From contig JAFWEW010000005.1 in NCBI GenBank assembly GCA_017512725.1, forward strand, positions 1 to 36,883: a DNA stretch of 36,883 nt, written 5' to 3'. Source of the DNA: Solobacterium sp. GTDB lineage: Bacteria > Bacillota_I > Bacilli_A > Erysipelotrichales > Erysipelotrichaceae. A program made the translations under genes and the position numbers. Shown one piece after another: positions 1 to 36,883 of the stretch; positions within the stretch are counted from its first letter, which is position 1; each line of letters opens with the position of its first letter. Below the pieces are notes generated by a model, which was given only the letters and a program-made list of their open reading frames with translations, did not search any database and was not told the origin of the DNA.

Positions 1-70
1 AATAGCATGGAGGATTTTTCGTGAAGAGAGATAACCCTACAGGAATTAAAAGGGTTTCCCTAAGGAGATG

Positions 71-94
71 AAAAAAGGGTCGTTTTTTGACCCT
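71..94 (-). terminator. Rho-independent terminator (minus strand)
   Basis: A 6-bp stem (AGGGTC/GACCCT, arms 76-81 and 89-94) with a 7-nt loop is followed on the minus strand by six T residues. It lies downstream of pgsA, after a first terminator at 145-173, and would act as a backup stop. Confidence 0.6.
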
Positions 95-144
95 ACGGAA
101 TTTTAAAGCCTCTCCCTAACCCTATGCGATTTTAAAGCGCCTAA

Positions 145-173
145 AAAAGAACCACTTGAATTCTGGTTCTTTT
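145..173 (-). terminator. Rho-independent terminator after pgsA, possibly bidirectional
   Basis: Perfect 10-bp arms AAAAGAACCA (145-154) and TGGTTCTTTT (164-173) enclose a 9-nt loop. The A-run and T-run sit at the outer edges, so the hairpin could stop transcription from either strand. It is just past the pgsA stop codon. Confidence 0.8.
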
Positions 174-185
174 TCATTTGAATGA

Positions 186-710
186 TCAGTCTGCGTTTTT
201 GAATACGTCTTTATTCTTAATGAAGTATTCAATACCGGAGTATACCGTTGTCGCAACGATGACCACAACACACAGGGTATTCAGCCATGCCGGAATATTG
301 AGCATCATCAGGCAGAGACAGACCATGGTGGAAGCGGTCTTTACTTTGCCGGACCAGGCAGCCGCAATGACTTTGCCCTGTTCGACTGCGACAAGACGCA
401 TGCCGGAAACGGCGAACTCTCTCAGAAGCACGATTGCCAGCGCCCATCCCGGCATCTGACCGTTTTCTACGAACCAGCACATTGCCGACATTACCAGGAT
501 CTTGTCAGCCAGGGGATCCATGAATTTGCCGAAGTTGGTGATCTGGTTGTAGTGCCGTGCAATATAGCCGTCCAGCAGATCCGTCAGGGAGGCAATAATG
601 AAGATCGCAAGCGCTACATAGTTACTGTTGGGAAATCCCGCATAAAGTACGCCAAGGAATACCGGTACCAGTATGATTCTCAGAATAGTCAGTTTATTAG
701 CAGTCGTCAT
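186..710 (-). CDS. pgsA: CDP-diacylglycerol--glycerol-3-phosphate 3-phosphatidyltransferase
   Basis: Makes phosphatidylglycerophosphate from CDP-diacylglycerol and glycerol-3-phosphate, the committed step to phosphatidylglycerol and cardiolipin, in the cytoplasmic membrane. The 174-aa product is normal length for the family. It carries the complete CDP-alcohol phosphatidyltransferase signature D-x2-D-G-x2-A-R-x8-G-x3-D-x3-D as Asp44, Asp47, Gly48, Ala51, Arg52, Gly61, Asp65 and Asp69. Hydrophobic segments flank the motif and continue to the C-terminus (MLNIPAWLNTLCVVVIVATT). The ATG has an AGGAG about 11 nt upstream. It ends before two stacked terminators. It uses the same substrate, glycerol-3-phosphate, as the glp operon upstream, but a ferredoxin gene separates them and co-transcription is not shown. 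Confidence 0.93.
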   Translation of the reverse strand: MTTANKLTILRIILVPVFLGVLYAGFPNSNYVALAIFIIASLTDLLDGYIARHYNQITNFGKFMDPLADKILVMSAMCWFVENGQMPGWALAIVLLREFAVSGMRLVAVEQGKVIAAAWSGKVKTASTMVCLCLMMLNIPAWLNTLCVVVIVATTVYSGIEYFIKNKDVFKNAD

Positions 711-772
711 AGTATGATTTTCTCCTGTTTCACAACACTATTATTTTACACCTCATTTTTCAGAATGGGGTA

Positions 773-1018
773 TTACCCTTCGCTGCTGATTGCATCAAAT
801 ACACAGTCATTCACGCATTTGCCGCACAGGAAACATTCATCCTGATTGATATGGTAATCACTGCCGTCATACGTAATAGCCCCGGCCGGACAGATGGTGG
901 TGCAGTATCCGCACCTGGCGCATTTCCACTGGTCAATGTACGGAAATCCGCCGTAGTATCCGCCTGCGGCCTGTTTCAGCTGATTATCATCCAGTTTGGT
1001 ATTATTTTTGTTCTCCAT
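773..1018 (-). CDS. Small 2[4Fe-4S] ferredoxin with a double-glycine leader-like N-terminus
   Basis: An 81-aa protein. Its C-terminal ~50 residues form a classic bacterial dicluster ferredoxin: CARCGYCTTICPAG gives C-x2-C-x2-C-x3-C-P, and CFLCGKCVNDCVF gives C-x2-C-x2-C-x3-C without the usual Pro. The first 20 residues are not ferredoxin-like. Leu9, Leu14, Ala17-Ala18 and Gly19-Gly20 (LDDNQLKQAAGG) match the spacing of double-glycine bacteriocin/peptide leaders (hydrophobic at -12, -7 and -4, GG at -2/-1). A second GG follows at 23-24. The start is firm: GGAGG lies 7 nt before the ATG. A likely own promoter is listed separately. Electron transfer is a family inference. Whether the leader is cleaved, or recognised by an exporter or maturase, is unknown, and no C39 peptidase/ABC gene is in the window. 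Confidence 0.85.
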   Translation of the reverse strand: MENKNNTKLDDNQLKQAAGGYYGGFPYIDQWKCARCGYCTTICPAGAITYDGSDYHINQDECFLCGKCVNDCVFDAISSEG

Positions 1019-1081
1019 GTGATTATCCTCCGTTATCTTTCGATACGACGCATCATTCCCGATGCCGTTCCCTTACATATC

Positions 1082-1109
1082 ATTATACGGAACGGATAAC
1101 CGGTTTCCA
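1082..1109 (-). promoter_or_regulatory. Candidate promoter of the ferredoxin gene
   Basis: On the minus strand a consensus TATAAT (plus-strand 1082-1087) is preceded at 16 nt by TGGAAA (1104-1109), a weak -35. It is about 65 nt upstream of the ferredoxin ATG, in a gap with no other gene, downstream of the glp terminator. Confidence 0.5.
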
Positions 1110-1197
1110 TGCTTTAAAACCCGGGGTAACTTTGCATGCGAACTCCGTTTTTATCAAACGGATTCCGTCACATCTCTAAGCGTTCTTCAATCCCAAA

Positions 1198-1231
1198 GGA
1201 AAAGGACCACCGCTTATGCAGTGATCCCTTT
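1198..1231 (-). terminator. Terminator of the glp operon
   Basis: Arms 1201-1213 and 1218-1231 pair over 13 bp, with wobbles and one bulged G, around a 4-nt loop. Transcribed on the minus strand the stem is followed by TTTTCCTTT. It lies 14 nt past the DUF1667 stop codon and closes the glycerol operon. Confidence 0.7.
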
Positions 1232-1244
1232 ATTTCCGTCTGAA

Positions 1245-1604
1245 TCAGTCAACGTTTCTTGTCGCAACGACATTCACGCCGGTACCGAGTACGTTGTCAA
1301 TGATGACATCGCCGATCTTAACCGGTGCTTTGACACGCACCGCATCGATCGCCTTCATGCATTCACTGATCTTGTCCTTCGGAATATTGCCTGCTGTCTT
1401 GACGGAGCAGCGGGGCTTGTCACCGCCGTCCACTACTACAGTGGAGGTAACGGTGCGTTCCGGATGAGTGACTTCATTGCGTGCATAGTTATCGCCGATC
1501 GGGCAGGTATTGCCCTTTACGGAAAGAACTTCACCTTCCTCGAGTTCAACGGTGATCTGGCAGCCCATCGGGCAGCCAATGCATGTTAATTCTCTTTTTT
1601 CCAT
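1245..1604 (-). CDS. DUF1667 family protein of the glycerol-3-phosphate operon
   Basis: A 119-aa protein with an N-terminal cysteine cluster CIGCPMGC (Cys8, Cys11, Cys15) and a further CPIG near residue 35, followed by VTHPERTVTSTV. This is the pattern of DUF1667, a small cysteine-rich family found next to GlpA-like and GlpB-like FAD dehydrogenases. The cysteines suggest an iron-sulfur or other metal site, which is inference. By position it is likely a third subunit or electron-transfer partner of the two upstream oxidoreductases. It starts 2 nt after the upstream stop codon, so translation is coupled. It is the last gene before the operon terminator. Confidence 0.85.
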   Translation of the reverse strand: MEKRELTCIGCPMGCQITVELEEGEVLSVKGNTCPIGDNYARNEVTHPERTVTSTVVVDGGDKPRCSVKTAGNIPKDKISECMKAIDAVRVKAPVKIGDVIIDNVLGTGVNVVATRNVD

Positions 1605-1606
1605 AC

Positions 1607-2875
1607 TTACTCTGCCTCAATCTTAATCGTAATGGTCTTCAGATCTTTCTTTTCCTGAAGCTGTTTCTTCTGCAGGATGACCTGTTCCATTTCACCCGGT
1701 GCGAGGATCCGCTTACTCAGATGCTGAATTCGTTCGTCATCGAGGTAAACGCTGACAAAGGAATTCTTGTATACTGCTCCGACACGGAACCGTACGGTAA
1801 GCAGGTTGTCCATCTTGTCGACATCAATGGTGCTCGGAACGGTGTAGCGTGCGCCATCCGTTGCCTTGAGTTCCACAACATGACCCTTTTCCGTGTCTTT
1901 GGAACCGTTCTGTACAAACTTCGCCGCATTGGCACCGGCCTTCGTAGCTTCTTCCGAAACATAGTCAACCAGATCGTGTACATGCAGAACGTTGCCGCAG
2001 GCGAACACACCCGGAATATTGGTTTCGAGACTCTCGTTGACGATCGGTCCGCTGGTGATCGGATTCATCTGAATGCCGGCCTTGTTGGACAGTTCGTTCT
2101 CCGGAATCAGACCGCAGGACAGCAGAAGGGTATCGCAGGTATAGCGTTCTTCTGTTCCCGGAATCGGCTTCATGTCTTTACCGACTTCAGCGATTGTTAC
2201 CGCAGAAACATGTTCCTTGCCTTCGATATCCACTACGGTGTGGGAAAGCTTCAGAGGAATGCCGAAGTCGTCCAGGCACTGAACGATGTTACGCTTCAGA
2301 CCGCCGGAATACGGCAGGAGTTCAGCGACAACTTTGACCTTTGCGCCTTCCAGCGTCATACGGCGGGCCATGATCAGACCGATATCACCGGATCCGAGAA
2401 TAACAACTTCACGGCCCGGCATATAGCCTTCAATATTGACCAGACGCTGTGCAGTACCGGCAGAGAAGATACCTGCCGGACGGTAACCAGGAATGTTGAG
2501 CGCGCCGCGCGGACGTTCCCGGCAGCCCATCGCCAGAATGACTGCACCAGCCTGAATCTGATACATGCCGTCTTCCCGGCTCATGGCTGTTACAACACGG
2601 TCAGCGGAGATATCCATGACCATGGTGTTGAGCTTGTATTCGATCTTTTCTTCGAGTACCTGCTCGATAAAGCGGTAAGCATACTCCGGTCCGGTCAGCT
2701 CTTCCTTAAAGGTATGAAGTCCGAAACCGTTGTGGATGCACTGGTTCAGAATACCGCCAAGCTCTTTGTCACGTTCCAGAATCAGGATCTTTTCGATTCC
2801 TGCTTTTCTGGCGGAGACCGCCGCCGCAAGACCTGCAGGTCCGCCGCCGATGATTACAATATCGTATGAAATCAT
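1607..2875 (-). CDS. FAD/NAD-dependent oxidoreductase of the glp operon (GlpB-like role)
   Basis: A 422-aa pyridine nucleotide-disulfide oxidoreductase-fold protein. The FAD-binding Rossmann motif is at the extreme N-terminus (GGGPAG, residues 10-15), and a second dinucleotide motif (ILGSGDIG) lies around residues 155-162. A C-terminal FAD-contacting segment (IPGVFACGN) follows. The redox-active CxxC of disulfide reductases is absent, so it is more likely an electron-transfer subunit that couples the neighbouring glycerol-3-phosphate dehydrogenase to NAD or another carrier. Its ATG overlaps the upstream stop by 4 nt (ATGA), and DUF1667 follows after 2 nt. The three proteins probably form one complex, an inference from this recurrent gene trio in anaerobic Firmicutes and spirochaetes. 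Confidence 0.85.
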   Translation of the reverse strand: MISYDIVIIGGGPAGLAAAVSARKAGIEKILILERDKELGGILNQCIHNGFGLHTFKEELTGPEYAYRFIEQVLEEKIEYKLNTMVMDISADRVVTAMSREDGMYQIQAGAVILAMGCRERPRGALNIPGYRPAGIFSAGTAQRLVNIEGYMPGREVVILGSGDIGLIMARRMTLEGAKVKVVAELLPYSGGLKRNIVQCLDDFGIPLKLSHTVVDIEGKEHVSAVTIAEVGKDMKPIPGTEERYTCDTLLLSCGLIPENELSNKAGIQMNPITSGPIVNESLETNIPGVFACGNVLHVHDLVDYVSEEATKAGANAAKFVQNGSKDTEKGHVVELKATDGARYTVPSTIDVDKMDNLLTVRFRVGAVYKNSFVSVYLDDERIQHLSKRILAPGEMEQVILQKKQLQEKKDLKTITIKIEAE

Positions 2876-4326
2876 GCTTCGTCGCCTCCGTTCGAGCCTT
2901 TGGTTCTCTCGATTACAATGTTGCTGCGTCCGCCGCTCTTGGTGACTTCTTCCAGCGGAAGTCCGAGTTCACGGTGCAGTATTTCCATAACACGCGGTGA
3001 GCAGAAGCCGGCCTGGCATCTTCCCATACCTGCGCGGGTGCGTCGCTTGACACCGTCCAGGCTGCGTGCGCCGAGCGGACGATGGATCGCGTCGAGGATC
3101 TCGCCTTCGGAAATGGATTCGCAGCGGCAGATGATCTGTCCGTAAGCCGGCTCTTTCTTGATGAGCTCGTTGCGCTCTTCCAGAGAGAGTTCCTGCGGAT
3201 TGAGGATGCCCTTGCGCTTGGAGATCCAGTTTTCCTTTTCCGTGAGATTCATCTTTTCCTTCAGCATTCCGCCGACCATCTCACCGATGGCAGGGCAGGA
3301 TGTGAGGCCCGGAGATTCGATGCCTGCACAGTCGATGAAGTGCGGAGCATCTTCTACTTCCTTGATGATGAATTCATGGTTTGCTTCATGTGCACGGAGT
3401 CCGGCAAATGAAGTGATGACCTTGCGCATCGGCAGATTCTTCACGTGGTCGTTGGCCTTTGCGATGAGATCTGCAATACCTGCGGCGGTCGTGTTGTTGC
3501 CTTCCTTGTTCTCAAGGTCGACCGCGGTCGGACCGACAATCAGATTGCCGTGGATCGTCGGAGAAACGAGAACGCCTTTACCGAGATTGGTCGGCTGCGG
3601 GAAAATCGTATGCTTTACATGTCCGCCGACTTCCTTGTCGAGCAGGCAGTAATCACCGCGGCGCGGCGTAATCTTGATCTTATTCGCGCTGACCATATTG
3701 TGGATAATGTCTGCATAGACACCGGCAGCGTTTACGACATATCTGGCAGTGTACTCACCGTTATTGGTGCGCAGGTGCCAGATACCTTCTTCGTCTCTCT
3801 TAATATCCTCAACTTTTGTGTTGAAACGGAAGTCAACACCGTTCTGTGCTGCATTCTCCGCCATGGCGATATTCAGCATGAACGGGCAGATGATGCCGCT
3901 GGTCGGAGCATAGAGCGCACCTTCGACATTGTCGGAAAGATTCGGTTCCATCTCCAGCGCTTCTTCGCGGCTCAGGATTCTTAATTCTTTAACACCATTG
4001 GCAATACCACGGTCATACAGGGTCTTCAGTCCATCGATCGCTTCCTTGTGGATGCAGACGACCATAGCGCCATTACGGTTAAACGGAATATCAAGGTCTT
4101 CCGCCAGCTGACCCATCAGTTCATTACCCCGGACATTCATCTTCGCCATGAGGGAACCCTCAGCAGCGTCGAAGCCGGCATGGACAATTGCGGAATTTGC
4201 CTTGGACGTTCCTTCGCAGACATCTTCGCACTTTTCCAGTACGCAGACGCTTGCGTTATAGCGCGAAAGCTGTCTGGCAATCGAACTGCCGGTTACTCCC
4301 GCGCCAATAATAATTACGTCATACAT
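2872..4326 (-). CDS. glpA: Anaerobic glycerol-3-phosphate dehydrogenase, FAD subunit with BFD-type [2Fe-2S] domain (GlpA-like)
   Basis: A 484-aa protein. Residues 1-~375 are a DAO-type FAD oxidoreductase with the dinucleotide motif IIGAGVTGSSIARQL near residues 5-19. The C-terminal ~90 residues hold a BFD-like [2Fe-2S] domain with Cys400, Cys402, Cys437 and Cys442 (CRCE and RCQAGFC). It is expected to oxidise glycerol-3-phosphate to dihydroxyacetone phosphate and pass electrons via the cluster to the next protein. It is not the oxygen-using GlpO or a classical GlpD, because those lack the BFD tail, which fits an anaerobe. A 178-nt gap with a strong hairpin separates it from glpF upstream, and it is coupled by 4-nt overlap to the next oxidoreductase. 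A general NAD(P)/FAD-dependent oxidoreductase label is the cautious alternative. Confidence 0.85.
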   Translation of the reverse strand: MYDVIIIGAGVTGSSIARQLSRYNASVCVLEKCEDVCEGTSKANSAIVHAGFDAAEGSLMAKMNVRGNELMGQLAEDLDIPFNRNGAMVVCIHKEAIDGLKTLYDRGIANGVKELRILSREEALEMEPNLSDNVEGALYAPTSGIICPFMLNIAMAENAAQNGVDFRFNTKVEDIKRDEEGIWHLRTNNGEYTARYVVNAAGVYADIIHNMVSANKIKITPRRGDYCLLDKEVGGHVKHTIFPQPTNLGKGVLVSPTIHGNLIVGPTAVDLENKEGNNTTAAGIADLIAKANDHVKNLPMRKVITSFAGLRAHEANHEFIIKEVEDAPHFIDCAGIESPGLTSCPAIGEMVGGMLKEKMNLTEKENWISKRKGILNPQELSLEERNELIKKEPAYGQIICRCESISEGEILDAIHRPLGARSLDGVKRRTRAGMGRCQAGFCSPRVMEILHRELGLPLEEVTKSGGRSNIVIERTKGSNGGDEA

Positions 4327-4417
4327 GTTAGTTATCAGTCCTCTTTTGTTCAGTGAATCAGATATGCTGTCTGCAGACCTGCTGCAGAAACATGTTTGCT
4401 ACAGAAAGAAGAAGGAG

Positions 4418-4456
4418 GAATCAGCACAGACACGCACATGCGCTTTGTGCCGATTC
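4418..4456 (-). other. Intercistronic stem-loop between glpF and glpA
   Basis: Arms 4418-4428 and 4446-4456 pair over 11 bp with one G-U, around a 17-nt loop that can itself fold. It is followed on the minus strand by a pyrimidine-rich tract with no U-run, so it is not a standard terminator. It occupies the 178-nt glpF-glpA gap and could be an RNA-processing or partial attenuation element that lowers dehydrogenase expression relative to glpKF. Confidence 0.45.
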
Positions 4457-4504
4457 CCCCAGCTTATGTGCTATTACAGAAAGCCTCTAATTCAAATCAG
4501 ACGA

Positions 4505-5212
4505 TTAGAATAAGATGTTGTGCAGTAAGGAAGCAACGATTGCACCGCAGATCGGAGCAGCGACAGGGATCCAGCCGTATGCCCAGTCAGGGTTCTTCTT
4601 GCCCTTGTTCGGAGCAAGGAGCTGATATGCGAAACGCGGAGCAGCATCTCTTGCTGCGTTCATTGCATAACCAGTCAGACCGCCGAAGGAAGCACCGCAG
4701 GCAACGATGACGCCGTAAACGAGCGGCCATGTGACTGCAGAAGGTCCAGCTTCAGCCGGAATGGAAGCGAGTGTGAAGACGAGGATGAATGTAGCTACGA
4801 ACTCAGACAGGAAGTTGAGGCCTGTGTTACGGATAGCCGGACCTGTGCTGAAGCAGCCGCGGATTGTGTCATCGTCTTCTGTTGCTTTGATCTGATCGCC
4901 ATAGAGAACCATCAGGATCGCTGCACCAACGAAACCACCGAGCATCTGAGCAATGATGTAACCCGGAACCATACCCCAGGACAGACCGCCGCGGATAGCT
5001 GCGCCGATTGTAACTGCCGGGTTGAAGTGGGAACCGGAAGCTGCGCCGAATGTGAACGCAGGAACCATAACTGCCATACCCCAACCAATGAGAATGTGAA
5101 CGGTATTGCCGCCCTTCATTCCGGAACCTGTCAGGCTGACGTTGCAGCAAACACCGTCACCCAGAAGAACAAGCATCGCTGTTCCAATAAATTCTGCAAT
5201 ATACGGACTCAT
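4505..5212 (-). CDS. glpF: Glycerol uptake facilitator (MIP/aquaglyceroporin)
   Basis: A 235-aa, hydrophobic, six-helix MIP-family channel for glycerol diffusion across the cytoplasmic membrane. The first half-helix motif is canonical (HFNPAV, Asn64-Pro65-Ala66). The second is NAA, not NPA (AMNAARD, Asn185-Ala186-Ala187), with the selectivity-filter Arg188 and following Asp189 retained. An acidic segment near residues 111-117 lies in the loop between the two halves. It sits 49 nt after glpK on the same strand, the usual partner: the kinase traps the imported glycerol. Start ATG with AGGAG about 13 nt upstream. The Pro-to-Ala change may alter conductance or may simply be a clade trait. Confidence 0.93.
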   Translation of the reverse strand: MSPYIAEFIGTAMLVLLGDGVCCNVSLTGSGMKGGNTVHILIGWGMAVMVPAFTFGAASGSHFNPAVTIGAAIRGGLSWGMVPGYIIAQMLGGFVGAAILMVLYGDQIKATEDDDTIRGCFSTGPAIRNTGLNFLSEFVATFILVFTLASIPAEAGPSAVTWPLVYGVIVACGASFGGLTGYAMNAARDAAPRFAYQLLAPNKGKKNPDWAYGWIPVAAPICGAIVASLLHNILF

Positions 5213-5261
5213 AATTCTTTTTTCTATCTCCTCTTATTTTTCTAAGACAATGTAGGACTAA

Positions 5262-6767
<1,506 letters not shown>

Positions 6768-6933
6768 TTATCCTCCTTTAATTATGTTTGGCAATAAAGC
6801 TAAAGCTGTAATGCTTTCGTTCAACTTTCTGCAGGATCAGAAAGCTTAACTACAATCTGCTGTATTGGCCGAATCAAAGAAACGGCCGCAAAAATAAATT
6901 CAGACGTATTTATTCATTTTTTACTGTAATTAT

Positions 6934-6966
6934 GATCCGGAACCCAGGTTTTCCTGTTTTCGGATC
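6934..6966 (-). other. Hairpin in the glp leader
   Basis: Outer arms GATCCG (6934-6939) and CGGATC (6961-6966), extended by an AA/TT pair, with an internal CAGG/CCTG stem and AAAA tetraloop on the minus strand. No U-run follows, so a regulatory or stabilising RNA fold is more likely than termination. Confidence 0.4.
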
Positions 6967-7086
6967 CCCCTTAATCTGTCGGATAAATCAGAACAAATCT
7001 TATTTTTATCTCCCCTTTTTCAGTTCTGTTGTTTTTACAGGCCACCAAGCGGAACAATAAGCCCCTGAAATTAAAACGTGACATCA

Positions 7087-7101
7087 TGTATGCGGTTACA
7101 T
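7087..7101 (-). promoter_or_regulatory. Candidate cre site (CcpA operator) in the glp leader
   Basis: On the minus strand ATGTAACCGCATACA matches every fixed position of the Gram-positive consensus WTGNAANCGNWNNCW. It lies about 70-85 nt downstream of the inferred transcription start, a position where CcpA commonly blocks elongation. It predicts glucose repression of glycerol use, as in other Firmicutes. Confidence 0.65.
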
Positions 7102-7152
7102 TGCTGGAAACAAATAACATTTATGTCTATCACGTTCGTTATTTCATTTTCG

Positions 7153-7168
7153 ATTTACACCTGTAAAT
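7153..7168. promoter_or_regulatory. Perfect 7-2-7 dyad operator candidate
   Basis: ATTTACA-CC-TGTAAAT is a perfect inverted repeat starting about 4 nt downstream of the inferred transcription start of the glp operon. The position suits a repressor. No regulator gene lies nearby, so the cognate protein is unknown. Confidence 0.55.
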
Positions 7169-7178
7169 GACTGATTTC

Positions 7179-7207
7179 ATTCTAGTACAGCAATTTATAC
7201 AATTCAA
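7179..7207 (-). promoter_or_regulatory. Candidate sigma-A promoter of the glp operon
   Basis: On the minus strand TTGAAT (plus-strand 7202-7207) is followed after exactly 17 nt by TAGAAT (7179-7184). Match is 4/6 and 5/6 to consensus. It would start transcription near 7172 and give a ~410-nt leader before glpK. Confidence 0.55.
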
Positions 7208-7429
7208 GAAAAAATCGGAAGGAAACAATTCATCCCACTAATTTTCTCCGAAATGTAAATTTTTCATGCGTTTTTGCGCATGTATGCATGTCTTGTGAAA
7301 ATGTTATTTTTATCGAATGACAGCCGGTTTTTAACGGGGTACTGGTGTGTCTGTTTTGTAACTTTTTCAAAATTAATTGGTTTTAAATCTTTTAAATTTT
7401 TTTTCTTATTCTGCTGTATTCGCCTTATC

Positions 7430-8107
7430 TCACACGGTCTGGTAACGGAGCCTCAGATAGGAATCTTCCAGCGTTTCACAGCGGATCAGCTTCAGAACAC
7501 CAAGACCGGAAAGTTCTTCTTTTGACGTAATGGAAGGACCGTCGATTAACGTGGATGTTTCTTTTCCTCCGATCAGCACCGGTGCTACAACGATATCCAC
7601 ATAATCGATCAGTTTCTCCCGCAGGAAGAGACCGTTCATCGTACCGCCGCTTTGAATTGTAAGCCTCTCACATCCATACCGTTCATACACTTCCTGCAGT
7701 GCCGCTTCGAGTGAAAGGGAGTTCTGAAGAACGATCCCGAGATTGTCTGCTTTTACACGGAAGGCCGGATGATCCGGGTTGGACGTGATTAAAACAAACT
7801 GTTTCGATAATGCGCAAAAGTACCGCACCCCGTGTTCCATCAGATGGGTATTGTCGATCAGCACAAATGATACCGGTCCTTTCTTCGGCAGCGCTTTTTC
7901 ATTGACGCCAAGCTTTGCCTGGACCCGTCCGGTATTCAGCGACCAGAGATCGGTGGTCTGTTCGATTTCATAATACTGATGGAGGCCTTCCTTCAGTCCG
8001 TCAATGTTTGGGAAATCCTGATCCGCATCCAGTTCATCCGATGCGCCGGGGCTGATCTTGCCGTCGACTGACATTAACATGAACAGGGTAGTAACCGGTC
8101 GTTTCAT
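7430..8107 (-). CDS. RibD C-terminal domain / dihydrofolate reductase-like protein
   Basis: A 225-aa protein beginning with TLFMLMSVDGKIS, the opening beta-strand and catalytic-domain start of the RibD C-terminal reductase family, and containing TIQSGGTMNGLFL and VAPVLIGGKETSTLI, the family's substrate- and NADPH-binding segments. The family reduces pyrimidine intermediates of riboflavin synthesis or other small molecules with NAD(P)H. There is no deaminase domain and no rib gene nearby, so a stand-alone reductase of unknown substrate is the safest call. It lies 31 nt downstream of the YihY gene on the same strand and may be co-transcribed with it. The stop codon is followed by a T-rich stretch with no clear hairpin. 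Confidence 0.8.
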   Translation of the reverse strand: MKRPVTTLFMLMSVDGKISPGASDELDADQDFPNIDGLKEGLHQYYEIEQTTDLWSLNTGRVQAKLGVNEKALPKKGPVSFVLIDNTHLMEHGVRYFCALSKQFVLITSNPDHPAFRVKADNLGIVLQNSLSLEAALQEVYERYGCERLTIQSGGTMNGLFLREKLIDYVDIVVAPVLIGGKETSTLIDGPSITSKEELSGLGVLKLIRCETLEDSYLRLRYQTV

Positions 8108-8138
8108 AGTTCCTCCGTCTTTTCTGACTGTACAGAAT

Positions 8139-9128
8139 TCATTCGCTTTTTGTCGGGTTCCCGTTTCCCGGAAGATACCGTTTCGGCATTTCTTTCAGTT
8201 CCGCACGGCCCACCGGATTTTCCAGTTTCGAATGCGTATAAAGATATATTGCCTCATTCAGGGATGCGCCGTAGAAGAGGATCATAATGATGATCTTCAT
8301 CCACCAGGCAATCAGGTAGACTGCCGCAAGCGGTCCATACAGGGAAGAGGCACTCCACATTTCCGTAATGAACCACTCAAATATGGAAGACGACACCAGC
8401 CAGAATATCGTTGTGAACACTGCACCGGGAAGCTGCTGGCGCAGGCGGTGCGAGCGTCCCTGCAGACGGGTATAAACCATAACCATGACAACCAGGATCG
8501 CTGCCGCAGATACCAGATAGCCGTTTTCGAGAATCATGGAGAAGATCTCGGAGATCTTCGGCATCGAAAACAGTCTGGCCAGCAGATTCCCAAAGTCCAG
8601 CAGAAGGCTCCGGAAAACCTGGAAGATCAGAAGGGAAGGGAGCAGAAGAATGAACAGGAAGGTATAAAACAGGGAAGAGATCTTCCGTTTGACAAACGGC
8701 TGTTCATTTTCACTGATCCGCATCAGTCCCAGCTGCAGTGCCGAGACACCTTTGGATGCCGACCATAACATCGATACCAGGGAAATGGAAACGACGACTG
8801 CGCCTCCATGAGGACCAACCTGGTCAAGCACACTGCTTGCCAGCGACTTGATCTCCGGAATATCCGGAAGCAGGCTCAGGATCATATCCAGGATCTCTTT
8901 GAGGAATTCTTCCGGAAGAAAGTTGATCAGGCCTGCCACAAGCGCAAAAAACGGTACGATCGCCATTAACATATACAGCGCGGTATAACCGGAAAACACG
9001 TTCATATCGTTGCGGTTGTAAACACGGATGGTTTCCACAACGATTGTGATCATATTATCGAACCAGGTTCCGGGTTTCTTCTCCGGTTCCGGGTTTTCCA
9101 CTGTTTCCTGTTCTCTGCTCTCCGCCAC
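8139..9128 (-). CDS. YihY/BrkB family membrane protein
   Basis: A 329-aa integral membrane protein with about six hydrophobic segments and a charged N-terminal cytoplasmic tail of ~30 residues rich in Glu and Pro. Motifs of the YihY/virulence factor BrkB family are visible: NVFSGYTALYMLMAIVPF near residues 43-60 and AVYLIAWWMKIIIMILFYGA near the C-terminus. The family was once called ribonuclease BN in error; its function is not settled, with transport or envelope roles suggested. The start is a GTG; an in-frame ATG at residue 26 also exists. It lies about 90 nt past gyrA, beyond the gyrA terminator. Confidence 0.85.
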   Translation of the reverse strand: MAESREQETVENPEPEKKPGTWFDNMITIVVETIRVYNRNDMNVFSGYTALYMLMAIVPFFALVAGLINFLPEEFLKEILDMILSLLPDIPEIKSLASSVLDQVGPHGGAVVVSISLVSMLWSASKGVSALQLGLMRISENEQPFVKRKISSLFYTFLFILLLPSLLIFQVFRSLLLDFGNLLARLFSMPKISEIFSMILENGYLVSAAAILVVMVMVYTRLQGRSHRLRQQLPGAVFTTIFWLVSSSIFEWFITEMWSASSLYGPLAAVYLIAWWMKIIIMILFYGASLNEAIYLYTHSKLENPVGRAELKEMPKRYLPGNGNPTKSE

Positions 9129-9204
9129 CCTGGATGAACCTCTTTACAATTACTTTACACAAATTGAAACGGTTTGAGCAGACCGTACCGAAGGAGGATA
9201 AAAC

Positions 9205-9237
9205 AAAAAAAGAAGGACCGTTATCCGGTCACTTCTT
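9205..9237 (-). terminator. Terminator of gyrA, overlapping its stop codon
   Basis: On the minus strand GACCG/CGGTC, extended by AGAAG/CTTCT with one bulge, is followed by TTTTTTT. The gyrA stop codon lies in the loop region, so the last codons encode part of the stem. It separates the gyr block from the YihY gene. Confidence 0.75.
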
Positions 9238-11794
9238 CGCTGTTGGATTCATTATCGGCTGCCGCTTCTTCCGTTACCGGTTCGGCAGGGGAAGTCCCAC
9301 TGCTGTCTTCCGGTTCTTCCGGCACTTCTTCTTCTGAATCCGGATCGACAATCGCAACCGTGGATACTCTGGAGCCCTCTGCGGTCTTGATGACGCGAAC
9401 ACCCTGGGACGCTCTTCCAAGACTGCTGACCTGATTCAGAGAGATGCGGATGATGATGCCGTCATCGGTCATGATCATGCAGTCTTCGGAACCGTTGACT
9501 GCTTTCAGGCAGACCAGATTTCCGGTCTTGTCGGTAATGTTCATGGCCTTGACGCCCTTGCTGCCGCGGTTGGTCATACGGTATTCCTCAAGATCGGACT
9601 TTTTGCCGTATCCGTTTTCGGTTACCGTCAGGATCTGCTGTCCTTCTTCCGAGGTAGCCATGCCGATGACTTTGCCGCCGTCGGTATTGACACCCTTGAC
9701 GCCCATTGCCGTACGTCCGCTCGGACGGATGCCGCTTTCATGGAAGCGCACCGCTTTGCCGTTGTCGACCGCGATGATGATATTGGCATCTCCGCTGGTT
9801 GCTTTGACAAACGCAAGCTCATCGTCTTCCCGCAGAGTAATGGCAATCTTTCCGTTGGCACGGATGTTCTCAAACTCTTCGATCCGTACTTTCTTGACCA
9901 GGCCCCTGCTTGTCACAAAGAACAGAACGTGCGCGGTATCTTCCTTCGCATACGGTACGATTGCCCGGATCTTTTCCTTTTCCTTGTGATCCAGCTGCAG
10001 CAGGTTCACAACCGGAATGCCCTTGGAGGTCCGGCTGTATTCCGGCACATTGAAGCCTCTCAGACGGAATACCCGTCCCTTGTTGGTAAAGAACAGCACA
10101 TAATCATGTGTGGACATACCGACAAACTGATCGATGACATCGTCTTCGTTCAGTGTCATTCCCTTGATGCCCTTTCCGCCGCGGTTCTGCACTTTGTAGG
10201 TAGAACGCGGGATCCGCTTGATATAACCGTTTTCCGAAAGGGTGATAATCACATCATCCACCGGAATGAGATCTTCGTCTTCCATATCTGCGGTCGCATC
10301 GATGATCTCCGATCTGCGCTCATCCCCGTACTTGTTCCGGATCACGGTCAGTTCTTCCTTGAGGATGGCTTCTACCCGGCTGTGGTTGGCCAGGATATCC
10401 TTGAAGTCTGCGATTTTGATCAGCAACTCCTGATATTCGTTTTCGATCTTCTCCCGTTCAAGACCGGTCAGCCGGCGGAACTGCATATCCAGAATGGCCT
10501 TTGCCTGGACTTCACTCAGTCCGAAGCCTTCCATCAGTCTCGGCATCGCTTCTGCCGCATCTCTGGAATTCCGGATGGTATGGATGATCGCATCGAGATT
10601 ATCCACTGCGATCCTTAATCCTTCCAGGATATGGGCACGTTCTTCTGCTTTTTTCAGATCGTATTTCGTCCTGCGGACAATGACTTCTTCCTGGAAGCCG
10701 ATATATTCCTTCAGGATCTCGATCATGCCGGCCTGTTTCGGCGCACCGTTGATCAGTACGACATTGTTTACCGCAAAGTTGGACTGCAGCGGGGTCATCC
10801 GGTACAGCTGATTGAGCAGTACTTCCGGCTGAACATCCTTCTTCAGTTCAATGACAATGCGGATGCCCTTCATATTGGACTCATCCCGGAGATCGGTGAT
10901 GCCTTCGATCTGCTTGTCACGGGCCAGTGCCGCGATCCGCTCGACGAGAGATGCCTTGTTGACCATGTAGGGGAGTTCATACACGATGATACGTGCTTTG
11001 CCGTTGGGCATTTCCTCCACATTGGTCTTTGCCCGCATGATTACCGTTCCGCGTCCGGTTTCAAACGCATTTCGGATCCCGCTGCGGCCAAGAATATAGG
11101 CGCCGGTCGGGAAATCCGGTCCCTTGATATGTGCCATCAGGTCCACGGTGGTAATGTCCGGGTTGTCCATGACCGCAAAGATGCCGTCAATGATTTCTCC
11201 CATGTTGTGAGGAGCCACATTCGTCGCCATACCGACCGCAATGCCGCTGGAACCGTTGATCAGCAGGTTCGGGAAACGGGAAGGAAGAACCGTCGGTTCT
11301 TTTTCTTCTCCGTCATAGTTATCCTGCATATCGACCGTGTCTTTATCCAGGTCCCTGAGCATTTCCACGGCAATCTTTGACATTCGCGCTTCGGTATAAC
11401 GCATCGCTGCCGCACCGTCTCCGTCCATGGAGCCGAAGTTGCCGTGACCGTCAACCAGTACGGCCCGCATGTTCCAGGGCTGTGCCATATATACCAGAGA
11501 GCCGTAAATGGAAGAATCGCCGTGCGGGTGATATTTACCCATGGTATCACCGACGATACGTGCACATTTCTTATAGGGTTTGTCCGGGCCGTTGTTCATT
11601 TCATTCATGGAGAACAGGATTCTCCGCTGAACCGGCTTCAGACCGTCACGGACATCCGGCAGGGCACGTGCCACAATAACCGACATGGAATAATCCAGGA
11701 AGTCTCTTCGGATCTCCTTGGATAATTCCGTTTCCGTAATATTTCCCGGGTCAAACTCAGACTCATCAAATTCCATATAATCTTCTTTTGCCAT
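9221..11794 (-). CDS. gyrA: DNA gyrase subunit A
   Basis: An 857-aa DNA-breaking subunit of gyrase. The catalytic tyrosine is Tyr133 (AAMRYTEAR). The quinolone-determining region reads HPHGDSSIYGSLVYMAQ: Ser94 aligns with E. coli Ser83, and Gly98 aligns with Asp87. The C-terminal beta-pinwheel carries the GyrA box variant QNRGGKG, which makes it gyrase and not topoisomerase IV. The tail after ~residue 825 is an acidic Glu/Pro/Thr-rich extension. It starts 14 nt after gyrB with AGAAGGAGG before the ATG, so the pair is co-expressed. It ends in a terminator that overlaps the stop codon. Confidence 0.98.
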   Translation of the reverse strand: MAKEDYMEFDESEFDPGNITETELSKEIRRDFLDYSMSVIVARALPDVRDGLKPVQRRILFSMNEMNNGPDKPYKKCARIVGDTMGKYHPHGDSSIYGSLVYMAQPWNMRAVLVDGHGNFGSMDGDGAAAMRYTEARMSKIAVEMLRDLDKDTVDMQDNYDGEEKEPTVLPSRFPNLLINGSSGIAVGMATNVAPHNMGEIIDGIFAVMDNPDITTVDLMAHIKGPDFPTGAYILGRSGIRNAFETGRGTVIMRAKTNVEEMPNGKARIIVYELPYMVNKASLVERIAALARDKQIEGITDLRDESNMKGIRIVIELKKDVQPEVLLNQLYRMTPLQSNFAVNNVVLINGAPKQAGMIEILKEYIGFQEEVIVRRTKYDLKKAEERAHILEGLRIAVDNLDAIIHTIRNSRDAAEAMPRLMEGFGLSEVQAKAILDMQFRRLTGLEREKIENEYQELLIKIADFKDILANHSRVEAILKEELTVIRNKYGDERRSEIIDATADMEDEDLIPVDDVIITLSENGYIKRIPRSTYKVQNRGGKGIKGMTLNEDDVIDQFVGMSTHDYVLFFTNKGRVFRLRGFNVPEYSRTSKGIPVVNLLQLDHKEKEKIRAIVPYAKEDTAHVLFFVTSRGLVKKVRIEEFENIRANGKIAITLREDDELAFVKATSGDANIIIAVDNGKAVRFHESGIRPSGRTAMGVKGVNTDGGKVIGMATSEEGQQILTVTENGYGKKSDLEEYRMTNRGSKGVKAMNITDKTGNLVCLKAVNGSEDCMIMTDDGIIIRISLNQVSSLGRASQGVRVIKTAEGSRVSTVAIVDPDSEEEVPEEPEDSSGTSPAEPVTEEAAADNESNSEEVTG

Positions 11795-11808
11795 TGTCTG
11801 ACCTCCTT

Positions 11809-14869
<3,061 letters not shown>

Positions 14870-14873
<4 letters not shown>

Positions 14874-15070
14874 TCCACCGTCAGTGTTTTTCCTTCTGCA
14901 GTTACCGTATCCCCCGGATACAGTTTTCTGCCCCGGCGAAGCTCGGTTTCTCCGTTTACGAGAACCTTTCCTTCCCGGATCAGCTGCTTTGCCTGACCAC
15001 CTGTTGAGGTGATGTCACAGAGCTTCAGAAACTGTTCCAGACGGATAAAATCAGTACTGATTTTCGGCAT
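14870..15070 (-). CDS. yaaA: S4-domain RNA-binding protein YaaA
   Basis: A 66-aa S4-domain protein (ISTDFIRLEQFLKLCDITST, then GGQAKQLIREGKVLVNGE), the small gene conserved between dnaN and recF in Firmicutes, where the family is thought to touch rRNA or ribosomes. I take the ATG at 15070, which has GGGGTG 6 nt upstream. An in-frame GTG 9 nt earlier (15079) is possible but would use up part of that ribosome site. It is the first gene after the dnaN terminator and has its own extended -10 promoter, so it leads the yaaA-recF-gyrB-gyrA transcript. Confidence 0.9.
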
Positions 15071-15098
15071 TGAAATCACCCCGTTTCGAACCTCTCAG

Positions 15099-15107
15099 AT
15101 TATACCA
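15099..15107 (-). promoter_or_regulatory. Extended -10 promoter of yaaA-recF-gyrB-gyrA
   Basis: On the minus strand TGGTATAAT (an extended TGn plus perfect TATAAT) lies about 30 nt before the yaaA ATG and just downstream of the dnaN terminator. No good -35 is present at 17 nt, which is usual for extended -10 promoters. Confidence 0.6.
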
Positions 15108-15139
15108 TAAAACCCGCATAAAATGGCCGTTTTCGGCAA

Positions 15140-15170
15140 AAAAAAGAGGTCTGTTTTTCACCTCTTTTTT
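15140..15170 (-). terminator. Terminator between dnaN and yaaA
   Basis: Perfect 11-bp arms AAAAAAGAGGT (15140-15150) and ACCTCTTTTTT (15160-15170) around a 9-nt loop, followed by more T residues on the minus strand. It separates dnaA-dnaN transcription from the yaaA-gyr block. Confidence 0.85.
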
Positions 15171-15201
15171 CGCTGTTTTTGGATGCTTTTTCAAACGGTT
15201 T

Positions 15202-16329
15202 TCAGTTGTAGGTTCTCACCGGCAGAACCAGCTGCAGGATACTGTCATCTTCATTGTCATTTGTGATGACAAACGGCTTCATGGTTTCCGTAAAACGAAT
15301 CACAACATTATCCGTGGAAAGGGCCTTCAGGGCATCGGAGAGATAGTTGCCTGCGAAGCTGATATCGATTGGCATTCCCTCATAGCTTTCTGCCGTCAGA
15401 GACTCATTGTATTCTCCGATTTCCTGGGATTTTGAAGAAACCAGAATATCATCTGCACCGTTGATTTCCATGCGGATAATTGTCATATTATCCGTTTTAA
15501 TGAAGGAAGAACGGTCAATTGCCGCAATCAGGGATCTCCGGTTGATCTTCATCGTATTGTTGAACACGGTCGGAATCAGACGGTTTGTCTCGGGATAGTT
15601 GCCTTCCAGCAGGGTGGACTGCAGGATTATCGATCCGGTACGGAACTGGATCAGCTTTTCATTGAGGGAGATACTGATTTTTTCCTGATTGCTGAAGATG
15701 GAACGGACTTCATTCAGACACTTTGCAGGTACGGTAATGGAGAACGGTTCGGTTTCTGTCTTCAGGATCTTTCTGGCCAGACGGAAGCTGTCGGTACCGG
15801 TACAGGTAACCGTTGCTTTGTCAGATGTCATATTGATGCCGGTGAGTACCGGTCTCGTTTCTTTTACGGATGCCGCGAAGATCGTGCTGCTGATCATGTT
15901 GCTGAGATCTTCATAAGACAGTTCAAAGCGTGTGGAAGGCTCGTTGAAATCAATAAACGGATAATCGGAAGGGCGGTAGCCGTTGATCCGGAATTCTGCC
16001 TTTTCGCCGCCGAAGTGGGTCAGCGTACCATCCAGAATCTCAATGGATACAACACTGCTGTCAATTTTCTTTACAATATCCAGCAGATACTTGGCATCGA
16101 TTACGATCGTACCTTCTTCAATAATGGAAAGACCGGTATTCTCATCCAGTGCGTTGGAAAGAACCATCTGGATTGAAATCGTCGCATCACTGGATGTCAG
16201 CGTCAGAGTATCATTTTTCGCTTCCAGCAGGATTCCGCAGAGAATCGGAACCGGGGAGTTGGAAGAGACGGCTCTGGCTGAGATGCTCAGTGCCTCATAG
16301 AATTTGAGTTTATTGATTTTGAAGTTCAT
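15202..16329 (-). CDS. dnaN: DNA polymerase III subunit beta (sliding clamp)
   Basis: A 375-aa clamp protein, normal length, that dimerises into the ring tethering DNA polymerase III to DNA. It shows the start typical of Firmicutes clamps (MNFKINKLKFYEALSISARA), three topologically similar domains, and the C-terminal hydrophobic tail ending in LVLPVRTYN, which matches the LLPVRT-type terminus that lines the client-binding pocket. It lies 147 nt after dnaA on the same strand, and a strong terminator follows it. Confidence 0.97.
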   Translation of the reverse strand: MNFKINKLKFYEALSISARAVSSNSPVPILCGILLEAKNDTLTLTSSDATISIQMVLSNALDENTGLSIIEEGTIVIDAKYLLDIVKKIDSSVVSIEILDGTLTHFGGEKAEFRINGYRPSDYPFIDFNEPSTRFELSYEDLSNMISSTIFAASVKETRPVLTGINMTSDKATVTCTGTDSFRLARKILKTETEPFSITVPAKCLNEVRSIFSNQEKISISLNEKLIQFRTGSIILQSTLLEGNYPETNRLIPTVFNNTMKINRRSLIAAIDRSSFIKTDNMTIIRMEINGADDILVSSKSQEIGEYNESLTAESYEGMPIDISFAGNYLSDALKALSTDNVVIRFTETMKPFVITNDNEDDSILQLVLPVRTYN

Positions 16330-16381
16330 AACGCGTCCTCCGTGTGTGTATTCTTTTCTGGTTCATTACTATTAGAGCGGT

Positions 16382-16408
16382 GGATATTGTGGAAAACCGG
16401 CAATATCC
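16382..16408. promoter_or_regulatory. Dyad with DnaA-like box in the dnaA-dnaN gap
   Basis: GGATATTG (16382-16389) and CAATATCC (16401-16408) form an 8-bp inverted repeat with an 11-nt spacer. The spacer carries most of TGTGGAAAA (16388-16396), a DnaA-box variant that recurs in oriC. In B. subtilis the dnaA-dnaN gap is part of the bipartite origin; the same role here is inference. Confidence 0.4.
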
Positions 16409-16476
16409 GCAGAACCATGCGTATATTCTAGCATTCTGACCCGTGAGTTAAAAGAAGAAAGCAGTGGAGAAACTGC

Positions 16477-17853
16477 TCAGCTTGCCAGCAGCTTCTCAAT
16501 CTCATTGACGGCAGAAGCCATACTGGAATCGGTCCGGATCTGCTTTTCCACTTTCGAACAGGCAGAGATGATCGTCGTGTGGTCCCGTCGGCCGAATTCA
16601 TCACCGATCTTTGTATAGGAGAGATCCAGTAATTTCCGGCAGAGATAGATGGAAATGTGACGGGCACTGGAAATATTCTTGGTCCGGGTCTTGCCGGTGA
16701 TCTGCTGCCTTGTAAGACCGTAATAATCGGCAACGGTCTTGATGATTTTCACCGGGGAAAGACCGGTCCGGTCCGAGACGACCGCCTGGTTCTTCAGGGC
16801 GTTTACAACCGTTTCAAAACGGATCACGCCGGTATCTTTCTGAAACATGATGGCGTAGAAAAGAACACGGTTCCAGGCACCTTCGAGATCTCTGACATTT
16901 CCCGAGAAATTGGAGGCGATATAGGTAAGTGCTTCATCTTCCACATCTTCAATGTCATTGCCGCTGTTTTTGATCTTCATCTGCAGGATCGCCTTGCTGG
17001 TCTCAAATTCCGGAGAATCGATGCCAACCGGAAGACCGCTGGAAAAGCGGCTGATCAGACGTTCTTCCAGTCCTTTGATCTCTTTGGGCTGGCGGTCGGA
17101 AGCGATGCAGATCTGTTTGTGATTATTGACCAGTTCGTTATAAATGGAGAAGAAGATCTCATGACTCTTTTCCTTGCCGGCAAGGAACTGAATATCATCC
17201 ACCAGCAGTACATCCATGGAGGAAATATACTGCTTGAAGGCATCAATCTTATTGTTCTGGATTGCCTTTACGACTTTGTCGACAAACTTCAGAGATTCAA
17301 TATAATAGATTTTCTTGTTCGGATAGTTTTTCTGTACATAGTTGCCGATTGCCATCAGCAGATGGGTTTTGCCAAGACCGGAATTGCCGTAGATAAACAA
17401 CGGATTGAAGTATTTCCCGGGATTGCAGGCACAGGCAAGCGAAGCCGCGTGGCTTTCGCGGTTGCAGTCACCGACAACGAAATTCTCAAACGTACGGTCC
17501 GGCTGGATCGGCATGGAAGAAAATTCGGTATCTGTTTCAAATTCCGACAGGATCGGTTCGGTTTTCAGCCGTGCGGCAAATTCACTTTCCTGCATGAATT
17601 CCACCGGCAGCGGTCCGTCGGCATATTTGAGATCCATGAGCGCAGCGCTGATCATGTCCGCATTCTGATTCATAACCTGCCGTGCGATAATATTCTGCGT
17701 AATGACAATGGCTTTGGAATCATTGAGTTCTGCCAGCCAGGAAGGCCGGAAAAACATCTCAACCAGTGCGGAATCAATCGTTCCGTTGCTCAGTAAATAT
17801 TCAAGTACCTGGCTCCATACAGCAGCCAGATACTGGTCCTTGTGGTACGTCAT
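16477..17853 (-). CDS. dnaA: Chromosomal replication initiator protein DnaA
   Basis: A 458-aa AAA+ initiator. Walker A is GNSGLGKT (156-163), Walker B VLLVDD (215-220), and the C-terminal DnaA-box-binding helix-turn-helix signature is RRDHTTIISACSKV in the last 40 residues. I prefer the ATG at 17853, which has AGGGG 9 nt upstream. A TTG 30 nt earlier gives ten more residues without homology or a ribosome site. The gene heads dnaA-dnaN and is bordered by oriC. DnaA boxes overlap its probable promoter region, so autoregulation is likely. The linker domain II is short. Confidence 0.98.
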   Translation of the reverse strand: MTYHKDQYLAAVWSQVLEYLLSNGTIDSALVEMFFRPSWLAELNDSKAIVITQNIIARQVMNQNADMISAALMDLKYADGPLPVEFMQESEFAARLKTEPILSEFETDTEFSSMPIQPDRTFENFVVGDCNRESHAASLACACNPGKYFNPLFIYGNSGLGKTHLLMAIGNYVQKNYPNKKIYYIESLKFVDKVVKAIQNNKIDAFKQYISSMDVLLVDDIQFLAGKEKSHEIFFSIYNELVNNHKQICIASDRQPKEIKGLEERLISRFSSGLPVGIDSPEFETSKAILQMKIKNSGNDIEDVEDEALTYIASNFSGNVRDLEGAWNRVLFYAIMFQKDTGVIRFETVVNALKNQAVVSDRTGLSPVKIIKTVADYYGLTRQQITGKTRTKNISSARHISIYLCRKLLDLSYTKIGDEFGRRDHTTIISACSKVEKQIRTDSSMASAVNEIEKLLAS

Positions 17854-17935
17854 AAAAGTTATCCCCTGTAAGCGTGTATACAAATTTTAGGGCTGAGTGT
17901 TATGAAAATCCACATGAAAATTGTTGACAAAAAAA

Positions 17936-18036
17936 TTATCCACACCGTGTTTTGAAGAATAACAGGGATACCATGCAGAAATCAGGAGTTATCCACCGTT
18001 TTCAACAAAATTTTATGTGGAGAAAAATGTGGAGAA
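17936..18036. promoter_or_regulatory. DnaA-box cluster next to dnaA
   Basis: Four boxes in about 100 nt: two in plus orientation (17936, perfect; 17989, last base C) and two in minus orientation (18016 and 18028, both reading TTCTCCACA on the minus strand, 12 nt apart, about one helical turn). Confidence 0.75.
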
Positions 18037-18154
18037 ATTGTACCCACGCTGAAAACTCCTGAAAATTGTTGATAAAATTTGAAAGACCCCCGAAACCGGA
18101 AAAGTTATTAACATCAAAAAACCGCATAAATATCGCATATCTGAGGAAACACAC

Positions 18155-18178
18155 AGTTTTCCACAACTGTGGAAAACT
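18155..18178. repeat. Perfect inverted pair of DnaA-like boxes
   Basis: AGTTTTCCACA (18155-18165), spacer AC, TGTGGAAAACT (18168-18178): an 11-bp perfect dyad made of two facing TTTTCCACA boxes. It may form a DnaA dimer site or a cruciform within oriC. Confidence 0.7.
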
Positions 18179-18344
18179 ATTATGTATGATTTGTGAAAAC
18201 ACCGTGGAAAAGGCTTTGTGAAGATTCTGATTACACTTAACAATTGAAAGTTTTACACCGTTTTTTTCGTTTTTTAACCATAATACATAAAACAAATAAA
18301 TCTTTATCGTTTTTCACAGTCCCGGCGCAGAAATCAGCCCTTCC

Positions 18345-18364
18345 TATGGTACAGTTGAACCATA
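18345..18364. promoter_or_regulatory. Inverted repeat upstream of galM
   Basis: TATGGT (18345-18350) and ACCATA (18359-18364) flank an 8-nt spacer, 22 nt before the galM start codon. It is a possible operator for the galM-pta operon. No promoter of good quality could be fixed around it. Confidence 0.35.
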
Positions 18365-18386
18365 CAGATTAACAGGAGGCAGTCAC

Positions 18387-19391
18387 ATGTCAAAACAATC
18401 ATTCGGTAAAAACGAAAAGGGACAGGAAGTTTTTCTTTATACCTTGGAAAATGAAGCGGTAAAGGCATCATTTTCCGACTATGGCGCCACGATGGTATCT
18501 CTGATCGATCAAAAAACCGGAAGGGATATTCTTCTGGGTTTTGACAATATTGAAGGCTATATCAATCATGATGCACATATCGGAGGCTTTATCGGCCGTA
18601 CCGCCAACCGCATCAAGAATGCGGAATTCACACTGAATGGGAAAGCCTGGAAACTGGGAACCAACAGCGGGGAAAATAATCTGCATGGCGGAACAGAGGG
18701 TTTTGACCGGGTGATGTATGATGCGGAAGAAACCGATCACTCCGTGATCTTCCACCGGATCAGCCCGGATGGAGAAGAAGGGTATCCGGGAACACTGGAT
18801 GTGACCGTAACCTATACACTGCTGGAAGACGGTGTTGAGATGAAAGCAGAGGGAAAAGCATTGGATCAGGATACGCTTTTTGCGATGACCAACCATAACT
18901 ATTACAACCTCGACGGCAGTGAAACGATCTGTGACCATGAAGTCATGATTCCTGCACAGCAGTATGCCCTGGATTCGGAAGACGGCATTTCACAGCTTCC
19001 GCTGCTTTCGGTAGAGGGAACACCCTTTGATTTCCGCAGTCCGAAACCGCTTGGAAAAGAGATTGACGATCCGGATCCGCAGCTTGTCATGAACCGCGGA
19101 TATGATCATCACTGGGCAGTGGATGGAGAAGGCATGCGGACCTTTGCGGTATGCACGGCAGGGGGACTGCAGCTGAGTGTGGAATCGAATCTTCCGGGCA
19201 TGCATGTATATACCGCAAATTTTCTTGAGACAACCGGAAAGAACGGCAGGGGTTATCACAAACATGCGGCAGTCTGTTTTGAACCGGAGTATATCCCAAA
19301 CGGAATCAACTATGACGGTGTCATAAAACCGGTTCTCAAAGCCGGGGAATCCTCCGTACAGATCATCCGTTTGAAACTGAAACACGTATGA
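18387..19391 (+). CDS. galM: Aldose 1-epimerase (mutarotase)
   Basis: A 334-aa galactose-mutarotase-fold enzyme that interconverts alpha and beta anomers of hexoses. Catalytic-region motifs: LHGGTEGFDR with His100, TNHNYYNL with the second histidine near residue 170, and CFEPEYIPN near residue 300 with the catalytic base glutamate. Length is typical. AGGAGG lies 6 nt upstream of the ATG. First gene of a plus-strand operon of four genes, each joined by a 4-nt ATGA overlap. It has no gal or lac neighbour, so a housekeeping role in sugar entry to glycolysis, upstream of Pta, is the likely fit. Confidence 0.93.
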   Translation: MSKQSFGKNEKGQEVFLYTLENEAVKASFSDYGATMVSLIDQKTGRDILLGFDNIEGYINHDAHIGGFIGRTANRIKNAEFTLNGKAWKLGTNSGENNLHGGTEGFDRVMYDAEETDHSVIFHRISPDGEEGYPGTLDVTVTYTLLEDGVEMKAEGKALDQDTLFAMTNHNYYNLDGSETICDHEVMIPAQQYALDSEDGISQLPLLSVEGTPFDFRSPKPLGKEIDDPDPQLVMNRGYDHHWAVDGEGMRTFAVCTAGGLQLSVESNLPGMHVYTANFLETTGKNGRGYHKHAAVCFEPEYIPNGINYDGVIKPVLKAGESSVQIIRLKLKHV

Positions 19392-20170
19392 AGAAACGGA
19401 ACGGAATCGCAGCCGTCATGATGATGCTGGCGGGATGTGCAAACCCCGGTAAAGAACTGAAACCGCTGAAGATCGAAACCGATACCGCAGCCCATTCACC
19501 ATATATCCGCTGGGAAAAACCGGAAGAAGGGGATATGGAGTATGAGATTGTAATGCAGGCAGTCAGCGGAAAGGATGCCGGTGCAGCAGTGGACCGGATC
19601 GGAGAAGAAACGGTTTCTTATGAGTCGTATTCCGGCATGAAATGGATCGCATGGTATGCGCAGGAAAACGATTATTACGGCCCGATGCGGTACCAGGTGA
19701 CGGCAGTGGCAGACGGGACTGCGGTATGTCAGGGATACAGTGATATCTTTCTGATTGGAGATTATTTCCCGGCAGAAAAAGAAAAGCAGATTGATGCGGA
19801 AACGATCAACGGTTTCTGTTATTCCGGCAGCGGGGAATCCATGGAACACAATTTCCTCTTTGATATCCGGGAAGAAGACGGGAAGTATATCCTGAACGCA
19901 GACTATACGGATGAAGAAGACCGCCATGAGATCGAGAAGGAAATTACGGAAGAAGAATTTCAGGAACTTCGCAGATTTGCGGCATCCGGAACGATCGTAA
20001 GACGCAGGGCAGAAGATCCGGAATGGGTCATGCTGGACGGGAGTGAGGAACGGTTCCAGGTATACTGGAACGGAGAAACTGAGATTGAAAAGAACTGGTA
20101 CGAATGGGTACCGGAAGAGTCTCAGAAAGAGGCAGTTAAAACATATTTGAAAGGGATCAGCAGAGAATGA
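19388..20170 (+). CDS. Putative lipoprotein of unknown function
   Basis: A 260-aa protein with a short lipoprotein signal: positive MKKR, a hydrophobic core, and the lipobox MLAGC with Cys17 as the lipidation site. The mature part is acidic, Glu-, Asp- and Tyr-rich, and has no cofactor or nucleotide motif that I recognise. A Trp-rich stretch (MKWIAWYAQE) lies near residue 85, and the C-terminal half alternates acidic beta-like segments (DIREEDGKYILNADYTDEE). It is coupled to galM and pta by ATGA overlaps at both ends, so it is made with them. A surface-anchored accessory role is possible; no function can be named. Confidence 0.8.
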   Translation: MKKRNGIAAVMMMLAGCANPGKELKPLKIETDTAAHSPYIRWEKPEEGDMEYEIVMQAVSGKDAGAAVDRIGEETVSYESYSGMKWIAWYAQENDYYGPMRYQVTAVADGTAVCQGYSDIFLIGDYFPAEKEKQIDAETINGFCYSGSGESMEHNFLFDIREEDGKYILNADYTDEEDRHEIEKEITEEEFQELRRFAASGTIVRRRAEDPEWVMLDGSEERFQVYWNGETEIEKNWYEWVPEESQKEAVKTYLKGISRE

Positions 20171-21171
20171 ACAGCTATACAATTCTTGAATCATTTGAAA
20201 AAAAGCTTCGCAGTCATCCGCAGAGTATCGTATTTCCGGAAGGAAGTGATCCCCGCATTCTGGAAGCCTCATCACGGCTTCTGGCATCGAACTTCCTGTT
20301 TCCGATCCTGCTTGGAAAAGAACAGGAAATCATGGAAGCAGCGGAAGAGGCAGGCTTTAATATCCGGGGTGCGAAGATCATTGACCCGTCAAACTATGAA
20401 CGGTTTGATGAAATGGTCGATGAATTTGTAAGACTGCGTGCCCACCGCGGCATGACAAAAGAACAGGCAGAGATCAAGCTCCTGCATCCGAACTATTTTG
20501 GCTGTATGCTGGTGCGCATGAACGAAGCAGACAGTCTGCTGTCCGGTGCGACCTACAATGCGGCGGATACGCTTCTGCCGGCAATGCAGATCATGCGGAA
20601 TGAAGTCGGAAGCTCCCTGATCAGCTCCTGTTATGTGCTGGACCGTGCCAATGCGACCGGAGAAAATACCACGCTCGTCATGGCAGACGGTGCCATCAAT
20701 GTAGATCCGAGTGAGTTTGAACTGGTCAAGATCTGCGGGGATGTAATTAACTGTGCCAGGGTATTCGGTCTGACGCCGAAAGTTGCCTTCCTCAGCTATT
20801 CCACCAACGGCTCCGGCAAAGGAGAATCCGTGGATAAGATGCATAAGGCTGCACAGAAGTCCAAAGAGGCCTACCCGAATGAACTGATCGAAGGGGAAAT
20901 GCAGATGGATGCGGCAGTCTCTCCGACCGTCGCAAAACTGAAATTTCCGGATTCCAAAGTTGCCGGCTATGCCAATACCTTTATCTTCCCGGATGTCACA
21001 AGCGCCAATATTGGTTATAAGATTGCAGCCCGGATGGGCAACTTCAATGTCTATGGACCGATCCTGCTTGGCATGCGCTATAAGATCAACGGGCTCTCCC
21101 GTTCCTGCAATGCGCAGGAAGTCTATACCATGGCAGTGATTACGGCTGCAGGTGTTAACGGACAGGAATGA
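20167..21171 (+). CDS. pta: Phosphate acetyltransferase
   Basis: A 334-aa enzyme of the short (Firmicutes) Pta class, which exchanges acetyl-CoA and phosphate for acetyl-phosphate and CoA; with acetate kinase this yields ATP in fermentation. Visible features: N-terminal IVFPEGSDPRILEAS, a central AMQIMRNEVGSSLISSCYVL, the AFLSYSTNGSGKG segment, and C-terminal DVTSANIGYKIAARMGNFNVYGPILLG. No regulatory N-terminal domain is fused. It is translationally coupled to the upstream lipoprotein and the downstream YdcF gene. No ackA is in the window, so the pathway partner must lie elsewhere. Confidence 0.96.
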   Translation: MNSYTILESFEKKLRSHPQSIVFPEGSDPRILEASSRLLASNFLFPILLGKEQEIMEAAEEAGFNIRGAKIIDPSNYERFDEMVDEFVRLRAHRGMTKEQAEIKLLHPNYFGCMLVRMNEADSLLSGATYNAADTLLPAMQIMRNEVGSSLISSCYVLDRANATGENTTLVMADGAINVDPSEFELVKICGDVINCARVFGLTPKVAFLSYSTNGSGKGESVDKMHKAAQKSKEAYPNELIEGEMQMDAAVSPTVAKLKFPDSKVAGYANTFIFPDVTSANIGYKIAARMGNFNVYGPILLGMRYKINGLSRSCNAQEVYTMAVITAAGVNGQE

Positions 21172-21866
21172 AACTGCTTGGTATTATCCTGATCGGGTAT
21201 GGGCTGATTCTGTGCGTGATCGAAAAATTCGCATGGTACCGCATTCTGTGGTTCCTTGCGGGGGCAGGCCTGATTCTCGCATCCTCGTTTGGGGCATCCC
21301 TGCCGTTTTGGGCAGAGGTGCTGGCGTATCTGCCGACGGTGGTAATCCTGGTACTGATCCTGTGGATCCATACCAGAAATGAAGCGGCTGCGCAGAACCG
21401 GGAAAAGGAACCGGCAGAAAGCATTATTGTGCTTGGCTGTAAAGTCGGTTCTCTGAGTTTTGAAAACCGGACCAAGGAAGCGACGGAGTATTTATTCGAT
21501 CATCCGGAGACCAGCGTGATCTGTTCCGGAGCACAGGGAAGTGATGAACCGTGCAGTGAAGCAGAAGCGTTTGCCCGGGCAATTGAGCGAAAAGGGATTT
21601 CCGACGAGCGGATCCTGAAAGAACCGGATTCCTTCAATACCGCAGAAAACATCCGCAACAGTATGGAGCTGATTATCAATACGGATGCACCGATTGGTAT
21701 CGTCACCAGCAGCTATCATGTTTACCGCGCGGTCTCAATCGCAAAAAAAGCAGGACTGTCCCACGCGTTTGGAATTCCTGCGGAGTCGGTACCGTTTTAT
21801 GTCCCGGATTATGAACTGCGGGAAGGGCTGGCATATATTAAAGGTAAAATAACTGGAGAATTATAA
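21168..21866 (+). CDS. YdcF/ElyC family (DUF218) membrane protein
   Basis: A 232-aa protein. Two or three hydrophobic segments fill the first ~65 residues, followed by a DUF218 domain: SIIVLGCKVGSLSFENRTK, VICSGAQGSDE, DSFNTAENIRNS and IVTSSYHVYRA are the conserved blocks. Family members (YdcF, SanA, ElyC) are envelope-linked and affect cell-wall precursor handling in some species; the exact reaction is not established. The catalytic-like Ser-Ser-Tyr-His is present. It is last in the galM operon, with a 4-nt overlap to pta, and a strong hairpin terminator begins 6 nt after its stop codon. Confidence 0.88.
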   Translation: MKLLGIILIGYGLILCVIEKFAWYRILWFLAGAGLILASSFGASLPFWAEVLAYLPTVVILVLILWIHTRNEAAAQNREKEPAESIIVLGCKVGSLSFENRTKEATEYLFDHPETSVICSGAQGSDEPCSEAEAFARAIERKGISDERILKEPDSFNTAENIRNSMELIINTDAPIGIVTSSYHVYRAVSIAKKAGLSHAFGIPAESVPFYVPDYELREGLAYIKGKITGEL

Positions 21867-21872
21867 GAAAAG

Positions 21873-21895
21873 GCTCTGCGGGTTGTTCGCAGAGC
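21873..21895 (+). terminator. Terminator of the galM-ydcF operon, possibly bidirectional
   Basis: Perfect 8-bp arms GCTCTGCG (21873-21880) and CGCAGAGC (21888-21895) around a 7-nt loop, followed by TTT. A-rich sequence at the other side gives a T-run on the minus strand, so it could also stop mgtC-remnant transcription. Confidence 0.75.
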
Positions 21896-21896
21896 T

Positions 21897-22449
21897 TTAC
21901 AGTTCTTCGGCAGAAATGACGCCTTCCATGTTGTTGATCTTTTTCAGCAGAGCCGGATGATCGAGCTCTGCCGAAGTTCTTAACGTGATCAGTGCGGAAT
22001 AGATCGGTACCGAGCTTTCGGAGGTACCGGTAACTTTTTTAGTTCGTGATCGTCATCTGACGGTCTTTGCAGAAACGGAGCACATCATCCAGGTTCCTGC
22101 GGTTGTAGTAACTGACAGCGATCCGGAAATCCTGTGCCTGACGGATGTTCTTACGGAACTCATTCAGAACCGTCTCAATCAGAAGAACCATGATGGTTGC
22201 ACAGATGCCGCCTTCATAATAGCCGGCTCCAATTGCCAGTACGATAATACCTGCAGTCCACATGCCGGCAGCGGTCGTCAGACCTTTTACCGTGTTCCGT
22301 TTTGTGACAACGATCGTTCCTGCACCGATAAAACCAAGACCGGAGATGATCTGAGCACTGATCCGGGATACATCGGTCGGCAGTTCTGCGACTAAGTAAT
22401 TGTGGACCAGATTGTAAATGATGCAGAGTGCAGTGTCATACCTGTATTA
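21897..22449 (-). pseudogene. Broken MgtC/SapB family gene
   Basis: Read on the minus strand, from a stop at 22449 one frame encodes the MgtC core: DVSRISAQIISGLGFIGAG, then GLTTAAGMWTAGIIVLAIGAG and an NEFRKNIRQAQDF segment, ending at a stop at 22039. The C-terminal segment continues in another frame as VTGTSESSVPIYSALITLRT and stops at 21899. The break lies at a run of six A residues near 22040, so a frameshift is likely. The N-terminus, with the first membrane helices and the RERxxKPAGLRTH-type region of intact MgtC proteins, is missing. No start codon or ribosome site is left. Intact relatives are ~220-aa inner-membrane proteins. It lies next to the rpmH block. Confidence 0.8.
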
Positions 22450-22492
22450 TAGAGTAGACAGAAGTATTTCAGAAAGGAACTGCGAATAATCT

Positions 22493-22795
22493 ATGAAAAA
22501 AGTACTGACGGCTGGAATCATAGCTCTGGTGATCGAACTGATCGGCATGGCGGTTAACTATTTTTACTATCAGTCAAACGGCTGGCTGCTGATATCGCAC
22601 AAGGGGTTTGGCGGTGAGATTACGATCGAACACGGATTCGGGCTTCGGGTAGTCCATATCTATGCGATGGCACCGGGGGAATCGGGAAGTGTAACGCTGA
22701 GTTTCAGCCCCATCAGCTTTATCACGTTCTTTATTATTCTGTTTGTTCTGGTGTGGATCATTCTGTTTGCGGCAGAGAAGCTGAAGAAAAAGTAA
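22493..22795 (+). CDS. Small two-helix membrane protein, function unknown
   Basis: A 100-aa protein with two hydrophobic helices, residues ~5-25 (LTAGIIALVIELIGMAV) and ~75-95 (FITFFIILFVLVWIILFA). They flank a ~45-residue loop with HGFGLRVVHIYAMAPGES, probably outside the cell. The C-terminus is Lys-rich (EKLKKK), consistent with cytoplasmic ends. An AGAAAGGA ribosome site lies about 14 nt before the ATG. It is monocistronic: the broken mgtC lies upstream on the other strand and a bidirectional terminator follows. I do not recognise its family. Confidence 0.65.
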   Translation: MKKVLTAGIIALVIELIGMAVNYFYYQSNGWLLISHKGFGGEITIEHGFGLRVVHIYAMAPGESGSVTLSFSPISFITFFIILFVLVWIILFAAEKLKKK

Positions 22796-22829
22796 TTCAA
22801 AGAAGTACATATATACGATAGGTAAAAGA

Positions 22830-22856
22830 AAAGGATCCAGTGATGACGGATCCTTT
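22830..22856. terminator. Shared bidirectional terminator
   Basis: AAAGGATCC (22830-22838) and GGATCCTTT (22848-22856) form a perfect 9-bp stem with a 9-nt loop, with A/T runs on both sides. It ends the small plus-strand gene and the minus-strand rpmH-rnpA-yidC-jag transcript. Confidence 0.8.
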
Positions 22857-22865
22857 AATATTCGC

Positions 22866-23549
22866 TTATGCCTCTTCTTCTGCAGAAGGCTCTTCTGCAG
22901 GAGTTTCCGGTTCTTCCGGTGCAGGTTCTTCTGCCGGTTCAGCATCCGCAACATACTTGATGCATACGTGTCTGCCGAAACCTTCACCTTCGGATTCGGT
23001 ATGAATGTTGTGCCAGTTGTTGAGAGCCTTGTGGATTACCTTGCGCTCATCATTGGGCATCGGGTCAAGCTCTGCATCGACATGGGAACGCTGGACCTGC
23101 TTGGCAATGCGGCGAGCCATGGAAGTGAGCTTCCGGTAACGGTCATCCTTGTAGTGGTTGACATCAACCAGTACATCAATGCGCTTCTTGAATTCTGCGT
23201 TGACGGCACCGCGGACAACGGTATTGAGTGCCGCAAGTGTTTTGCCCATCTTTCCGATCAGGACTGCATTGTTTTCTGCATTCAGGTTAACAATAAATCC
23301 GCCGTTCTTTTCTTCGATCGCCGCTTCGAGATCACAATCGATACCCATGAAGAAGTTTCCGAGATAATCGAAGAGGAACTCTTTGACGTCATCCATACAG
23401 TAGGCGTCTACGGAGACCGAAGAACCAAGGCCGAGCAGGCCTTTCTTTTCTTCTGTCACAAAATAGGTAAGATCTTCCACCGCGACATTCTTGTCTTCTG
23501 CGGCAGCCTGGAGTGCTTCTTCCAGTGTTTTGCCGGTATAGTTCTGCAT
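22866..23549 (-). CDS. jag: RNA-binding protein Jag (KhpB)
   Basis: A 227-aa protein with an N-terminal Jag-N domain (YTGKTLEEALQAAAEDKNV), a KH domain (GKMGKTLAALNTVVRGAVN, near residues 100-120) and an R3H domain (ERKVIHKALNNWHN, then EGFGRHVCIKYV). It ends in a ~30-residue Glu/Pro-rich acidic tail that is probably disordered. Jag with KhpA binds RNA and affects cell elongation and division in streptococci. It starts 2 nt after yidC, so the two are co-translated. A terminator follows. Confidence 0.95.
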   Translation of the reverse strand: MQNYTGKTLEEALQAAAEDKNVAVEDLTYFVTEEKKGLLGLGSSVSVDAYCMDDVKEFLFDYLGNFFMGIDCDLEAAIEEKNGGFIVNLNAENNAVLIGKMGKTLAALNTVVRGAVNAEFKKRIDVLVDVNHYKDDRYRKLTSMARRIAKQVQRSHVDAELDPMPNDERKVIHKALNNWHNIHTESEGEGFGRHVCIKYVADAEPAEEPAPEEPETPAEEPSAEEEA

Positions 23550-23551
23550 TA

Positions 23552-24439
23552 CTACGCACCTTCCTTCTGTTTGTCAATGATCTTCTGTACAAGTATTGTT
23601 TTCACGATCGTGACAATAGAATAAATTGTCCAGTATACAGACATGGCAGCCGGCCACATGAGACCGAATACCAGGATCATTGCGAGCATGTAGTACTGCA
23701 TCATCTTGTTCTGGTTGCTGGTGGTATCCGCAGGCTTGCGGTGATGCTTCTCGGCTTCTTCCTTTGCCTTTTTCTTGGCGAGGATCATCGGCATCTGCAT
23801 GGAGAAATACTGGCAGACACCCATGATTACGAAGATGACCAGGTAGCCCCACTGTCCGGCCTTGAGACCTTCCAGAATGGTCTGGTTCAGGGAAAGACCG
23901 AAGACGGTAGCGGTTTTGACTGCAGAGGAACGCTGTACGGCCTGATACATCGAGATGATGATCGGGAACTGCAGGAACGTAACCAGGATCATGCTGAAGG
24001 GGTTGACGTTGTATTTCTTGTAGAGATTCTGCATCTCCTGTGCCTGCTTCATCTTGGAAGCGTCATCCGTCTTGCCTTCATACTTGCGCTGGATCTTTTC
24101 CATCTCCGGCTGCAGCATCTGCATCTGCTGGGTGGCAACCGTAGACTTCAGCGTGAAGATCATGAGAATACCGTTCACAAAGATGGTGAGAACGGCAATC
24201 GCACCGACAACGCTGATCTTCGGCGTAAGGAAGTTGAGTACCTGTGCCATCGGCCAGACAAGGATCGCGGAGAACCAGTTTTCCGTTTCCATGATGTGAG
24301 AAAAGGTGGTTTCCGGTGTGATTAATAAGATCTGATTTGTTTCAGGGTCCGTCGGAATCCGGCAGCCGGTCAAGACCATCGCAACCATGACCAGAGAACT
24401 GATCAGGAGAAGTTTCTTCATCTTGGGATTGCTTTTCAT
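23552..24439 (-). CDS. yidC: Membrane protein insertase YidC/OxaA
   Basis: A 295-aa membrane insertase of the short Gram-positive class. It has a lipoprotein signal peptide with lipobox LTGC (Cys26), then membrane helices with intervening cytoplasmic loops, including a charged loop (MEKIQRKYEGKTDDASKMKQ) and a PIIISMYQAVQRSS segment. It inserts membrane proteins, with or without SecYEG, into the cytoplasmic membrane. It lies between rnpA (14 nt) and jag (2 nt), the usual order, but here the block faces oriC. The C-terminus is Lys-rich (IIDKQKEGA). Confidence 0.97.
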   Translation of the reverse strand: MKSNPKMKKLLLISSLVMVAMVLTGCRIPTDPETNQILLITPETTFSHIMETENWFSAILVWPMAQVLNFLTPKISVVGAIAVLTIFVNGILMIFTLKSTVATQQMQMLQPEMEKIQRKYEGKTDDASKMKQAQEMQNLYKKYNVNPFSMILVTFLQFPIIISMYQAVQRSSAVKTATVFGLSLNQTILEGLKAGQWGYLVIFVIMGVCQYFSMQMPMILAKKKAKEEAEKHHRKPADTTSNQNKMMQYYMLAMILVFGLMWPAAMSVYWTIYSIVTIVKTILVQKIIDKQKEGA

Positions 24440-24453
24440 TAAATCTGTACTCC

Positions 24454-24804
24454 TTATTTATTAAATATACGCCTATCCATTGTAGCCTTAGAGAGGAGTT
24501 TTTCCAAGTTCTTTTTATTCTCTGCGTATGTCTGGTTTTTATAGCCAAAACGGATAATCAGAATGACGTCAAACGGGAAGGTTTCAAAATCGACCAGCTC
24601 TTCGCACATCATCCGGGTCTGCCGTTTGATTTTGTTCCGTTCGACCGCATTGCCGATCTTTCCGGAAAGGGTGATGCCAATCCGAGCAGCCGGTTCACTG
24701 CGGGGAAGGGAGTAAAACACAAAAGAGCTGTTTGCCAGCTTTTTTCCTGTTTTGATCAGTTTCTGAAACTCCGGAGGTTTCCGGACCCGGTTTATCTTCT
24801 TCAT
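24454..24804 (-). CDS. rnpA: Ribonuclease P protein component
   Basis: A 116-aa basic protein that assists the RNase P RNA in 5' maturation of tRNA. The family signature is visible (NAVERNKIKRQTRMMCEEL), along with the N-terminal MKKINRVRKPPEFQKLIKTG that binds the RNA. I use the ATG at 24804. An upstream in-frame ATG at 24831 would add nine hydrophobic residues encoded by the rpmH-rnpA hairpin, which is unlikely. It follows rpmH after a terminator-like hairpin and precedes yidC. Confidence 0.95.
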   Translation of the reverse strand: MKKINRVRKPPEFQKLIKTGKKLANSSFVFYSLPRSEPAARIGITLSGKIGNAVERNKIKRQTRMMCEELVDFETFPFDVILIIRFGYKNQTYAENKKNLEKLLSKATMDRRIFNK

Positions 24805-24820
24805 AAGTTTGTAAAAAAGA

Positions 24821-24841
24821 AAAACCACCATCGGTGGTTTT
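24821..24841 (-). terminator. Attenuating hairpin between rpmH and rnpA
   Basis: On the minus strand AAAACCACC-GAT-GGTGGTTTT, a perfect 9-bp stem with a 3-nt loop, is followed by TCTTTTTT. It begins right after the rpmH stop codon and would cap most transcripts there, giving more L34 than RnpA and YidC. Confidence 0.7.
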
Positions 24842-24843
24842 AA

Positions 24844-24978
24844 TTAAGCAGAGAGAACTTTTCTTCCCTTAGCTCTGCGTCTTGCCAAGACCTTACGACC
24901 GCCGACTGTGCTCATGCGAGCTCTGAAGCCGTGGTTTGCTTTGTGTTTTCTCTTACTCGGCTGGTATGTTCGTTTCAT
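24844..24978 (-). CDS. rpmH: Large-subunit ribosomal protein L34
   Basis: A 44-aa, highly basic protein, standard length for bL34, with the invariant start [20 protein letters not shown] and ending [14 protein letters not shown]. It binds 23S rRNA in the 50S subunit. The start is the ATG at 24978. A GGGAGG lies about 8 nt upstream, and an out-of-frame ATG 4 nt earlier is ignored. It is the first gene of the rpmH-rnpA-yidC-jag transcript and has a near-consensus promoter. Confidence 0.97.
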
Positions 24979-25018
24979 TCATGCCACCTCCCGTCATTTT
25001 TTGAACAATCGCTTATAT

Positions 25019-25047
25019 ATAATACGAGCGGAGAGATGGCTTGTCAA
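25019..25047 (-). promoter_or_regulatory. Near-consensus promoter of rpmH
   Basis: On the minus strand TTGACA (plus-strand 25042-25047) and TATTAT (25019-25024) are separated by exactly 17 nt. It lies about 40 nt upstream of the rpmH start codon and suits a highly expressed ribosomal protein gene. Confidence 0.85.
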
Positions 25048-25102
25048 TGCGGAATTCAAGGGATTTTTCCGTTATGAATATTTCATTCAAGGAGGAATCA
25101 TA

Positions 25103-25492
25103 ATGACAGAACCAAAGAAAGACCGGAGACTGCACCTGTCTACTTCGTTAACAGTGCAGTTCTGTATTGCGGCAAGTGTGATTGCCCTGCTTCTTTCTTA
25201 TGCATACTTTGTCGGAGAACGGGAAAAGCTGATTGAAATGAACGCAAGCACCGAAGTGTTCCGGAATTTCAATGTGGAACAGCTGGATGGATCGACTTAT
25301 ACCTCGGACCAGCTGAAACAGTCAAAGCTCACCGTTCTGAATGTATGGGAGACGACCTGTCCTTCCTGTATCGGGGAATTCCCGGATCTCCCTGTATGTA
25401 TTCGGACTGCTTACGGCATTCAGTGTATTCTTCGGCCGTCTGGTCTGCGGGTGGATGTGCCCGTTCGGACTGGTACAGGACCTGCTTTATAA
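25103..25492 (+). CDS. Truncated TlpA/ResA-like thioredoxin, run into a foreign frame
   Basis: The 129-aa frame has a sound start: GGAGG 7 nt before the ATG. It has an N-terminal membrane anchor (residues ~15-37) and then the opening of a TlpA/ResA-type redoxin: VFRNFNVEQLDGSTYT and VLNVWETTCPSCIGEFPDL with the redox-active CPSC (Cys86, Cys89). After residue 96 it no longer resembles a thioredoxin. The last 33 residues are an off-frame reading of the downstream polyferredoxin gene. A full TlpA domain needs ~100 more residues, so the fold cannot be complete. I infer a deletion that joined this gene to the next one. Confidence 0.75.
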   Translation: MTEPKKDRRLHLSTSLTVQFCIAASVIALLLSYAYFVGEREKLIEMNASTEVFRNFNVEQLDGSTYTSDQLKQSKLTVLNVWETTCPSCIGEFPDLPVCIRTAYGIQCILRPSGLRVDVPVRTGTGPAL

Positions 25493-26615
25493 AATCAAAA
25501 CAAAGTTCAAGAAAAAGAATCTCCCGGGGCATAAATACCTCCGCTGGATCCGCTTTGTCATATTGATCGTATTTGTGGTGTTACTGCCGGCGTTTGCGGT
25601 CAATGCGGCCGGTATGGGAAAGCCAACGTTCTGTGAATTCATCTGCCCGAGCGGAATGCTGCTGGGCGGGATCCCTCTGACTACTGTCAGTGATACCTTC
25701 CGTTCTGCCATTGGTCTGCGCTTCTGGTGGAAGCTGTTCATTCTTGTGGCGGTTGCGGTATTGTCCGTATTCTTCTACCGCCCCTTCTGCAAGTACCTCT
25801 GTCCTTTAGGCGCAATCTACGGCCTCTTCAATCCGGTATCCACCTACCGTCTGGAAATCGACCATGACAAATGCATCAAGTGTCATGCATGTCAGAACGC
25901 CTGCGGAATGGATATCGCCACGTTTGAAACACCGAACAGTATCGACTGTATCCGCTGCGGTGCCTGTATCAAAGCCTGCCCGAACAATGCGATCACGTCG
26001 ACCTGGACAACCGCCCGCAATAAGATGGTAACCCGCTGCTTCAGGGATGATATGGCGCCGGTCACAGATACAGCTTCTGCAGAAACAGCTCCTTCCAAGG
26101 CATATGTCTGGCTGTTTGTCCTTGGAATGCTTGTGCTTGGAGGAGTCGGATGTTACATGAGCCTTCTGTTCCTGACCCAGCTGTACCGTATCGTTCTGGT
26201 GAATAACGCAGAGATGTCCATGAACGCACTTCCGTTCATGGGAATCAAGCTGTGTGCTTCCTTAATTCTTGTCGTGACTGCCGTTGTTGCCGGTCTTTCG
26301 GTTAAGAATCCCGAGCGGCTTGCGGCCAGTGCCGAAAAAACAAAGATTGCCCTGTTCATTCATATCCTTGCGATCGTCGTGCTGATTATTGGAATGATTC
26401 TGGATTCTTCGTGCATCGGTATCATGATAACGCCGCTGTTTGCCTATCCGGCAGCCATGTTTGTATATCTGCTTGCGCATGGACTTGCGGTATCCTTCCG
26501 CAATCTCGTTCTCCAGAAGAAAGGCGCAAAGGCTGCGTTTATCACCTGTCTTCTGCTGATTGTTCTGGGATTTGCAGGGAATGCGGTTTATCTTCATATG
26601 ATGCTTTCCATGTAA
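25341..26615 (+). CDS. NapH/NosR-like 4Fe-4S polyferredoxin membrane protein, N-terminus missing
   Basis: The homologous part starts near 25386 (RISLYVFGLLTAF). It contains three C-x3-CP motifs (CGWMCPFG, CEFICPSG, CKYLCPLGA) and two cytoplasmic [4Fe-4S] ferredoxin motifs (CIKCHACQNACGMDI, CIRCGACIKACPNNAI), between several membrane helices. A further ~190-residue C-terminal part adds about five helices. The family passes electrons across or along the membrane to reductases or thiol-redox systems. Its usual ~60-residue N-terminus is absent. The open frame starts at 25341 inside the tlpA-like gene in a different phase, with no ribosome site. It may be a relic, or may be translated by coupling. 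TlpA plus this protein is a frequent gene pair. Confidence 0.8.
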   Translation: MYGRRPVLPVSGNSRISLYVFGLLTAFSVFFGRLVCGWMCPFGLVQDLLYKIKTKFKKKNLPGHKYLRWIRFVILIVFVVLLPAFAVNAAGMGKPTFCEFICPSGMLLGGIPLTTVSDTFRSAIGLRFWWKLFILVAVAVLSVFFYRPFCKYLCPLGAIYGLFNPVSTYRLEIDHDKCIKCHACQNACGMDIATFETPNSIDCIRCGACIKACPNNAITSTWTTARNKMVTRCFRDDMAPVTDTASAETAPSKAYVWLFVLGMLVLGGVGCYMSLLFLTQLYRIVLVNNAEMSMNALPFMGIKLCASLILVVTAVVAGLSVKNPERLAASAEKTKIALFIHILAIVVLIIGMILDSSCIGIMITPLFAYPAAMFVYLLAHGLAVSFRNLVLQKKGAKAAFITCLLLIVLGFAGNAVYLHMMLSM

Positions 26616-26646
26616 TGGTGTTTTGAAATCATCCAGTCTGAAAAGG

Positions 26647-26689
26647 AATGGCTGCAGACCGCTTAACAAAACGGCCGGCAGCCATTTTT
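26647..26689 (+). terminator. Terminator after the polyferredoxin gene
   Basis: AATGGCTGC (26647-26655) and GCAGCCATT (26678-26686) form a 9-bp stem with additional internal pairing, followed by TTT. It ends the 25.1-26.6 kb unit before the GntR operon. Confidence 0.7.
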
Positions 26690-26726
26690 ACGTTCACAGC
26701 AGACGAAAAAAATTGCACAGGGGGTA

Positions 26727-26754
26727 TTTACAGACTGTGTATACTGTGTATACT
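26727..26754 (+). promoter_or_regulatory. Promoter and likely autoregulatory operator of the GntR-ABC operon
   Basis: TTTACA (26727-26732) and TATACT (26749-26754) are separated by 16 nt. The spacer and -10 overlap tandem copies of ACTGTGTAT/GTATACTGT and the dyad GTATAC-TGT-GTATAC (26739-26753). YtrA-type GntR regulators bind such dyads in their own promoters, so feedback control is a reasonable inference. Confidence 0.65.
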
Positions 26755-26776
26755 GTATATGTACAGAGGTAAACAG

Positions 26777-27154
26777 ATGGATATTCTACTGGATAATCGA
26801 AGCGGTACGCCGATCTATATGCAGATCTGTGATCAGATCCGCAGTCAGATCGCAGACGGAACCGTTCAGCCCGATGAAGCGCTGCCTTCCATCCGCAGCC
26901 TTGCGAAGGATCTGCGCATCAGTGTGATTACAACCAAACGGGCATATGAAGAACTGGAACGGGAAGGTTATATCTATACCGTTGCCGGCAAAGGCTGCTT
27001 TGCGGCAGAAGTGAACCGGGAACTGCTGAAAGAAGAAAAACTGGTACTCATCGAAGGCCTGATGAACCAGATCTGTGATGCGGCCGCTTCATGCGGACTG
27101 CAGAAAGAGGAAGTACAGAAGATGTGGAACAGCATCTGGGAGGATGTGAACTAA
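26777..27154 (+). CDS. GntR-family regulator, YtrA subfamily
   Basis: A 125-aa protein: an N-terminal GntR winged helix-turn-helix (GTPIYMQICDQIRSQIADGT, LPSIRSLAKDLRISVITTKR, EREGYIYTVAGKGCF) and a short ~45-residue C-terminal helix pair. This short form, adjacent to an ABC exporter, defines the YtrA type; PmtR of Staphylococcus aureus has the same arrangement. The ATG at 26777 has AGAGG 7 nt upstream. A longer frame starts earlier but begins in the preceding terminator. Its stop overlaps the ATPase start (TAATG). Probably represses its own operon until a membrane-active peptide or lipid appears; the inducer is unknown. Confidence 0.9.
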   Translation: MDILLDNRSGTPIYMQICDQIRSQIADGTVQPDEALPSIRSLAKDLRISVITTKRAYEELEREGYIYTVAGKGCFAAEVNRELLKEEKLVLIEGLMNQICDAAASCGLQKEEVQKMWNSIWEDVN

Positions 27155-27993
27155 TGAATGCGATTGAAGTAACCGGTGTTACAAAAACGTATCCGGAATT
27201 CACCTTGGATAAGGTCTCTCTGACACTGCCAAGCGGAATGATTCTGGGGCTGATCGGAGAAAACGGAGCGGGAAAGACAACCCTGATCAAGTCGATACTC
27301 GGAATGGTACCGATCGATGGGGGAACGGTAAGTGTACTGGGGTACACGTCACCGCACCAGAACAAGCAGATCATGGAAGATATCGGCGTCGTAATGGATG
27401 AAAGCGGAATGCCGCCATTTCTGAATATCGTTCAGATCGGAACGATGATGAAAGACATCTTTCAAAACTGGGACTCAGAAACCTTCAATGGTCTTGTGAA
27501 ACAGCTGAAGATCCCGGAAAATACGAAATTTGCCGAGCTTTCCAAAGGCAATCAGATGAAGACGGGAATCGTATGTGCACTGTCGCACCATCCGAAACTG
27601 CTGATCCTGGATGAAGCGACCTCCGGTCTCGATCCGGTGATCCGCGATGAAGTGCTGGACCTGCTGCTGGACTTTACCCGGGAGGAAGATCATTCAATTC
27701 TGGTATCTTCCCATATCGTCAGTGATCTGGAAAAGATCTGTGACTATATCGTTTTCCTGCATGAAGGAAAGGTTCTGCTTTCCGAGGAAAAAGATCTGCT
27801 GAAAGAAGCTTACGGAATCATGCACTGTACCAGAGAACAGCTGGAACAGCTGGACAGCTCTGCCGTAATCGGAAAGCGAATAAATGCCTATGGCGCAGAA
27901 GTGGTCGTAAGAAAAGATGCAGTTCCTGCAGGTACGGAACTCAGTCCGGTTGATCTGGAAGAACTGTTTGTCCGTATGGTAAAGGAGGGTTAA
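27154..27993 (+). CDS. ABC transporter ATP-binding protein
   Basis: A 279-aa ATPase. Walker A is GENGAGKTTLIKSI (near residues 37-50), the signature is a weak form LSKGNQMKT, and Walker B is LLILDEATSGLDP, followed by a SSHIVSDLEK switch. The fold is that of ABC-2 exporter ATPases such as YtrB or PmtA. The start is fixed by the TAATG overlap with the GntR gene and GGGAGG upstream. It is followed after 2 nt by the permease. Likely exports a peptide or lipid-like compound; substrate unknown. Confidence 0.92.
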   Translation: MNAIEVTGVTKTYPEFTLDKVSLTLPSGMILGLIGENGAGKTTLIKSILGMVPIDGGTVSVLGYTSPHQNKQIMEDIGVVMDESGMPPFLNIVQIGTMMKDIFQNWDSETFNGLVKQLKIPENTKFAELSKGNQMKTGIVCALSHHPKLLILDEATSGLDPVIRDEVLDLLLDFTREEDHSILVSSHIVSDLEKICDYIVFLHEGKVLLSEEKDLLKEAYGIMHCTREQLEQLDSSAVIGKRINAYGAEVVVRKDAVPAGTELSPVDLEELFVRMVKEG

Positions 27994-27995
27994 CC

Positions 27996-28628
27996 ATGAA
28001 AGGGATGTTCTATAAAGATCTCATTTCAATTACGAAGATATACCGTTCGATGTTTCTGATCATTCTGGTCTTTCTCACAGCTTCCTTTATTACAAAAGGA
28101 AACCTGTTCTGGGCAAGCTATGCGGCATTCATAGGCTGTACGATGGTTGCGACCATGCAGAATATGGATGAAACCTCCAAATGGTGCAGGCTTTGTGATG
28201 CCCTGCCAATCACACGCAGCGACCTTGTGAAAGAAAAGTTTCTGTTGAATACCATGATCAATCTGGGAATCATCGGAGTGTACCTGGTCATGTGTCTGAT
28301 CGCAATGGTGTTCCGACGGGCACCGGAACCGGGAGATATCCTGGTTACCCTTGTCACGATGTGGATTGCCGGCATGGTGAGTTCTTCATTTACCCTGACT
28401 GCCGCATTTCTCTTCGGCCCCCAGAAAAGTCAGCTGATGCGGGTCGTCATGATTGTCGTATTCGTAATGGTATGCATGAGTCTCATCAACTATGTGCCCG
28501 GATTCATGGAGTTTCTGAAAAACGCCAATACCATCATCATTATTCCGCTGGCACTGGCACTGCCGGTTGTGATCCAGCTGATTTCCATCCTGATCTCCAG
28601 TGCAGGATTTGAAAAACGCGTTCTGTAA
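27996..28628 (+). CDS. ABC-2 type transporter permease
   Basis: A 210-aa membrane protein with about six hydrophobic segments, fitting the ABC2 membrane-2 family that pairs with YtrB-like ATPases. It has the family block LPITRSDLVKEKFL in the cytoplasmic loop after helix 2. With only one permease gene here, it probably works as a homodimer or with a permease encoded elsewhere. It is last of the GntR-ATPase-permease unit. A hairpin with 9-bp arms follows. Confidence 0.88.
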   Translation: MKGMFYKDLISITKIYRSMFLIILVFLTASFITKGNLFWASYAAFIGCTMVATMQNMDETSKWCRLCDALPITRSDLVKEKFLLNTMINLGIIGVYLVMCLIAMVFRRAPEPGDILVTLVTMWIAGMVSSSFTLTAAFLFGPQKSQLMRVVMIVVFVMVCMSLINYVPGFMEFLKNANTIIIIPLALALPVVIQLISILISSAGFEKRVL

Positions 28629-28637
28629 AACTACTAT

Positions 28638-28683
28638 AATACCGGTATATGGAAGAAGGCAGTGCCCATGACCGGTATTTTCC
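28638..28683 (+). terminator. Candidate terminator after the ABC operon
   Basis: AATACCGGT and ACCGGTATT (28638-28646 and 28671-28679) form a perfect 9-bp stem with a 24-nt loop, followed by TTTCC. The T-run is short, so efficiency is uncertain. Confidence 0.5.
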
Positions 28684-28743
28684 TTATCCGACAGAATAAA
28701 AACGGATAACGGAAACCGACAAAACAGGAGGAAAAAACGGAAA

Positions 28744-29838
28744 ATGAAAAAACTGTTTGCAGGAATTCTTGCGGGAACCCTTGTGCTTACCGCAGGATGC
28801 GCTTCGAAGCCGGCACAGGATCCGGAAGAAATCGTCAATGATACGATTAATTCCATCTCCGGCGAAATGTACTTTGACGGAACCTGGACGGATGCGGAAG
28901 ACGAGAATCTGACCATGATCTGTACGGAAACCGCAGAGAACGAATATGACATCATCGTTACCTGGGGAAAGACCGACAAGGAAGCGGATCAGTGGACGAT
29001 GCACGGTACCTATGATCCGGCATCCGGAATGCTGAAATATGAAAACGGCAAGTATGTGCATCTGAAGATGAACCCGGACGGAAACGAAACACAGGAAGAT
29101 GAAACAACCGTTTCCGGTTCCATGGACAAGATGGGCGACATGGAATGCATCTGGCACGACAGCAAAGTCGAAAGTGCACGCACCATGAAGAAGACCGGAA
29201 CCATTCCAACCATCAAGCTTGCGGAAGGCCCGTATGTCATGGAAAACATCAGCCGCGTCGCTCTGAGCGAGGAAGAAAAAACCCGCTTTGAAACGGCCGT
29301 CCGCGGAGAAATCGGCGTACTGTATACACCGATCCAGGTGGTTGCCAGCCAGGTTGTAAACGGCACAAACTATGAATACCTCGCATTTGGAACCTATGAT
29401 CTCGGAATCCCGAAATCCACCTATGTACTGGCAACGGTATATGAGGATCTGGATGGAAATGCAGAACTTGGTACGGTGAATTTCCTCGATGCCAATGACA
29501 TTCACACCAGTGAAGAAGCGGATTACACGAAGCTGGTCGGCGGATGGAAGATCATCGAAAACGGAGAAGACGGAATTCTGAACCATGAAGTGGACGATGT
29601 ATTCTTCAAGGCGCTGAACGGAGATTATAACGGAGAAGTCGGCAATATCGTTACTATCGCACTGCTTGGAACCGATGTGGAAAATGACAAGACATCCTAT
29701 CGGATTCTTGCCCGCGGTACGACCGAAGCAATCTATCCGGAAAAGATGCTGTATGTATTTGAGGTAGAGCAGTCCGGAGATACCTGCAAGGTAACCAGCG
29801 TAGCACCGCTGGACTTCCTGAAATACCTTGAGAACTGA
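28744..29838 (+). CDS. Secreted lipoprotein of unknown function
   Basis: A 364-aa lipoprotein. Signal MKKLFAGILAGTLVLTAGC with Cys19 as lipidation site, then a low-complexity linker. Residues ~40-150 form a beta-rich lipocalin-like region (EMYFDGTWTDAEDENLTMIC, WTMHGTYDPASGMLKYENGK). Residues ~185-295 repeat a beta pattern ending WKIIENGEDGILNHEVDDVF. A third region holds YRILARGTTEAIYPEKMLYV. No enzyme motif is evident. GGAGG lies about 12 nt before the ATG. It runs into a terminator that is also used by the next, convergent lipoprotein gene. Confidence 0.82.
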   Translation: MKKLFAGILAGTLVLTAGCASKPAQDPEEIVNDTINSISGEMYFDGTWTDAEDENLTMICTETAENEYDIIVTWGKTDKEADQWTMHGTYDPASGMLKYENGKYVHLKMNPDGNETQEDETTVSGSMDKMGDMECIWHDSKVESARTMKKTGTIPTIKLAEGPYVMENISRVALSEEEKTRFETAVRGEIGVLYTPIQVVASQVVNGTNYEYLAFGTYDLGIPKSTYVLATVYEDLDGNAELGTVNFLDANDIHTSEEADYTKLVGGWKIIENGEDGILNHEVDDVFFKALNGDYNGEVGNIVTIALLGTDVENDKTSYRILARGTTEAIYPEKMLYVFEVEQSGDTCKVTSVAPLDFLKYLEN

Positions 29839-29864
29839 TTGTTCGAAAAAGCAAAGTGAAATTG

Positions 29865-29897
29865 AAAAGGATCGTCATTGATGTGACGGTCCTTTTT
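29865..29897. terminator. Bidirectional terminator between convergent lipoprotein genes
   Basis: AAAAGGATCGTCA (29865-29877) and TGACGGTCCTTTT (29884-29896) pair over 13 bp with one G-U, loop of 6 nt, with T-runs on both strands. It separates the two convergent genes. Confidence 0.85.
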
Positions 29898-29932
29898 CTG
29901 TCTGGTATTTCGTTTTGCGGGATCAGTTCCGG

Positions 29933-30784
29933 TTAGTTTTCCAGTGTGGATGGATCAACCGCGTGGAGCCCCGAGACATCGGCATCTTTGGTGACCAGAT
30001 ATTCATAGATATCGGCTTCACCGTTCGTCCCCGGAACGAAGAAGGTGATGATGCCGTCTTTTACGGTGATGTCATATTCTCCGCCGGAGATATTTCCTGC
30101 CTGATCAAGAAGGGTCAGTGTCTTGCCGTCCAGCTTCCAGGTCAGCTCTTCCGTCTCACCGTCAACCGTTACGGAAGCCGTGCCGTCTTCCTTCAGATTA
30201 ATGGTAAATTCCAGTTCTCCCTCCGGAATGGCGACGCACATTCCTTCACTTTCCAGCGCGTAGATTTTGTATTCTCCGGCAATTGCGGAAACGTCGCTGA
30301 CTACCGTATCTGCCAGCTTTTTATATTCATCCATAGAGATGACCTTCAAGGTTGAGAGGTCCGCATTGTCCTGCGCAAAGCAGATTACGATTCCATCACC
30401 AAGATCAAGATAGAGAATCCCATCCTTCAGTGTGCCGGTAAAATCGGAAACACCAGCTTTCATGGTGAAGGATCCGCTGTTGTCCCAGGAGGTGATCGGT
30501 CCCTTGTTGTCTTCTCCGAAATTCAGATTACCGGCACCGTCTTCGGTCAGTTCAATGGTATAGCCTTTGGTGCTGTCACTTTCGACGATGTAGTCATCGA
30601 GTTTCACGCCGACCGCTTTATAAGTACCTGCATCCGTCAGCTTTGAAACGGCCTCAGTAACCGGACTGTCCTCGGCGGATTCCTTCGGTGTTTCTTCCGA
30701 GGTACTTGTACCGCATGCGGCAAGGGAAACCGAAAGACTGGTAACCGCCAGGAGTTTAATAAGTAGGTTTAAGTATTTCTTCAT
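29933..30784 (-). CDS. Lipoprotein with two similar beta-rich repeats
   Basis: A 283-aa lipoprotein: hydrophobic signal and lipobox LAAC with Cys24, then a Ser/Glu/Thr-rich linker (~25-50). The mature protein has two similar modules of about 110 residues. One starts at AGTYKAVGVKLDDYIVE, the other at AGEYKIYALESEGMC. Each goes through an L-x-EDG turn (IELTEDGAGNL, INLKEDGTASV), a W-containing strand (ITSWDNSGSFTM, LTWKLDGKTLTL) and an acidic GD/G strand before the end. This looks like a duplicated beta-sandwich or lipocalin-like domain. It is well expressed-looking but has no enzyme motif. Convergent with the other lipoprotein, divergent from the gene at 31005. Confidence 0.82.
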   Translation of the reverse strand: MKKYLNLLIKLLAVTSLSVSLAACGTSTSEETPKESAEDSPVTEAVSKLTDAGTYKAVGVKLDDYIVESDSTKGYTIELTEDGAGNLNFGEDNKGPITSWDNSGSFTMKAGVSDFTGTLKDGILYLDLGDGIVICFAQDNADLSTLKVISMDEYKKLADTVVSDVSAIAGEYKIYALESEGMCVAIPEGELEFTINLKEDGTASVTVDGETEELTWKLDGKTLTLLDQAGNISGGEYDITVKDGIITFFVPGTNGEADIYEYLVTKDADVSGLHAVDPSTLEN

Positions 30785-31004
30785 CTCATGATCCTTTCTT
30801 CCCCGCAGGGTATTCTTAATATCATCATATCGGTAATGAAGAATGAAAAGTAACGGTTTCCGATTCTGTCATGTGCAGGATGCAGTAAAGGTATTAATGA
30901 AGAACGGTATAATTCAAACTATAACGAATCGTCATCCTGTAAAAAAGGTATAATTGAGCCGTCCGGACAATTGTTGCCGGACAAGGGAAGTAAGAGGTAT
31001 TACC

Positions 31005-31871
31005 ATGAATGCAAGTTTTCTCTTTAATCTAGTATTGTTTGCGATTTCAGCATATATGCTGTATCGGATCTTTATGCTGACGGGACGTCAGAAAAGCAAC
31101 CGGAAGATGCTGGAGATCCTGGATCAGTTTGATGATGAGCAGCGCTTTTTTGAATCCGCAGATCAGTTCATCGAAACCGGGAAAGACGCAGAGTTTGTAC
31201 AGAAGGTCAGTGTGCTCCGCTTATGGGGCGACACCTTCTATGAAAAGGATGAAGACTTTAAGAAACATCTGGAAGAACTGAATATCGATACCCTGCTGAA
31301 TCCGGATGGAAAAAAGAAGGGGTTCAGCCAGAATGAAGACAGCTTTTTCTATCTGTATATGGCAATTCCAAACCGCCTGAACTACCGGAAGGCAGAAGGG
31401 TTCCGCAAGCTGCTGGATGAAAAGCTCGCTGCCTGTGATGAAGCGAATGCCAAGGTGCTTCTGAAGAAGATCTATGAAGAAAACAAGAAGTATTACGAAA
31501 ATACGGATGATCGGGGAAGAGCGTTCATGGAGTCGTTCCTGGAAGGGGAATACGGCGGCTATAAATATTCCAAACAGCTGATCGGTCTTTACAAGAACTG
31601 TGAAGAAGCACTGCTTGCGAAGATGTATGAAGAAGAAAACAATACCGAACGCCTTGAAGAATGCATGGAAGAAATCAAGACCTTCGGTACGAAGACCCGT
31701 CTTGGGATCCGCTGGCTGAAGGAAGTCGGTCTTTCCTATCCGGAAGAACCGGAGGAGGATGAAGATACGGACGCAGAGGAAGACGAAGCGGAAACGGAAG
31801 AAACCGAAACCACCGCGGAGACCGAACCGGAAGAAACAGCCGAAGCGGAAGAAAAGGAACCGGAAGAATGA
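31005..31871 (+). CDS. Membrane-anchored protein with acidic tail, unknown function
   Basis: A 288-aa protein. The N-terminal helix (FLFNLVLFAISAYMLYRIFM, ~residues 4-24) anchors it; the rest is cytoplasmic by its charge. The middle is alpha-helical and rich in Lys, Glu and Tyr. The last ~45 residues are almost entirely Glu, Thr, Asp and Pro, likely disordered. I choose the ATG at 31005 with AAGAGG upstream, not a longer frame from 30954. A GTCCGG/CCGGAC hairpin (30961-30982) lies in its leader. It overlaps pth by 4 nt, so it is co-translated with a core tRNA-handling gene. I do not recognise its family. Confidence 0.75.
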   Translation: MNASFLFNLVLFAISAYMLYRIFMLTGRQKSNRKMLEILDQFDDEQRFFESADQFIETGKDAEFVQKVSVLRLWGDTFYEKDEDFKKHLEELNIDTLLNPDGKKKGFSQNEDSFFYLYMAIPNRLNYRKAEGFRKLLDEKLAACDEANAKVLLKKIYEENKKYYENTDDRGRAFMESFLEGEYGGYKYSKQLIGLYKNCEEALLAKMYEEENNTERLEECMEEIKTFGTKTRLGIRWLKEVGLSYPEEPEEDEDTDAEEDEAETEETETTAETEPEETAEAEEKEPEE

Positions 31872-32467
31872 AACTGATTGCGGGTCTTGGAAATCCGGGC
31901 AAGGAATACGAAAAGACACGGCATAACAGCGGTTATATGGCACTGACAAAGCTGGCGGAAGGTGTCGGGGCAACGGTGACATCTCAGAAGTTCAACGCCC
32001 TGATCGCCATGACCATGATCAATGGGGAAAAGGTGCTGCTGATGGAGCCGCTGACCTATATGAACCTCTCCGGCAATGCGGTAAGAGCCGCAGCGGATTA
32101 TTACCATATCGAACCGGAAGATATTCTGATCATCCACGATGACATGGATCTGCCGGTCGGTTCTGTACGGATCCGTTCCAAAGGGAGCTCCGGCGGTCAG
32201 AAGGGCATGAAACATATCATTTCCTGCATGGGTACCGATGAAATCGCTAGGATCCGGATCGGGGTCGGACACAATGCCCATGGCGAACATGAAGCCGTTC
32301 CAGACTGGGTGCTCTCAGCAGTACCGAAGGAAGAAAAAGAGGAATTTGAGAAAGCCATTGATGTCGCTGCCGCAGCCGCAAAGGCCTGGGTCAGTGAACC
32401 GATGAGCAGAGTAATGTCGGACTATAACCGGAAGGTTAAGAAGGAAAAAGCAGAAAAGGAAGAGTGA
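31868..32467 (+). CDS. pth: Peptidyl-tRNA hydrolase
   Basis: A 199-aa enzyme that cleaves peptidyl-tRNA released from stalled ribosomes. Motifs: GLGNPGKEYEKTRHNSG (catalytic His19, TRHN), YMNLSG around residue 60, and IHDDMDLPVG around residue 88 with the catalytic Asp. Length is normal, with a Lys/Glu-rich C-terminal extension. It is coupled by ATGA overlap to the upstream membrane protein, and its TGA overlaps the mfd GTG start. The neighbour order pth-mfd-rqcP-divIC is the Firmicutes arrangement without the sporulation genes. Confidence 0.97.
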   Translation: MKLIAGLGNPGKEYEKTRHNSGYMALTKLAEGVGATVTSQKFNALIAMTMINGEKVLLMEPLTYMNLSGNAVRAAADYYHIEPEDILIIHDDMDLPVGSVRIRSKGSSGGQKGMKHIISCMGTDEIARIRIGVGHNAHGEHEAVPDWVLSAVPKEEKEEFEKAIDVAAAAAKAWVSEPMSRVMSDYNRKVKKEKAEKEE

Positions 32468-35400
32468 AGTTGGAAGAAACAAACGGAATTCCCCGACAGC
32501 TTCTGGAGGAATTCGAAAACAATGCGGCGGTACGCAAACTGGATCAGGAAAAAGGACCGCTGCCGCTGACATCTTTGATCGAAGAAGCCCTGGTGATTGC
32601 AGTATCCTATCTGCGGAGACCACGGGGAATGCTTGTGGTCAAAAACAGTTTATACAGCGCACAGAAACTCTATGAGAGGCTCGCACCCCTGGTAGGGGAA
32701 ACGCAATGTGCGCTTTTCGGCGCGGATGAATCGCTCCGGGTTGAGGCAATCGCAGCCAGTCCTGAGATGACCGCTGCCAAGGTGGAAACCCTGGCATCCC
32801 TGCTGGAGAACCCCGAACAGATCGTTGTGACCTGTCCGAGCGGCCTGCTCCGTCAGCTGCCGATGCCTTCCTCCTTCCGTGATGCCAGCGTTGCGATCCG
32901 GGTCGGCGATACGCTGGAGATGGATGAACTGAAGCGCAAGCTGAGGGCCGGGGGATACCAAGAAGCGGCGCATATTGATCAGCCCCTGTCCTTTGCGGCC
33001 CGCGGCGGCATCGTCGATGTCTATTCCATCAACTATGACCAGCCGGTACGAATCGAGTTCTTCGACAATGAGATCGACAGTATCCGCTTCTTTGATGCGG
33101 GAACGCAGAAGACCATCCTGCCGCTGCAGGAGGTGCAGATCGTTCCGGCAAGTGATGTGCTGTTTTCCAAAGCGGAGAAAAAAGAACTGCGGCAGAAGGC
33201 AGAGGCACTGCTGGAAAAAGCCGATGATCCGATTCTGGATTCCAATATCAGAATGACCCTGGATCTGATCGATCACGATATCAGTGAGCCGGGTCTCTAT
33301 CCGTATTACGCACTGCTCGATGCCTCGGCAGGGATCTTTGACTATATGAAGGATCCGCTGATCCTTCTGAGTGATGAAGAGCTGATCCGTGACAGTATCA
33401 AACACCTGAATGAAGAGACCGTTTCCTATCTGCAGGAGATGTGTCAGGAGAAGAAGCTTCTGCCGCGGTTTGCGGTGTTCCATGACTTTGAGCGGATCGC
33501 ACCATCCAGTAAACGGATCGCAGAAGACCCGCTGTATGACAATATCTCCAATATCACCGAAGTACATCTGCCGTCCGAACCGCTGAACATGCGGTTAAGG
33601 ATCCTGCGGGAGGAAACACGGGTGCTGATGTGCCTGTACGGTTCCGAGATGCAGAGAGTGATCAACACCTGTGTGGAAGAACAGATCCCGTATAACCTGA
33701 TCACGGATGACCAGCCGATCCAGGAAGGCTTTAATATCCTTCTGCACCCCCTGCCGGAAGGATTTGTGCTGCAGGACCGAGGGCTCTGTGTCATTACAGA
33801 TAATGAATTATTTGAGATGCACAGGCCAAGCGGCCGCTATGAGAAAAAGTTCCGCAATGCGGAAGTGATCCATGGCTATGATGAGCTGGATCCCGGGGAT
33901 TATGTCGTTCATGCGACACACGGAGTCGGTCAGTATGTCGGTCTGGAAACCCGGGAAGTGCAGGGCACGATGCGGGATTTCCTGCGGATCGTATACAAGG
34001 GAAATGCTGAACTACTCGTACCGCTGGAACAGTTCCGGCTGGTACGGAAGTTTGTCTCGAGAGAAGGGGTTGTGCCGAAGCTCAACAAGCTTGGCTCCGG
34101 GGAATGGGAGAAAACCAGGAAGCGTCTGGAAGAAAATATCAATGATCTGGCAGAGCGTCTGGTAAAGCTGTATTCTGTCCGCAGAGATCATATCGGCCAT
34201 GCGTTTCAGCCGGACAGTGAACTGCAGAAACAGTTTGATTCCGAATTCATGTATGAACTGACGCCGGATCAGGCAAAAGCGGTGGAAGACGTCAAGCGCG
34301 ATATGGAAAGCGATCGGCCGATGGACCGTCTGGTCTGCGGAGATGTCGGGTTTGGAAAAACCGAGATCGCCGTACGGGCGGCGTTTAAAGCTGCCGCAGA
34401 AAACAAACAGGTCGCCGTCCTGTGCCCGACAACCATTCTTGCCGAACAGCACTTCCATACCTTTTCCAAACGGTTTGAAGGCTACCCGTTTACGATTAAG
34501 GTATTGGACCGGTTCGTATTACCTTCAGAAGTAAAGAAGACCCTTGCCGGACTCAAGGACGGTACGGTGGATATCGTGATCGGTACCCACCGGATCCTTT
34601 CCAAAGATGTCGAATTCAAAGATCTCGGACTGCTGGTGGTCGATGAAGAACAGCGGTTCGGCGTGGAACATAAAGAACGGATCAAGGAATTCAAGAATAC
34701 GATCGATGTGCTGACGCTCAGTGCGACACCGATTCCGCGGACCCTGCAGATGTCGCTGGTCGGCATCCGTTCGCTCTCTCAGCTGGATACCCCTCCTGCC
34801 AACCGGTACAACGTACAGATCTATGTGGCGGAGATGAACCGCAGTCTGATCACCGGGGCAATCGAGAAGGAACTGGGAAGAAACGGACAGGTATTCTATC
34901 TGTGCAATTCCGTTGACCGGATCTACAACAAAGCCCGTCAGCTTCAGACCTATATCAAAGACGCAAAGATCGGAGTCGTACACGGACAGATGGACCGGGA
35001 ATCGATCGAAGATGTGATGTACCAGTTCACCCAGAAACAGCTGAACGTACTGGTATGTACAACAATCATTGAAAACGGCATTGATATTCCAAATGCCAAT
35101 ACGATCCTCATTGAAGATGCGCAGAACTTCGGGCTGGCACAGATCTATCAGATCAAGGGAAGAGTCGGCCGCAGTGACCGGGTGGCGTATGCTTATCTTC
35201 TGGTACCGCAGAGACGGCAGCTGAACGAAACTGCAACCAAGCGGCTTCAGGCGGTAAAGGAATTCGCACGTCTTGGCAGCGGGTATAAGATCGCCATGCG
35301 GGACTTAACGATCCGCGGGGCAGGCGATCTGCTCGGACCGGAACAGTCGGGCTTTATCGATACCGTCGGCATCGATATGTATATCGAAATGCTGGAAGAG

Positions 35401-35904
35401 GCCATTGAACGGAACCAGGGTGTGGTAAAGGAAGAAGCACCGGAAAAGAAACATGCCATGGTATCCGGAAACAGTTATATCCCGGAACAGTTTGCGGCCA
35501 ATGATTTCGACAAGATCTCGATGTATCAGAAGATCGACGCACTGAATGATTTTGAAGAACTGGAGGCCTTCCGGGAAGAGACGATCGACCAGTACGGACG
35601 GCTGCCGGCAGAGGTGGAATCCCTGTTTGAAAAACGGAAGCTGGATATTCTGGTCAATGACCCTTCGATCGACAGCTATAAAGAGATCCAGGGAAAACAC
35701 CAGGTAACGTATTCGGAGGCATTTTCACAACGTGTTGACGGAGTGAAGCTCTTTAAGCTGTTTTCCGATCTCAGCAAGGACATTGATCTGCGGTATACCA
35801 ACAACCGGATCATTGCCTCGCTGCCGGTGACAAAGGGCTCTCTGAAAACCGTAATTAAAATGATGACAGACGCAAAGGAGGCAGTACGGCATGCGGATCG
35901 ATAA
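32464..35904 (+). CDS. mfd: Transcription-repair coupling factor
   Basis: An 1146-aa ATP-dependent DNA translocase that displaces RNA polymerase stalled at lesions and recruits UvrA. Domains in order: an N-terminal UvrB-like region (1-~330), an RNA-polymerase-interaction module with [17 protein letters not shown] at ~479, and a superfamily-2 helicase with Walker [10 protein letters not shown] at ~625, DEEQ at ~726 and [10 protein letters not shown] translocation motif lies in [10 protein letters not shown], and a C-terminal TRCF domain follows. Start is a GTG that overlaps the pth stop codon. It overlaps rqcP by 14 nt at its end. Confidence 0.97.
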
Positions 35905-36184
35905 GTGGCTGAAGGTATCACGGATCCTGAAACGGAGAACGATCTCTCAGGAACTGGCAAAGAATGAACGGGTGGAGATCAACGGAAAGGCGGTAAAACC
36001 CTCTCATGAGGTTAAGGTGGGAGACGAGGTTTCGGTACGCTTTGGAAGCCGCAAGATCACCGTAAAGGTCTGTTCGGTGGAAGACGTCAAAAAGAAACAG
36101 GATGCCTCTTCCATGTATGAAGTGGTGAAAGAAGAATATATCCCGAGTGAAACAGGTATTGAAACCGGAGAGAATCCGTTATAA
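35891..36184 (+). CDS. rqcP: S4-domain ribosome quality-control protein RqcP (YabO/Hsp15 type)
   Basis: A 97-aa RNA-binding protein. The S4 domain is at the N-terminus ([40 protein letters not shown]), followed by VKVGDEVSVRFG and a polar tail. In B. subtilis RqcP works with RqcH in adding alanine tails to nascent chains on obstructed 50S subunits. Its position directly after mfd, before divIC, matches yabO of B. subtilis. The ATG lies inside the last codons of mfd (14-nt overlap). Confidence 0.92.
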   Translation: MRIDKWLKVSRILKRRTISQELAKNERVEINGKAVKPSHEVKVGDEVSVRFGSRKITVKVCSVEDVKKKQDASSMYEVVKEEYIPSETGIETGENPL

Positions 36185-36234
36185 TTAACACCACACAGAG
36201 AAAATCTGTAATAGAATGAAGTTGCAGGAATCAT

Positions 36235-36585
36235 ATGTCAGAGAAAACGGTAAAACGGAAAAAAGTGGATAAGCCAGGAAAGAAGAAACCGGTGAAAAAG
36301 AAGATGACGCCGTTTTTGAAGCTGGTCTGTTTTGTCCTGATCGGTGTTTCGGTATATCTGCTGTACCGGGTTTTTCTGGAAGTCTATACAACGATTTCTC
36401 TGAAACGGCAGCTGGCTGTGGTGGAAGAGAAGTACCAGGAAGTACTCGATGAGAATGAATATCTGACCAGGGAGCGTGCAAAGCTGGAAGATCCGGATTA
36501 CGTTGCAAGCTATGCCCGGGGTAATTATCTGTTATCCAAAGATGATGAACAGATCTTCTACTTGCCGGAAGACGAAGATCGATAA
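36235..36585 (+). CDS. divIC: Cell division protein DivIC / FtsB family
   Basis: A 116-aa bitopic protein. A Lys-rich cytoplasmic tail (~residues 1-24) is followed by one membrane helix (FLKLVCFVLIGVSVYLLYRV) and a coiled-coil segment outside the cell (KRQLAVVEEKYQEVLDENEYL), then the family's LEDPDYVASYARGNYLLSKDDE block. DivIC/FtsB joins FtsL and DivIB in the septal complex that activates wall synthesis. It is the last gene of the pth-mfd-rqcP-divIC run, and a terminator follows. The gap of 50 nt to rqcP contains no hairpin. Confidence 0.93.
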   Translation: MSEKTVKRKKVDKPGKKKPVKKKMTPFLKLVCFVLIGVSVYLLYRVFLEVYTTISLKRQLAVVEEKYQEVLDENEYLTRERAKLEDPDYVASYARGNYLLSKDDEQIFYLPEDEDR

Positions 36586-36602
36586 GTCAAAGAAAGAAAA
36601 GG

Positions 36603-36633
36603 AACAGGATCCAATCGTGAGGATTCTGTTTTT
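36603..36633 (+). terminator. Terminator after divIC
   Basis: AACAGGATCC (36603-36612) and GGATTCTGTT (36621-36630) form a 10-bp stem with one G-U, an 8-nt loop, and TTT after. It ends the pth-mfd-rqcP-divIC operon. Confidence 0.8.
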
Positions 36634-36759
36634 CATGACTGCAATGATATATTCCGTTGTAATTCACTCTGGCTTATCGTAAAGCTCGCAAATGCCCTTC
36701 CGCCTTGGAAGATTGAATGAATTGAGATTACTTGGGAAGTCTGATGTTACGTGCAAGAT

Positions 36760-36808
36760 AAGAGTTACCAGAATGTGCAAGATAAAATCACCAATTCTGG
36801 TAACTCTT
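36760..36808. repeat. Long perfect inverted repeat in the end region
   Basis: AAGAGTTACCAGAAT (36760-36774) and its exact complement (36794-36808) flank a 19-nt loop that holds a GTGCAAGATAA copy. It would form a stable hairpin in RNA, possibly shielding the downstream gene from outside transcription, which many IS elements do. Confidence 0.7.
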
Positions 36809-36875
36809 TTACTTTGTCCAGCACAAGTAATGTGACTACTATTTTCATGAGAAATCTCGTGAAAGGAGGTAGTCA

Positions 36876-36883
36876 ATGGACAG
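36876..36883 (+). CDS. Start of a gene cut off by the window edge
   Basis: AAAGGAGG (36862-36869) lies 6 nt upstream of an ATG followed by GAC-AG, so only Met-Asp is visible. The spacing and strength of the ribosome site make a real start likely. A transposase is suggested by the repeats to the left; nothing else can be said. Confidence 0.4.

Follow-up and report, generated by a model that had tools for sequence, protein, structure and literature searches.

Double-glycine leaders are known from short bacteriocins, pheromones and RiPP precursors, and ferredoxins are otherwise cytoplasmic. In the stretch of Solobacterium DNA analysed here (36,883 nucleotides, the window), an initial annotation had described such a leader directly fused to a complete electron-transfer protein, a 2[4Fe-4S] ferredoxin with all eight cysteines. 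This raises the question of whether the leader is genuine and, if so, what becomes of the ferredoxin. A promoter motif, the insertion site and a candidate exporter encoded in trans tie the ferredoxin to leader-bearing small proteins found across the genus, and, judged from sequence comparison, the gene probably encodes a secreted ferredoxin that is cut after Gly20 and exported.

The ferredoxin gene and its surroundings

The open reading frame starts with ATG behind a strong ribosome-binding site and translates to MENKNNTKLDDNQLKQAAGG followed by YYGGFPYIDQWKCARCGYCTTICPAGAITYDGSDYHINQDECFLCGKCVNDCVFDAISSEG. The features of the locus are, in window coordinates:

773 to 1018, minus strand: double-glycine-leader ferredoxin gene, 81 amino acids (open reading frame and translation; Fer4 matches)
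959 to 1018, minus strand: leader, residues 1-20, MENKNNTKLDDNQLKQAAGG, with predicted cut after Gly20 (genus leader profile 18.9, null below 1e-5)
776 to 958, minus strand: predicted mature protein, residues 21-81, a 2[4Fe-4S] ferredoxin (Pfam Fer4 families)
1027 to 1031, minus strand: ribosome-binding site GGAGG, 8 nt before the ATG (sequence)
1084 to 1110, minus strand: promoter motif RTGGA-N16-CGTATR, common to other double-glycine genes (motif search)
754 to 1199, no strand: insert of about 446 bp between the terminator of the upstream operon and the pgsA promoter (comparison with congeners)
1200 to 1231, minus strand: terminator-like hairpin of the upstream operon (14-bp stem, -19.7 kcal/mol, T-rich 3' arm)
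1245 to 1604, minus strand: DUF1667 protein, left flank of the insertion site and anchor for the comparison with congeners (PF07892, E 3e-35)
186 to 710, minus strand: CDP-alcohol phosphatidyltransferase (pgsA-like), right flank of the insertion site (PF01066, E 4e-45)

The CxxCxxCxxxC spacing is present twice with all eight cysteines (33/36/39/43 and 62/65/68/72), Fer4 families match the reading frame with E values of about 1e-9, and the solved structures of two clostridial-type ferredoxins can be aligned to it, 1fca over residues 27-76 and 1clf over residues 32-76. By these features the body of the protein is a complete eight-cysteine 2[4Fe-4S] ferredoxin with predicted cluster binding, and the fusion described in the initial annotation is borne out. 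An AlphaFold single-sequence model was uninformative, with a pLDDT of 46 and a weak helix at residues 11-17 as its sole feature. The leader is directly followed by YYGG. The protein does not have the characters of a class IIa bacteriocin: there is no YGNGV box and the core is a ferredoxin, not a two-Cys core.

The hairpin at 1200-1231, which a consensus terminator scan did not flag, ends the upstream operon, and the ferredoxin gene has a promoter-like sequence of its own; the gene therefore does not just belong to the cluster next to it.

The leader compared with other leaders of the genus

The leader ends in LDDNQLKQAAGG, with leucine at -12 and -7, alanine at -4 and Gly-Gly at -2/-1. It thus combines the double glycine with hydrophobic residues at -4, -7 and -12, although alanine is only weakly hydrophobic. 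Alanine at -4 occurs once in 71 leaders of the genus and the same is true for glutamine at -8: the spacing reported in the initial annotation is right, but to call the pattern 'exactly' that of a double-glycine leader was slightly generous. The C39 peptidase LahT, according to published work (PMC6363468), needs Leu-7 and a suitable residue at -12, is indifferent to position -3, accepts replacement of Glu-8 and Glu-5 and works with Thr at -4; Leu-12, Leu-7 and the double glycine are key leader residues for LahT and PCAT1 (PMC6363468, PMC6959990). Since Glu-8 can be replaced and Thr works at -4, the two departures of the ferredoxin leader (Gln-8 and Ala-4) fall where LahT accepts change at least in part; alanine at -4 is not among the LahT substitutions described in the passages of PMC6363468 drawn on here.

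The curated TIGR01847 (bacteriocin_sig), NHLP and Nif11 models did not report the leader, either with the leader alone or, for TIGR01847, in a genome scan, and its sole NCBIfam match was NF038153, below threshold (E 0.015). TIGR03793 and TIGR03798 did not match: at 20 residues, this is not the long nitrile-hydratase-like or Nif11-like leader of the NHLP/Nif11 group.

A first profile, built from 15 leaders of the own genome over 15 positions that included the poorly conserved -15 and -14, gave the ferredoxin leader a score of 6.7, at the noise edge (p about 0.002 per protein). It was replaced by a profile of 71 leaders collected from the genus, with the ferredoxin excluded. On this genus profile the ferredoxin leader scored 14.4 over 14 positions (p about 1e-5) and 18.9 over the 13 positions that are sufficient for LahT, a value that no shuffled N-terminus out of 104,000 attained; among the N-termini of 527 long open reading frames, the highest score with the 13-position profile was -0.4. 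Twelve double-glycine leaders that had been found by promoter or locus and not by their leader, a comparison set free of leader selection, scored between 3.3 and 23.6, and only three of them lie above the ferredoxin.

A promoter motif common to double-glycine genes

The motif RTGGA-N16-CGTATR is similar to ECF-type promoters. It was noticed by eye in about nine genes, the ferredoxin gene among them, and subsequently tested on the remaining genes; k-mer enrichment with a small, automatically compiled gene set gave too weak a signal. In its strict form the motif occurs 31 times in the whole genome, versus once for a reversed control. At least 14 of the 31 strict sites precede a double-glycine open reading frame, several of which were missed by every leader search, so that the motif brings up double-glycine genes beyond the reach of leader models. 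Of 77 double-glycine genes, 30 have a looser form of the motif in the 400 bp before them, versus a background of 0.016 per 400 bp; a few of the 77 genes had served to spot the motif, and the background was taken from loci at large rather than from a random sample. In front of the ferredoxin gene, the strict motif lies at 1084-1110 (minus strand), 92 bp from the ATG. No other match occurs in the 36.9-kb window, in which 0.07 are expected, and this evidence is independent of the ferredoxin's leader.

The insertion site between DUF1667 and pgsA

In the nearest sibling genome (G010), in which the proteins flanking this site are 97-99% identical, the gap between the DUF1667 gene and the pgsA-like gene is 95 bp long and consists only of the terminator and the pgsA promoter. 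The own genome (G000) has about 446 bp inserted between these two elements that are absent from G010, and the ferredoxin gene lies there. The same gap is empty in G043, G109, G004 and G015; it holds two tandem double-glycine peptides in G049 and G007 (those of G049 are MLKNQMKLDEKLLENIWGG... and MKNFEKLSDSILSDIWGG...) and two other double-glycine peptides in G001 (MKNLNKMKLDEELLTFVNGG... and ...EHKLSEENDSKVNGG...). The leaders at this site begin with KLD or KLS, resembling the KLDDNQL of the ferredoxin. Because the gap is occupied differently in G049, G007 and G001 and is empty in G010 and the four other genomes, it is, as far as the comparison of congeners goes, a site where double-glycine genes come and go, with the ferredoxin gene being one of them. 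In G028, the gap holds an unrelated long open reading frame (389 amino acids from the first ATG) that lacks a double-glycine leader, so the gap takes other cargo too.

An exporter and a sigma factor encoded in trans

C39/ABC genes are found at two places in the own genome, one on contig 45 and the other on contig 12, and in both cases a gene for a second ABC protein comes next. The contig-45 protein scores as an NHLM exporter (TIGR03796, 923 bits versus a cut-off of 853), and its peptidase domain matches LahT (6mpz) over the full length with an E value of 9e-71. The catalytic triad Cys27, His101 and Asp117 is intact and the -4 pocket residue Ile137 is kept as well, so that this genome has a C39 exporter that is predicted to be active. 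Its operon consists of an ECF-type sigma factor (TIGR02937, Sigma70 regions 2 and 4; L041, 7833-8363), a short HlyD-like protein, both directly upstream of the exporter, the C39 exporter itself and the second ABC subunit; the exporter has a TIGR03797-like partner and a short TIGR03794-like protein. A similar sigma factor gene is found near the same exporter in G007, G049 and G003. From its position and the type of the motif, we infer that this sigma factor drives the RTGGA-N16-CGTATR promoters, including that of the ferredoxin gene; the sigma operon itself does not have the motif.

The initial annotation had noted the absence of a nearby exporter and left the partner of the leader open. There is indeed no exporter beside the gene, but the contig-45 exporter with its intact LahT-like peptidase is a plausible candidate for an in-trans partner of the ferredoxin leader. 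Double-glycine leaders and C39 exporters co-occur in the genus: C39 exporters are present in 19 of 70 congeners, and double-glycine leaders were found in 16 of these 19 versus 4 of the 51 others (p = 1.5e-9). No modifying enzyme was seen beside the ferredoxin gene or in the neighbourhood of the contig-45 exporter.

The C39/ABC protein on contig 12 (L042, 9020-11203; contig 12, region of 126028) has a degenerate peptidase with Asn in place of Cys27 and Tyr in place of His101. In all nine genomes examined, Cys27 is replaced by Asn and His101 by Tyr, Cys or Asn, while Asp117 is kept. This conserved dead C39 domain adjoins an NHLM-type ABC partner.

Leader-bearing relatives and known systems

The initial annotation had proposed a search of related genomes for [4Fe-4S] domains behind double-glycine leaders, and no second case came up in the 70 congeners. 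A leader-bearing orthologue of the ferredoxin was also not found in 392 Bacillota genomes, plasmids, viral contigs and genome contigs, nor among the first-look candidates scored from the class to which L028, labelled Lachnospiraceae, belongs (391 genomes). For the broad searches the query had been given a consensus leader and matches were reported at E values of 1e-11 or lower, a setting at which a diverged case could be missed. Searches of open-licence papers for a double-glycine leader together with a ferredoxin, a zinc ribbon or an ECF sigma factor turned up no account of such an arrangement.

The closest known systems are those of C39 peptidases (class II bacteriocins, PCAT1/CtA, LahT, ComA/ComC), which have the leader of about 20 residues with Leu-12, Leu-7 and the double glycine in common with the ferredoxin, and the in-trans C39 peptidase matches LahT. 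In contrast to them, the protein studied here has a complete 2[4Fe-4S] ferredoxin as its cargo and a leader with neither Glu-8 nor a large residue at -4, and the genes are scattered instead of lying beside the exporter. NHLP/Nif11 precursors with the NHLM exporter (Haft et al. 2010, PMC2887384) are alike in having a TIGR03796 exporter and in that precursors may be far from it; there, however, the leader is enzyme-like and the core a short hypervariable peptide, whereas here a short leader precedes a ferredoxin. Clostridial-type ferredoxins such as 1fca and 1clf have the same eight cysteines in the same spacing and, after removal of the leader, a similar length, but they lack the 20-residue leader, and in the window's protein the second CxxCxxCxxxC is not followed by Pro (CVF). 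Pectocins M1 and M2 are plant-type ferredoxins fused to a colicin M-like killing domain, occur in Gram-negative bacteria and have no double-glycine leader. They are known as ferredoxin-containing bacteriocins (PMC3302902, PMC4671253) and resemble the protein studied here in that a ferredoxin domain is part of a protein released to act on other cells, but they are not its relatives.

Possible fates of the ferredoxin

The initial annotation had offered export, trimming or delivery to a maturase. Trimming combined with export is the best supported of these. The ECF sigma factor would activate the RTGGA-N16-CGTATR promoters, the leader helix would dock on the C39 domain through Leu-7 and Leu-12, and after the cut behind Gly20 the 61-residue body would be exported, probably as apoprotein in the unfolded state; passage through an ABC exporter may not be open to a ferredoxin that is folded and loaded with clusters. 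Outside, in an anoxic habitat, the body could bind Fe-S clusters or metal; that it leaves already loaded is less likely. The external job is the least certain step: it may lie in competition or signalling, in line with the roles of other double-glycine products, or the protein may act as a redox or metal-binding protein. If export holds true, C39 exporters carry ready-made metal and redox proteins in addition to peptides, and whether an anaerobe has ferredoxin outside its cells becomes a question that can be tested. Against export stand the failure to find a leader-bearing orthologue, the rarity of Ala-4 in the genus, the lack of recognition by TIGR01847 and the absence of the motif from the sigma operon.

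Several of these points would also fit an ordinary cytoplasmic ferredoxin with an N-terminal extension that looks like a leader by coincidence: the searches gave no leader-bearing orthologue, Ala at -4 and Gln at -8 are atypical, the smaller first profile placed the leader at the noise edge and TIGR01847 did not recognise it. The larger genus profile, however, puts the null below 1e-5, the gene has the common promoter motif, expected 0.07 times in the whole window, and it occupies an insertion site used by other double-glycine genes. Because the leader profile, the common promoter and the common insertion site are three separate and mutually independent lines, we consider a chance resemblance unlikely and the double-glycine reading of the initial annotation well founded.

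If the leader is genuine, its removal does not necessarily follow. Dead C39 domains can serve as docking domains, and the contig-12 transporter, with Asn for the catalytic Cys (kept in 9 of 9 genomes) and Tyr for His, might bind the leader or export the protein uncleaved, leaving the leader on. We regard this as improbable, given that the genome also has the exporter with the intact LahT-like peptidase, which is the one next to the ECF sigma factor, and that the ferredoxin keeps the double glycine at the cleavage site. RiPP enzymes, too, make use of such leaders, the exporter genes have NHLM/NHLP transporter scores, and LahT processes lanthipeptide-type precursors (PMC6363468); the leader could accordingly deliver the protein to a modifying enzyme, with the ferredoxin fold as a modified or decoy core. 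As no such enzyme was seen beside the ferredoxin gene or in the neighbourhood of the contig-45 exporter, and the ferredoxin body is complete, its cysteines all spaced for cluster binding, delivery to a maturase seems quite unlikely, and cleavage after Gly20 with export remains the preferred reading.

Other double-glycine proteins of the genus

The own genome encodes about 30 small double-glycine open reading frames. Many of their bodies contain CxxC pairs of the zinc-ribbon type, some of which are scored by Pfam zinc-ribbon models, and others look helical or SH3-like by eye. The part of the leaders before the double glycine resembles TIGR01847 leaders. More than 80 double-glycine proteins are at hand from the genus, and no iron-sulfur body other than that of the ferredoxin was seen in them. 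It is conceivable, if rather speculative, that these about 30 small proteins, put under the control of the ECF sigma factor and exported by the C39 exporter, many of them metal-binding, form an extracellular metal or redox protein repertoire of this anaerobe, in which the ferredoxin would serve as a secreted electron carrier or as a weapon that mimics ferredoxin.

Zinc-ribbon-like double-glycine proteins are encoded on seven contigs of the own genome (1, 11, 14, 20, 21, 36 and 37); one example reads MENKKPEAIEEKEMEEVSGG up to the double glycine and continues with GFPPLTYVCQRCGCRVSPAQWNETGGYCRE. A family of short double-glycine peptides, seen at nine loci, has the C-terminal motif GKxxPGxNxDI(F/L) in common, and its members are candidate bacteriocins or signals. 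Two proteins (contig 40, 1-357, and contig 12, 94868) have two double-glycine motifs each, one near the N-terminus and the second after a helical stretch like IPxEVxxKLxxAxSxxExxRILAENGI; this second, post-helix motif also occurs with a zinc-ribbon-like body at two further loci. Two adjacent double-glycine proteins that are SH3-like by eye are encoded on contig 12 (10.8-11.2 kb; L045, 1486-2080), and G032 has a near-identical pair. At 24908-26615 of the window, a reading frame for a thioredoxin-like protein (NVWETTCPSC) passes, with a change of frame near 25340-25490, into one for a membrane 4Fe-4S protein (Fer4_5), possibly a frameshift or a deletion that joins two redox genes.
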